Part shown: positions 1 to 49,477 of the stretch, in pieces
How positions within the stretch are numbered: the first letter of the stretch is position 1
How the letters are laid out: every line of letters starts with the position of its first letter
Assembly: GCA_030550775.1 (NCBI GenBank)
Contig: JAUQOS010000008.1
Coordinates: 1 to 49,477, forward strand
Direction: 5' to 3'
From: Armatimonadota bacterium
GTDB taxonomy: Bacteria; Armatimonadota; Fimbriimonadia; Fimbriimonadales; GBS-DC
DNA length: 49,477 bases
Program-made: the position numbers and the translations under genes
The notes under the pieces: generated by a model
Told to the model about the DNA's origin: nothing
The model's database searches: none
Seen by the model: only the letters and a program-made list of their open reading frames with translations

Positions 1-203
1 TGGGGTGGGTGTTGAGTTCATTTATTTAGTGTAGCTAAGGAGTGCGCGAGGGGGTGGTAGACATTTGTGTTGAGTTCAAAGGGGGTGGGGGGTCGCGCAG
101 TGTTTAGCATGGCTAAATAATGGCGTGATTGCGACAGCCGCGCAAGCGATAAGCACGCTAATCAGCGGTCAGTGCGACGACTCGGTCGCGGGTCTGCACC
201 CAA
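1..203. other. Non-coding leader region at left edge
   Basis: All three forward frames close within about 55 bases and no reverse gene is convincing. A direct repeat, GTGTTGAGTTCA, occurs at about 10-21 and 68-79. Two TTAG...GCTAA motifs follow it. I see no terminator and no RNA gene. A possible upstream GTG at 125 would extend the permease by 31 residues, but that extension looks non-coding. Confidence 0.4.
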
Positions 204-211
204 GGTACACT
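204..211 (+). promoter_or_regulatory. Putative -10 element GGTACACT
   Basis: It matches the recurrent octamer of this window. Its last T is seven bases before the ATG at 218, so transcription would begin at the start codon (leaderless). No -35 box is evident. Confidence 0.5.
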
Positions 212-217
212 AACCTA

Positions 218-1018
218 ATGATGCGCCGCGTGCGCTTCTACTGGCGGTTGTACAAGGCGTTTTTGCGCACCAGCTTAGTGCGCGAGATGGAGTTCCGCGC
301 CAACTTCTGGGCAAAGGTGTTCTATAACCTCCTGTGGCTGGGTTTTTTCCTTGTCACCCTGAAGATCATTTTTCGCCACACGGACTCGATTGCGGGCTGG
401 AATGAGGCAGAAGCCCTCGTCTTGGCATCCACGCTATATCTGATTGACGCGTTGATTAGCACGCTGTTTTACTTCGGTTTGTCGGAGCTGCCCGCGATGG
501 TGCGTCAGGGCACGCTTGACTTCGTGCTGTTCAAGCCAGTGGATGCGCAGTTTTGGCTTTCGCTTCGGCGTATCAACTTAGACCAGCTCGGCTCGCTGGT
601 AGTGGCAGTGCTGCTGGGCATTTACGCGCTGCTGCAACTGGGCTACATACCGCCTCCGGTGAATGTGCTTTTGTACCTCAGCATGGTGCTCACGGGGGTG
701 TTGATTTTCTATTCATTTCACTTTATGATGATGACGCTGAGCATCTGGTTGGTGCGTGTGGAGAACCTATGGGTGCTCTCGGATGTGTTTGCGCAGCTTG
801 GGCGGTTTCCAACGGATGTGTTTGACCGTGTGTTGCGGCGTGTGTTCACTTATGTGTTGCCGATTGCTTTCTTGGCGACGATTCCCGCCAAGGCGTTGTT
901 GGGCAAGGCGTCTGCGGTGTTTTTGGGGTTTGCAGTGGCTTGGGCGTTTGTGTTTTTCGTTGCGGGGCGGCTGCTGTGGAAGTTTGCCCTGCGCAGCTAT
1001 ACCAGCGCCAGTTCGTGA
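218..1018 (+). CDS. ABC-2 family transporter permease
   Basis: This is an integral membrane permease of 266 residues. Six hydrophobic segments are visible at roughly residues 31-52, 66-87, 120-143, 147-179, 213-235 and 237-258. The motif G-LD-VL-KPVD around residues 96-110 is typical of the ABC-2 permeases formerly called DUF990, which usually occur as pairs of permeases plus one ATPase (established knowledge). The partner ATPase is not in the window and may lie to the left. I chose ATG 218 because a -10-like octamer sits just before it and because the longer GTG 125 start adds residues unlike a permease N-terminus. ATG 221 is equally possible. The substrate is unknown. Confidence 0.8.
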
Positions 1019-1022
1019 AACG

Positions 1023-1030
1023 GGTACAAT
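1023..1030 (+). promoter_or_regulatory. Putative -10 element GGTACAAT
   Basis: It lies in the gap between the permease stop and the pilin ATG at 1051. The predicted start near 1037 leaves a leader of about 14 bases that contains a purine-rich CAGGGG ribosome-binding site. Confidence 0.55.
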
Positions 1031-1050
1031 CTGAAGCAGGGGTTTATCTT

Positions 1051-1701
1051 ATGCGACGGTTGGGCTTTACGCTGGTTGAACTGCTTGTTGTAATCGCGAT
1101 TATTGCGGTTTTGGCGGCGTTGATTTTTCCTGTGTTTGCCAGTGCACGCGCCAAAGCCCGCCAAACCAACTGTATCTCGAACCTGCGTCAAATCGGAATG
1201 TCTATTGAGATGTACGCGATGGATTACGACGACCTATACCCATTTGCGGTAGACCCGACCGACAAGTATACACCTGAGATTTGGTGGGAGTATCCGCAGT
1301 GGCAGGCGTTGATACCTTCAATGCCGATGCTGCACGAGGTATTGCAGCCCTACCAGAAGAGCCGTGAAATCTGGCGTTGCCCTGCGGATACAGGGATGGA
1401 AGTGCAAGATTTCACGGGTGTGCCGTTTCCCGCGCGCCCGTCGCTTTACGAGCGGTATGGTACCAGCTATTTATTCCGTACGGAAATCGCCTTTCGGCAG
1501 ATGCGCGTGGGCGGTTTCCAGTATAGCGCGCAAATCAATATGCTCTTTGATGGCACAGGCAAGTGGCACGGGAGCAAAAGCCTTTTTCGGGGCGACTACC
1601 CACCAGACCCAAACTACCGCTACAACTGCCTGTTTGCCGACCTGCATGTGAAAAACATCACGCTGGAGCAGATGTGGCAAGCATGGAACACGGAACTGTG
1701 A
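1051..1701 (+). CDS. Prepilin-type N-terminal cleavage/methylation domain protein (type II pseudopilin-like)
   Basis: This 216-residue protein begins with a short basic leader followed by [20 protein letters not shown]. That is the prepilin peptidase site (G/F, with E at +5 of the mature protein) and a hydrophobic helix. It is followed by [18 protein letters not shown] and a [10 protein letters not shown] segment. This architecture is the H-X9-DG / DUF1559-like family, greatly expanded in Armatimonadota and Planctomycetes; the C-terminal half has LFADLHVKN, resembling the H-DG tail. It is probably processed and exported, and its exact role is unknown. ATG 1051 is chosen over an upstream in-frame start because the leader peptide begins there and a promoter-like octamer precedes it. 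The end overlaps the next gene. Confidence 0.85.
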
Positions 1702-3044
1702 TTCTTCGGGCGAACTTGGTGCTGCCGATTAGCCACGACCCCTTGCCCGACGGCGAGGTGGTGGTGGAGCATGGGCGGATTGTGGAGGTGCGCCCGCGCA
1801 GTACGCTGGCGGGCGACGAGGTGTTGGAGTTTGGCGATGCGATTGTGATGCCAGGGCTCATCAATGGGCATAGCCACCTTGAGTACACCGCCTTGCGTGG
1901 ATGGAACGACCGGGTGCCGTTTTTTGAATGGATTCGCGGGCTGGTGTCGCTCAAGGCGAAATGCCCCGCGGAGCTGTGGTTGCCTTCGGCGATGTTGGGC
2001 GCAGCGGAGTTGATTGCCAGCGGCGTGACTTTCGTGTCCGATAACACCGACTCTGGGGCAAGTGCCGAAGCGTTGGCGCGGCTGGGGCTGCGTGGGCGTG
2101 TGTACCAAGAGGTGTTCGGTGTTGAGACAGAGCCCGACGATGCGACCATCCTGCGCGAGTTGGATGCCAAGTTAGACGCCCTGCGCCAAACACTGGCACG
2201 CTATGAAGCCAGCGACCGAATTGGGCTGGGCGTTTCGCCGCATGCCATCTACACAGTACGCGATAGTTTGATGCGCGCGCTGCGCCAGTACGCCCGCGAG
2301 CAGAACTTGCCGCTAAGCATCCACGCTTCCGAATCGTCGGAGGAGGTGGCGTTAGCGCGTTCTGGCTCCGGCTCGTTCGCTGAGATGTTCCGCGAGCGCG
2401 GCATCAACTACCTGCACCCGCGTGTGCCGCCGATTGAGTACCTTTACAACGCGGGGATCTTAGCCAGCGATGTGCAGCTGGTGCATGCGACCCGTGCAGA
2501 GCCACGCGAGATCGACATGATGGCACGCACTAAAGTGAGCGTAGCGCACTGCCCGCGTTCTAACGCGCGCCTGCTGACCGGTATTGCCCCCGTATATGCG
2601 ATGCGCCGTCAGGGCATTCCTGTGGTGGTGGGCACCGACGGTGCCGTCAGCGCGGGCAGCTTGGACATCTGGGAGGAAGTACGCTTCGCAGCGTTAGCGC
2701 AGCGTGCTGCCAGCTATGCGGCGCAGCCCTCGTGGCGCGACTGGATTGGCATGCTCACGCTTGAAGCGGCGAAAGCGTTCGGTGTGGATGCCCATATCGG
2801 TTCGCTGGAGGCGGGCAAACGCGCCGATATGGTTGTAGTGCGCACCACGCGCCCCGCATTCAGCGGCGTTTCCGACCCCTACGCCGCCCTGGTGCTCCTT
2901 GCACGCAGCGAGGACGTTGCCCTTACAATGGTGGATGGGCACATCCTCTACCGCGACGGCAAGCACACAGAACTGGATGTAGACGCCCTGCGCCACAAAG
3001 TAGAAGAGATGACGCGTCACGCGCTTGCTGAGCACCCCACCTAA
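1683..3044 (+). CDS. Amidohydrolase, COG0402 deaminase type (SAH/MTA or aminofutalosine deaminase-like)
   Basis: This is a 453-residue metal-dependent hydrolase of the amidohydrolase superfamily. The first metal motif is at H63-x-H65 in [12 protein letters not shown]214 in [10 protein letters not shown]268 in LVHATRAEP and D319 in VGTDGAVS complete the expected site. The family deaminates purine or purine-nucleoside substrates (MtaD, MqnX, guanine deaminase). The HSHLE form and the 'HxxE' spacing resemble several of these, so I cannot fix the substrate. No menaquinone genes lie nearby. ATG 1683 overlaps the pilin gene by 19 bases. GTG 1698 would instead give a 4-base GTGA overlap and is a plausible alternative. 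Confidence 0.8.
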
Positions 3045-3085
3045 AGGGGCAGGAATCTCGAACCGCTGTTCGAATCGCTTCCACC

Positions 3086-4684
3086 ATGAACCGCATCGTG
3101 GTCAAAAGCCCGGCGGATGGCGCGGTTGTGGGGGAGGTGCCCATCACGCCTGCTGAAGCGGTGGCTTCGATGGTAGAGCGCGCTCATAGAGCCTACTTGG
3201 AATGGCGTGCCGTGCCCCTTGTGGAGCGCGCGAGCTACCTGCGGCGGCTCAAACGCCTAATGCTCAAGCGACGCGAGGAGATAGCCACCTTAGTCGCCCG
3301 CGAGCAAGGCAAACCGCGCATTGAGGCGTTGATTGTAGAGCTGTTTCCGCCGCTGGATGTGAGCGCATTTTTGATAGATGACGGCGTGCGCCTGCTGCGC
3401 CCGCGCTCTATCCGCTCCAAAAATCCTTTCTTCCGCGACCGCCGCAGCACTTATTATTTTCACCCCTACGGGGTGTGGGCTGTGATTGCCCCGTGGAACT
3501 ACCCATTTACGATTCCGATGACGCAGCTAATGGCGCTCACGTTTGCGGGCAACGCCGTGTTGCTCAAGCCGTCGCCGCTAACGCCTCTGACGGGCGCGCT
3601 GATTGGCGAGCTGTTTGCGCAGGCGGGCTTTCCTGAGGGGCTGGTGCAGGTAGTGCAAGGAGGTGCGCCGCAAGGCGAGGCGATGTTAGAGCACCCGCTG
3701 GTGCGCGGCGTGATATTCACAGGCAGCGTGCCTGTCGGACGCCTAGTGGCTGAGCGCGCTGCCAAAACCAACAAGAAGGTTATTTTAGAGTTGGGGGGCA
3801 AGGATCCTGCGCTGGTGCTGGCAGACGCTGACCTAAGGCACGCCGCGCAGGGCATTGCGTGGGCAGCGATGGTCAATGCAGGGCAAACCTGCGCGTCGGT
3901 GGAGCGCGTGTACGTAGAGCGCCCGATTTACGAACCGTTTCTGGAAGCACTGCGCGAGGAGCTGGCACGGATTCGCGTGGGGCACCCACTTAGCCCCGAC
4001 ACCGATATGGGGCCGCTAACGGCACGCTTTCAGCTGGAGCGTGTGCAGCAGCATATCGCGGATGCGTGTGCGCAGGGCGGGCGCATGTTGCTGGGCGGGC
4101 GCGTGCGCACCGACTTGGGCGAACTCTACCACGAGCCTACCCTCATTGCCGATGCCACCGATGCAATGCTGGGCATGCGCGAAGAAACCTTCGGACCGCT
4201 GGTAATGGTGCAGCCTGTAGATAGCCCTGAGGAGGGCATCCATAAGGCAAACGACAGCGCGTTTGGGCTAACCGCTTCTATCTGGACGCGCGACCCGCGC
4301 AAAGCCGCCGCGCTCGCCCCCCAACTGGAGTGCGGTTCGGTGAGTGTGAACTCGCATATCGTTGCTTACGGCGACAGCTACGGCACTTGGGGCGGGTTCA
4401 AAGACTCTGGCGTGGGGCGCACCCACGGCGAGTTCGGCTTATACGAACTGGTGCAGGTGCAATATGTGAGCGAGGTGTACACAGGCAAACCTGAGCTGTG
4501 GTGGTACCCCTACAGCGCGCGCTTGCAACGCATCACCGACTGGCTGATGGAGTTTTTGGCAGAGCCGAGCGCGCGCTTGGGGTTGAAGACCGCACGCCGC
4601 CTGCTGCCCGAAATGCGCTACCTCACACGCCACTTCACACCACTTGCTACCACGCTCGGCTTCTGGCGCTACCTGCGATACTAA
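3086..4684 (+). CDS. NAD(P)-dependent aldehyde dehydrogenase
   Basis: This 532-residue protein has all the hallmarks of the ALDH superfamily. WNYP at 137-140 carries the oxyanion Asn, K161 lies in the cofactor site, FTGS is at 211-214, the general base is E235 in LELGGKDP, the nucleophile is C269 in NAGQTCAS, and ETFGP is near 367-371. It oxidises an aldehyde to the acid in the cytoplasm. The C-terminus runs about 50-60 residues past the usual end, with an aromatic and basic stretch resembling ALDH subfamilies that act on fatty or aromatic aldehydes, possibly membrane-associated (inference). It follows the amidohydrolase by 41 bases. Substrate unknown. Confidence 0.9.
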   Translation: MNRIVVKSPADGAVVGEVPITPAEAVASMVERAHRAYLEWRAVPLVERASYLRRLKRLMLKRREEIATLVAREQGKPRIEALIVELFPPLDVSAFLIDDGVRLLRPRSIRSKNPFFRDRRSTYYFHPYGVWAVIAPWNYPFTIPMTQLMALTFAGNAVLLKPSPLTPLTGALIGELFAQAGFPEGLVQVVQGGAPQGEAMLEHPLVRGVIFTGSVPVGRLVAERAAKTNKKVILELGGKDPALVLADADLRHAAQGIAWAAMVNAGQTCASVERVYVERPIYEPFLEALREELARIRVGHPLSPDTDMGPLTARFQLERVQQHIADACAQGGRMLLGGRVRTDLGELYHEPTLIADATDAMLGMREETFGPLVMVQPVDSPEEGIHKANDSAFGLTASIWTRDPRKAAALAPQLECGSVSVNSHIVAYGDSYGTWGGFKDSGVGRTHGEFGLYELVQVQYVSEVYTGKPELWWYPYSARLQRITDWLMEFLAEPSARLGLKTARRLLPEMRYLTRHFTPLATTLGFWRYLRY

Positions 4685-4689
4685 CAGAG

Positions 4690-4697
4690 GGTATCCT
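4690..4697 (+). promoter_or_regulatory. Putative -10 element GGTATCCT
   Basis: It is six bases after the ALDH stop. The predicted start near 4704 is three bases before GTG 4707, and this spacing is the main reason for choosing that start for the sigma factor. Confidence 0.5.
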
Positions 4698-4706
4698 ACA
4701 CGAAAG

Positions 4707-5522
4707 GTGGAAGCGGAACATAGGCGCGACGAGTGGGCCGAAATTCAAGGCTTGGTTATTCGAGTACTTCAACAGCGTGGCACCCCTGAAGGTGAGCAAC
4801 ACGCCAATCGCCTACTGACCCTGCTGCGCCCGCATGTGCTGCAGTTAGTGCGCTCGGTGTGTCGCGACGCCGACATCGCAGAGGATATCACGCAAGAGGT
4901 GCTTGCGCGCCTGTGGAGCCGTTTGGATAGCTATGATGCCACCATCGCCCCGTTTCGCAACTGGATGGCGCAGGTGATCATCAACGCCACCTACAACGCG
5001 ATGCGCGGACGTGCCCGAATCAACCGCCACGAGCTGCGTGAAGCCGACCACCCAAGCGTGCCCAACAGCGAACCCTCCACATCGGTTGGGGAGCTGAGCA
5101 CCGCCCCCGAAGACTTGGTGGAGCAAGTGGCCGCCCGCGAACGAATGGAGCAGATTCTCGCGATTGCGCGCGCCACGCTTAGCCCCGACGAATACTTGGT
5201 CTGGCTGGAGTATACAGTGAACGGTTCCTCGCATCGAGAAATCGCGCTGCTGTTAGAACGCAACGAGAGCTGGGCACGACAAACTTTGTTGCGTGCTCGC
5301 CAGAAACTCGCCGCGGCGCTCGTGCTGAGCCCCAGCGTGCTCAGTGATGAAGAGTTAGAAGTTGCGATTGAACGCTGTCAACGCTCTAGTGAGCCACTCA
5401 GCGCACAAGAGTTACGCCTGTTGCGCACTTACCTTGCTCCTGGCGGGCGTCGTGCGCCTGCATGGCACCACCTGGCACGGTTTCGGCGCATCTGTCTGAA
5501 GCTGCTCAATCACCTAACTTAA
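4707..5522 (+). CDS. RNA polymerase sigma factor, ECF-like (sigma-70 family)
   Basis: The protein is about 271 residues. Region 2 is at roughly 31-102, with DADIAEDITQEVLARLWSRLDSYD followed by the helix FRNWMAQVIINATYNAMRGRAR. An acidic linker follows. Region 4 is at about 156-203, with a helix-turn-helix SSHREIALLLERNESWARQTLLRARQKL. It would direct RNA polymerase to a small set of promoters. A C-terminal extension of about 65 residues beyond region 4 is longer than in typical ECF factors. The next gene looks like its anti-sigma factor. GTG 4707 is chosen from the promoter spacing; upstream in-frame codons overlap the ALDH gene and look non-coding. Confidence 0.85.
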   Translation: MEAEHRRDEWAEIQGLVIRVLQQRGTPEGEQHANRLLTLLRPHVLQLVRSVCRDADIAEDITQEVLARLWSRLDSYDATIAPFRNWMAQVIINATYNAMRGRARINRHELREADHPSVPNSEPSTSVGELSTAPEDLVEQVAARERMEQILAIARATLSPDEYLVWLEYTVNGSSHREIALLLERNESWARQTLLRARQKLAAALVLSPSVLSDEELEVAIERCQRSSEPLSAQELRLLRTYLAPGGRRAPAWHHLARFRRICLKLLNHLT

Positions 5523-5591
5523 CACACTAATGACACAATGCAATGAGCACGACCTTCGCAACGAACGCTGTCACGAAAACCTTGCGACTGG

Positions 5592-5599
5592 GGTACAAG
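5592..5599 (+). promoter_or_regulatory. Possible -10 element GGTACAAG
   Basis: A weak match to the recurrent octamer (final G instead of T), in the 124-base gap between sigma and anti-sigma genes. A leader of about 41 bases would result. The two genes could equally be cotranscribed. Confidence 0.25.
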
Positions 5600-5646
5600 A
5601 AAGTGAAGCATTTCGCTGACCCCGCCCAGTGTAAGAGGCGATACCT

Positions 5647-6786
5647 ATGCGACAAGGACAATCAGGCACGGATGCACGAACGCCGTTAGAGCGGCGTTTA
5701 GGACACCACTTGAGCGCGCAACCGTCGGGCGAATGCTTATCGCTGGAGCAGCTGACTGCCCTAGCGCGCTTGGGGCGCAGAGCGCCCGAATACCGCGAGC
5801 TGATGCACCATGTGATTACCTGCCCTGCATGTCGGCAGGCGTTGTTGCAAGCGCGCGCGTTGGTACGCGCCCAGCGTCCCCGCCCGCTGATATGGCTGCA
5901 GGAAGTCCTGCTGCCGCGCCCGCTGGTATGGATGCCCGCGTTGGGCGCACTCGTTATCGTGGCGTTGTTGGTTTGGTATGGGCGCGGCACGCCGTCGCAG
6001 GTGGCAAGCGTTGCCCCGCGCGAGCCAGCAACAACCGCTGCTCCTATGCACGAAGTACCCACCCCGCCCGCAAAGCGCTCCAGCCAACCGACCCCGCAGT
6101 TGGCGCAAGAGCGCGTCAAGCCGCCTGCCTCAGCCGCCCCGCCACCCTCGCGCGAAACCCCACAACTGCCTGCCAGTCAACGCGAACTGCAAGCCGCGCG
6201 CCAATATGCCGCGTTCGTGCAGCAGGCGGTGAGGCTGTTGCAGCAAGCCACAGCTGCTTTGGAGATGCGCACTATGCCCCGCCCAGCGACCCCGTGGCTG
6301 AGCTTTGTCGAGCCCGATTTGCTCAACAACGCCGCGCTGGAGCCAAATACCCGTCGCTTCCGCTGGCAGCCCGTACCCGACGCCGAAGGCTACGAAGTCA
6401 AGCTCATCCGCGCAAGCGATGGCGCAACGCTGGCAGCCGCGACGCTGGATGCCGCGCAAACCGAACTGGTTTTAGAGGCGCCTCTGCCAGCGGGCAGCTA
6501 CGAACTGCATTTAATCGCTTTTCAGGGGCTACGACAGCAAACCGCGCATGTGCGGTTTTATGTGCTCAATGCGGAGCAACTGCAACAGCTGCAGTGGGCA
6601 CGCCATCACGCTCAAGACAAGCCCCTACTCAGCGCAGCCGTGTTCTACCAAATAGACCGCTATAAAGAGGCGTTAGAATGTCTGGAGCGTGCCGCGCAAA
6701 AATATCCGAACGACGCGCAAGTGGAAAAATGGCGTGCCGTGGTACAGGCACGCCTGCGCCTGCGCGCCAGCGAGTTTGCTCTGTAG
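5647..6786 (+). CDS. Probable membrane anti-sigma factor with fibronectin-like and TPR-like C-terminal parts
   Basis: This is a 379-residue protein. The N-terminal cytosolic part holds a zinc-finger-like H54/H55-C59-C62 motif (HHVITCPACR), as in zf-HC2 anti-sigma domains. One membrane segment lies near residues 93-111. A Pro/Ala-rich stalk follows. Then comes a beta-rich stretch RFRWQPVPDAEGYEVKL...PAGSYELHL, resembling a fibronectin type III or Ig-like fold. The end is a helical TPR-like unit (YKEALECLERAAQKYPNDAQVEKW). Position after the sigma gene on the same strand supports anti-sigma function (inference). The extracytoplasmic domains could sense envelope or substrate status. It converges on rplK with only 16 bases between stop codons. 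Confidence 0.7.
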   Translation: MRQGQSGTDARTPLERRLGHHLSAQPSGECLSLEQLTALARLGRRAPEYRELMHHVITCPACRQALLQARALVRAQRPRPLIWLQEVLLPRPLVWMPALGALVIVALLVWYGRGTPSQVASVAPREPATTAAPMHEVPTPPAKRSSQPTPQLAQERVKPPASAAPPPSRETPQLPASQRELQAARQYAAFVQQAVRLLQQATAALEMRTMPRPATPWLSFVEPDLLNNAALEPNTRRFRWQPVPDAEGYEVKLIRASDGATLAAATLDAAQTELVLEAPLPAGSYELHLIAFQGLRQQTAHVRFYVLNAEQLQQLQWARHHAQDKPLLSAAVFYQIDRYKEALECLERAAQKYPNDAQVEKWRAVVQARLRLRASEFAL

Positions 6787-6802
6787 CTGCGCCAATCGGA
6801 GG

Positions 6803-7228
6803 CTAATCGACAATCTCCACGCCCATTGAGCGTGCCGTGCCCGCGATGATGCGCATGGCTGCTTCGATATCGTAGGCGTTGAGGTCGGGCATCTTGCGTT
6901 CTGCGATCTCGCGCAACTGCTGGCGTGTAATCTTGCCCACCTTCTCGCGCCGTGGGTTGGAGGAGCCTGACTCGATGCCCGCTGCCTGCTTGATGAGGTC
7001 GGAAGCCAAGGGCTGCTTCACGCGGAAGGTGAAGCTGCGGTCTTTATAGACCGTGATTTCCACAGGCAGCGTGAACCCCTTCAGGCTGGCGGTGCGCTCG
7101 TTGAACGCCTTTACAAACTCCATAATGTTCACGCCCGCCTGACCGAGGGCAGGTCCCACTGGCGGCGCGGGAGTTGCTTGACCCGCAGGCAGATTCAGCT
7201 TGATTACCGAGACGACTTCTTTTGCCAT
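6803..7228 (-). CDS. rplK: 50S ribosomal protein L11
   Basis: This 141-residue protein matches L11 throughout. The N-terminus [25 protein letters not shown] is the conserved PAPP loop, and the C-terminal RNA-binding domain carries [14 protein letters not shown] and [10 protein letters not shown]. It forms the GTPase-associated centre with 23S rRNA. A strong ribosome-binding site GGAGGTG precedes ATG 7228. It follows nusG by 12 bases in a secE-nusG-rplK operon. The usual downstream rplA is absent, replaced by a convergent gene. Confidence 0.98.
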
Positions 7229-7240
7229 TATTTACACCTC

Positions 7241-7780
7241 CTACGAAATCTTCTCCACTTGGTCGACTTCCAGTTCCACAGGCGTTTCGCGTCCGAAGAT
7301 GTTGATGAGGATTTTGACTTTGCTGCGTTCGGGGTCTACGCTCTCCACTTTGCCGTTGAAGTCAGCGAATGCCCCTTCGATGACGCGCACGGTGTCGCCT
7401 GGTGAGATGGCGATGCGTGGGCGTTCCCTACTCTCCAGGATTGAGCGTTTGATTTCTTCTACCTCTTCAGGCGAGAGGGGCACGGGCTTGCCACCGGATT
7501 CCACGAAGCCCGTGACGCCGGGCGTCGTGCGCACCAGTGTCCACGTCTCATCATCCAAAATCATTTCCACCAGCACATAGCCGGGGAACACGCGCCGCGT
7601 GACGGTTTGCTTTTTGCCGCCTTTGGTGCGCACCTCTTGTTCGGTAGGGATAAGCACTTGGAAGATGCGGTCGTCCATGCCGCGTGCTTTCGCGCGTTTT
7701 TCGATGGCGAGTTTCACCTTGCTTTCGTGTCCCACTAAGGTGCGCACTACGTACCAAGCGGTTCGGGCGAAGGTGCTCAT
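7241..7780 (-). CDS. nusG: Transcription termination/antitermination protein NusG
   Basis: This 179-residue protein has the NGN domain at about 8-110 (WYVVRTLVGHESKVKLAIEKRA, with FPGYVLVEM) and a C-terminal KOW domain at about 124-178 (ISPGDTVRVIEGAFADFNGKVESVD). It binds RNA polymerase and couples transcription to Rho or the ribosome. The start ATG 7780 has GGAGAG upstream. The operon context between secE and rplK is the conserved one. Confidence 0.98.
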   Translation of the reverse strand: MSTFARTAWYVVRTLVGHESKVKLAIEKRAKARGMDDRIFQVLIPTEQEVRTKGGKKQTVTRRVFPGYVLVEMILDDETWTLVRTTPGVTGFVESGGKPVPLSPEEVEEIKRSILESRERPRIAISPGDTVRVIEGAFADFNGKVESVDPERSKVKILINIFGRETPVELEVDQVEKIS

Positions 7781-7793
7781 CGTGTCCGCTCTC

Positions 7794-8036
7794 CTATCGC
7801 TGCAGCGATTCGATCCAAGCGTCGATGCGCGTGGTGATGGCGGTCAGCACTACATCCCAGAAGGCGAACCACAGTGCCACAACGAGCACAAAGCCGATGA
7901 CCACCAACATCATCTGAGTGGTCTCTTCAGGTGTGGGCTTGACCGCGCGGCGCAGTTCGGCGAGGATCTCGCCGAACCAAGTGCGCAGGCGCGCAATTAG
8001 TCCTGGGCGCTCCGTTTGCGTTCTAAGTGATGCCAT
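7794..8036 (-). CDS. secE: Preprotein translocase subunit SecE
   Basis: A short 80-residue protein with a basic amphipathic segment (TWFGEILAELRRAVKPTPEET) and a single membrane helix at about 40-65. This is the bacterial minimal SecE form that clamps SecY. It is the first gene of secE-nusG-rplK, 13 bases before nusG. No rpmG or tuf gene precedes it; pyrB lies upstream on the same strand. Confidence 0.93.
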   Translation of the reverse strand: MASLRTQTERPGLIARLRTWFGEILAELRRAVKPTPEETTQMMLVVIGFVLVVALWFAFWDVVLTAITTRIDAWIESLQR

Positions 8037-8072
8037 CGTCGCTTGCCTCGCTGTCTGAGCGTTCGGGTTTCA

Positions 8073-8080
8073 AGTATACC
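8073..8080 (-). promoter_or_regulatory. Putative -10 element GGTATACT for secE operon
   Basis: On the minus strand the octamer lies in the 54-base gap between the pyrB stop and secE. A start near 8066 gives a leader of about 30 bases with a GAGG site. Confidence 0.6.
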
Positions 8081-8090
8081 CTATCAGCGT

Positions 8091-9005
8091 CTAAGTTTCG
8101 GTTGCCCACTCTAATACGGCTGCGCGCACATATACGCCGTTGCGCACTTGGGCGAGGATGAGCGATTGCTCGCCGTCGGCGACCTCGTCGGTGATTTCGA
8201 TTCCGCGCTGGATGGGTCCAGGGTGCATTACCATGCAGGTGGGTTTAGCAAGGCGCAGGCGTTCGGGGTTGATTTGGTAGTCGCGGCGGTAGGCGTCGAG
8301 GCTAGGCAGCAGCCCCTGTTGCATGCGCTCGGTTTGAATGCGTAGCGCCATTACCACATCGGCGTTGCGTACCGCTTCATCAGCGTCGTGGGTGTGGTGG
8401 GCGTTTGGCAGGGGGGCATCGGGTTGGAGGGTGGGCGGGGCACATAGCCACACCTCGGCGCCCGCTTGAGTGAGCAAAATCAGGTTGGAACGCGCCACGC
8501 GGCTGTGGCGAATGTCGCCCACGATGGCGATTTTGCGCCCGCTGAGCCAACGTGTAGCAGGATCAGGTTTGCCGAAATGGAGCCATAGTGTGTACAGATC
8601 GAGCAACGCTTGGGTGGGATGCTCGTGCGCGCCGTCGCCTGCGTTCAAAATGGGCGCGTTTGAGACTTGCGCAGCAAGCCAAGGGGCGCCTGCGTGGGGA
8701 TGGCGCAGCACAATCGCGCAGATGCCTTGCGCGTTCAGCGTGCGCACGGTGTCTTGTAAGCTCTCGCCTTTGGCAACGCTGCTGCTTTCGGCAGTGATCA
8801 CCAGCGGGTGGTAGCCGAGTAGCACGGCGGCTTGTTCAAACGCGGCGCGCGTGCGTGTGCTGGGCTCGTAGAACAGCAACGCCACCAACGCAGCTTTGGG
8901 TTGGATAGGTGGATGGGGGGCGGCGGCAAGTCGCTCGCGCCATGTGTCGGCGCGGCGCAACAGTTCCGCTACGGGCAACGCGGCAGCTGTGAGCACATGG
9001 GGCAT
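8091..9005 (-). CDS. pyrB: Aspartate carbamoyltransferase catalytic subunit
   Basis: This 304-residue enzyme condenses carbamoyl phosphate with aspartate in pyrimidine synthesis. Visible motifs are FYEPSTRTR at about 45-53 (carbamoyl phosphate binding), SSVAKGES, the HPHAG loop, NAGDGAHEHPTQALLDLYT, and HPGPIQRGIEI near the C-terminus. No regulatory pyrI is present. It begins 10 bases after pyrR with a GGAGG ribosome-binding site. carA is about 8 kb away in a separate operon. Confidence 0.96.
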   Translation of the reverse strand: MPHVLTAAALPVAELLRRADTWRERLAAAPHPPIQPKAALVALLFYEPSTRTRAAFEQAAVLLGYHPLVITAESSSVAKGESLQDTVRTLNAQGICAIVLRHPHAGAPWLAAQVSNAPILNAGDGAHEHPTQALLDLYTLWLHFGKPDPATRWLSGRKIAIVGDIRHSRVARSNLILLTQAGAEVWLCAPPTLQPDAPLPNAHHTHDADEAVRNADVVMALRIQTERMQQGLLPSLDAYRRDYQINPERLRLAKPTCMVMHPGPIQRGIEITDEVADGEQSLILAQVRNGVYVRAAVLEWATET

Positions 9006-9015
9006 TATGCGCCTC

Positions 9016-9591
<576 letters not shown>

Positions 9592-10566
9592 TCAGGAGCG
9601 CACACGCGCTGCGATGGCAGCAATCGCATAGCGCACGCGCTCGCGGGCAATGTAGATAAAACCGTCTTGCGAGAGCGCGCCCGCCACAAACAGCCCCGAC
9701 ACGGGTGTTTCGTAGGTGTTGGGGTCGTGGATGGGCTTGCCGTCGGCCCCAAGGGGCACGCCCAGCGGCTCAATCAGGCGCCTGTCAGGCTGCAAGCCGA
9801 TAAGCGCCAGCACAAAGTCCACGGGGAGGCTCTCCACGCCCTGAGCACAGCGCAACTCCACGCAGTCGGGTAAGATGCGTTCAAGGTGCGCCTCCGTCAG
9901 TGGCGTAATCCGTTGTTCTTCCACGCGCAGCAGCACCTCGCGCAAGATAAATGGGCGGAATCTACACTGTTCCAGCGTAGGCGGTTCCACTGCCAGCCAC
10001 ACTTGCGCATCGGCGTCGGCGAGGCGGATGGCTGCCTCGCCTGCGGAGTTGCCTGAGCCGACAATCAGCACGCGCTTGCGCCAAAAACGAATAGGCTCGT
10101 CGTAGCGCGTGAACACATGGGGCAGGTTCGCGCCGGGCACGGTTAGTTGGCGGGGCGTGCCCCAAATACCTGTGCAGAGGAGCACTGCTTGCGTTTCGTA
10201 GCGGGCGGGTTGGCGGTGTGGCAGGCGTTGTGTGTGCACCACAAAGCCGTGCGCGGTGCGTTCAAGCCGCTCCACACGCTCGTAGGTATGGATCGGCAGG
10301 TTTTCCGCAGAGGCAACTTTGCGGTAGTAGTTCAGCGCAAGTTCGCGCGTGGGCTTCTCATCGTGGGGCGTGGGGAACGGGTAGCCGCCAATTGCCAGTT
10401 CGTCAGCAGGCGAGTAGAAGCGCATGCCGCTGGGGTATTCCACCAGCGATTGGCAGATGGTGCCCGCCTCCACGATGAGAAACCGCAGCCCGACGCGCTT
10501 GGCTTCTATGCCTGCCGCCAGCCCCACAGGTCCCGCCCCGATGATAATCAGCTCATACTGGCTCAT
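9592..10566 (-). CDS. YpdA-type FAD/NADPH flavoprotein (putative bacillithiol disulfide reductase)
   Basis: This 324-residue protein has an N-terminal FAD motif IIIGAGPVGLAAGIEA at about 7-22. It continues with the YpdA signature YPSGMRFYSPADELAIGGYPFP and KPTRELALNYYRKVA. A second nucleotide motif, VLIVGSGNSAGEAAIRLADA, lies mid-protein, and a C-terminal FVAGAL flavin segment closes it. Unlike thioredoxin reductase there is no CxxC redox pair. In Firmicutes YpdA reduces bacillithiol disulfide with NADPH (established). Whether this organism makes bacillithiol cannot be seen here, as no bshABC genes are in the window. Confidence 0.82.
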   Translation of the reverse strand: MSQYELIIIGAGPVGLAAGIEAKRVGLRFLIVEAGTICQSLVEYPSGMRFYSPADELAIGGYPFPTPHDEKPTRELALNYYRKVASAENLPIHTYERVERLERTAHGFVVHTQRLPHRQPARYETQAVLLCTGIWGTPRQLTVPGANLPHVFTRYDEPIRFWRKRVLIVGSGNSAGEAAIRLADADAQVWLAVEPPTLEQCRFRPFILREVLLRVEEQRITPLTEAHLERILPDCVELRCAQGVESLPVDFVLALIGLQPDRRLIEPLGVPLGADGKPIHDPNTYETPVSGLFVAGALSQDGFIYIARERVRYAIAAIAARVRS

Positions 10567-10579
10567 GCGCGGCTAACAA

Positions 10580-10587
10580 AGGATACC
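10580..10587 (-). promoter_or_regulatory. Putative -10 element GGTATCCT
   Basis: It lies 13 bases before the flavoprotein ATG on the minus strand, in the short gap after the propeller gene. The predicted leader is about seven bases. Confidence 0.5.
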
Positions 10588-10602
10588 TAACAGCTGCGGG
10601 CG

Positions 10603-13182
10603 TCAGCAACCTGCGCCAAAGTGGAACAGCACCACCAGTAGGTCGCTGTCATCTACGGTGCCATCGCGGTTCAGGTCGGCTTGGGCGTTGGTGCTGCCAA
10701 AGTTGAACAAGACGATCAGCAGGTCGCTGTCGTCAACACATCCATCGCCGTTCGCGTCGCCAGTGGGGGTAAGGGGTAGGCGAATGCGCCACATGCCGCG
10801 CCCGAAAGTGGCCGCCATCAGATAGCCCGTGTGGGGCACCACGCGCACGGTATTGACCTGCACATTCGGCAAGCCGAACGGCTGGGTGCCGTTGCGCCAA
10901 GTTGCGCCACCGTCTAAAGTGTAGAAGAAGCCCACATCGTTGCCTACATAGATGATGGTGTCTGGCGCGGCGGGGTCTAAGGCGACGGAGTTGGTGTGCA
11001 CATCGGGGAGGGCTGTGAGCCCTGTGCCGCTGATGTCAATCCACTGGGGTGTGGGAGCGCGTGTATCGTCGCAGCGGTAGATATGGGGTGTGCCCGTGCC
11101 ACCCAGCACGACGTACACCTTATAGGGGTTTGTGGGGTGCACTGCGATGTCGCTGATGGAGCGGTTGGGCAAGTTGGCGTTGATGCGTCGCCAAGTGGCA
11201 CCGCCGTTGGTGGTCATCCAGAGCTGCCCGTCGTCGCCACCTGTGTAGATGACATTGGCATCGCTGGGTGCGCCCGCTATCGCACGCAAGCGACCATTGG
11301 TGAGCGGTTGCCCGCCTAAACGCGGTGTCCACGTTTGGGTGGTCTCATCCCAAAGCCAGAGGTAGTTTGTGCCTGCTAGCAGCCAGCTGGGGCGCGCAGG
11401 ATGTACGGTTAGCGGGGCAATAAAGGCGATTCGATCAGAACCGTAGTCCGGAGTGATGTTTTGCAGGCTGCTCCAGTTGTTCGTGGTGCGATAGATCCTT
11501 AGATACTGAGTGGTGCCGTACTGGAGGCTGGGGTTGAGCGGGTTGTAGGCGCAGTAGCCCCCATCACCTCCGATGATGCACTGCCATTGGTTGAGGGTGC
11601 CGTTGGCGCGAATGGTGGCGTTGTCCTGCGTGCCGCCCATCATGCGCGTGGGGTCGGTAGGGTGGAATGCTGCCCAGTAGATTTGCGTGATACCAAGGGT
11701 GGCGTTCAGCCCCTGCACACTCACCGCTCCTGTGAGGGGGTTGTAAGTCAGTCGGTAGACGCCCCCATCGTTGCCGATCAGTAGTTCGTTTGGGTTACGT
11801 GGGTTGATAGCCATGCTGTGCTGGTCTACGTGGATAATCGCGCGGTCGGTGAAGCCCTGCCCGATGGAGCGCCAGCCCCATCGGGGCGTCCACTGCACCA
11901 AGTCTACCAAGCCCAAGTAGAGTACATCGCTGGTGCCGTCGTGCGAGACGTGCAGCGTAGCGTCGTACCACGATTGGTAGTAGCCGCCGTCCACGCTGGG
12001 GTTCATCGGGGTCCAAGTGTTGCCAGCGTCGTCGCTGACCCATACTTGCTGGTCGTCACCTGAAAATAGATAGACGCGCTCGGAGTTGAGGGGCGAGGTG
12101 GCAACGCGCAACGCACGCCTGTTGCCCGCTCCAAACGGCGGCGTGAGCACCGTCCACGTTTGCCCCCGATCAGTGGAGCGCAGGATGCGCCCTGGATTGC
12201 CGTGCCCGACGGCGTAGTAATAGCGCGCCCCCGTAGTGGGGTTGCGCGCGCTGACTGCCATGTCGCTCCAAATCGCGCTGATGGGGCTGACGCGCGTCCA
12301 AGTATTGCCGCCGTCCGTGCTGCGCCAAATGTCGCCTGCAACGCGCAGGTACGGTCCCCATCCTGTGCACACGGTGATGATGTTGGGCGACTCAGGGTCA
12401 ATAATGATGTCTGACACGCAGCGGTAGCCAAACAGCGCCGCGCCTAAGCTCTCCCAAGTTTGCCCCCCATCCAGCGAGCGCATCACGCCTTGCGAAAAGG
12501 GGCGCATCCAACCCTGAAAGTCACCCGTGCCCACATAAAGGATGTTCGGGTTCGTGGGGTGGACGGCGATGCTGGAGACCTGCAGAAACTGCCAGCCGTC
12601 CGAAAGTGGTTGCCAAGTCTGTCCACCGTCGGTGGTTTTCCACACCCCACCTTGCGGCGCGCCGAGATAGTACACATTTGGGTTCACGGGGTCATACGCA
12701 ACGGCGTTCACACGCCCCGATACGCTGGCGGTGCCGAAGTAGGTGCGGTACGGCGGCGTCGGGTTGCGCGGTCCCACAAACTCCCAACGCGGGGTTGAGG
12801 CAGGATAGAATAGCCCTGCCATCTGGTCGCGGTGCTCCGCTGCGCGAAGGTAAGCCAGCCAGTCGACGAAATCGTTGGGGTATGCGCGCACATACAGGTA
12901 GTCCCATAGTGCCTCGGCATATTCGGGTCCCTCTTCTAATTTGTGGCGGTGTTTGGGGTGGAGCGCGACACCCGATTGTTCCAGTTGTTCCACGCGCTGC
13001 TTGGCGCGCTGTTTCTCGCGGTCAATCCACTCTTTGAGTTGCTTGAGCGAGTGGTAGGGCGGCTCGGCGCGCTGCTCGTTTGCCACCGTGGGCGCCTCAA
13101 CAGCTTTGACCTCCTGTTGTGCTATCCCTAAACCCAAGAAGCACACTGCGATTGACCCCAGCAGTGCTATCCATCGCACCAT
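10603..13182 (-). CDS. Secreted Asp-box (BNR) beta-propeller protein with C-terminal dockerin-like domain
   Basis: This 859-residue protein has a signal peptide (about residues 1-27, ending near GIAQQ). The body resembles VPS10/sortilin or glycoside-hydrolase-74-like propellers. At least seven Asp-box motifs of the form S/T-x-D-x-G-x-T-W are visible (TTDGGQTW, SLDGGQTW, STDGGNTW, STDRGQTW, SDDAGNTW, TTNGGATW, TLDGGATW). The last 55 residues contain two calcium-loop repeats, DANGDGCVDDSDLL and DLNRDGTVDDSDLL, as in type I dockerins. No cohesin or scaffoldin is seen in the window, so the dockerin-like tail may serve stability or cell attachment (inference). Substrate unknown; enzymatic activity is not proven. 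Confidence 0.85.
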   Translation of the reverse strand: MVRWIALLGSIAVCFLGLGIAQQEVKAVEAPTVANEQRAEPPYHSLKQLKEWIDREKQRAKQRVEQLEQSGVALHPKHRHKLEEGPEYAEALWDYLYVRAYPNDFVDWLAYLRAAEHRDQMAGLFYPASTPRWEFVGPRNPTPPYRTYFGTASVSGRVNAVAYDPVNPNVYYLGAPQGGVWKTTDGGQTWQPLSDGWQFLQVSSIAVHPTNPNILYVGTGDFQGWMRPFSQGVMRSLDGGQTWESLGAALFGYRCVSDIIIDPESPNIITVCTGWGPYLRVAGDIWRSTDGGNTWTRVSPISAIWSDMAVSARNPTTGARYYYAVGHGNPGRILRSTDRGQTWTVLTPPFGAGNRRALRVATSPLNSERVYLFSGDDQQVWVSDDAGNTWTPMNPSVDGGYYQSWYDATLHVSHDGTSDVLYLGLVDLVQWTPRWGWRSIGQGFTDRAIIHVDQHSMAINPRNPNELLIGNDGGVYRLTYNPLTGAVSVQGLNATLGITQIYWAAFHPTDPTRMMGGTQDNATIRANGTLNQWQCIIGGDGGYCAYNPLNPSLQYGTTQYLRIYRTTNNWSSLQNITPDYGSDRIAFIAPLTVHPARPSWLLAGTNYLWLWDETTQTWTPRLGGQPLTNGRLRAIAGAPSDANVIYTGGDDGQLWMTTNGGATWRRINANLPNRSISDIAVHPTNPYKVYVVLGGTGTPHIYRCDDTRAPTPQWIDISGTGLTALPDVHTNSVALDPAAPDTIIYVGNDVGFFYTLDGGATWRNGTQPFGLPNVQVNTVRVVPHTGYLMAATFGRGMWRIRLPLTPTGDANGDGCVDDSDLLIVLFNFGSTNAQADLNRDGTVDDSDLLVVLFHFGAGC

Positions 13183-13191
13183 AGCATCCTT

Positions 13192-13199
13192 GTTATACC
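13192..13199 (-). promoter_or_regulatory. Putative -10 element GGTATAAC
   Basis: A near-match to the octamer, nine bases before the propeller ATG on the minus strand. It predicts an almost leaderless message. Confidence 0.45.
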
Positions 13200-13225
13200 T
13201 TTAGAGGCGCTTCAAGAAACAGACA

Positions 13226-13377
13226 GCTGAAGCCGTTCCTGAGCGAGCTAAGCCCGCCTACGCGGGCTAAAGCGTGGCGTCGGCGTCTCGCTGACGGAAC
13301 GCATCGGAGCGTCGGCGTCCCACCGACGAACAAAAGCCGATGCTGAGCCGCTTCGTGAGCCCAAGAACGGCTTCAGC
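13226..13377. repeat. 152-bp element bounded by 13-bp perfect inverted repeat
   Basis: The arms GCTGAAGCCGTTC (13226-13238) and GAACGGCTTCAGC (13365-13377) are exact reverse complements. The inside holds a hairpin AGCCCGC/GCGGGCT at 13251-13268 and two related GTCGGCGT units, the second forming CGTCGG/CCGACG at 13310-13328. It has no coding capacity and fills most of the 280-base gap between the divergent propeller and VanW genes. It could be a MITE-like element or a structured repeat. Confidence 0.6.
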
Positions 13378-13462
13378 CATCTGCTCAAAGGCGCATACTT
13401 CGCTGCTTGGTGAACCGATGTCTTGATTTGCTAAACACCCTTTGAGCGTCTAACCGATTAGG

Positions 13463-14239
13463 ATGAGAGTGCACCTGAAAGTATTGAGCTGTGTGCTGGT
13501 AGTGGGCTTGATGGCCTGCCAGCCTGTGCCTAAAGAGCCATGGACGCCGTTGGCGACATTTGCCACCTCGCTGGAGGGGCGCACGCAGGGGCAACGCCAC
13601 AATGCGGTGCTGGCTGCCAAGCGCCTGCATGGGTTGCAAATTGCCCCCAATGCCGTCTGGTCATTCAACCAAGCGGTGGGGCCGTGGGTGCGCTCGGAGG
13701 GGTATGTGCGTGCCCCTGTCAGCTACGGAGGGGTTTTGGTGCCCGCGTGGGGTGGTGGGGTTTGCCAAACTTCCACGACGCTCTACAACGCGGCGTTGCT
13801 GGCAGGGCTGGAAGTGGTGGAGCGCCACGCCCATACGATTGCTCCAAGCTATGTGGCAGCAGGGCGCGATGCCGCCGTCGCCCAAGGGGTTGCCGACCTG
13901 AAAATCCGTAATCCGTATCCGTTTCCGTGTCGGGTGGAGTTTGTGGTGCGCGGCACGCAACTGATGTGCATAATTTCGGCGCGCGCGACACCGAACGAGG
14001 TGCAGCGACGGGTGCCTCGTTGCAGGCTTATTGCTGAGGTTGCCAGCGTTAGCCCTGCGCCACGGGTGCACGGGTTTAAGGCGCAAACGGGTCGGGCGGG
14101 GGTGCAGGTGCGGCTGTGGCGCGTCTGTTCGCTTGGTCAGCAACACTGGCGAGAACTGTGCCACGAAACACGATACGCGCCGCTGCCTGCCAGCACTGCT
14201 AATAGGTATAATTTCCAACCACACGGAGGTAGGCGTTGA
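13463..14239 (+). CDS. VanW family lipoprotein
   Basis: This 258-residue protein has a lipoprotein signal with the lipobox LMAC at about residues 16-19. The VanW domain follows: LEGRTQGQRHNAVLAAKRLHG, WSFNQAVGPWVRSEGY, then GGGVCQTSTTLYNAALLAGLEVVERHAHT and VADLKIRNPYPFPCRVEF. VanW proteins accompany some vancomycin-resistance clusters but are widespread and of unknown biochemical role, probably at the cell wall. No van ligases are present, so resistance should not be inferred. Its stop overlaps the start of the HD-GYP gene by 4 bases. Confidence 0.88.
   Translation: MRVHLKVLSCVLVVGLMACQPVPKEPWTPLATFATSLEGRTQGQRHNAVLAAKRLHGLQIAPNAVWSFNQAVGPWVRSEGYVRAPVSYGGVLVPAWGGGVCQTSTTLYNAALLAGLEVVERHAHTIAPSYVAAGRDAAVAQGVADLKIRNPYPFPCRVEFVVRGTQLMCIISARATPNEVQRRVPRCRLIAEVASVSPAPRVHGFKAQTGRAGVQVRLWRVCSLGQQHWRELCHETRYAPLPASTANRYNFQPHGGRR
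14205..14212 (+). promoter_or_regulatory. Putative internal -10 element GGTATAAT
   Basis: A perfect octamer inside the 3' end of the VanW gene. A start near 14219 leaves about 17 bases before TTG 14236, containing GGAGGT. It could express the HD-GYP gene independently. Confidence 0.5.
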
Positions 14240-14829
14240 CCCGCGACCGACTAGTACGGATGGAGAACGATGTGGTGCGGGCGTTGGTACGGGCATTAGA
14301 GTTGGCGCATCCGCACCTGACGGGGCATAGCGAGCGCGTGGCTTCCTACGCGGTTGCCGTCGGATGTGAGTTAGGGCTGAGCAAAGCCACCCTGCGCGGG
14401 TTGCGCATCGCAGCGGCGTTGCACGATATCGGCATGCTGGGGCTGCCAAACGAGCTGTTAACGATTGCCCCACTTAACCCCCAACAGTGGCAACAGATTC
14501 AGCAACATCCGCGCCTGAGTGTGCAGCTGGTGCGTCGCATCCGCCGCTTTCGCGAGCTTACAGTATGGATCGAATGCCATCACGAGCGTTGGAACGGCAC
14601 GGGCTACCCCTATGGGTGGCAAGGCGAGCAAATCCCTTTACCAGCGCGGATACTGGCAGTTGCGGAAGCTTTTGATGGCATGCGCACCGAGATGCCCTAT
14701 CGCCCTGCCCTGTCGGAGCAGCACGCGGTGGAACTGATTCGTCAAGGGGCGGGCACGCTGTTTGATCCTCGTGTAGTGGAGGCATTTTTGAAGGTGCAGC
14801 CCGTGCTGCAGCCTGTAGGGCGCGAGTAG
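14236..14829 (+). CDS. HD-GYP domain protein (putative c-di-GMP phosphodiesterase)
   Basis: The 197 residues are almost entirely one HD-GYP domain. GHSERVASYAVAVG, the metal pair HDIG (ALHDIGMLG) and HHERWNGTGYP are all intact, the last being the diagnostic GYP loop. Such domains hydrolyse cyclic di-GMP or related dinucleotides. There is no receiver, PAS or membrane domain, so any sensing must come from partners. The start is TTG 14236, which overlaps the VanW stop as TTGA and has GGAGGT six bases upstream. Confidence 0.88.
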   Translation: MTRDRLVRMENDVVRALVRALELAHPHLTGHSERVASYAVAVGCELGLSKATLRGLRIAAALHDIGMLGLPNELLTIAPLNPQQWQQIQQHPRLSVQLVRRIRRFRELTVWIECHHERWNGTGYPYGWQGEQIPLPARILAVAEAFDGMRTEMPYRPALSEQHAVELIRQGAGTLFDPRVVEAFLKVQPVLQPVGRE

Positions 14830-14832
14830 GGC

Positions 14833-16056
14833 TTAGCCAATGGGCTTGATATATCGCTTCGGAATGCCCCAAGGCGCGCGCCAGTTGCGAGCCAGTAGCG
14901 CGTTTGCCTCCCGATCGCCCACGATGCGCGCCTGCTGCGCGTCCCAGCGGATGCTGCGCCCCACGCGATAGGCGATATTGCCCAGCAACGGCACAAGGGT
15001 CGAGCGTACCCCTGTGAGCACATCCACCAACAACGGCACGCCCTCGCGAATGGCTGCCAAGAAGTTCTCGGTGAAGGGTTCACTTTGAGCGGAGCCACCC
15101 CGTTTGTAGGCAGGAATCCGCTCTTTTTCGGGGTAGACCTCCAGCCCCTCGCGGCTCACATAGAGGCTGCCGTTGGTGCCGAAAAACATCGTGCCGTAGC
15201 CGCGCCCATAAAGCGGGTGTCCGTTCGCGGCGCGGTGCGTGTAGACCAGCGTCCAATCGTTGAACTTCCAGATACACTCTATCGTGTCGGGCGTTTCGCG
15301 GTTGTCGCGCAAGGCGAACTTGCCGCCGTAGGCACACACTTCCGTTGGATTGTGCTCGCCCATCGCCCATAACACGATGTCAATTAGGTGCACGCCCCAG
15401 TCGGCGACCTTGCCCCCTGCGTAGTCCCAAAACCAGCGGAAGTGGTAGATGCAACGATTGGGGTTGTAGGGGCGTTTGGGGGCGGGTCCCAGCCAGAAGT
15501 CCCAGTCTAAGCCGGGGGGTGGGTCACTATCGGGCGGGTTGCCGATGCCGTGAGGGGTCTCGTTGTCCACATTCCAGCAGTGCACCATCGTGATTTTGCC
15601 CAGTTTACCTGAGCGCACGATGTCCACCGCTTCTTGGAAGTGCTCGCCCCCGCGTTGTTGCAAGCCGATCGCCACCACGCGCTTGTGCTCACGCGCAGCG
15701 TGCACCATCGCTAGCCCTTCCGCCACATTATGCATTGCGGGCTTCTCGCACAGCACATGCTTGCCTGCCTCGCAGGCGTCAATGGTGATACGCGCGTGCC
15801 AGTGGTCGGGCGTGGCAACCACTACGGCGTCAATATCTTTCCGCTCTAAAATCCTGCGGTAATCGGTGTACGGTTCAATATCGGGGCGTCCAGTAAGTTG
15901 GCGGAACTCGTCCAACTGCTTTTGATACACATCGCAGGCAGCGACCACTTCGCACTGCCCGCGCAGGCGATTGAACTGCCGATAGTGGTGGCGTCCGATT
16001 CCTCCGCAGCCGATGATTGCCACGCGCACGCGATCGTTGACCCCATAGCGCCTCAT
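14833..16056 (-). CDS. Gfo/Idh/MocA family oxidoreductase
   Basis: This 407-residue NAD(P)-dependent dehydrogenase-like protein has a Rossmann motif VAIIGCGGIGRHHYRQF at about 11-27. The cofactor and catalytic motif CEKPAMHN lies near residues 98-105, and GGKVADWGVHLIDIVLWAMGE is typical of the C-terminal domain of sugar-acting members. The substrate is probably a sugar, inositol or glycoside, but cannot be specified. It overlaps the end of carA by four bases (ATGA), so the two are translationally coupled although metabolically unrelated. Confidence 0.88.
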   Translation of the reverse strand: MRRYGVNDRVRVAIIGCGGIGRHHYRQFNRLRGQCEVVAACDVYQKQLDEFRQLTGRPDIEPYTDYRRILERKDIDAVVVATPDHWHARITIDACEAGKHVLCEKPAMHNVAEGLAMVHAAREHKRVVAIGLQQRGGEHFQEAVDIVRSGKLGKITMVHCWNVDNETPHGIGNPPDSDPPPGLDWDFWLGPAPKRPYNPNRCIYHFRWFWDYAGGKVADWGVHLIDIVLWAMGEHNPTEVCAYGGKFALRDNRETPDTIECIWKFNDWTLVYTHRAANGHPLYGRGYGTMFFGTNGSLYVSREGLEVYPEKERIPAYKRGGSAQSEPFTENFLAAIREGVPLLVDVLTGVRSTLVPLLGNIAYRVGRSIRWDAQQARIVGDREANALLARNWRAPWGIPKRYIKPIG

Positions 16057-17171
16057 CGCTCTGCCTCCGCCGACTCCATCATCGTCAAGAATTCGTGGAA
16101 AAACGGGCGGCTATCCCACGGACCGGGCGCGGCTTCGGGGTGGTACTGGAGCGTGATTACTTTCCAGTCGCGGTGGCGCACCCCCTCGACGGTGTGGTCG
16201 TTGAGATTTATGTGGGTTAGTTCCAGCCCGGTGTCGCGTAGGCTATCCAAATCCACGGCATAGCCGTGATTTTGCGAGGTGATATCCACGCGCCCTGTGA
16301 GCAGGTTTTTCACGGGGTGGTTTGCCCCCCGATGCCCGAACTTGAGTTTGTAAGTACGCGCCCCTAACGCCAAGCACACCAGCTGATGCCCCAGACAGAT
16401 GCCCGCGATGGGCACTTTGCCCAGCAATGCGCGTACCGTGTTAATCACAGGCTGCAAGCGTGCGGGGTCGCCTGGTCCGGGCGAGAGCAACACGCCGTCG
16501 GGCTTGTAAGCCAAGATTTGCTCGGCGGGGGTGGTCGCAGGCACCACGATGGAGCGGATATTCAAGCTTGCCAGACGGCGCGGAATGTTCCATTTGACAC
16601 CGCAGTCCAGAATCACTACGCGCTTGCGATAGCGGGTATCGGGCGCGTCCATTGACTCGATGCCGTTGTAGCCCCACTTGTAGGGCTGAGGCGTGGTGAC
16701 GCGGTAGACATAGTCTTCCTCGTCGTAGCGCGGTACGGTCTGAAGGCGATGGAATGCCTCATCGGGGGTTTCATCGGTGGTGATGGTTGCCATCATCACG
16801 CCGTGATAGCGCACACGGAGCGTGACGGCGCGGGTGTCCACGCCGCTGATTGCTACGACGCCTCGTGCCGCCAAATAATCGTGGATTGCGCTGCGGGCGC
16901 GCCAGTTGGAAGGGGTCTCGCACGCTTCGCGCACCACGAAGCCCGCTACCTGCGCTTGGCGCGACTCGTCATCTTCGGGGTTCACACCATAGTTACCAAT
17001 CAGCGGATAGGTCATCAACACAATCTGCCCTGCGTACGAGGGGTCGGTCAAAATCTCCTGATAGCCTGTCATGCTGGTGGTGAACACCAGCTCGCCCGTG
17101 GTGTGCCCTGTTGCGCCCAGCGACTCGCCTTCGAACACGCTTCCGTCTTCCAGCACTAAGTAGGCTTTCAT
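16053..17171 (-). CDS. carA: Carbamoyl-phosphate synthase small subunit (glutamine amidotransferase)
   Basis: This 372-residue protein has the N-terminal CarA domain (YLVLEDGSVFEGESLGATG...GELVFTTSMTGYQEILTDPSYAGQIV). Its C-terminal class I amidotransferase carries the nucleophile in GICLGHQLVCLALGA and the His-Glu pair in YHPEAAPGP. It supplies ammonia to CarB for carbamoyl phosphate, used by pyrB and arginine synthesis. carB is not adjacent. The gene has its own promoter-like octamer and is predicted to be leaderless. Confidence 0.97.
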   Translation of the reverse strand: MKAYLVLEDGSVFEGESLGATGHTTGELVFTTSMTGYQEILTDPSYAGQIVLMTYPLIGNYGVNPEDDESRQAQVAGFVVREACETPSNWRARSAIHDYLAARGVVAISGVDTRAVTLRVRYHGVMMATITTDETPDEAFHRLQTVPRYDEEDYVYRVTTPQPYKWGYNGIESMDAPDTRYRKRVVILDCGVKWNIPRRLASLNIRSIVVPATTPAEQILAYKPDGVLLSPGPGDPARLQPVINTVRALLGKVPIAGICLGHQLVCLALGARTYKLKFGHRGANHPVKNLLTGRVDITSQNHGYAVDLDSLRDTGLELTHINLNDHTVEGVRHRDWKVITLQYHPEAAPGPWDSRPFFHEFLTMMESAEAER

Positions 17172-17180
17172 TTGAGGAGT

Positions 17181-17188
17181 AGTATACC
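17181..17188 (-). promoter_or_regulatory. Putative -10 element GGTATACT for carA
   Basis: It sits nine bases before the carA ATG in the 21-base gap after the epimerase gene, leaving room for no more than a three-base leader. No room exists for a pyrimidine or arginine attenuator. Confidence 0.6.
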
Positions 17189-17192
17189 TGTC

Positions 17193-18248
17193 TTAGGTAA
17201 GCATTTCGCGCAGGCGCACGCCCAAGCCAGGCGCGTCGGTTGGTAGCACACGCCCTTCAATCAGCTCCGCGCCTGCAAATGGATCATCAAGAAGGTTTAG
17301 GTGGCTATCCAAATCCAGATGGTCAGCCAACGGGGCAATTTGGGCTGCCCCGCTGATGGCGAGGCTGCTGTCGGAATAGCAGCCGTACATCACCTGCAGC
17401 CCCAGCGCGCGCGCTGTGTGCACCATCCGAAGTGCCTCGCTGATACCGCCCGATTTCATCAGTTTGATATTGATGCCGTGCACGCGGTCGGCGAGGCGCA
17501 CCACATCGTGGCTGTTGAAGCAGCTCTCGTCCACGAAAATCGGTAGGGGCGACTCGCGGTAGAGCGTGGGCAGTTGCTCTTCTGCGCCGCGCGGCAGGGG
17601 CTGCTCCACATACTCCACGCCGCGTTCGGCAAGCCAGCGGCACATGGTGATGGCATCTTGCAAGTTCCAGCCGCCGTTGGCGTCCACACGCAAGGCGATA
17701 TCGGGTGGTGCTTCGGCGCGAACGGCTTCAAACATCGCTTGGTCTGCCTCGATGCCTGCGGGGTTGCCCAGTTTAATCTTGAGCGACTTCGCGTGGGTGA
17801 GCTGCAACCAGTCGCGCACACGCTGGCGCGCGACTTCGGGCGGGTTGATACCGATCGTGACAGAGGTAGGTACGATGGCGTCGCGTGAAAGCCCCAGCAG
17901 CTGCCATACGGGCAGCCCTGTGCGCTTGCCGAGCCAGTCCCACAGAGCAAGGTTGACGGCGGCGCGCGCCGCTGAGCGAATCCCCGCTTCTATCAACACC
18001 TGCTCCGCCTGCTCGCGCAGAAGGGGGTGCAGCGGCTCCAGCAGGGGTTTGGCACGGGCTAAATCTTCGAGAATGGTTTCTGTGCTTTGCCGAAAATCGC
18101 CGATGCCGAACGGTGAGGCTTCGCCCCAGCCCTCAATGCCGTTTGCTTCCACGCGCACCCAGACATTCACCGTCTGCGCGGTGGTGCCGCGGCTAATCGT
18201 CAGCGGAAACCGCTTGTTGACCGTAAAAGTTGCCCACGCCAACTGCAT
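17193..18248 (-). CDS. Dipeptide epimerase, enolase superfamily (L-Ala-D/L-Glu epimerase-like)
   Basis: This roughly 351-residue enzyme has the muconate-lactonizing subgroup motifs. The base pair K-x-K is in SLKIKLGN. Metal ligands come from LRVDANGGW, YVEQPLP and FVDESC. The second base is the Lys in INIKLMKSGGI, and a C-terminal HLDLDSHLNLLDDPF is typical of dipeptide epimerases. It likely recycles peptidoglycan dipeptides. ATG 18248 is chosen; GTG 18275 would add nine residues that do not look like the family N-terminus. Confidence 0.85.
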   Translation of the reverse strand: MQLAWATFTVNKRFPLTISRGTTAQTVNVWVRVEANGIEGWGEASPFGIGDFRQSTETILEDLARAKPLLEPLHPLLREQAEQVLIEAGIRSAARAAVNLALWDWLGKRTGLPVWQLLGLSRDAIVPTSVTIGINPPEVARQRVRDWLQLTHAKSLKIKLGNPAGIEADQAMFEAVRAEAPPDIALRVDANGGWNLQDAITMCRWLAERGVEYVEQPLPRGAEEQLPTLYRESPLPIFVDESCFNSHDVVRLADRVHGINIKLMKSGGISEALRMVHTARALGLQVMYGCYSDSSLAISGAAQIAPLADHLDLDSHLNLLDDPFAGAELIEGRVLPTDAPGLGVRLREMLT

Positions 18249-18275
18249 GGGGCAAAATGTTGGCGATGCGAGCAC

Positions 18276-18766
18276 AAGTTCCTGCCGAAAGTTGCCTTAC
18301 CCCAACCTAAAGCTATTTACCGATTTTGAGGGCACGATTCGTCGCTGGGCGCAGCAGGTGTTGTCGATCCCAGCCATGTGCAGAGAGTCTTTGGCAGAGC
18401 GCGGTTGAGACCCCTCGCTTCGCTCGGAATGGCAGATTTGTTTTGCGCATAGCGGTTTTTTTCAATTCTGCCCCCCTCCTGGAGGTTCCCTCCACTCCGC
18501 AAGGGGAACCGAAAACATGCTGCTGCCACCCTCCTGCAGGTTCCCCCCGCAAGCGAGGGGAACCGAAAAAATTGCTCGGTTCCCCCTACGGGTAGGGGGA
18601 ACCTAAAGGAGGGGGTTCGGGAAGCGCTGACAACGGCTTGGGCTGTTGAAGCAGTGCCCTGTACCCTTGTCAGTTGCTGCGCTCGGGGGACAGGTTTCTT
18701 AGCGACAACGCTGCCTTGTCATTCGGAGCCGGAGGTGAAGGATCTCACAGAGGGGAACCAGTTGGG
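18276..18766. other. 491-base non-coding gap between lepB and the epimerase
   Basis: No convincing gene lies here. It holds one arm of the CATTCCGAGC-type repeat near 18405-18440, a cluster of three hairpins at about 18471-18618, and a degenerate second arm near 18712-18752. Both neighbouring genes are on the minus strand. No T-tract terminator is certain. Confidence 0.6.
18471..18618. repeat. Cluster of three GGTTCCCC...GGGGAACC hairpins
   Basis: Hairpins lie at 18484-18510, 18539-18564 and 18578-18603. The third is a perfect 11-bp stem with a 4-base loop. All share GGTTCCC/GGGGAACC arms, and the first two are followed by GAAAA. Outer CCCCCTCC and GGAGGGGG stretches close the cluster as an inverted repeat. 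Spacing is irregular (28 and 13 bases), which argues against CRISPR. Confidence 0.65.
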
Positions 18767-19582
18767 TTATTCCACTTGCGGCAGGGGTGTGCGGTTGGCG
18801 GGACCAATGCGGTTGGGGGGCCAAAACACGAACAACGCTTTGCCTACTACGCGATTGGCATCCAGCAGCCCCCAGTGATGGCTGTCGCTGCTGTTGTTGC
18901 GGTTGTCGCCCAGCATGAGGTATTTGCCAGATGGGATGGGCTGTGAGGGCGTGCGGAGCACCATCAACCGCTCTTCCTCATCCAGCACAGGCTGGCGCAT
19001 CGTGTTTTCGCCCCCCTTGCGAATGTTGCCGAAATCGTCATACTCGTAAACCCAGCCGTTGATGATTTTCATCGAGTATTGGGGGATGCCGTTGATGTAC
19101 GGCTCTTTGAGCAGCTTGCCATTCAGGTACAGCCCTTCGCCTGCGCGCACCTCAATCACATCGCCAGGTAACCCGATGAGCCGTTTCACGAAATCGGTTT
19201 TGCCAGGCGTTTGCCATGGGTTAAGTGCCCAATCGGGCGCGCGGAACACCACGATGTCAAACCGTTGCGGCTCATGGAAGCGATAGTTGAACTTGCCCAC
19301 AATCACGACATCGCCCACTTGTAAGGTAGGCAACATCGATTCGGAGGGGATGTAAAACGGCTGCCCGATGTAGGGGCGTATTAGCAGGTAGACCAGAATG
19401 CCCGCGTAGATGATGGCGTCCAGTAGGTTGTTCAAAAAGCGGGCGGCACGGTTGTGAAACGGCACGATGGCGAGCCGCACCAATAGACACGTTACCATCG
19501 CCACCACTACAGTGGCGACGGGCAGGCGTGCCAGCGTCTCTATCCAAGTGAGTGGTCCTGTGGGCGCGGTGTACGGCTCCAT
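18767..19582 (-). CDS. lepB: Signal peptidase I
   Basis: This 271-residue membrane protease cleaves Sec and Tat signal peptides. Hydrophobic segments at about 20-40 and 55-70 anchor it. The catalytic Ser82 is in PSESMLPTL and the general base Lys133 is in FVKRLIGLPGD, followed by the conserved GDNRNNSSDSHHWG box. The reading frame starts with ATG 19582, which shares its A with the rplS stop codon (TAATG), so translation is coupled. rplS-lepB linkage is known in other bacteria. Confidence 0.95.
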   Translation of the reverse strand: MEPYTAPTGPLTWIETLARLPVATVVVAMVTCLLVRLAIVPFHNRAARFLNNLLDAIIYAGILVYLLIRPYIGQPFYIPSESMLPTLQVGDVVIVGKFNYRFHEPQRFDIVVFRAPDWALNPWQTPGKTDFVKRLIGLPGDVIEVRAGEGLYLNGKLLKEPYINGIPQYSMKIINGWVYEYDDFGNIRKGGENTMRQPVLDEEERLMVLRTPSQPIPSGKYLMLGDNRNNSSDSHHWGLLDANRVVGKALFVFWPPNRIGPANRTPLPQVE

Positions 19583-19935
19583 TAGCGCGATAGGTCTTCC
19601 TTCAGACGAGCCGCCTTACCCGACAGTTTGCGCAGGTAGTAGAGCTTCGCGCGGCGCACCTTACCCCGACGCACCACCTCAATCTGCGCGACCATCGGCG
19701 AGTGGATTGGGAAAGTACGCTCCACGCCCACGCCATACGAGACCTTGCGCACCGTGATCGTGTCGGCGATCCCGCGATGGCGACGGGCAATCACCACGCC
19801 CTCAAACACCTGAATGCGCTCTTTGCCGCCCTCCACCACGCGCACATGCACGCGCACCGTATCGCCCGGACGAAAGTCGGGCACATCGCTCTTTAGGTAC
19901 GGCTTTTCAATCTCTTGCAACACCAAGTGATTCAT
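19582..19935 (-). CDS. rplS: 50S ribosomal protein L19
   Basis: This 117-residue protein matches L19: [37 protein letters not shown], then [44 protein letters not shown] 19935 is chosen because GAGGTG lies upstream and the length fits the family; an in-frame upstream extension runs into repeat sequence. The usual rimM-trmD neighbours are absent. Confidence 0.97.
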
Positions 19936-19971
19936 CGCTGCACCTCGCTTTTTCGGTTGTGCCAGCGCATA

Positions 19972-19979
19972 AGGATACC
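19972..19979 (-). promoter_or_regulatory. Putative -10 element GGTATCCT for rplS-lepB
   Basis: It is on the minus strand, 36 bases before the rplS ATG, giving a leader of about 30 bases with a clear ribosome-binding site. Confidence 0.5.
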
Positions 19980-20021
19980 CAATACCAACCGCGTATTGTG
20001 AATCCGAGTCGCTCCTCTGGT

Positions 20022-20109
20022 GAGATTCCTCGCTTGCGGCTCGGAATGACAGAGTTGATTGGCACAAAAGCGGCTTCGTCATTCCGAGCGCAGCGAAGAA
20101 AATGCTCAC
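20022..20109. repeat. CATTCCGAGC-family long inverted repeat, copy 1
   Basis: The left arm reads GAGATTCCTCGC...GCTCGGAATGAC and the right arm reads GTCATTCCGAGCGCAGCGAAG. About 27 bases separate the two. It lies between the divergent rplS and rpoZ operons. Related copies are at 24360-24589, 29716-29820 and 36958-37081, with separated arms near 18.4-18.75 kb. Confidence 0.75.
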
Positions 20110-20167
20110 TCAAAACGGAAAGAGGCAGCCGCACTATTATACCCCTTGATTTTCGCAACTGCGCGCA

Positions 20168-20175
20168 GGTATACT
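20168..20175 (+). promoter_or_regulatory. Putative -10 element GGTATACT for rpoZ-dnaJ
   Basis: It predicts transcription from about 20182, giving a leader of about 117 bases before rpoZ. That is unusually long for this genome and contains a short ORF and strong secondary structure. Confidence 0.55.
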
Positions 20176-20188
20176 ACACGAACGCCTC

Positions 20189-20254
20189 ATGGCACAACAA
20201 CTCGGGCGAGAGCCGGCGGTTGGCGGAAGCGAGCCTCGCTTCCGCGTTTGTTGA
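20189..20254 (+). CDS. Possible 21-codon leader ORF upstream of rpoZ
   Basis: An ATG seven bases after the predicted transcription start opens a frame of 21 codons ending in TGA (MAQQLGREPAVGGSEPRFRVC). The hairpin at 20223-20245 lies inside it. No ribosome-binding site is needed if translation is leaderless as elsewhere here. It could be a regulatory upstream ORF or chance. Confidence 0.25.
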   Translation: MAQQLGREPAVGGSEPRFRVC

Positions 20255-20275
20255 CGAGTCACCACCCTCTCGCCT
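20204..20275 (+). promoter_or_regulatory. Structured mRNA leader of rpoZ-dnaJ (two nested stems)
   Basis: A perfect 10-bp stem with a 3-base loop (GCGGAAGCGA/TCGCTTCCGC, 20223-20245) is enclosed by an 8-bp stem GGCGAGAG (20205-20212) / CTCTCGCC (20267-20274). No T-tract follows, so it is not a simple terminator. It may be a regulatory or stabilising RNA element. The function is unknown. Confidence 0.45.
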
Positions 20276-20298
20276 AACGGGACGGTGAAGGGACAGCG

Positions 20299-20637
20299 AT
20301 GATTTACCCAGATAACGACGAACTCAATCAGTATCCGCGCTATATCCTCGCGTTGTTGGCAGCGGAGCGGGCACGCCTGCTGCGTGAGGGCGCTAAACCC
20401 CTCGTGCCCGTTGATGGGCTGGATTTCAACCCGCTCACTGTTGCCCTCCAAGAGATCGCCGCAGGCAAAATCCGCCCGCACATCATTGATGAAAATACCG
20501 TAGAAGTGATCATCCAAGGACCCGAGCACACTTGGCAAGTGGCACGCGATCTCAAACAACTCAGCAAGCAAGCCGAAGAAGAACTCGACGAGGAAGCAAT
20601 GCAGTTCTACCAGCAGGAGACAACCCTGCGCGAGTAG
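20299..20637 (+). CDS. rpoZ: RNA polymerase omega subunit
   Basis: This 112-residue protein carries the omega core YPRYILALLAAERARLLREGAKPLVP followed by NPLTVALQEIAAGKI, the two most conserved blocks of RpoZ. Omega assists folding and assembly of beta-prime. It is longer at the C-terminus than the E. coli form, with an acidic tail. It is preceded by GAAGGGA and followed 11 bases later by dnaJ. The rpoZ-dnaJ pairing is unusual; rpoZ more often follows gmk. Confidence 0.82.
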   Translation: MIYPDNDELNQYPRYILALLAAERARLLREGAKPLVPVDGLDFNPLTVALQEIAAGKIRPHIIDENTVEVIIQGPEHTWQVARDLKQLSKQAEEELDEEAMQFYQQETTLRE

Positions 20638-20648
20638 ACCTGTGAACT

Positions 20649-21767
20649 ATGCGCAAACCCGACTATTATGAGGTGCTGGGCGTGCCACGCGACGCCAGCC
20701 AAGAGGAAATCAAGGCGGCGTTCCGCAAATTGGCACGCCAGTACCACCCCGACGTCAACAAAGACGACCCCGACGCTGAAGAGAAGTTCAAGCTCATCAA
20801 CGAGGCTTACCAGGTGCTTTCTGACCCCGAGTCGCGGGCGGTTTACGACCGCTTTGGGCACGCTGGTGCCCCGACCGCACCCGCTGCAGACTCCTTCAGC
20901 GTAGCGGAAGACCTGTTCCAGATGTTCTTCGGGCGTGCAGCTGCCCCCACACGCGGGCCTATTGATGGAGCTGACCGCCGCGTGGATCTCACCATCACGC
21001 TGGAAGAGGTGCTGCACGGCGCCACCCACACGATTGAGGTCGAACGGCTGCGCACGTGTCCGCGCTGCAGAGGCACAGGCGCCGAGCCGGGCACCACACC
21101 CGAACGCTGCCCCACTTGCCAAGGCTCGGGGCGTATCCGCCACACACAAACCACGATTCTGGGCACGATCACGCGCGTAGTGCCCTGCGACCGCTGCGGA
21201 GGCGAGGGCGAAATCATCCGAACCCCCTGCCGCCAGTGCAAGGGTGAGCGACTGGTTGTCCAGCGTGATACGCTTTCTGTAACCATTCCGCCTGGCATCG
21301 AAGAGGAAACTGCAATCCTGCTACGCGGCGAGGGCGACTCGGGGCTGCGTGGCGGGCGCGACGGCGACCTCTACGTGGTGGTACACATCGCGCCACACCC
21401 GCGTTTCCGTCGCCGCGGCGACGACCTCGCCACCCAAATCAACCTCACCTACCCCCAACTGGTGTTGGGCGACGAGGTGGAAATCGAAACCCTGGACGGC
21501 AAAGTGTCTATCGAGATTCCTGAGCTGACTGAGCCATATAGCGAGCTGATCTTGCACGGCTACGGTCTGCCCAACCCACGCACGGGCAAGCGCGGCGATT
21601 TGTATGTGCGCATCGGGCTGAAAATGCCCAAAAAACTCACTGACGCCCAGCGCAATCTGTTGCGCCAATACGCTGAACTAAGTGGCGTGCGCCTCAAAAA
21701 GTACGCCCAAGCTGAGCCAAGCAGCTTTTTCGAGAAGGTCAAACGCAGCCTACGCAAAGAGGATTGA
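20649..21767 (+). CDS. dnaJ: Chaperone DnaJ
   Basis: This 372-residue type I J-protein has the J domain at 1-70 with HPD at 33-35. A zinc-binding region of four CxxCxG-like repeats follows ([31 protein letters not shown]), and then two beta-sandwich substrate domains. It delivers substrates to DnaK. The Gly/Phe linker is short and lacks a classic G/F-rich stretch; that region is Ala/Pro-rich instead. dnaK and grpE are not in the window. Confidence 0.96.
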
Positions 21768-21796
21768 CCCCCCAGTAGACCCACGCGCGCTCCTGA

Positions 21797-21804
21797 GGTA
21801 TCCT
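21797..21804 (+). promoter_or_regulatory. Putative -10 element GGTATCCT for OsmC gene
   Basis: Only seven bases separate it from ATG 21812, predicting a leaderless message. Confidence 0.55.
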
Positions 21805-21811
21805 TTGCAGT

Positions 21812-22228
21812 ATGAACGGCGAACTCGTCTGGAAGGGCAATATGCTGTTTGAAGGCGCGTGCGATGTGTCGGGGCACAAGGTGCTGTTCGACACCAATCC
21901 GAATGTCGGCGGCAATGATATCGCTGCTACTCCGATGGAGCACCTGCTGCTGGCAGTAGCCGCCTGCACAGGCATGGATGTGGTAGCGATTTTACGCAAA
22001 ATGAAGCAAGATTTCACGGAGTATCGCATTGAAATCCACGCCGAGCGACACCCAGAGCATCCGCGTCGCTTCACGCGCGTGGTGATTACTCACCACATCC
22101 GGGGCAACAATTTAGACCCTGCGTTGGTGGAGAAGGCGGTTCGCCTTTCGGACGAAAAATATTGCTCTGCCTCAGCGACGCTGCGAATGCCCACCGAAGT
22201 GCGCAGCGAGTTCGTGATTGAAGAATAG
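21812..22228 (+). CDS. OsmC family peroxiredoxin-like protein
   Basis: This 138-residue protein has the OsmC/Ohr fold pattern. The two cysteines expected for thiol-dependent hydroperoxide reduction are C52 in LLAVAACTGMDVV and C118 in DEKYCSASATL. The TPMEHLLLAVAAC and HIRGNNLD blocks match the YhfA-like OsmC branch. It probably detoxifies organic hydroperoxides in the cytoplasm. It is followed by plsC after five bases. Confidence 0.88.
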   Translation: MNGELVWKGNMLFEGACDVSGHKVLFDTNPNVGGNDIAATPMEHLLLAVAACTGMDVVAILRKMKQDFTEYRIEIHAERHPEHPRRFTRVVITHHIRGNNLDPALVEKAVRLSDEKYCSASATLRMPTEVRSEFVIEE

Positions 22229-22233
22229 CCCCA

Positions 22234-22905
22234 ATGGTTCGCTCACACGATTGGCTTTACCGCACGGGCTGGGTTTTGGTGCGCGGTTTCGCGCGCTGGA
22301 TGTGGCGGCTGGAGGTGCTGGGCGCGGAGCGCGTGCCGTTGGAAGGCGGGTTAATCGTGGCGTCGAACCACTTGAGCGTGTTAGACCCTCCGCTGATTGG
22401 CTGCGCTGCCCCCCGTGAGCTGCGCTACATGGCAAAAGCCGAGCTATTTGAGTATCGGCTGTTTGCCCGCTTTATTCGCCGTTTGGGGGCGTTCCCGGTA
22501 GAGCGTGGCACTGCCGATGTGGGCGCTATCAAAACCGCGCTTCGCCTGCTCAGCGAAGGACATGCGGTGCTGATTTTCATCGAGGGCACGCGCGGCACGG
22601 GCGCGTACCTGCTGCCGCCTACGCCGGGCGCAACGCTGCTTGCGCGCCAATCAGGCGCGCCCGTACTACCTACTGCCATCGTGGGCACCGAGCAGGCGTG
22701 GCGCAAGGGCGCAAAACTGCCACGCCGCGCGCAAGTGAAGGTTGGATTCGGTGAGCCGCTGAGCTATCAAAAGTTGTTCGGTGAGCGCACCGATCGCACC
22801 GCCCGCGAAGAGTTCACCGAACTGATTATGGAGCGGATTGCAGCGTTGACGCGCGAGTTAGGGCACCCTATTCCGCGTGCGCCCCGCGCAGCGGCACAGG
22901 TATAA
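22234..22905 (+). CDS. plsC: 1-acyl-sn-glycerol-3-phosphate acyltransferase
   Basis: This 223-residue membrane-associated acyltransferase has the HX4D motif at H46-D51 (ASNHLSVLDPP). The substrate-binding block FIEGTRGTG follows, and the proline block APVLPTAIVGTEQAW is also present. It transfers a second acyl chain to lysophosphatidate. Its last 38 bases overlap the end of the convergent PIG-L gene. Confidence 0.92.
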   Translation: MVRSHDWLYRTGWVLVRGFARWMWRLEVLGAERVPLEGGLIVASNHLSVLDPPLIGCAAPRELRYMAKAELFEYRLFARFIRRLGAFPVERGTADVGAIKTALRLLSEGHAVLIFIEGTRGTGAYLLPPTPGATLLARQSGAPVLPTAIVGTEQAWRKGAKLPRRAQVKVGFGEPLSYQKLFGERTDRTAREEFTELIMERIAALTRELGHPIPRAPRAAAQV

Positions 22906-24196
22906 AACCCGTTCGATCCAGTTCCGCGCCATAGAGGCGTGTGCTCACCAGCAAGTAGGCGCGTTCAGCACGGCTGAGCGCATTCGATGGCAGCCATAGG
23001 TGAAGCGTGTTTGACTCCTGACGCGCCAAGAGCCGACTGTTGGGGTAACGCCAGCGCGTGCTCTGCCAGTTGCCCGCTGCATCCACCGTAAGCAGCGCGA
23101 GCTCCAGCTGATACGGCGCACGGAACGGCTTGAGCGTCTCGAGGCTCACGCGAACGCCCTCGCGCCCGCCTTGTACGCGGACGCTGGCAAGGTCTGCATG
23201 CGGTTGCAGGTGAATGGTGGGGTTATCGTCGGTGGGCTGGAGGGCGGCAGTCGGCTCGGAAGCGAATAGCTCGGTGGTGCGCAGGAAGCTACTCAGGAAG
23301 CGCGGCATAAGCGCGTATTGCGATTCGTGGGCTTTCAACGCCTGTTCTTTGCGGAGGCGCGCGTCTGGGCTCAGGGCAAACAGGTGCCAGTGCGCGCCTT
23401 CCAGCCCCAGCGGCGGCAGCAGCGGGCGGTTGGGATGATAGCCCTGCGGCAAGGGCCAATCGCCCCGATGCACCAAATAGTAATAGAGTGTTGGCGGGCG
23501 ATGAAGTTCGCCCGCGGCAAGTGCCTGTGCGATTGCCTCGCGCGTGAACAACGCGGCTGCCATGTGGTCTTCATGGTCATCCCACGGATGGGTGGTGAAC
23601 ACGCGCGTGGGTTGGAACTGCGCTAAAATGCGTCGCAGGTCGGCAATCAGCGCGCTTGCCGTGTAGGGGGCGCGTGGCGACCGTGCTTCGGGGTAGGGCA
23701 CGGCGGTCGCGCCTGTGGCGGGCGAGCGATAGGGGCGTTCCGGGCGCAAAAGCATCGGCAACAGCCCCCGATCAGGATAGCCCAGAAACACCGCCGAGTT
23801 GCCCGACAACCCCAGCAGTTGGAGCGCGCGCCGTGCCTCAGACTGGCGCAACTTGCCTAAGGCAAGACATTCACGCGACTCGGGCATGCTTCGAGTCGCT
23901 AGCGCGGCTGCTGCCGTAAAGCCATCACCACAAGTGAGGTAAACTACTTGAACAGGAATGCCTTGCTGGGCAGCGCTGGCAATTAGCCCCCCACAGCCCA
24001 ACACCTCGTCATCAGGGTGGGGAGCGATAATCAGCAAGCGGTCGTGGGCAGCTAGCGGCGGCAGGGGGCTGTGGTGTGGCACTTGCGAGAGGCTGGCGCG
24101 GTGCATAATCACCACGAACAGCAACATGCTTAGCCCCACATAGGAGCTGAGCATGCCCACTAGGGCTAGCGCGAGGCGCAACAGCCAGCGTTTCAC
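22868..24196 (-). CDS. PIG-L family deacetylase, membrane-anchored
   Basis: This 442-residue protein has an N-terminal membrane helix at about 5-31 and then a LmbE/PIG-L domain. The metal motif HPDDE is at 60-64 (IIAPHPDDEVLGCGG), and a later HPWDDHEDHMAAA completes the site. The C-terminal 150 residues form a separate, probably beta-rich region. Family members deacetylate N-acetylglucosamine conjugates, including bacillithiol and mycothiol precursors (BshB, MshB). The membrane anchor makes an outside-facing glycan substrate more likely here. GTG 24196 is chosen, with GGGGAGA upstream; the longer frame runs through the tRNA gene. Confidence 0.85.
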   Translation of the reverse strand: MKRWLLRLALALVGMLSSYVGLSMLLFVVIMHRASLSQVPHHSPLPPLAAHDRLLIIAPHPDDEVLGCGGLIASAAQQGIPVQVVYLTCGDGFTAAAALATRSMPESRECLALGKLRQSEARRALQLLGLSGNSAVFLGYPDRGLLPMLLRPERPYRSPATGATAVPYPEARSPRAPYTASALIADLRRILAQFQPTRVFTTHPWDDHEDHMAAALFTREAIAQALAAGELHRPPTLYYYLVHRGDWPLPQGYHPNRPLLPPLGLEGAHWHLFALSPDARLRKEQALKAHESQYALMPRFLSSFLRTTELFASEPTAALQPTDDNPTIHLQPHADLASVRVQGGREGVRVSLETLKPFRAPYQLELALLTVDAAGNWQSTRWRYPNSRLLARQESNTLHLWLPSNALSRAERAYLLVSTRLYGAELDRTGFIPVPLRGAHAE

Positions 24197-24236
24197 ACGC
24201 GTCTCCCCCTTCGGCGAGTGTGCCTCCTCGGTTCGT

Positions 24237-24327
24237 TGGCGGAGGGGGAGGGATTCGAACCCCCGTCCCACACGAGGTGGGATGCGGTTTTCAAGACCGC
24301 CGCCTTCAGCCACTCGGCCACCCCTCC
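24237..24327 (-). tRNA. tRNA-Ser (anticodon UGA)
   Basis: On the minus strand the acceptor stem GGAGGGG pairs with CCCCTCC (24241-24247). The D arm is TGGCCGAGTGGCTGAAGGC, the anticodon stem-loop is GCGGT-CTTGAAA-ACCGC (anticodon TGA), a long variable arm CCCACC...GTGGG follows, and the T arm contains GGTTCGAATCC. Discriminator G and an encoded CCA follow. The long variable arm confirms class II serine tRNA. It reads UCA and probably UCG codons. Confidence 0.97.
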
Positions 24328-24352
24328 GCGCGCCGGCAAGCTTGGGTGGTTA

Positions 24353-24358
24353 ATTATA
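24353..24358 (-). promoter_or_regulatory. Putative tRNA-Ser promoter, -10 TATAAT
   Basis: On the minus strand a consensus TATAAT lies 25 bases upstream of the mature tRNA 5' end, preceded by GGC. A weak TATACA lies 17 bases further up as a possible -35. Confidence 0.45.
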
Positions 24359-24359
24359 G

Positions 24360-24589
24360 CCCAAGCCGCGCTACCTGTATAAGGTTCCTCACCTTCAGCT
24401 CAGAATGACGAGCGTCGGTGGTCGCCGCGAAACCTGTCACCCCGAGCGCAGCGACAGGTCTCGACCGTGCTCTATCGGCGATTCCTCGGCTTCAGCTCGG
24501 AATGACAAGTTTATTTCTGCGCCAAGGGCTTCGTCATTCCGAGCGGGGCGAGGAATCCTCGCCCGCTCAAATAGGTAGCAGCCCAAGCC
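24360..24589. repeat. CATTCCGAGC-family long inverted repeat, copy 2 (compound)
   Basis: The outer ends CCCAAGCCGCGCTACCT and AGGTAGCAGCCCAAGC are near-perfect inverted repeats. Inside are two nested sets of arms: GGTTCCTCACC...AGAATGACG, CACCCCGAGCGCAGCGACAGG, GATTCCTCGGC...GGAATGACA and GTCATTCCGAGCGGGGCGAGG. It fills the gap between the tRNA and the LTXXQ gene and has no coding potential. Confidence 0.75.
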
Positions 24590-24605
24590 AAATTATACCC
24601 GCTCG

Positions 24606-25298
24606 CTACGGGTTGTTTTGCTGAGGGGGTGTTGGGTTCTCGTTTTTCTCTTCCTTACCTTTTTGCTCAGCTTGCTGTTGTTGTTTGCGGGCGCGGTCAA
24701 ACAGCTCTTGGAGTTGCTTGGGCAGCACATTGCGCACTTCCATGAGGAACTGCTCTTCGATTTCGCGCAGTCGGCGCGCCTTTTGGTCGGGCGTGAGCGA
24801 GTTGTCGTTTTGGATTTGCTCGCGCAGTTTGTTGTAGCGCCGCGCAATTTCGGTGATTTTTTCGATTTGCTCCGGGGTTAGGCGCACATTTGAGAGGGCG
24901 CTCAGCGCAGGCGATTGCTCTTCCAGCAGCGCCTCGAACTGTTTGAGTTGCTCCTCGTTCAGTACGGAGCGCACTAAGCGGATGTACTCTTCGCGGGCTT
25001 GGCGCAATCGTTGCAGTCGCTGTTCAGCGGTGAGCGAGGTATCGCGTCGGATTTGCTCGCTGCGCTCGTTATACTGACGCCATAGCCCTTCAATACGGGC
25101 GCGCTGTTCGTCGGTGAGGTTGAGGCGTGTCGCTAAGTTGGTTGGGGTTAGCACATCACCGCGCGCAGGCTGCGGCTGAGTCGGTTGCGCTTGAACGGCA
25201 GGGCTTTTCTCGTCTTTTTCCGCAGGCGCGTCTTGCGCCCCTAGTGGCGTAAGCGCCACAAGTGCCAGCGTGGCAATCCACAGACCGAGTCGTTTCAT
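24606..25298 (-). CDS. Periplasmic LTXXQ/Spy-like helical protein
   Basis: This 230-residue protein has a signal peptide MKRLGLWIATLALVALTPLGAQ. Two related helical repeats follow, each beginning LNLTDEQRARIEGL or VRLTPEQIEKITEI and continuing with SLTAEQRLQRLRQ or SLTPDQKARRLRE. These resemble the LTXXQ motif of Spy/CpxP, periplasmic ATP-independent chaperones or stress sensors. The C-terminus is Gln/Lys-rich and charged. ATG 25298 is chosen because AAGGAGG lies eight bases upstream; an ATG at 25304 is too close to it. Confidence 0.75.
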   Translation of the reverse strand: MKRLGLWIATLALVALTPLGAQDAPAEKDEKSPAVQAQPTQPQPARGDVLTPTNLATRLNLTDEQRARIEGLWRQYNERSEQIRRDTSLTAEQRLQRLRQAREEYIRLVRSVLNEEQLKQFEALLEEQSPALSALSNVRLTPEQIEKITEIARRYNKLREQIQNDNSLTPDQKARRLREIEEQFLMEVRNVLPKQLQELFDRARKQQQQAEQKGKEEKNENPTPPQQNNP

Positions 25299-25336
25299 CG
25301 TCATCGCCTCCTTATGGGGCTGCTCCCCCACGCGCC

Positions 25337-25344
25337 ATTATACC
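25337..25344 (-). promoter_or_regulatory. Putative -10 element GGTATAAT for LTXXQ gene
   Basis: A perfect octamer on the minus strand, 38 bases before the ATG, giving a leader of about 32 bases that ends in a strong AAGGAGG site. Confidence 0.6.
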
Positions 25345-25379
25345 CCACTTTGGGCTAAGGTGCGTTGCATTCGCTAGCG

Positions 25380-25387
25380 GGTAGAAT
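25380..25387 (+). promoter_or_regulatory. Possible -10 element GGTAGAAT for transglutaminase operon
   Basis: One mismatch from the octamer. It ends one base before ATG 25389, so transcription from it would start inside the annotated frame and favour ATG 25401 as the true start. Confidence 0.35.
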
Positions 25388-25388
25388 C

Positions 25389-27491
25389 ATGCAGTTGCCG
25401 ATGGTACAGCAAAGTTCTGGGGCTGTGGCTGGGGTGCCTCCCTTGCTGGCGTATGGTGCGGCGTGGCTGCTGACGGTGGCGAGCCTACTGGCGGTGCAGT
25501 TGGCACGTGTCACGGAGTTCTCCACTACGCCGTTCTTCGTGTTGCTTACAATTGGCACGGTTTTCAGCGCGTGGCTAAGTCGCTTCCCACTTTCCGAGAC
25601 CACCCGTTTGATGTTCGGCTTCATCGACGGCGCGCTGGCGCTGTTTAGCCTGTTGGGGCAGTCATTTCTGAACGCGCTGTTTGGAATCGACACTGACCCC
25701 ACGATTGAAACCTACTTGAGCCTGTCGTTCTTGTGGTACCTGTGCCTGCGCAGCGCGGTGATGGTCACGATGAGCGCGGTGGTGTTTCAGAGCGTGCCCG
25801 CGCTTGCTCTGTTTGGGCTGATTGCCACCTACGTGTTGGCGGCGCAGGTGTTGTGGTTGTTCGTGCTGATGCTGTTGGCGATGCTGTTTTTGATGTTGGC
25901 AAGCCATCGGCTGGAGTGGGGCAAGGGCACGCTGGAGACGGGCTACGCGATGCGCACGGTTGCCACGATGAGCTTGTTTTCAGCGCTGATGGCGTTTGTG
26001 TTGGCGCCGCTGCTTGCGCTAACCATCGGGCAGGTGGTCTCTACTTTCGTGGGCGGTGTGCCGTTGCATGCCCCGCTGCGCCCTTCCGCCAGCACCGAAA
26101 CGCCTCCCGAACTGCAGGTAGGCGCGGGCGCAACCGCCCTTAGCAAACTGGAAGTGATGCGAGTGCGCATTCAGGGTCCTGCGCAGCCCCAGTACATGCG
26201 CCTCGAATCGTACAACTTTTACACAGGGCGCGGTTGGAATCGCGGGCGCTTTTTCCAGGAAGAGATGGTACCTGTCAAGCAGGGCGTGTTTGAGTTGGCG
26301 CGCCCGTTCCAAGCCCCCCGCAATCGGCTCACGACCGCCACCGTTACGCTCTCCAGTGGCTGGCATCGCTCGCTTTATTCGCCCGGCACACCGTTGCGCG
26401 TAGAAGCCCCCGTGCGCCAGCTGCTTTATTCGCGTTCGCTCAACTCACTCAGCACCTACCGCCCGTTGGGGGCAGGCGAAAGCTACACCATTCAAGCCTA
26501 TGTGCCCACAGATGACCCTGCCGTGTTGCGGCGGGTGCCGCCGACCTCGCTGCGGTTCCCCTTCCAAATGCCCGTGCCCGACGCGCGCTCTCAAAGCAGC
26601 GAGGAGCAAAACCGCGTCGCAACGCTTGCACGCACACTCACCGCAAACCAGCCCACGCAGTACGACAAGGTGATGGCGTTGGTGCGCTACATTGAGCAAA
26701 ACATGCTTTACAACCTGAATGTAGAGCCATTTCCTCCCGAAGGCGATGTGGTAGATTACTTTCTGTTTGAGGCGCGCGAGGGCTACTGTGTGGAGTTCGC
26801 GACGGCGTTGGCGGTGCTGTGTCTGTATGCGGATATCCCGGCGCGGGTGGCGTCGGGCTTCATCCTCAGCGAGACCGACCCTGCAACGGGCGAGTATATC
26901 GTGCGCGAAGAGCACCGCCACTTGTGGACAGAGGTGTACTTTGAAGGGGTGGGCTGGGTAGCGTTTGATGCCACGCGCAACGCGCAGGCGGTGGGGCTGG
27001 GCGCCGACGCCGCAGCGGGCACAGGGGGCGACGACGAGCACCAAGCGCGGCGCCAGTGGCTGCAGCGTATGTTGAATGTGATGATTGGTGCGGTGGCGTT
27101 GGCGATCTTGTATTTGTTGGTGGCACCGCGACTCAACATTTGGCAGCCGCATAGCGTAAGCCGTGCCCAACGGCTCTATGCTTACCTCGTGTTTATGCTC
27201 CGATTGCTGGGTGCCCCTGCGCCTGCAGCTGGGCAAACTCCTCGCACTTATTTAGAGCAAGCCTCAAGCGTGTTGCAGATGCGGGGCAGCCGCGTTGCGC
27301 CGCTGCTGGGCGCGCTAACGCCTCAACTGGTTGAATACCTCTACGCCACACCCGCTCGCCACGCAGAGCTGGAACCGCAAATTCGGCACCAAATCCGCCA
27401 AATCGCCCGCCAAACTTTGCAGGAACTCCGCGTCGGGCAGCTTATAAGAGGGCTTGTTGCGCTGGGGCGACTGAAGGTTTATGGCAACTAA
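25389..27491 (+). CDS. Transglutaminase-like membrane protein (DUF3488/TgpA type)
   Basis: A protein of about 700 residues. The N-terminal 210 residues hold about six membrane helices. An extracytoplasmic region follows, with the transglutaminase core near 440-530 and the triad C467 (EGYCVEFATALAV), H511 (HRHLWTEVYF) and D527 (VAFDATRN). One more membrane helix lies near 560-585 and is followed by a cytosolic tail. The family is proposed to act as papain-like proteases or acyltransferases outside the membrane; the substrate is unknown. MoxR and DUF58 partners, common neighbours elsewhere, are absent. It overlaps holA by 11 bases. ATG 25401 is an alternative start. Confidence 0.85.
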   Translation: MQLPMVQQSSGAVAGVPPLLAYGAAWLLTVASLLAVQLARVTEFSTTPFFVLLTIGTVFSAWLSRFPLSETTRLMFGFIDGALALFSLLGQSFLNALFGIDTDPTIETYLSLSFLWYLCLRSAVMVTMSAVVFQSVPALALFGLIATYVLAAQVLWLFVLMLLAMLFLMLASHRLEWGKGTLETGYAMRTVATMSLFSALMAFVLAPLLALTIGQVVSTFVGGVPLHAPLRPSASTETPPELQVGAGATALSKLEVMRVRIQGPAQPQYMRLESYNFYTGRGWNRGRFFQEEMVPVKQGVFELARPFQAPRNRLTTATVTLSSGWHRSLYSPGTPLRVEAPVRQLLYSRSLNSLSTYRPLGAGESYTIQAYVPTDDPAVLRRVPPTSLRFPFQMPVPDARSQSSEEQNRVATLARTLTANQPTQYDKVMALVRYIEQNMLYNLNVEPFPPEGDVVDYFLFEAREGYCVEFATALAVLCLYADIPARVASGFILSETDPATGEYIVREEHRHLWTEVYFEGVGWVAFDATRNAQAVGLGADAAAGTGGDDEHQARRQWLQRMLNVMIGAVALAILYLLVAPRLNIWQPHSVSRAQRLYAYLVFMLRLLGAPAPAAGQTPRTYLEQASSVLQMRGSRVAPLLGALTPQLVEYLYATPARHAELEPQIRHQIRQIARQTLQELRVGQLIRGLVALGRLKVYGN

Positions 27492-28599
27492 ACGCTACAG
27501 CGAGCTTCGAGCGGCGGACTGGCAGGCACGCGTGTTCTTGTTAGAAGGAGAGGAACCTGTGTTGCGACGCGAGTTCCTCATGCGTGTGCGCACCACGCTC
27601 AACCTGTCGCCCGGCAGTATGGACGAAGCCACGCTGGACGCCCGCGAGACGCCCGTATCTGCCGTAGGCAGCGTGCTGCTGACTGCCCCGATGGAGGCTG
27701 AGCGACGCCTCGTCATCCTGCAAGCGGTCAACCGCTACAACGCCAACGAACTGCAAAACCTAGCGCGCTTGGTGGAGCAAGTGCCTCCCTTCGCCTGCTT
27801 GGTACTGATTCCCCTCGCCACTGAGGAAAGCGACGGCTCCAAAGCGGGCTGGAACGCACTCACCCGCGCCGTAGACAAGCACGGCGTGGTGGTGCAGTTC
27901 AAGCCGCTGACGGGTGACGCGCTCACACGCCGCTTGGTCGAGCACGCCCGTGCCGCGGGCAAACGCCTGCGCCCCGAAGATGCTGAATACCTCCAAACAT
28001 TAGTGGACGGTGTCGCCGAGCTTGCCTTAGCAGAACTGGACAAACTTATCCTCTATGTGGAACCCCGCGACACGATTAGCCGTCTTGATATTGACATGAC
28101 GGTAAGCCCGTCGCAGCAGGCGCAGGTGTTCAAGTTAGTGGATGCTGTTGTGGCGCGCGACGCCCCTACGGCGATGCGCCTGTTGCGCCGCTCGTTCCAA
28201 TCAGGCACGCGCACAGAGGAGACCGCGCGCAAAACATTGGGGCTAATCGCGCGTCAATACCGTTTGCTATGGGGGGTAAAGCTCTTGTTGCAGTATCACC
28301 AACCGATTGACCAGCCCAGCAAAATCAGCGCGGAGGTCGCCCAAAAGCTGCCTAAAGACCCCGATGTGGTGCAGGTGCTGACCCAGCGGGCGTTTTTGCG
28401 CGACGCGCTGCGTCGGCAAGCGGAGCAGCTCAGTTTCGCCCAGTTGTGCGAGGCGTTTGAAGCTCTTGCCGACGCCGATTTGGCGCTCAAAGGCTTGCGT
28501 CCCAGTGTGAACGCTGCCGAAATTATGGAAAGACTCATCGTCAGACTGACTCTGGGCGATTCGGCAGCGGCGCCCTCGCCCCAACGACAAGGAGGTTAA
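27481..28599 (+). CDS. holA: DNA polymerase III subunit delta
   Basis: This 372-residue protein has the HolA pattern: FLLEGEEPVLRREFLMRVR at the N-terminus, AVGSVLLTAPMEAERRLVILQAV, the AAA+-like middle with LRPEDAEYLQTLVDGVAELALAELDKLILY, and the C-terminal collar helix region ARQYRLLWGVKLLLQ. It opens the sliding clamp as part of the clamp loader. It overlaps the transglutaminase gene and precedes GH130 by five bases. Confidence 0.9.
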   Translation: MATKRYSELRAADWQARVFLLEGEEPVLRREFLMRVRTTLNLSPGSMDEATLDARETPVSAVGSVLLTAPMEAERRLVILQAVNRYNANELQNLARLVEQVPPFACLVLIPLATEESDGSKAGWNALTRAVDKHGVVVQFKPLTGDALTRRLVEHARAAGKRLRPEDAEYLQTLVDGVAELALAELDKLILYVEPRDTISRLDIDMTVSPSQQAQVFKLVDAVVARDAPTAMRLLRRSFQSGTRTEETARKTLGLIARQYRLLWGVKLLLQYHQPIDQPSKISAEVAQKLPKDPDVVQVLTQRAFLRDALRRQAEQLSFAQLCEAFEALADADLALKGLRPSVNAAEIMERLIVRLTLGDSAAAPSPQRQGG

Positions 28600-28604
28600 C
28601 ACCT

Positions 28605-29678
28605 GTGGCGAAGCGCGTGGCGGAAAACCCGATTATCACACCGGAGATGGTGCGCCCTTCCGCACCCGATTTGGAGGTCATTGGCGCGTTTAATCCCGGC
28701 GCGGTGCGCTTTGGCGACGAAGTGATTCTGATGGTGCGCGTGGCAGAGCGTCCCCTTCTGGACGATCCCGACCTGGTCGGCGTGCCCGTGCTGAATCTCA
28801 ATAGCAGCGACTCGCGCCGCTTAGAAATTCTTACCTTCCCGCGCCATTCCCCACTGACCGACCTCAGCGACCCGCGCGCCGTCACCTATGAAGGGCGCGT
28901 GTACCTCAGCTCGATTTCGCACTTGCGCCTTGCCCGCAGTAAGGATGGTGTGCACTTCGTCATCGACGAAGAACCCACACTGTTCCCCGAAAACAAATAC
29001 GAGGAGTACGGCATCGAGGACTGTCGCATCACTGCGATTGACGGCGTGTACTACCTTACCTACACGGCAGTCTCGCGGTATGGGATTAGCGTGGGCATCG
29101 CTCGCACGGAAGATTTCAAACACTTTGAACGGCTGGGCTTGATTTTGCACCACGAAAACAAGAATGTCACGCTGTTCCCTCGCAAGGTCAAAGGGCGGTA
29201 TGTGGCATTACATCGTACCGCGCAATCGGCGTTCAACGGTCCGAACATGTGGGTGGCTTACTCGCCCGACCTGTTGCACTGGGGCGACCACCAGTTTCTG
29301 ATGGCACCACGCATCCACCACTGGGATTCGCGGCGGATTGGGGCAGGCGCGCCACCTGTGGAAACGCCCGAAGGCTGGCTAATCGTGTATCACGGCGTGA
29401 ACGCGAAAGACGGTTATTGCGCCGGTGTCGCACTGCTGGATTTGGATGAACCACACAAAGTCATCTCGCGCTCCCACGAGCCGTTGATTGCCCCTTCCGA
29501 AGACTATGAAGTCAGTGGCTTCTTTGAGCGCGTGGTGTTCCCCACAGGGCTAACCCCGATGGACGACGGGCGATGGTTGGTTTATTATGGCGTGGCAGAC
29601 CGCTCGGTAGCAGTGGCGGAGACCACGCTGGAGGAGCTAATCAGCGTTGCGAAAGGCGAGTTGGTGAGCGTGCGGTAA
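28605..29678 (+). CDS. Glycoside hydrolase family 130 phosphorylase-like protein
   Basis: This 357-residue five-bladed propeller has GH130 motifs. ENPIITPEMVRPSAPDLEVIGAFNPGAVRFGDEVILMVRV is at the N-terminus, followed by DPRAVTYEGRVYLSSISHLRLARS, then EEYGIEDCRITAIDGVYYLTYTAVS with the expected catalytic acidic residue, and HENKNVTLFPRKVKGRY. The family phosphorolyses or hydrolyses beta-mannosides such as mannosyl-glucose or mannobiose. The start is GTG 28605, with AGGAGG nine bases upstream. Confidence 0.92.
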   Translation: MAKRVAENPIITPEMVRPSAPDLEVIGAFNPGAVRFGDEVILMVRVAERPLLDDPDLVGVPVLNLNSSDSRRLEILTFPRHSPLTDLSDPRAVTYEGRVYLSSISHLRLARSKDGVHFVIDEEPTLFPENKYEEYGIEDCRITAIDGVYYLTYTAVSRYGISVGIARTEDFKHFERLGLILHHENKNVTLFPRKVKGRYVALHRTAQSAFNGPNMWVAYSPDLLHWGDHQFLMAPRIHHWDSRRIGAGAPPVETPEGWLIVYHGVNAKDGYCAGVALLDLDEPHKVISRSHEPLIAPSEDYEVSGFFERVVFPTGLTPMDDGRWLVYYGVADRSVAVAETTLEELISVAKGELVSVR

Positions 29679-29692
29679 ACCTTTGTAGGCGA

Positions 29693-29700
29693 GGTATCTT
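29693..29700 (+). promoter_or_regulatory. Possible -10 element GGTATCTT
   Basis: One mismatch from the octamer, 15 bases after the GH130 stop. If used, the trpG/pabA message would carry the repeat 29716-29820 in a leader of about 150 bases. Confidence 0.3.
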
Positions 29701-29715
29701 GGGCAAAGCACGCGT

Positions 29716-29820
29716 GAGAGACCCCTCGCTGCGCTCGGGGTGACATTGTGTTTTTGCAGTCAAAAGCCTTGTCATTCCGAGCCGCAGGCGAGGAACCTCA
29801 CATAGAGGGAGCAGCTTGGG
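29716..29820. repeat. CATTCCGAGC-family long inverted repeat, copy 3
   Basis: The left arm is GAGACCCCTCGCTGCGCTCG, and the right arm is GTCATTCCGAGCCGCAGGCG followed by AGGAACCTCACATAGAGGG and GCAGCTTGGG. The arms are diverged compared with copies at 20022 and 36958 but the order and spacing are kept. Confidence 0.65.
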
Positions 29821-29857
29821 GTACAAATAAACAGCCAGTCTCAAGGAGAACCGAACC

Positions 29858-30427
29858 GTGCGTATCCTAATGATTGATAACTACGACAGTTTCACTTACA
29901 ACTTGGTCCAGTATTTGGGCGAGTTAGGTGCGGAGCTGATCGTAGTGCGCAACGATGAGCTGACCGTCGAGCAGGCACTTGCCCTGCACCCCGACCGCAT
30001 TGTGATTTCGCCTGGACCGTGCACCCCGTATGAGGCGGGCATCAGCATCTCACTGATTCAGGCAGCGGCGGGTAAGGTGCCTATCTTGGGGGTCTGCTTA
30101 GGGCATCAGGCGATTGGCGCCGCCTTTGGAGGCACGATTGTGCGCGCCCAACGCCCGATGCACGGCAAAGAATCACCGATTCGCCACACGAACACAGGGG
30201 TATTTCGCGGGCTACCCAACCCGCTGCGCGCCATCCGCTACCACTCGCTGGTGATTGAGCGCGCGAGCCTGCCCAACTGCCTCGAAATCACCGCCGAAAG
30301 CGAGGACGATCACGAAATCATGGGCGTGCGCCACAAGCAGTACCCGATTGAGGGCGTGCAGTTCCACCCCGAGTCTATCTTGAGCGAGGCGGGTAAGCAG
30401 CTGCTCAAGAATTTTTTGGAGGGCTAA
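29858..30427 (+). CDS. Anthranilate/aminodeoxychorismate synthase component II (glutamine amidotransferase)
   Basis: This 189-residue class I amidotransferase begins [24 protein letters not shown], with [14 protein letters not shown], the nucleophile in [15 protein letters not shown] and the His-Glu in VQFHPESIL. It supplies ammonia to TrpE or PabB. No partner subunit or other trp or folate gene is adjacent, so trpG and pabA cannot be told apart; it may serve both. Start GTG 29858 has AAGGAG 11 bases upstream. Confidence 0.92.
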
Positions 30428-30433
30428 GGGCGC

Positions 30434-30441
30434 GGTATAAT
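30434..30441 (+). promoter_or_regulatory. Putative -10 element GGTATAAT
   Basis: A perfect octamer ten bases before ATG 30452, predicting a four-base leader. Confidence 0.6.
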
Positions 30442-30451
30442 CAGCGAGCAG

Positions 30452-31048
30452 ATGGAGCGGTTATTACCCCCCTTGGAGGTCGCCTTTTACCTCCAGCCGA
30501 CGGTGGAGGTAGCACGCGCCCTGCTGGGCTGCTGGTTAGTAACCTGCTCCGAGACAGGGTGGGTGGGCGGGCGCATCGTGGAAGCCGAAGCCTATACGCA
30601 AGACGACCCCGCCAGCCACAGCTACAAAGGCAAAACCGAGCGCAACGCCGCGATGTTTGGTCCCCCAGGCACGGCGTATGTGTACCTCATCTATGGGGTT
30701 CACGAGTGTTTCAATGCCGTATGTCAGCCTGAAGGGGTGGGCGAGGCGGTGCTGATTCGCGCGCTGGAGCCAACAGTGGGGCTGGAACAGATGTACCTCA
30801 GGCGCGGGCAGGTGCACTGGACGCAGCTGTGTCGAGGACCGGGTAACTTGGCGCGGGCGTTGGGCATTACACGGGCGATGAACGGCGAGTCGCTGATTAC
30901 AGGGCGCGTGCAGATTTGGCGGGGCGAGCCTGTGCCCGACAGCCAAGTGGGCGTTTCGCCGCGGATAGGCATCAGTCAGGCACGCGAGCGGCTGTGGCGG
31001 TTTTATGTGCGCAACAACCGCTGTGTATCGGGGCAGGTGAGCCGATGA
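30452..31048 (+). CDS. DNA-3-methyladenine glycosylase (AAG/MPG family)
   Basis: This 198-residue protein matches the mammalian-type alkyladenine glycosylases. ARALLGCWLVT is followed by GGRIVEAEAYTQDDPASHSYKGKTERNAAMFGPPGTAYVYLIYGVHECFNAVC, which contains the catalytic Glu and the intercalating Tyr region. VLIRALEP and RGPGNLARALGIT complete the pattern. It removes alkylated purines in base excision repair. Its stop overlaps the next start by four bases (ATGA). Confidence 0.93.
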   Translation: MERLLPPLEVAFYLQPTVEVARALLGCWLVTCSETGWVGGRIVEAEAYTQDDPASHSYKGKTERNAAMFGPPGTAYVYLIYGVHECFNAVCQPEGVGEAVLIRALEPTVGLEQMYLRRGQVHWTQLCRGPGNLARALGITRAMNGESLITGRVQIWRGEPVPDSQVGVSPRIGISQARERLWRFYVRNNRCVSGQVSR

Positions 31049-31797
31049 GCTGGCTGCTGGGGGCGGGGCTTGCAGGCGCGATTGCGCTGGGCGCGTATTA
31101 TGCGCGCCTGCTCACAGCGGGGGGTGCGTGGGCAGCAGTGCTGGTGGGCACCAGCGTGTTCGGGGTGGGCGGTGTGTGGGCAAGCCTACCGATGATCGCG
31201 TTTTTTGCGACCAGCAGTCTGTTGCCGCGTGCGCTGGGGCGCCCACACCGCCCCGAGCAGCGCACCGCCGCCCAAGTGTGGGCAAACGGCTTGGCACCCA
31301 CTCTCTGCTGCTGGGGCATCCTGCTCTATCCATGGCGCGAGTCAGCGTTCTGGCTGGGCTATTGCGCAAGCCTTGCCGCAGCCGCTGCCGACACTTGGGC
31401 AACTGAGTTTGGCACGCAGTTTGCCAAAGGCGCACGGCATCTTACCACAGGCAAGCCCGTGCCAAAAGGCACTTCTGGAGCCCTTAGTAACGAAGGCACC
31501 ATAGGGGGCTTGCTAGGGGCGTTCCTGATTGCCGCTGCGTGTTGGCCCATCGTGGGGGGGCCAACCAGACTGTTTATCACGACGGGCTTAGGGTTTGGCG
31601 GCATGCTGCTGGATAGCTTGCTGGGTGCAACGCTGCAAGCGCGGTTTGCATGCCCTAGCTGCCGCAAAGAGGGTGAACGGCGCATCTGCTGCGGTGTGCT
31701 TGCTACGCCTGTGCGCGGGCTATCGTGGGTTGACAACAACGCAGTGAACCTGCTGAGCACGCTGTGTGTCGCAGCAGTGGGCGTTTGGGTGGGGTAA
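31045..31797 (+). CDS. DUF92 family integral membrane protein (VTE6/TMEM19-like)
   Basis: This 250-residue protein has about six hydrophobic segments. It carries the family block AAAAADTWATEFG, the glycine-rich GALSNEGTIGGLLGAFLIA, and DSLLGATLQARFACPSCRK with a short cysteine motif. The last is followed by LSWVDNNAVNLLST, all typical of DUF92. In plants a relative is phytyl-phosphate kinase, so a prenyl-phosphate role is possible (inference). ATG 31045 is chosen because it overlaps the glycosylase stop as ATGA; an upstream in-frame start lies within that gene. Confidence 0.85.
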   Translation: MSWLLGAGLAGAIALGAYYARLLTAGGAWAAVLVGTSVFGVGGVWASLPMIAFFATSSLLPRALGRPHRPEQRTAAQVWANGLAPTLCCWGILLYPWRESAFWLGYCASLAAAAADTWATEFGTQFAKGARHLTTGKPVPKGTSGALSNEGTIGGLLGAFLIAAACWPIVGGPTRLFITTGLGFGGMLLDSLLGATLQARFACPSCRKEGERRICCGVLATPVRGLSWVDNNAVNLLSTLCVAAVGVWVG

Positions 31798-31814
31798 AGA
31801 GACTGCTAGCGCAG

Positions 31815-31846
31815 CAGCAGGGGCAGGTTGGTGCCCACCCCTGCTG
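31815..31846. terminator. Hairpin between convergent DUF92 and rpsT
   Basis: A perfect 9-bp stem CAGCAGGGG (31815-31823) / CCCCTGCTG (31838-31846) with a 14-base loop lies in the 74-base gap between converging genes. There is no T-tract on either side, so it may act as a processing or Rho-linked boundary rather than an intrinsic terminator. Confidence 0.45.
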
Positions 31847-31871
31847 ACAAAGTAGTTGTGTGGTATCTGCG

Positions 31872-32165
31872 TTAACTTGCCTCGCCTTGAGCTTGCCGCT
31901 GGGCAAGCAGTTTATTCACAGCAGTCATCAGGCGCGACTTCTTGCGGTTGCCCGTGTTGCGGTGCAAAATCCCGCGCTTGACCGCCTTGTCGATTATGCT
32001 AATCGCACGGCGCAAGGTGCTCAGAGCCGCCTCCACATCGCCTTTGCTTGCCAGCTCCTTTGTGCGGCGCGAGTAGGTTTTGATGGCAGACTTGGTAGCG
32101 CGGTTACGCAAATACCGCTCACGCGACTTGCGTAGTGCCTTCTTTGCCGATTTCGTGTTAGGCAT
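31872..32165 (-). CDS. rpsT: 30S ribosomal protein S20
   Basis: This 97-residue basic three-helix protein has PNTKSAKKALRKSRERYLRNRATKSAIKTYSR and KRGILHRNTGNRKKSRLMTAVN, the S20 hallmarks. It binds 16S rRNA early in assembly. ATG 32165 is chosen: a GGAGGGA site and promoter octamer precede it and the family starts MPN or MAN. The upstream in-frame extension has no support. Confidence 0.97.
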   Translation of the reverse strand: MPNTKSAKKALRKSRERYLRNRATKSAIKTYSRRTKELASKGDVEAALSTLRRAISIIDKAVKRGILHRNTGNRKKSRLMTAVNKLLAQRQAQGEAS

Positions 32166-32188
32166 CCGTACTTCCCTCCGAGCTTCAA

Positions 32189-32196
32189 AGTATACC
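32189..32196 (-). promoter_or_regulatory. Putative -10 element GGTATACT for rpsT
   Basis: On the minus strand, 23 bases before the rpsT ATG, giving a 16-base leader with a ribosome-binding site. It is divergent from, and 17 bases away from, the thiG octamer. Confidence 0.6.
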
Positions 32197-32213
32197 TTAT
32201 GCTGTAGCGGTAG

Positions 32214-32221
32214 GGTACAAT
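32214..32221 (+). promoter_or_regulatory. Putative -10 element GGTACAAT for thiGE
   Basis: It lies seven bases before the thiG ATG, so the message would start at or one base before the start codon. This leaves no room for the TPP riboswitch that often precedes thiamine genes. Confidence 0.6.
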
Positions 32222-32228
32222 TGCGACG

Positions 32229-33005
32229 ATGCACGACCCGCTTGTGATTGCTGGCAAGCAGTTTCGCTCGCGCCTGATGGTGGGCACGGGCAAATACCCC
32301 GATGCGGAGACGATGCGCCGCGCCATTGAAGCCTCCGGAGCCGAGATTGTCACAGTTGCGTTGCGCCGCATTGATCTGGACGCGCCCAAGCGTTCCATCT
32401 TAGACGACTTGGATTGGAGCAAGTACCAGATTCTGCCCAACACGGCAGGCTGTCGCACCGCTGAGGAAGCGGTACGTGTGGCGCGATTAGCGCGTGCGAT
32501 GGGGCTAAGCGACTGGATCAAAGTTGAAGTGGTGCCCGACCCGAAGTACCTATTGCCCGACCCCATCGGCACTTACGAGGCGTGCAAGATTCTCGTGGAC
32601 GAGGGGTTTGTGGTACTACCCTACATTCCGCCAGACCCTGAGTTGGCGAAACGGTTGGAGGCGCTAGGCTGCGCCACGGTGATGCCCCTGGCTGCCCCGA
32701 TTGGCACAGGGCAAGGATTCGCTGTTGGGCTCGAGTCAATCCGCATTATGGTGGAGCAGTGTAATGTGCCTGTGGTGGTGGATGCCGGGCTGGGCGTGCC
32801 CTCAGAAGCGGCACTGGCGATGGAAATCGGCTGCGATGCTGTGTTGGTGAACACAGCAATCGCCAAAGCGAAAGACCCCGTGTTGATGGCGGAGGCGTTC
32901 AAGCTCGGCGTGGAGGCGGGGCGCAAGGCGTATCTGGCAGGGCGCATTCCGAAACTGCCCTACGCTTCGGCGTCTAGCCCGCTCGAAGGCGTGGTGCGCG
33001 GTTGA
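32229..33005 (+). CDS. thiG: Thiazole synthase
   Basis: This 258-residue TIM-barrel enzyme forms the thiazole phosphate of thiamine from deoxyxylulose phosphate, dehydroglycine and ThiS-thiocarboxylate. [36 protein letters not shown] contains the Schiff-base region. [34 protein letters not shown] and [18 protein letters not shown] are also conserved. It is followed four bases later by a ThiE/TenI-like gene. thiS, thiF and thiO are not here. Confidence 0.97.
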
Positions 33006-33009
33006 GCAA

Positions 33010-33624
33010 ATGCCAGAGCGCGTGCTGATGCTGATTCTGAACTACGCGCCGCAAACCGACGCTGCACACGCGCTGTGGCTCGCGGAACAGGCGTTGCACG
33101 GCGGCGTGAATTGGATAACCTTGCGCGTGCGCGACCTGCCCGCCCGGATGGCGCTGGACATGGCGCTGCAACTACGACGGCTCACGCGCACGGCAGGGGC
33201 ACTGTTGGGCATCAACCCGTATCCTGCATTAGCGGAGTGGTGCGAAGCCGACGCCATCCACTTGCCCGAACACGCACCGCCCTATCTGCCGCCAACGCCA
33301 ATGTGGCTCGGGCGGTCGGCACACAGCGTGGAGTCGGCGCAGCGGGCAGCTGCCGAAGGGTGCCACTACCTGCTGGTGGGCACGATGTACCCCACTGCCA
33401 GTCATCCGGGCAAGCCGCCCGAAGGCATCCCGCTACTGCGAGCCGTGCATGCCGCTGTGCCGCTGCCCCTGATAGCAGTGGGGGGCATCACGCCTGAGCG
33501 TGTATCCGAGTGCCTTGAGGCAGGGGCACGCGGGATCGCTGTGATTTCGGGCATCGCCGACGCCCCGAACCCCGCAGAAGCCGCCCGTCAGTACGCTGCG
33601 GCAGTGTTCGGCACAACGCCCTAA
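33010..33624 (+). CDS. ThiE/TenI family protein (thiamine phosphate synthase or thiazole tautomerase)
   Basis: This 204-residue small TIM barrel has [26 protein letters not shown] at the front, then [32 protein letters not shown] and [30 protein letters not shown]. ThiE usually has a QLR-K motif and HxGQ-D. Here there is LRVRD and IHLPEH, closer to TenI, the thiazole tautomerase that works with ThiG. Either role fits the position after thiG. It ends four bases into the convergent xylA end. Confidence 0.8.
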
Positions 33625-34784
33625 CGCACGCCCATCAACAACTCCATCGTAAGCTGGTCTAACTTCTCGTATTTGTAGCCCCGTGCCCCCAATGCGGCGC
33701 GGTCGAACGACTGTGCCTTGAGCCATTCGGCGTTCTCGCGCGAGTATTGCATCCGCGCCTGTAGCTCCACATCCCACTGGCGAATCTCTGCCAGCAACTC
33801 TTGGATCTCGGGGTCTTGGTTGAATCGCTCTGCCTTCTCCTTGAGGATGAGGTAAGTGCGCATGCAGCCCTTAGCGAACTCCCACACGCCTTCTTCGTCC
33901 TCGGTGCGGTAGGCGTGGGCGTCGAAGTGGCGCGGTCCGCTGTAGCCATTATCCTCCAGTAGCTTCACTAAGAAAAACGCGCCTTTGATATCTTCCGCAC
34001 CGAAGCGGTAGTCTTGGTCGTAGCGAGCGAGCTTTTGCGCGTTGAGGTCAATGTGGAACAGTTTATTGCGCTCGAGGGCTTGGGCGACAGCATGGGTGAA
34101 GTTCAGCCCCGCCATATGTTCGTGGGCGACTTCGGGGTTCACGCCACACATGCTGGGGTCGTCGAGCGTTTCGATGAACGCCAACATTGAGCCGACAGTG
34201 GGCAGAAAGATATCGCCGCGGGGCTCGTTGGGTTTCGGCTCCAACGCGAACTTCAGGTTGTAGCCCTGATCTTTCACATAGTGGATGAGGAAGTTCATAC
34301 ACTCGCGGTACCACTGCAGGGCTTGGATGGGGTCTTTGGCGGCGTCGGTTTCGGTGCCTTCGCGCCCGCCCCAGAACACATAAATCTCCGCGCCGAGTTC
34401 CACCGCCAAGTCGATCGCGTGCATGGTTTTGTGGAGGGCATAGGCGCGCACTTTTGGGTCGTTGCTGGTGAACGCGCCATCTTTGAAGGCGGGGTCGCTG
34501 AACAGGTTGGTGGTGCCCATTACTAAGCGCATGTTGTAGTCTTCGAGGGCTTGCTTGAACTCGCGCACGATGCGATCGCGCTCGGCAGCGGTAGCATCAA
34601 TGGGCACGAGGTCGTTATCGTGCAGGTTCACGCCCCACGCACCCAGCTCGGAGAGTTTTTGAACGATGCGCGTGGGTGGAATGCGGGGGCGCACTGGCTC
34701 GCCGAATGGGTCGCGTCCAACATTGCCAACCGTCCACAGCCCGAAGGTGAACTTATGCTCAGGCTTAGGGGTGTAATCCGCCAT
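33621..34784 (-). CDS. xylA: Xylose isomerase
   Basis: This 387-residue TIM barrel matches actinobacterial-type (class I) xylose isomerase. [19 protein letters not shown] and [11 protein letters not shown] contain the catalytic His, and [27 protein letters not shown] follows. Metal ligands appear in [42 protein letters not shown] and [12 protein letters not shown]. It interconverts xylose and xylulose (and glucose and fructose). A GAGGTG site precedes ATG 34784. No xylulokinase is adjacent, but a sugar ABC ATPase lies just upstream. Confidence 0.96.
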
Positions 34785-34835
34785 TGGAACTCACCTCGCG
34801 GGGTTAGTTCGGTTTGCAGGGTGTGATTCCTGCTC

Positions 34836-35993
34836 TCAGGGGCGCAGCGCCTCGCCCGTGGCGAGGTCAAACAGGTGTAGGTACTCCAAGTGGAAGCGAA
34901 TGGGCAGCATCTGACCCTCGCAGACCTTCTCGCGTGCGCTCAGCTGAGCGATCAATCGTGCACTATCCAACACCAGATGCACATCGTAGCGGTCGCCGTG
35001 TGGCTCTACCACATCCACGAGGGTAGGCAAAGGCTCCGACAAGAGGGCGTCGGCGGGCGCGGTGCGCTCGGTGTAAAGGTCGTGTGGGCGAATACCCACC
35101 AGCACGGTCTGCCCCATGCGCGAGCGTAGTATCTGCTGGTGGGCGTGCAACAGGGGTACCGTTAGGGTTCCAAGGCGCAGGGCAGGCGCGCCACCGTGTG
35201 CCACCACCTGTGCCTGCAGCAAGTTCATCGGAGGCGCACCGATAAAGGTCGCTACAAAACTGTTGGCGGGCTGGAAATAGACCTCCTCGGGCGTTCCTAC
35301 CTGCTGGAGAACGCCATCTTTCATTACCGCAATGCGCGTGCCAAGAGTCATCGCCTCTTTTTGGTCGTGGGTTACATAAATCGTGGTGATGCCCAATCGC
35401 TCCTGGAGTTTCTTGAGTTCAGCGCGGGTTTGGTCGCGAAGCTTTGCGTCGAGGTTAGAGAGCGGCTCGTCCATCAGGAACACCTTTGGTTGGCGCACGA
35501 TGGCGCGAGCGAGCGCCACGCGCTGGCGTTGACCGCCCGATAACTCTTTCGGTAGGCGATGCAGCAGCCCCTCAATCTCCAGCATGCGGGCAACTTGGCG
35601 CACGCGCTCGTCGATGCGCTGGCGGATGATGCGCGCCTCGCTCCAGTGGGTGAGTTGCCAAAAAACGCTTTTCAACTCGCGCAGGCGCAGCCCGAAGGCG
35701 ATGTTGTCGTACACACGCATGTGGGGGTAAAGCGCGTAGCTTTGGAACACCATCGCGATGTCGCGGTCGCGGGGCGACACATCGTTTACCAATCGCTCGC
35801 CGATGTAGATTTCGCCTTCGGTAGGGTCTTCCAAGCCAGCCAGCATGCGCAGTACGGTGGTCTTACCGCAGCCCGACGGTCCTACAAGCACCATGAACTC
35901 GCCCGGCTGCACACGCAGCGTGAAGCGGTTGACCGCCACTACGCTGCCAAATCGTTTCGTGACCTGCTCAAAGCGCACGCTTTCGGCTTTCAT
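34836..35993 (-). CDS. MalK/UgpC/MsmX-type sugar ABC transporter ATP-binding protein
   Basis: This 385-residue protein has Walker A GPSGCGKTTVLR at about 38-49, the Q-loop VFQSYALYP, signature LSGGQRQRVALARAI, Walker B VFLMDEPLSNLDA and a switch His in VTHDQKEAM. The C-terminal TOBE regulatory region follows (VGIRPHDLYTE). A 30-residue insertion between the Q-loop and the signature (LKSVFWQLTHWSEARIIRQ) is unusual. It probably energises one or more carbohydrate importers whose permeases are elsewhere. It overlaps the upstream hydrolase by four bases. Confidence 0.93.
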   Translation of the reverse strand: MKAESVRFEQVTKRFGSVVAVNRFTLRVQPGEFMVLVGPSGCGKTTVLRMLAGLEDPTEGEIYIGERLVNDVSPRDRDIAMVFQSYALYPHMRVYDNIAFGLRLRELKSVFWQLTHWSEARIIRQRIDERVRQVARMLEIEGLLHRLPKELSGGQRQRVALARAIVRQPKVFLMDEPLSNLDAKLRDQTRAELKKLQERLGITTIYVTHDQKEAMTLGTRIAVMKDGVLQQVGTPEEVYFQPANSFVATFIGAPPMNLLQAQVVAHGGAPALRLGTLTVPLLHAHQQILRSRMGQTVLVGIRPHDLYTERTAPADALLSEPLPTLVDVVEPHGDRYDVHLVLDSARLIAQLSAREKVCEGQMLPIRFHLEYLHLFDLATGEALRP

Positions 35994-36898
35994 GCAAGTC
36001 CTAACTTTTTGCGCCAGTAGCGGGCGTAGCCGAGCGCGATCAGTTCGTAGCCTGCGCCCAAGTCGTAGCTGCTGGGGTTTACATTTTGGGTGCGCATTTC
36101 TTCGTTGCCGTAGTCGCGCAACTGCTGAATGAGTTCGGCATCGGAAACGCCTTGCTCAATAAGCGCGCGCGTAAACTGTGCCCAGTCCAGCAGGCGTGTC
36201 TCCAGCTCGTCCAAGTGGCGTGCCACATCCTCATACAGCCCAAAGTGGGTGAGCGCAAGCTGACGGATGGGCAGGCTGCGCAGTTTGGCAAGGCTTTGTT
36301 GCCACGCCTCCACATCTAGCTCGGGAGGCGGGGTGGGCGGGCGCACATAGGTTGTGCCCGGCATGCGCACGCCCGCGATGTCGCCCGCAAACAAGATGCC
36401 CGTTGCCTCATCCAAGTAGACGTGGTGATGGCGGGCATGCCCAGGGGTGTCGATTGCCAACAGGGTGCGCCCTGCAACAGTGAGACGATCGCCATCGCGC
36501 ACGATTTGCAGTCGCTCCTGAGGCACAGGCACCACCTCGCCCCATAAACGCTCCATCATCTCACCGTAGAGGCGCGACGCGCTGGCAATCAAACGCGAGG
36601 GATCCACCAGATGCGGCGCGCCCACAGGATGCACGTAGGCAGTGGCGTTGGGCAGGCGTTGCAATAGCCAGCCCAGCGCACCTGCGTGGTCTAAGTGGAT
36701 ATGCGTGACAATCAGGTGGCGAACGCGTTGAAGAGGCACACCGCGCGCCTGCACCTCTTGCAGGAGCGTCTCTGCGGTGCTGGTGGGACCCACCTCCACA
36801 AGGGCTGCCTCGTGCCCATCATCCAGCAGGTAGGCAGCGATCGCCAGTGGATAGCCTAAGAAGTTCAAGTCAATCAGCTCAGTGCGCAGGTTGGTCAT
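35990..36898 (-). CDS. Metallo-beta-lactamase-fold hydrolase
   Basis: This roughly 302-residue protein has the metal motif THIHLDHAG near residues 65-73 and downstream GHARHHHVYL and FAGDIAG ligands. The C-terminal helical domain (LALTHFGLYEDVARHLDELETRLLDW) resembles the glyoxalase II-like/SoxH group. The substrate is unknown. ATG 36898 is preferred to the adjacent TTG 36901. It is upstream of, and translationally coupled with, the MalK-type ATPase, although no functional link is evident. Confidence 0.82.
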   Translation of the reverse strand: MTNLRTELIDLNFLGYPLAIAAYLLDDGHEAALVEVGPTSTAETLLQEVQARGVPLQRVRHLIVTHIHLDHAGALGWLLQRLPNATAYVHPVGAPHLVDPSRLIASASRLYGEMMERLWGEVVPVPQERLQIVRDGDRLTVAGRTLLAIDTPGHARHHHVYLDEATGILFAGDIAGVRMPGTTYVRPPTPPPELDVEAWQQSLAKLRSLPIRQLALTHFGLYEDVARHLDELETRLLDWAQFTRALIEQGVSDAELIQQLRDYGNEEMRTQNVNPSSYDLGAGYELIALGYARYWRKKLGLA

Positions 36899-36944
36899 CA
36901 ACTTGTGAGTTCACTCAAAGGGGCTTTTTTTCCTGCTGCGATTG

Positions 36945-36952
36945 GGTATCAT
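36945..36952 (+). promoter_or_regulatory. Possible -10 element GGTATCAT
   Basis: A near-match to the octamer in the gap before the PEP-CTERM gene. If used, the leader would be about 225 bases and would include repeat copy 4 and three hairpins. Confidence 0.35.
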
Positions 36953-36957
36953 AACCG

Positions 36958-37081
36958 AAGTTGCTGCCTACTGGTTTTGAGCAGGCGAGATTCCTCGCCT
37001 TCGGCTCGGAATGACACGCATACTTTTGCCACATGACCTTGCCATTCCGAGCGCAGCGAAGAATCTCATAGGTAGCAGCTT
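36958..37081. repeat. CATTCCGAGC-family long inverted repeat, copy 4
   Basis: This is the cleanest copy. The ends AAGTTGCTGCCTAC and GTAGCAGCTT pair, followed inward by GAGATTCCTCGCCTTCGG and CTCGGAATGACA on the left and GCCATTCCGAGCGCAGCG and AAGAATCTCAT on the right. About 30 bases separate the arms. It lies in the divergent gap between the hydrolase and the PEP-CTERM gene. Confidence 0.8.
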
Positions 37082-37095
37082 GGCAATCCTAATCG

Positions 37096-37182
37096 GCGGA
37101 ACACGGAAGTTCCGCTTAGCGTCTTACTAAGTACTTGTGGTTTCGCCCCCACAAGTGGAAAAAACCGAAGGGAGGAGTTCGG
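37096..37182 (+). promoter_or_regulatory. Three-hairpin leader of the PEP-CTERM gene
   Basis: Stems are GCGGAAC/GTTCCGC (37096-37115), ACTTGTGG/CCACAAGT (37133-37156) and CCGAA/TTCGG (37165-37182). The third has the ribosome-binding site GGGAGGAG exactly in its 8-base loop, immediately before ATG 37183. The arrangement could expose or hide the site. No known riboswitch class was recognised. Confidence 0.45.
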
Positions 37183-38058
37183 ATGCGCGTCTTATGGAGC
37201 TTACTGTTAGTGCTCGGCGCGGCAGGCGTTTCTTTAGCAGCTGAGCCGATGCTGCTGGTGCCGCGCAACAGCTTTATTGTTCGCCCTGTGGCGAGCGCCC
37301 GTGAGTTAGCCCATCAAATCCGCGCGGAGCCAGTCGTGGCGCAGCGGTATGCTCGCCACTTCGGGCGCGATGCGTGGGAGTTTGCAGAGTACGTAGAGAA
37401 AAATCTGCGCTTGTCGCAGTTGCAGCAAGCCCAGACATTCAATGTGTACTACGCGCCGCCCGACAATCGGCTGATGGTGGTGCGCCGTACTTTGCCGAAG
37501 GGCACACCCGTGTTTGTAGACAAGCGCACGGGTAAACCTGTGCTGAAGGCGAACTGCGGTAACCCGCTGACGCCTGCGGTGAGCCTGCCGCAAACACAGG
37601 CGCAGGCTGTGCCAACGCCCACCGTGGTGGCGCAAGTGCCCCCTATGATGAGCGAGCGCCCCACGGAAGCGGAGATGCCGATGGTAGAAGTGGTGGAAAT
37701 CGCTGAGGTGCCGATTGAGGAAGCCGTAGCCGCCGATGTGCTGCCAGTGGAGATGCTGGTGGAAACCTTGCCTGAAAGCGCGCCTGAGCCAGAGGCGGTT
37801 GTCACGCCTATTGCTTCGCCGGCGACGCCCGAGCTTCCCCCGCTGATTTCGCGCGGCCCAAACCTGTTGCCGTTCTTGCCCCTGCTGACACTGCTAACAC
37901 CACGCAGCGGTGGCGACTACGAGCCGATTCCGGAGCCGAGCAGCCTGTTGGTACTGGGGTCAGGGTTGGGGTTGCTTTATCCGCTAGCGCGCAGGGCGTT
38001 CAAGCGTTCCCAAAACTCCAGCCAGCGCACCGGCGATTCCAATACGCTTTCGGCATAG
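37183..38058 (+). CDS. PEP-CTERM sorting-domain protein
   Basis: This 291-residue exported protein has a signal peptide (MRVLWSLLLVLGAAGVSLA). The central region is low complexity, rich in Pro, Val, Glu and Thr. The C-terminal sorting signal is IPEPSSLLVLGSGLGLLYPLARRAFKR, that is PEP motif, hydrophobic helix and basic cluster. Exosortase systems cleave at PEP and link proteins to the envelope or EPS (established for the family). A 16-residue tail follows the basic cluster, encoded in the 82 bases that overlap recO in antisense. ATG 37183 is chosen for its GGGAGGAG site. Confidence 0.85.
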   Translation: MRVLWSLLLVLGAAGVSLAAEPMLLVPRNSFIVRPVASARELAHQIRAEPVVAQRYARHFGRDAWEFAEYVEKNLRLSQLQQAQTFNVYYAPPDNRLMVVRRTLPKGTPVFVDKRTGKPVLKANCGNPLTPAVSLPQTQAQAVPTPTVVAQVPPMMSERPTEAEMPMVEVVEIAEVPIEEAVAADVLPVEMLVETLPESAPEPEAVVTPIASPATPELPPLISRGPNLLPFLPLLTLLTPRSGGDYEPIPEPSSLLVLGSGLGLLYPLARRAFKRSQNSSQRTGDSNTLSA

Positions 38059-38732
38059 TGCAGCGCAGCGCGGACGAGGCTCTGCGCGTCTTCGGGGCGG
38101 GCTGTTGTCATCGGCTCGCCCCGCACCATTTGTTGGAGCACACGCATCGCTGCCGCCGATAGAGCCACCCCCTCACGCCCCTGCCCACAGCGCGCACACA
38201 AAAACACGCCCTCCGCGGGCACAAGCAACGCCTTCTCCTGTTGCTCGCTCAGCATTGCACCACACTGCCCACAGCGCTCCGTGTCGGGGCAATAGCCCAG
38301 CAAGGCAAGCCAACGCCACAACGCCCACGCAGCAATCAGCTCAGGCATCTGCGCGGTCTCCAACGCCGTCAGCGCCGTTTGCAACACCTGATACACCTCC
38401 GGTTCAGCGTGCTCGTCAGGCAGCCAGCGGTCAAGCGTCTCACACAGGGCAAGCGCGAGGCTCAGTCGCTCCAGCTCGGTGCGTTGGGGCACATAGCTGT
38501 AAACCAAGTGCGGTTGCGCCAACAACTTTTGCGCCCGCCCCTCAATCACACGCGTGCGGATACGGTTCAGCGGTTCGGTGAGCATGCCCATCTTGCTGGT
38601 GGGCTTGCGGGCACCCCGCACCCGCACACGCAGCTTGCCATACTCGGGCGTAAGGAGGCTTACCCACTTGTCATACTCACCGGCGTACCAGCGTCGCAGC
38701 ACAATGCCTTCGGTCAGCACCTCGCGCGCCAT
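37977..38732 (-). CDS. recO: DNA repair protein RecO
   Basis: This 251-residue protein has the N-terminal OB fold (TEGIVLRRWYAGEYDKWVSLLTPEYGKLRVRVRGARKPTSK), a helical middle, and the zinc motif CGQCG...CARCG. RecO anneals DNA and loads RecA with RecR. ATG 38732 is chosen: the family N-terminus begins there and a promoter octamer lies nine bases upstream. A longer in-frame start would run antisense through the SQR leader. Its 3' end overlaps the PEP-CTERM gene by 82 bases. Confidence 0.93.
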   Translation of the reverse strand: MAREVLTEGIVLRRWYAGEYDKWVSLLTPEYGKLRVRVRGARKPTSKMGMLTEPLNRIRTRVIEGRAQKLLAQPHLVYSYVPQRTELERLSLALALCETLDRWLPDEHAEPEVYQVLQTALTALETAQMPELIAAWALWRWLALLGYCPDTERCGQCGAMLSEQQEKALLVPAEGVFLCARCGQGREGVALSAAAMRVLQQMVRGEPMTTARPEDAQSLVRAALHYAESVLESPVRWLEFWERLNALRASG

Positions 38733-38741
38733 CAAGACCAA

Positions 38742-38749
38742 ATTGTACC
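38742..38749 (-). promoter_or_regulatory. Putative -10 element GGTACAAT for recO
   Basis: On the minus strand, nine bases before the recO ATG, predicting a leader of about three bases. Confidence 0.6.
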
Positions 38750-38855
38750 GTCGTGCCTTTCCCGTACAAAAAGGGCGAAATTCCGCGAAAATCCCCCGAA
38801 TCGATGAATCCTTTTTCCACTTTCCTGCCTCCAAAGCCCATGGAGGTATCCGACG

Positions 38856-40112
38856 ATGCAAACCTACGCGGAGGTGGGCGTTGCGCCAGTCAGTGCGCGC
38901 GAGACCGTTCGACATCGCGTTGTAATTATCGGCGGCGGCACAGGCGGGATTGCTGTGGCTGCCCAGCTAACACGCAAAGGCGTACACGATGTGGCTATCA
39001 TTGAACCATCGTCCAAACACTACTATCAGCCCTTGTGGACCCTGGTTGGCGCAGGCGTTGCCAAAGCGGAACAGAGCGTGCGCGACGAGGCGCGCTTCAT
39101 TCCTAAAGGCGTACGCTGGATCCAAGACCACGCTGTTGAGATTGACCCTGAAAAACAACTTGTCTGCACCCGTAGCGGCACGCGCGTGCAGTATGACTTT
39201 TTGGTAGTGGCCCCGGGCGTCGTGTCGGAGTGGAGCAAGATTCAGGGTGCGGAAGAATCGCTTGGCAAAAACGGGATCAGCACTAACTACAGCTACGAAC
39301 TCGCCCCGAAAACTTGGGAGTTCATCCAGCAAACCAAAGAGGGCGTGGCACTTTTCACAATGCCCAACACGGCTGAACCGGGCTACACCATCAAGTGTGG
39401 CGGTGCCCCGCAAAAGATTGCCTACATGGCTGCAGACTACTTCCGCATCCACAATCGCCCCGTGAAGGTGATTTATGCAACTGCGGGCGGCGTGATGTTT
39501 GCCGTACCCGAGTTCTGTCAGGTGTTGGAGGGCATCTGCGAGCGCTATCACATCGAGGTGCTAACTAAGCACGAGCTGGTAGCGGTAGACCCCATCCGCA
39601 AAGTGGCGACCTTCGCCCTCAAGGATAAACCGGGCGAGACCCGCGAAATCCAGTTTGATATGCTCCACATCGGCCCGCCGCAGCGCGCGCCGCAGTTTGT
39701 GCGCGAGTCGCCAATCGCCCACCAAGAGGGTCAGATGATTGGCTTTGTAAATGTAGACATCCATACCCTGCAGAACCCGAACTATCCGAATGTATTCGCG
39801 TTGGGCGATGCCGCAGGTTTGCCCACCTCGCGCACAGGCGCTGCCGTGCGTAAGCAAGCCCCTGTGTTGGTGAACAACCTACTGCGCGTGATGAACGGCA
39901 AAGAGCCCAACAAACGCTACGACGGCTACACCGCCTGCCCCATCGTGACAGGCTACGGGCGTTTGGTACTGGCAGAGTTTGACTATAGCAACAAACCCAC
40001 GCCCAGCATTCCGTTCATCAACACCTGCAAGGAGCGGTTTGATATGTGGCTGCTCAAGAGGTACGGGCTGCCATGGATGTATTGGAACCTCATGCTGCGT
40101 GGGCTCGCTTAG
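38856..40112 (+). CDS. sqr: Sulfide:quinone oxidoreductase (type II-like)
   Basis: This 418-residue flavoprotein oxidises sulfide and passes electrons to quinone at the membrane. An FAD motif VVIIGGGTGGIAVAAQL starts near residue 22. The two redox cysteines C181 (TIKCGGAPQKI) and C361 (DGYTACPIVTGYGRLVLAEFDY) are in the expected contexts, and GD at 317-318 binds flavin. The third cysteine of type I enzymes is not in its usual place, which supports type II. The SD GGAGGT lies eight bases upstream. It heads a sulfide-oxidation cassette. Confidence 0.93.
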   Translation: MQTYAEVGVAPVSARETVRHRVVIIGGGTGGIAVAAQLTRKGVHDVAIIEPSSKHYYQPLWTLVGAGVAKAEQSVRDEARFIPKGVRWIQDHAVEIDPEKQLVCTRSGTRVQYDFLVVAPGVVSEWSKIQGAEESLGKNGISTNYSYELAPKTWEFIQQTKEGVALFTMPNTAEPGYTIKCGGAPQKIAYMAADYFRIHNRPVKVIYATAGGVMFAVPEFCQVLEGICERYHIEVLTKHELVAVDPIRKVATFALKDKPGETREIQFDMLHIGPPQRAPQFVRESPIAHQEGQMIGFVNVDIHTLQNPNYPNVFALGDAAGLPTSRTGAAVRKQAPVLVNNLLRVMNGKEPNKRYDGYTACPIVTGYGRLVLAEFDYSNKPTPSIPFINTCKERFDMWLLKRYGLPWMYWNLMLRGLA

Positions 40113-40121
40113 ACAAAGCGG

Positions 40122-40151
40122 TCGGGCACGGATAGAAAACTCCGTGCCCGA
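40122..40151 (+). terminator. Strong hairpin between SQR and the DUF3365 gene
   Basis: An 11-bp perfect stem TCGGGCACGGA (40122-40132) / TCCGTGCCCGA (40141-40151) has an 8-base loop. It lacks a T-tract. It may partially terminate, or stabilise the SQR transcript 3' end, setting a different dosage for the downstream genes. Confidence 0.45.
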
Positions 40152-40219
40152 AACCTCTCTGCATACCCAGTTGTTGGGGTGCGGAAGCTGCGCCTCAGGA
40201 AGTAGTTGGTGAAACGGTG

Positions 40220-40810
40220 ATGAGAGCAATGCAACGCATCGGGCTTTTCATAAGCACGTTAGGTGTGCTGGTGGGACTGAGCGTTGGACAGAGTGCGCCT
40301 GACGGGGAGTTGATGGCGCGTGCTCGCGCTGCTACCGACGCGCTGTTCGCACGCTTGTTGCAACGCCTCAATCAAGAATACCAAGCGGGCGGTGCGGAAC
40401 GAGGCGTTCAGGTCTGCTCGCAAATCGCGCAATCGCTCACACGCGAAATTGCTGCCGAACATCGCGTATCCATGCGCCGTGTGTCGCTCAAGAACCGCAA
40501 TCCCCGCAACGCGCCCGATGCATGGGAGCGCCAAGTGCTCCAACGCTGGGAGCGCGACCTCAAGGCGGGTAGACCAATCGGCGAAGTTGCAACTTGGCGC
40601 ATAGAAAATGGGCGGCGCGTGTATCGCTACATGCGCCCTATCAAGATCGCCATGCCACTTTGCTTGGAATGCCACGGCACCCAAATCAAGCCTGAAGTGC
40701 GACGCCTCCTCCGCGAACGCTACCCCAACGATAAAGCTACGGGCTACAAACAAGGCGACCTGCGCGGCGCCTTTTCAGTCACAATCATACCAACGGAGGT
40801 GAAACGATGA
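40220..40810 (+). CDS. DUF3365 (Tll0287-like) exported heme-binding protein
   Basis: This roughly 196-residue protein has a signal peptide (MQRIGLFISTLGVLVGLSVGQ) and one c-type heme motif CLECHG near residue 145. DUF3365 hallmarks are CSQIAQSLTREIAAEHRVSMRRVSLKNRNPRNAPDAWE and PIKIAMPLCLECHG. Relatives are c-heme periplasmic domains found alone or in sensors. Its position between SQR and persulfide dioxygenase suggests electron transfer or sulfur sensing (inference). ATG 40220 is chosen; 40229 would still keep the signal. Its stop overlaps the next gene by four bases. Confidence 0.85.
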   Translation: MRAMQRIGLFISTLGVLVGLSVGQSAPDGELMARARAATDALFARLLQRLNQEYQAGGAERGVQVCSQIAQSLTREIAAEHRVSMRRVSLKNRNPRNAPDAWERQVLQRWERDLKAGRPIGEVATWRIENGRRVYRYMRPIKIAMPLCLECHGTQIKPEVRRLLRERYPNDKATGYKQGDLRGAFSVTIIPTEVKR

Positions 40811-42231
40811 TTTTCCGCCAAATCTATGAGGATGGATTGGCACAGGCATCCTATTTCTTCGGCTGCCCCGCAACGGGCGAAGCGATGGTAATCGACCCGC
40901 GACGCGACATTGATGTGTATCTGCAACTGGCACAACAGCACAAGCTCAAAATCGTGGCGGTGGGCGAAACCCATATCCACGCTGACTTCCTGTCGGGCGC
41001 GCGTGAGCTGGCACACGCCACCGGCGCGACCCTCTACCTCTCCGACGAGGGCGACGAGAACTGGAAATACAAAGGATTGGAAGGCTTCAACTACCGCCTC
41101 GTCAAAGACGGCGATGAGTGGTTCGTGGGCAACATTCGCGTGCGTGCCGTCCACACGCCGGGCCACACGCCCGAGCACATTACCTTCCTGCTATTTGACG
41201 GCAAGGAAGAGACCGACCCGATGATCGCCATCACAGGCGACTTTATGTTTGTAGGCGACTTAGGACGCTCCGACCTGCTGGAAGAAGCGGCGGGCATAAG
41301 GGGCACGGCGGAACCTGGCGCACGACGCCTCTATCAGAGTCTCGTGAAGTTTATTGAAAACCCCGACTACCTGCAGATTTGGCCTGGGCATGGGGCTGGC
41401 TCTGCATGTGGCAAGGCGTTGGGCGCACTGCCTGCATCCACACTGGGCTACGAGCGTCGCCACGCATGGTGGGCACGCGATATCGAAGCCCGCGATGAAG
41501 AAGCGTTCGTAAAAGACCTGCTGGCAGACCAGCCTGAGGCGCCCGCCTACTTCGCAATGATGAAGCGCCTCAACCGCGACGGTATGCCCATCTTGGGCAA
41601 GTTGCCTCAGCCGCCGCTGCTCAGCCCTGAAGCCTTCAAGAAGGCGATAGAGGAGGGCGCTATCTTGATCGACACGCGCGACAAGTTCGCCTTCGCCGGT
41701 GGGCATATACCAGGCGCCATCAACATCCCCGCTGGGAAGAACTTCTCCACTTGGGCTGGCTGGCTGCTGCCCTATGACAAGCCCCTCATCTTGCTGGCAC
41801 CTGCGGAGCAGGTAGAGACCCTCGTGCGCCAGCTAATCCGCATTGGGCTGGACAACATCATCGGCTACATTCCGACGCTGGAAGGCTACGCACCCAGCGA
41901 GCTGGAGACGGTGCCCCAAATCACTGCCGAAGAAGCGCATCGTATGTGGCAATCGGGAGAGGCGGTGATCTTGGATGTGCGCAGCGCCTCCGAGTACTAC
42001 AACGAGGGGCACATCCCCAACGCACTCCACATCCACGCAGGGCGCGTAATCCAGCGCGCGCACGAAATCCCCACCGACAAGCCTGTGATTGTGCACTGCT
42101 ATGCAGGCGACCGCTCCAGCACCGCCATTAGCGCTCTGCGCGCGATGGGCTTCAAGAACCTGTACAACCTCACGGGCGGCGTTGTCGCCTGGCAAGAAAA
42201 AGGCTTCCCTCTCACAACGCAGCGCAACTGA
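40807..42231 (+). CDS. Persulfide dioxygenase with two rhodanese domains
   Basis: This 474-residue protein has a metallo-beta-lactamase domain with H56-x-H58-x-D60 (ETHIHADF), HTPGHTPEH, TGDFMFVGDLGR and WPGHGAGSACG, as in ETHE1-type persulfide dioxygenases. Two rhodanese domains follow. The first (near 270-365) has LLAPAE where the active cysteine should be, so it looks inactive. The second has C431 in IVHCYAGDRSS and looks active. It likely oxidises glutathione or other persulfide made by SQR to sulfite. A GGAGGTG site precedes the ATG. Confidence 0.92.
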   Translation: MIFRQIYEDGLAQASYFFGCPATGEAMVIDPRRDIDVYLQLAQQHKLKIVAVGETHIHADFLSGARELAHATGATLYLSDEGDENWKYKGLEGFNYRLVKDGDEWFVGNIRVRAVHTPGHTPEHITFLLFDGKEETDPMIAITGDFMFVGDLGRSDLLEEAAGIRGTAEPGARRLYQSLVKFIENPDYLQIWPGHGAGSACGKALGALPASTLGYERRHAWWARDIEARDEEAFVKDLLADQPEAPAYFAMMKRLNRDGMPILGKLPQPPLLSPEAFKKAIEEGAILIDTRDKFAFAGGHIPGAINIPAGKNFSTWAGWLLPYDKPLILLAPAEQVETLVRQLIRIGLDNIIGYIPTLEGYAPSELETVPQITAEEAHRMWQSGEAVILDVRSASEYYNEGHIPNALHIHAGRVIQRAHEIPTDKPVIVHCYAGDRSSTAISALRAMGFKNLYNLTGGVVAWQEKGFPLTTQRN

Positions 42232-42252
42232 AGCGACCTTCCTTCCACCTCC

Positions 42253-42287
42253 CGCAGGGCGGGCATGCGCCCCCCTGCGTTTTTTTT
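42253..42287 (+). terminator. Rho-independent terminator after the sulfide cassette
   Basis: A 7-bp stem CGCAGGG (42253-42259) / CCCTGCG (42273-42279), extended inward by GGGC/GCCC, is followed by eight T (42280-42287). It is the clearest intrinsic terminator in the window. Confidence 0.85.
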
Positions 42288-42376
42288 GACACGGTTGCGA
42301 TGTGCCCCGCTGAGCACCCCCACAGCGTACATCCACTCGGTAGGACGCAACGCCTGTACGCGAAACCTGAATCTTT

Positions 42377-43318
42377 ATGCAGCGCGTGGTGGTGATACTC
42401 GGTCCCACAGCGGTGGGCAAAACGGAGGTGGGCATTGAGCTGGCACAGCGATGGAACGCCGAGATTATCTCCGCCGACTCCAGCGCGGTCTATCGCGGAC
42501 TGGATATTGGTTCTGCGAAGCCCACGCCCGAAGAGCAACAACGGGTGCGCTTTCACTTGATTGATGTGGTAAACCCTGACGAAGTGTTCACCGCCGCGCG
42601 TTTCCGCGAGTTGGCGCTTCAGGCAATTGAGGACATTCAGCGTCGGGGCAAGCGCGTGCTGATTGTGGGGGGCACGGGGCTATATATTCGCGTATTGCTC
42701 CACGGTTTTAGCCTTGCTCCACCGCCCGCTGACCCCGAGATCCGCGCTCGCTGGAAGGCAGAGTTGGAGCGTGTCGGTGCGCCCGCTCTGCACGAACGGC
42801 TCAAACAGATTGACCCTGTCGCGGCGGCACGCATCCACCCCAACGATGCGGTGCGCATCACCCGCGCGCTGGAAGTATACGAGATGACAGGTGTGCCCAT
42901 CAGTCAGTGGCAGCGACGCGCTGAAGCGGAGCTGCCTGCCCTCAAAATCGGGCTGACTATGCCCCGCGAACTGCTCTACCAGCGTATTGACGCCCGCGTG
43001 GACCAAATGATTCAGCGCGGCATGCTGCAGGAAGTGCAACAACTGCTCCAGAAAGGGTATAATCCAGAGCAACCGGCTCTAAAGGGGTTGGGCTACCGCC
43101 ACCTGATTGGGTATATTCAGGGGCGCGTCAGCTGGGACGAGGCGGTGCGCCTGTGGAAGCGTGATACACGGCGGTTCGCCAAACGCCAAATGACCTGGTT
43201 CCGCAAAGAGCCGGGCATCCACTGGATTGACGCCAGCTACGGCAAGGATCATGTGGTTCAAACGATTGAGGCTCTGCTGATGGAGCAGGGAGGGTTTGAC
43301 TATGCCGAAGTCGATTAA
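42377..43318 (+). CDS. miaA: tRNA dimethylallyltransferase
   Basis: This 313-residue protein has the P-loop GPTAVGKT at 9-16, [39 protein letters not shown] and [15 protein letters not shown], plus the C-terminal [18 protein letters not shown]. It adds an isopentenyl group to A37 of tRNAs reading UNN codons. No clear ribosome-binding site precedes ATG 42377. It overlaps hfq by 17 bases. Confidence 0.96.
43056..43063 (+). promoter_or_regulatory. Possible hfq promoter inside miaA, GGTATAAT
   Basis: A perfect octamer lies about 240 bases before hfq, and a second near-match GGTATATT is at 43110-43117. In E. coli, hfq has promoters within miaA (established), so these may be functional, but they could also be chance hits in coding sequence. 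Confidence 0.35.
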
Positions 43319-43571
43319 TCTGCAGGATATGTTTTTGAATCAGGTGCGCAAGGAAGGGATCGGTGTGACGATCTACCTCACGGGCGGGTTGCAGCTACGC
43401 GGTACGGTGCGCGGCTTTGACGCCTTCACAGTGCTGCTGGAAAGCCCTGGCAAACCAGTGCAGCTGGTGTATAAGCACGCGATAACCTCCATCGTGCCCT
43501 CGCGCCCCGTGCCGGGGTATGGACCGTCGCCCCGCGCCCAACAGCAGCAAGAGCCTGAGTTTGAGGAGTGA
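43302..43571 (+). CDS. hfq: RNA chaperone Hfq
   Basis: This 89-residue Sm-like protein has the Sm1 block [44 protein letters not shown] and the Sm2 block [11 protein letters not shown], with the proximal-face Gln and the YKH motif intact. It forms a hexamer that binds small RNAs and mRNA A-rich tails. The C-terminal tail is short and Gln-rich. ATG 43302 is chosen over TTG 43296 because of GGGAGGG at suitable spacing. Confidence 0.96.
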
Positions 43572-44335
43572 GCGGTCTGCGGTTTACCAAGTGGCATGGC
43601 GCAGGTAACGACTTCATCCTGCTAGACGCGTTTGGACAGTCGCTTGACGCCACCCACTTGAGTGAGTTGGCACAACGCCTGTGCCACCGCCCGCTTGGCA
43701 TCGGCGCAGATGGGCTGCTGGTGGTAGAACCCTCGCCTCAGGCGGATTGCCGCATGCGCTTGTTTAACGCCGATGGCTCGGAAGCCCCCATGTGCGGCAA
43801 CGGCATCCGATGCGTGGCGCGCTATATGCTCGAGTGGCACCTTTCTGACACGCACGCGCTCCGTATTGAGACAGGAGCGGGCATCCGAGAGGTCTCGCGC
43901 ACGGCAGACGGACGCTATCGCGTGGCAATGGGCACGCCCCACTTTGAACCGACGCCTGAAGGCTGGCTCGTGAACACGGGCGCGCTTCACTTGGTACAGT
44001 TTACCGACGCCTTAGAGGAGTTTCCGCTGGCGGTGCAAGGGGCAGCTCTACAACGCCATCCGCGTTTTCCTAACGGGGTGAACTTCACGGTGGGGCACGT
44101 GGCACGCGCCGACCTTGCGCGGGCACGCGTGTGGGAGCGCGGCGTGGGCGAAACATTGGCGTGCGGCACGGGCGCTTGCGCATTAGTGGTGGCGGGTGTG
44201 CTCACGGAGCAGCTTGCACGCACTGCCACCGTGCATATGCCGGGCGGGTTGTTGCAAGTGGAATGGGCAGACAACGGCAGCCTTTGGCTCATTGGCGACG
44301 CCGTCTGTGTGTTTGAAGGCGTTTGGTATGGCTAA
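43568..44335 (+). CDS. dapF: Diaminopimelate epimerase
   Basis: This 255-residue enzyme converts LL- to meso-diaminopimelate for lysine and peptidoglycan. The two catalytic cysteines are C76 in [16 protein letters not shown] and C199 in [13 protein letters not shown]. The N-terminus [15 protein letters not shown] is also typical. Start GTG 43568 overlaps the hfq stop as GTGA, with GAGGAG upstream. It converges on the DivIVA gene with a 4-base overlap. Confidence 0.96.
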
Positions 44336-44859
44336 CCTTGCACGTCGGTAGGCGTGTCGGGCAAGGGTGTCTCCACAACAGGGGTGGCAGCAACCGCCGA
44401 CGCTTCGGTAGGAGCCTCCAACGCTTGCAAATGGCTCAGCAATAGGGCGCGCAACTCCATCACCAGCGTGCGCTTGCGCGCTTCCAACGCTTCCGCTTCC
44501 GCCAACGCGCGTTGTGCCCGCGCCTCCGCCTCGCGCACAATTTGCTCGGCTTTCAGCTGCGCCTCACGCACAATGAGCTCCGCCTCCTTGTGAGCGTTGG
44601 CGCGGGTCTCATCGGCACTGCGCTGCGCCAACACCAGCGACTCCTTTAGAGCTTCCTCCATCGCCTTGTAGCGCTCCGCCTCTTGGCGCAGCCCTATCAG
44701 CTCCTCGCGCATCCGGTGATTCTCGGTCAGCACCTCCTCATAGTGCGCTGCCACCTCTTGCAGAAAGGCATCCACCGCAGTGGGGTCGTAGCCCCGAAAC
44801 CGCTTGCGGAACCGCTTAGTCTCAATCTCCAGCACCGTGAGGCGTCGTGGTTCGTTCAT
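44332..44859 (-). CDS. DivIVA domain protein
   Basis: This 175-residue protein has the N-terminal DivIVA membrane-binding region RLTVLEIETKRFRKRFRGYDPTAVDAFLQEVAAHYEEV. A long coiled coil rich in Ala, Glu and Arg follows (about 45-150), and a short Pro/Thr tail. It should oligomerise at curved membranes and guide division or cell-wall synthesis. It overlaps YggT by four bases, an arrangement seen beside sepF and ftsZ in other bacteria. Confidence 0.9.
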   Translation of the reverse strand: MNEPRRLTVLEIETKRFRKRFRGYDPTAVDAFLQEVAAHYEEVLTENHRMREELIGLRQEAERYKAMEEALKESLVLAQRSADETRANAHKEAELIVREAQLKAEQIVREAEARAQRALAEAEALEARKRTLVMELRALLLSHLQALEAPTEASAVAATPVVETPLPDTPTDVQG

Positions 44860-45149
44860 CGCAATCCGCTCAACATAATCACCAGGAACTGAATGAGCAC
44901 CAACGCAATCAAGGGCGAAAAGTCCAGCGGTAAGTAGCTAATGCCCATACTGCGCAGCAGGCGATTTTGGATCTGCCGAATCGGGTCTAAAATCGCGTCG
45001 CTCACACGGTCGATGAAGCGCACGATGGGGTTGTAGCGGGGCACGCGCCCGCCAGCGAACCGAATCCACGAGAAAATCACGCTGACGATCACAATCAGTG
45101 CCAAGATCCGCAGCACCAAGATAAGCAGGTCTATAATCGGCGTTAGCAT
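44856..45149 (-). CDS. YggT family membrane protein
   Basis: This 97-residue protein has two hydrophobic helices (about 5-30 and 70-95) separated by the YggT motif YNPIVRFIDRVSDAILDPIRQI. The function is not firmly known; relatives are linked to cell division or osmotic tolerance. GGGAGGG precedes ATG 45149. It is coupled to the DivIVA gene. Confidence 0.88.
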   Translation of the reverse strand: MLTPIIDLLILVLRILALIVIVSVIFSWIRFAGGRVPRYNPIVRFIDRVSDAILDPIRQIQNRLLRSMGISYLPLDFSPLIALVLIQFLVIMLSGLR

Positions 45150-45175
45150 CCGCGTGGCGCCCTCCCTTGAACGCT

Positions 45176-45766
45176 TTAGGAGCCGTTTTTGCGCTCCTCT
45201 TCCAGTTTTTTACGCACGCGTTGCACATTCGGTTCCACCGCAGGGTCGTTGGGGTCTAACTGTTTCGCTTTCTCCCACGCTTGCAGCGATTGTTGCAGCC
45301 GTCCGAGCCGTTCGTAGCAGTGAGCGAGCGTTTTCCACGCAAGCGCGGGGGCGTTCGCAAAGCTCACCGCCTTCTCCAAGTAAGGCAACGCCTGCTCGTA
45401 TTGCCGTTTGTTGAAGTAAGCAAAGCCAAGGTCATAGTATAAGTCGTAGCGGTTGGGGTTGAGCCGAATGCCGCGCTGGTAGACCTGAATGGCACGCGCA
45501 GTCTCGCCATAACTATCCAACATCCAAGCCAGCGAGCTGATGTTTTCCACATCGGTAGGGTCGTATTCAATCAGCACGAACATCAGCGCCATCGTTTTGT
45601 AGTGCTTGCCTGTATGCCAGTACTCATCGGCAAGTTGGATAAGGCGAAACTCGGTGAGTTGGCGCAGCGCGGTCAGTTTGCGCTGTACGGCTTCAGGTGG
45701 TTTCACCTGCGCCTCTAACGAGCCAAGCAGCACCGCACAGCCCACAATCAGTAGTAGATTTCGCAT
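45176..45766 (-). CDS. Exported TPR-repeat protein
   Basis: This 196-residue protein has a signal peptide (MRNLLLIVGCAVLLGSLEA) and about four TPR units between residues 40 and 180 (for example AIQVYQRGIRLNPNRYDLYYDLGFAYFNKRQYEQALPYLEKAV and SLQAWEKAKQLDPNDPAVEPN). It is probably a periplasmic scaffold, partner unknown. A GGAGGGA site lies just before the ATG. Confidence 0.82.
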   Translation of the reverse strand: MRNLLLIVGCAVLLGSLEAQVKPPEAVQRKLTALRQLTEFRLIQLADEYWHTGKHYKTMALMFVLIEYDPTDVENISSLAWMLDSYGETARAIQVYQRGIRLNPNRYDLYYDLGFAYFNKRQYEQALPYLEKAVSFANAPALAWKTLAHCYERLGRLQQSLQAWEKAKQLDPNDPAVEPNVQRVRKKLEEERKNGS

Positions 45767-45779
45767 CGTTCCCTCCCAA

Positions 45780-45787
45780 AGTATACC
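45780..45787 (-). promoter_or_regulatory. Putative -10 element GGTATACT for the TPR gene
   Basis: On the minus strand, 13 bases before the TPR ATG, predicting a leader of about seven bases. The GGAGGGA site then sits around the transcription start, which is an odd arrangement. Confidence 0.55.
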
Positions 45788-45895
45788 TATTGCCGCGCGT
45801 CCAAAAAGCGCGCTTTGGCGTGAGTAGGCGCGTTCCCTTCCGGCGCTCTTCCTACACCAAGATTTTCGGTTCCCTGCGCAGAATCTGGTAGGGGT

Positions 45896-47884
45896 TTAGC
45901 GCGAGACCTCGCCGATGGGCACTTCCAGCTCTATCAGCGTACGGTCGCCGCCACGCTGGAGCGGTATGCTCAGCCGTACTTCGTGCAAATAGCACAACGC
46001 TTCCTGGCCTGCGTGGCAATGGTAGACCAACAGATGCGCGTCTACGGCGGCACGCTCCGCTGTTAGTTGCATAGGCACGCGCAGTTCCAGCCCTGCGAAG
46101 GGCATCACCAGTTCGGGTTTACCCTGCAAGGTAGCGCCTTGTGCGTACAAGCGCACCTGCGATTGGGCATCGGGGTTGAGTTTATGTCCTTCAGGCAAGC
46201 GCAAACGCAGGAGAAGGGTTGGCGTCTCACTGCCAACCGTGATCGGGTTGAGCGTTTGGCGGGCGGGGGCGCGGTAGAGCGCGGGCGGTTGAGCCGCTTC
46301 CAGACCGCGTAGGCGGAATGTTTCTACGCGCTTGGTTTTCAAGTCTGCCACGCGGATGAGATGGTTGTTCGTGTCGGCGATGTAGAGCTTACCGTTGGCG
46401 TAGCTGATGCCGCCTGGCTCATCGAAGGTTGGGTTGTCGCCATCGCGCGCGCCTGCTGCGCCCGTGCCCAAGAAGGTCTCAATTCGGCGTGTGCGCGGGT
46501 CGAGCCGTTTGATTTTGTTGTTGTAGGTGTCGGCGACATAAATCACGCCGTCCACATACACCACGCCCAGCGGGTGTTGCAAGCGTGCTTCGTTGCCGAA
46601 GCCGTCTCGGTCGCCGAACTCAAATAGGTCGCCGCCCACCAGCGTTTCTAAGCTGCCGTTGGGGTTGATATCTGCTGCGCGGATGCAGCTTACCTCGCTA
46701 TCAGCGAAGTAGAGTTTCTTGCCGTCGGTGGTGATGCCCGAAGGTTGTGCCAGCGCGCTGGTGCGCAGCGGTCCGTCAATCCGAGCTTCGCGCCCCGTGC
46801 CTGCGTGGGGTTCTGCCTCCAGCGTGGTGAGGTTCAGACGCCAGAGCTGGTGCGAGCCCGCCATCGCGATGAATAACGTGTTGCCTACCAGCACCACATC
46901 CCACGGCGAGTTGAGCGCGACTTCACGCCCCTTGCCCGCTCGAGGTGGATAAAAGCGGCTTTGCTCGCCTGTGCCTGCCAGCGTCGCCACCGTGCGCTGG
47001 CGCAGATCGGCTTTGCGAATAGCGTGGTTATCTGTATCGGCAATGTAAAGCACATCGGCGTCGGCGTCGTATGCCATGCCCTGCGGGTTATTGAATCGTG
47101 CCGTTTCGAACGCGCCGTCCTCCAAGCCGGGCATGCCAGAACCAATCACCATCTGCACTGTGCCGTCCTGCAGCGAGGCAACTACAATCCGATGATGGTT
47201 GGAATCGGCGATAAACAGCCGTCCCGTGCGCGCATCTGCCAACACTTTACCAGGGAAGCGCAGCACCGTGCGCGGCTCGCGGTCGCGCTCCAAACGCAAG
47301 TTCAACGCGCCGCGCTTGAGTGTGCCCTTAGCTTCGGCCGCTTGAATCACCTGCGCGATGGCACGGTCAAACACCTCATAGATGCCTTCGCCCGAGTGAT
47401 AGCCCACAATCTTGCCGTTGGGGTCTATTAGCACCAATGTGGGCCACGCCCGCACCCCATAGAGCGACCACACAATCATTTGGCTGTCGTTGACTACAGG
47501 GTGCTCTATTTCGTAGCGCAAGATTGCCTGGCGAATGTTTTCGGTCTCTTGCTCGGTAAAGAACTTGGCAGAGTGCACACCGATCACAACCAGTGCGTCA
47601 GCGTACTTGCGCTCCAGTTTTTTCAAGTCGGGCAAGATGTGCATGCAGTTGATACAGCAGTAAGTCCAGAAATCGAGCAGCACCACCTTGCCGCGCAGCT
47701 CGCGCAGGCTCAGCGGGCGGTCGGTGTTGAGCCATTGGAGACCCTCTGGAAAGTCAGGGGCATTTACGATGCCTTCCATCGGTGAACCCTCCTGTGGAAC
47801 GGTTGGTTTGGTGCGCCCCCAGAGTTGCCAAAGTGCCGCCACTACCACTATAAGCAACGCCAGTAGCGCAACGCCTGTTTTCAT
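45896..47884 (-). CDS. Membrane-anchored thioredoxin-like and NHL-repeat protein (NHLRC2-like)
   Basis: This 662-residue protein has an N-terminal anchor helix (about 4-22). A thioredoxin-like domain follows at about 40-185, with the redox motif CINC at 77-80 in FWTYCCINCMHILP. A six-bladed NHL propeller spans about 195-530, with repeats such as GMAYDADADVLYIADTDNHAIRKAD and GVVYVDGVIYVADTYNNKIKRLD, and the C-terminus is a beta domain. Relatives include human NHLRC2; they are probably thiol-disulfide exchange proteins outside the cytoplasm. It overlaps the end of the restriction gene by four bases. Confidence 0.9.
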   Translation of the reverse strand: MKTGVALLALLIVVVAALWQLWGRTKPTVPQEGSPMEGIVNAPDFPEGLQWLNTDRPLSLRELRGKVVLLDFWTYCCINCMHILPDLKKLERKYADALVVIGVHSAKFFTEQETENIRQAILRYEIEHPVVNDSQMIVWSLYGVRAWPTLVLIDPNGKIVGYHSGEGIYEVFDRAIAQVIQAAEAKGTLKRGALNLRLERDREPRTVLRFPGKVLADARTGRLFIADSNHHRIVVASLQDGTVQMVIGSGMPGLEDGAFETARFNNPQGMAYDADADVLYIADTDNHAIRKADLRQRTVATLAGTGEQSRFYPPRAGKGREVALNSPWDVVLVGNTLFIAMAGSHQLWRLNLTTLEAEPHAGTGREARIDGPLRTSALAQPSGITTDGKKLYFADSEVSCIRAADINPNGSLETLVGGDLFEFGDRDGFGNEARLQHPLGVVYVDGVIYVADTYNNKIKRLDPRTRRIETFLGTGAAGARDGDNPTFDEPGGISYANGKLYIADTNNHLIRVADLKTKRVETFRLRGLEAAQPPALYRAPARQTLNPITVGSETPTLLLRLRLPEGHKLNPDAQSQVRLYAQGATLQGKPELVMPFAGLELRVPMQLTAERAAVDAHLLVYHCHAGQEALCYLHEVRLSIPLQRGGDRTLIELEVPIGEVSR

Positions 47885-49477
47885 AACAGCGGTATTGTAC
47901 CTGTGTCAAGAGGTTTTGGGGGCAGCAAGTGGATGAAAATCTCGTCAAAGCTCAGCACGCGCCCTTTGCGGTCGGCAAGCCACTTTTCGCATACCTGGTA
48001 GCCCCCAACCCGAAACGCCCACGCTTCTGGGGGCACGGGGGCGAAGTGTTGCGCCTCGTTCATCCACACCCGCTCGCCGTCGTAGCGCACGCGCTCCACC
48101 GTGTTGTCGCCCGCCACAGGGAACTTGCATAGCGGGATGTGCAAATCGGGATGCTCCAGCAGGTGCAGGGCTATCAGCTGCTGCCCCAGCGCGCTAAGTT
48201 TCTCGAACGCCTCGCGGTTGGGAGGCAGGGGAATGCGCGGGAAGTCGCGGCGCAAAAACTCGGCGTAGCGCGTGCGATAACAGGGCGCATGCAAAATCGC
48301 ATAGATGTAGGCGAGGATGGATTCGGGGGTTGGTTTGCCCTCACCCCCAGCCCCTCTCCCGCCGCGCGGGAGAGGGGAGTCCGCTCCCCCCTCTCCCACG
48401 CCGTGGGAGAGGGGGGCAAGGGGGGTGAGGGCCTCCTCCAACGCCGCCACAAACTTCTCGCTCACATTCACCCGACGACCACCCGACCACAAACCACCCT
48501 GCACCTCCGCCGAATCGTACAGGTACAGGGGAAAAGCGTAGTTGATATCCGTGTTGAAGTGCTCCTCGTTCGGCACGCGCGTAATAAACACTTTCGACCA
48601 CTGCGCCTCCTGCTGTGATTGCGAACGCACCGTAATCAACGCCACATTCTCACCTGCCAGCAAATGGCGCATCACCTCGGGGCGCGGCATGCAGTGAAAG
48701 CCCCGCGACCGGCCCGTGTAGAAAGTGTAGCGCCCATCGAACGGACGATACAGAATGGGCTGGATGTGCGCCTTCGCCCGCTCGTCGGGCACGCCCGCCT
48801 GACGCAAGTCCGCCTGCGCCCGCGCCACGCTCCAGTCGCGCACATCTTTGCCCAAGCCAAACTCCGCACGCGCCTGCTCTGGCTCCAACGCGGCGAACCG
48901 ACACACCGTGCGCCACACCGCCTCAGGCGTCCAGTGAATCGTGAGGCTGTCGCGCGCCGTCACGATGCCCACGCTGTGCGTCGGAAAAATATCAGGAATG
49001 CGCCAGCCCCGCTCATACTCCGCCTGCAACGACACATCCTGCGGCACAAACAGGTACATCGGCGACTGGGGCGTCAGGGGCGTCCACTCAATATCGTCCA
49101 GCCCGTGCGCCTCCAAAAACGCATACTTCGCCTCGCGCCGCCCCCACAGGTCATAGTAAAACACGCGCGACGCCAAACCAGCGTCCGCCCCCTCGAAAGG
49201 GGTTTCGGATTCTTGAGCCGGGCTCCGGATTTTCGAGCCGGACGCCAGGATTTTCGAGCCGGGTTCCAGATTTTCGAGCCGGACGCCAGGATTTTCGAGC
49301 CGGGTTCCAGATTTTCGAGCCGGACGCCAGGATTTTCGAGCCGGGTTCCAGATTTTCGAGCCGGACGCCAGGATTTTCGAGCCGGAGTTCCGGCTTGGCG
49401 CCGTGGGGTCCGGCTCGTCGAGCCGGGAGGCGTGTTTCATAGCAATCACGATAGCCACCCCCTGCTGGATGTCGAAC
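47881..49477 (-). CDS. Type ISP restriction-modification enzyme, C-terminal part (partial, runs off right edge)
   Basis: Only the C-terminal 532 or so codons are visible. The reading frame stays open to the window end, where FDIQQGVAIVIAMKH reads straight through; this is the conserved block between the methyltransferase and target-recognition parts of LlaBIII-type enzymes. It continues with RVFYYDLWGRREAKYAFLEAHGL, YLFVPQD, YERGWRIPDIFP, SVGIVTARD, ILYRPFDGRYTFY, MRHLLAGENVALITVRSQ and PLYLYDS. It should combine DNA translocation, cleavage and adenine methylation. Two insertions interrupt the fold: a repeat array at 49207-49391 and a 94-bp element at 48338-48431. The GTG at 49458 is not the true start. 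Confidence 0.88.
   Translation of the reverse strand, partial: FDIQQGVAIVIAMKHASRLDEPDPTAPSRNSGSKILASGSKIWNPARKSWRPARKSGTRLENPGVRLENLEPGSKILASGSKIRSPAQESETPFEGADAGLASRVFYYDLWGRREAKYAFLEAHGLDDIEWTPLTPQSPMYLFVPQDVSLQAEYERGWRIPDIFPTHSVGIVTARDSLTIHWTPEAVWRTVCRFAALEPEQARAEFGLGKDVRDWSVARAQADLRQAGVPDERAKAHIQPILYRPFDGRYTFYTGRSRGFHCMPRPEVMRHLLAGENVALITVRSQSQQEAQWSKVFITRVPNEEHFNTDINYAFPLYLYDSAEVQGGLWSGGRRVNVSEKFVAALEEALTPLAPLSHGVGEGGADSPLPRGGRGAGGEGKPTPESILAYIYAILHAPCYRTRYAEFLRRDFPRIPLPPNREAFEKLSALGQQLIALHLLEHPDLHIPLCKFPVAGDNTVERVRYDGERVWMNEAQHFAPVPPEAWAFRVGGYQVCEKWLADRKGRVLSFDEIFIHLLPPKPLDTGTIPLL
47894..47901 (-). promoter_or_regulatory. Putative -10 element GGTACAAT for NHL gene
   Basis: On the minus strand, nine bases before the ATG and inside the 3' end of the restriction gene, predicting a leader of about three bases. 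Confidence 0.5.
48338..48431. repeat. 94-bp bipartite palindromic element inside the restriction gene
   Basis: Terminal inverted repeats CCCTCACCCCC (48338-48348) and GGGGGTGAGGG (48421-48431) are perfect. Between them are two hairpins, CCCCTCTCCCGC/GCGGGAGAGGGG and CCCCTCTCCCACG/CGTGGGAGAGGGG. It adds about 31 residues, rich in Gly, Pro and Arg (LTPLAPLSHGVGEGGADS onward), without breaking the frame. Confidence 0.8.
49207..49391. repeat. Tandem repeat array, 41-bp unit (20+21 bp subunits)
   Basis: Eight exact cores TTTTCGAGCCGG plus one diverged copy alternate in 20- and 21-base subunits ending in GACGCCA or GGTTCCA. Because 41 is not a multiple of three, successive units are read in different frames. 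The protein therefore shows GSKILASGSKI recurring every 41 residues, separated by ARKSWRPARKSGT and RLENPGVRLENLEP. Confidence 0.9.
49410..49426. repeat. 17-bp palindrome flanking the tandem array
   Basis: CCGGCTCG and CGAGCCGG are perfect inverted arms around a single T. The arms match the CGAGCCGG core of the adjacent tandem repeat, so it may be the seed or an inverted remnant of that array. Confidence 0.6.

Follow-up and report, generated by a model that had tools for sequence, protein, structure and literature searches.

A 41-bp tandem array in the hinge loop of a Type IIG-like restriction-methyltransferase gene is probably a tolerated coding minisatellite

In EcoR124, the target spacing depends on how many TAEL repeats HsdS contains. 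The phase-variable Type IIG restriction-modification (RM) gene cj0031 of Campylobacter jejuni carries a poly-G tract, for which G9 and G10 variants and an accompanying change of the methylome have been described (PMC4889913). Rickettsia palindromic elements and other short palindromic repeats insert in frame into genes (PMC5656822), and toxin genes embedded in RM operons are well known, as documented in a survey of HEPN proteins (PMC3710099).

The array analyzed here lies near the end of a 49,477-nt stretch of Armatimonadota DNA (the whole stretch is referred to as the window), within the so-called hinge, which is located between the blocks NVFDIQQGVAI and VxHADLWG inside the methyltransferase domain. 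It resembles cj0031 in that a single-chain nuclease-methyltransferase-recognition gene carries a repeat tract in its coding region, where a frame shift would abolish both activities; in C. jejuni, however, the tract is a poly-G with observed variants, whereas the unit here comprises 41 bp and no variant was observed, one genome per species having been compared. With coding minisatellites of a period not divisible by three, the array shares head-to-tail units, a homogeneous centre with decayed edges, the use of three frames in turn and the confinement to one gene, but its loop also attracts other kinds of inserts in unrelated bacteria. The Rickettsia palindromic elements are comparable in their in-frame insertion at tolerant positions, which applies to a second insert in the same gene (48337-48432) and to inserts in three orthologous loci (L162, L284, L288), whereas the 41-bp array is a single-locus tandem and not dispersed. 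Toxin-antitoxin genes lie within RM gene clusters in the HEPN survey, whereas in two of our loci (L164 and L084) they separate the halves of a single gene precisely at the hinge. Regarding sequence and fold, the same methyltransferase-recognition unit is present in DrdV (PDB 7lo5) and in LlaGI and LlaBIII (PDB 5ffj, 4xqk). The latter two carry an SF2 ATPase, LlaBIII comprising 1,578 residues, whereas the orthologs here are ~1,050-1,080 aa long without a helicase match and thereby similar in length to DrdV (1,029 aa).

The contig ends ~50 bp past the array, cutting the 5′ part of the gene, and the following features were assigned to the remaining part:
47881-49476, minus strand: single-chain restriction-methyltransferase gene, of which the 3′ part with 531 codons is present and the 5′ end is lost at the contig end (open ORF; PF18135 Type_ISP_C; PADLOC Type IIG REase_MTase)
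47941-48993, minus strand: Type_ISP_C specificity domain (PF18135), residues 162-512 (Pfam E 4.1e-89)

Annotations of plasmids name this enzyme family "type ISP", and the sequence-only reading had used the same term. The C-terminal specificity domain characteristic of Type ISP is indeed present (PF18135, E 4.1e-89); nevertheless, the term is imprecise, as the orthologs are only ~1,050-1,080 aa long, show no helicase match and fit Type IIG models. Full-length orthologs from the same genus and family, G010 (1,083 aa) and G016 (1,050 aa), contain N6_Mtase and Type_ISP_C domains, and no helicase family representing the SF2 helicase-like ATPase of Type ISP enzymes was detected in these two proteins. 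G010 matched the PADLOC Type IIG model PDLC03610 with 878 bits over residues 27-1055 and has the Type IIG layout, a chain of ~1,000 aa combining nuclease, N6-methyltransferase and recognition without an ATPase, with the nuclease recognized solely from a PD..E.K-like motif of related loci. The folds closest to the model of the gene part were those of DrdV, followed by LlaGI and LlaBIII. Based on length, domains and PADLOC match of the orthologs and on the model folds, the enzyme is better called Type IIG (DrdV-like) with a Type ISP-type recognition domain.

The array and its surroundings are organized as follows:
49429-49476, minus strand: FDIQQGVAIVIAMKHA, last part of the NVFDI block in the methyltransferase domain, flanking the array on its upstream side (alignment with 20 orthologs)
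49392-49427, minus strand: degenerate edge copies on the 5′ side of the array in the coding sense, edge unit CTCGACGAGCCGG (TRF row of 82-bp period extending to 49427)
49207-49391, minus strand: tandem array, 4.5 copies of a 41-bp unit composed of a 21-bp and a 20-bp half-unit (TRF score 333; half-unit spacing)
49141-49164, minus strand: VFYYDLWG block, which flanks the array downstream and with which the methyltransferase fold continues (alignment; short strand 105-107 in the model)

TRF analysis confirmed the 41-bp tandem repeats that had been recognized at 49207-49391, yielding a period of 41, 4.5 copies, 96% match and a score of 333, compared to a top score of 69 among 30 shuffles of the whole window; rows with periods of 20/21 and 82 were also obtained. 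On the coding (minus) strand, the half-unit CCGGCTCGAAAATCCTGGCGT (21 bp) alternates with CCGGCTCGAAAATCTGGAAC (20 bp), resulting in spacings of 21, 20, 21, 20, 21, 20, 21 and 20 along the array. The copies are near-identical in the centre and decayed at both edges, reaching ~49427. Since its tandem units clearly exceed chance expectation and lie within an ORF, the array represents a coding minisatellite. Its longest exact internal repeat comprises 117 bp, so the copy number as assembled depends on read and k-mer length. When the own genome and 12 congeners were searched, the 41-bp unit was detected exclusively at the array locus; since a dispersed or palindromic repeat family has copies elsewhere in the genome, the array was rejected as a member of such a family. 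A hairpin-forming array was rejected as well, as it folds worse than shuffles, and no Rfam match to a structured RNA was obtained within 44000-49477.

From the contig end at 49476, the reading frame runs uninterrupted across the array to the stop at 47881, so that the array is indeed situated between FDIQQGVAI and (R)VFYYDLWG in one continuous frame. The unit lacks stops in all three frames on both strands, which extends the earlier observation made for the coding strand. A stop-free array of long units had, however, also been considered unusual, and this view did not hold: 17.5% of shuffled units and 57% of the 41-mers from the rest of the same gene are stop-free in tandem by chance. As the period is not a multiple of three and the frame is open across at least three units, all three frames have to be stop-free; stop-freeness is therefore forced by the open frame and provides no independent evidence of design. 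The value of 57% for 41-mers of the same gene may serve as a control for judging claims on such arrays. In silico, changes of −41, +41, +82 and −20 bp ended the protein early, within or soon after the array region, whereas the frame was kept with −21 and −123 bp. The prediction that the protein is truncated when one 41-bp unit is gained or lost, or when a 20-bp subunit is deleted, was thus correct, but it does not apply to loss of the 21-bp half-unit. Any insertion or deletion whose length is not divisible by three eliminates what follows of the methyltransferase fold together with the entire target-recognition domain. Since in silico unit changes lead to a frame shift and to loss of an essential domain, the gene could in principle switch in this way. 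The period of 41 bp stands out, as arrays inside long ORFs of a 306-kb genome sample mostly have periods divisible by three. A literature search for tandem repeats that rotate the frame or for RM switches with long units retrieved nothing relevant.

The remaining part of the gene contains two further deviations:
48337-48432, minus strand: second insert of the gene, likewise in frame, a dispersed self-complementary repeat (CTCACCCCCAGCCCCTCTCCC type) that orthologs lack (alignment gap; low pLDDT)
47881-47940, minus strand: divergent C-terminal tail FIHLLPPKPLDTGTIPLL plus stop (alignment; homology to G012 stops at 47941)

The second insert has more partial copies in the own genome and many in congeners, as is characteristic of a dispersed or palindromic repeat family. 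At the C-terminus, the last ~30 residues that are conserved in orthologs are missing and an unrelated tail is present instead; homology to an 84%-identical copy in G012, a genome that has kept only fragments of the gene, likewise ends at 47941. Comparison with G012 in the recognition-domain end yielded dN 0.083 and dS 0.668, and the gene was therefore constrained for most of the divergence between the two. The copy analyzed here may have decayed recently. For the 5′ half of the gene, no match was found in the own assembly using a query without a positive control in this genome. The replaced 3′ end (47881-47940) adjoins a thioredoxin-like gene.

In array-less orthologs of the phylum, NVFDI and the KYxxL of the following block are 42-54 residues apart, and no array is present at the hinge in G011, G010, G016 and G185. 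Two congeners, in contrast, carry arrays at exactly the array site, G006 a 21-bp array of the ADRLQSD type and G009 another 21-bp array of the ASPGTPC type, the latter in a gene remnant. Because of their 21-bp units, neither is able to shift the frame. The arrays at this site hence differ among three species, with two out of three being frame-neutral. Common ancestry of the three arrays was considered and dropped, since the mutual similarity of their units is no better than that of shuffles. Within the 13 genomes of the genus, the G006 unit was found at the hinge locus only; the G009-derived pattern gave scattered single matches with one mismatch in the genus and none at the G009 array itself.

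The hinge was further analyzed across bacteria. Orthologs were found using an alignment as query, as the protein of the gene part alone found nothing. In total, 146 distinct orthologs with both flanks were obtained; the own genome (G000) and G009 were left out, as their N flanks are cut, and matches on Borrelia miyamotoi plasmids annotated as several CDS were excluded from the counts. Alignment with LlaBIII places the hinge after the NVFDI motif, ~50 residues before the recognition domain. In the AlphaFold model of the gene part, residues 27-101 have a pLDDT below 50, and the hinge loop is thus predicted to be disordered. Compared to the models, the extra length at the hinge has a median of ~3 residues (146 orthologs), whereas ten of the 146 have at least 15 extra residues and in seven the gene is split. 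Three loci (L162:2780-2880 from Gallionella, L284 and L288) contain an in-frame inverted-repeat element, GTCATTCCCGCG..GCGGGAATCCA, at the hinge, which has 17, 22 and 29 matches in the respective genomes; a reversed control pattern gave no matches in these three genomes, and the element itself none in G000 or G010. A different repeat-like segment is present at the hinge of L287. The following loci have a split gene:
L164:2834-3516: hinge split by HEPN and MNT genes
L176:2004-2444: hinge split by an IS200-like transposase gene
L208:2589-3041: hinge split by a PIN-domain gene (Pfam match just above cut-off)
L084:2694-3148: hinge split by a HicA toxin gene and a HicB-like partner (partner without Pfam match, labelled from reading the sequence)
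L018:2784-3344: hinge split by a gene of unknown function
L159:3316-3497: hinge split by a short gap
L285: hinge split by an IS4-like transposase gene (labelled from reading the sequence)

For six of these seven split genes, the C-part could begin with ATG or TTG directly in front of the next block, and in five of the six a Shine-Dalgarno-like sequence lies just upstream. When 500 residues upstream were checked, ORFs containing the C-block were found to begin at the hinge, within 42 residues, in six loci; at most six begin at other positions, three of these being close to a contig start. The two halves of the split genes may still work together.

Taken together, the array most likely represents a young coding minisatellite that is tolerated in the permissive hinge loop of a Type IIG-like methyltransferase and kept in frame by selection. 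Loop tolerance is favoured over an on/off switch because relatives across bacteria repeatedly gain repeats or whole genes at this position, and it is supported by the different 21-bp arrays that G006 and G009 carry at this position and by the second, dispersed repeat residing in frame in another segment of low pLDDT. Growth of the array would have started with duplication of a 20/21-bp half-unit followed by duplication of the 41-bp pair, possibly by slippage or unequal exchange. Since the loop is predicted to be disordered, extra residues would be nearly harmless there, and any stop-free sequence might be tolerated. The array would be close to neutral, with selection removing only frame-breaking lengths, and out-of-frame alleles may have been purged or not sampled. 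On the other hand, an array may be of use in this genus, given that three of its species have one at the hinge. Tolerance by the loop is the simplest explanation for this eye-catching stop-free, frame-rotating array.

A phase-variation switch, in which gain or loss of a 41-bp (or 20-bp) unit turns the whole restriction-methyltransferase on and off comparable to the poly-G of cj0031, had been proposed by the sequence-only reading. Its frame logic is right in silico, as unit changes cut the protein before the recognition domain; furthermore, phase variation via a coding repeat tract is known for Type IIG enzymes of the single-chain kind (PMC4889913), and the period is exceptional among the long-ORF arrays of the 306-kb sample. 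What speaks for the proposal is chiefly that a 41-bp unit growing by single steps must pass out-of-frame states, which fits a switch as well as tolerance. Nevertheless, we regard a switch as unlikely, considering that no variant was observed with one genome compared per species, the congeneric arrays at the site are of 21 bp and frame-neutral, stop-free frames are expected by chance, changes of −21 and −123 bp keep the frame, this gene copy is 3′-truncated and the hinge is a general insertion site. It is even harder to argue for a selected linker, with enzyme properties such as the movement of the recognition domain or the target being adjusted through its length or charge, as known for TAEL in HsdS. 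Repeat-lengthened linkers at one site in three congeners among those with a visible hinge would be in line with this; however, the three sequences share nothing, one of them lies in a gene remnant, and the insert is located within the methyltransferase fold ~50 residues before the recognition domain and not between two recognition domains. The contig end ~50 bp past the array and the 117-bp exact internal repeat might suggest an assembly artefact or a wrong copy number, which is highly improbable given that both flanks are homologous and in one frame, that the edge copies differ from the central ones and that congeners have arrays at the same site. Least probable of all is insertion of a member of a mobile or dispersed repeat family at the hinge: such families do insert there in other bacteria, and elsewhere in this very gene, but the 41-bp unit occurs nowhere else in the own genome or the genus.

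The recurrent splitting of and insertion into the hinge is a more interesting result than the array and deserves follow-up. Since the loop repeatedly accepts repeats and genes, lengthening or splitting of these enzymes at this position should be possible, as should the nesting of toxin-antitoxin cargo within an RM gene. Tentatively, and with some doubt, the hinge of single-chain Type IIG/ISP enzymes might be viewed as a general insertion hub, with a clean split into N-part and C-part in several phyla, toxin-antitoxin or transposase cargo, natural two-chain enzymes and cargo tied to an intact RM system. The N-part would comprise the nuclease and most of the methyltransferase, the C-part the rest of the methyltransferase and the recognition domain with its own start codon, and the 41-bp array would be a repeat-only occupant. 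In the literature searched, no description of a hinge accepting repeats and genes in single-chain RM enzymes was found, which is no proof of absence.

Additional repeats were observed in the congeners. In G006, a second array with a 36-bp unit, PAPSLERDAPAT, is present in the same RM gene just before the LDPACGTGSF motif (L030:1-111). G009 contains another 41-bp array of unrelated sequence (AGATTCCTCACCTTCGGCTCGGAATGACAGGC..., 4.7 copies) ~2 kb from the hinge remnant (L036:2299-2489), and G010 carries CRISPR-like arrays with the repeat GTTTCAATTAGCACCCACCCTTGGGGGTGAATGCTAC (L134:11059-13895 and L117:1760-2185).
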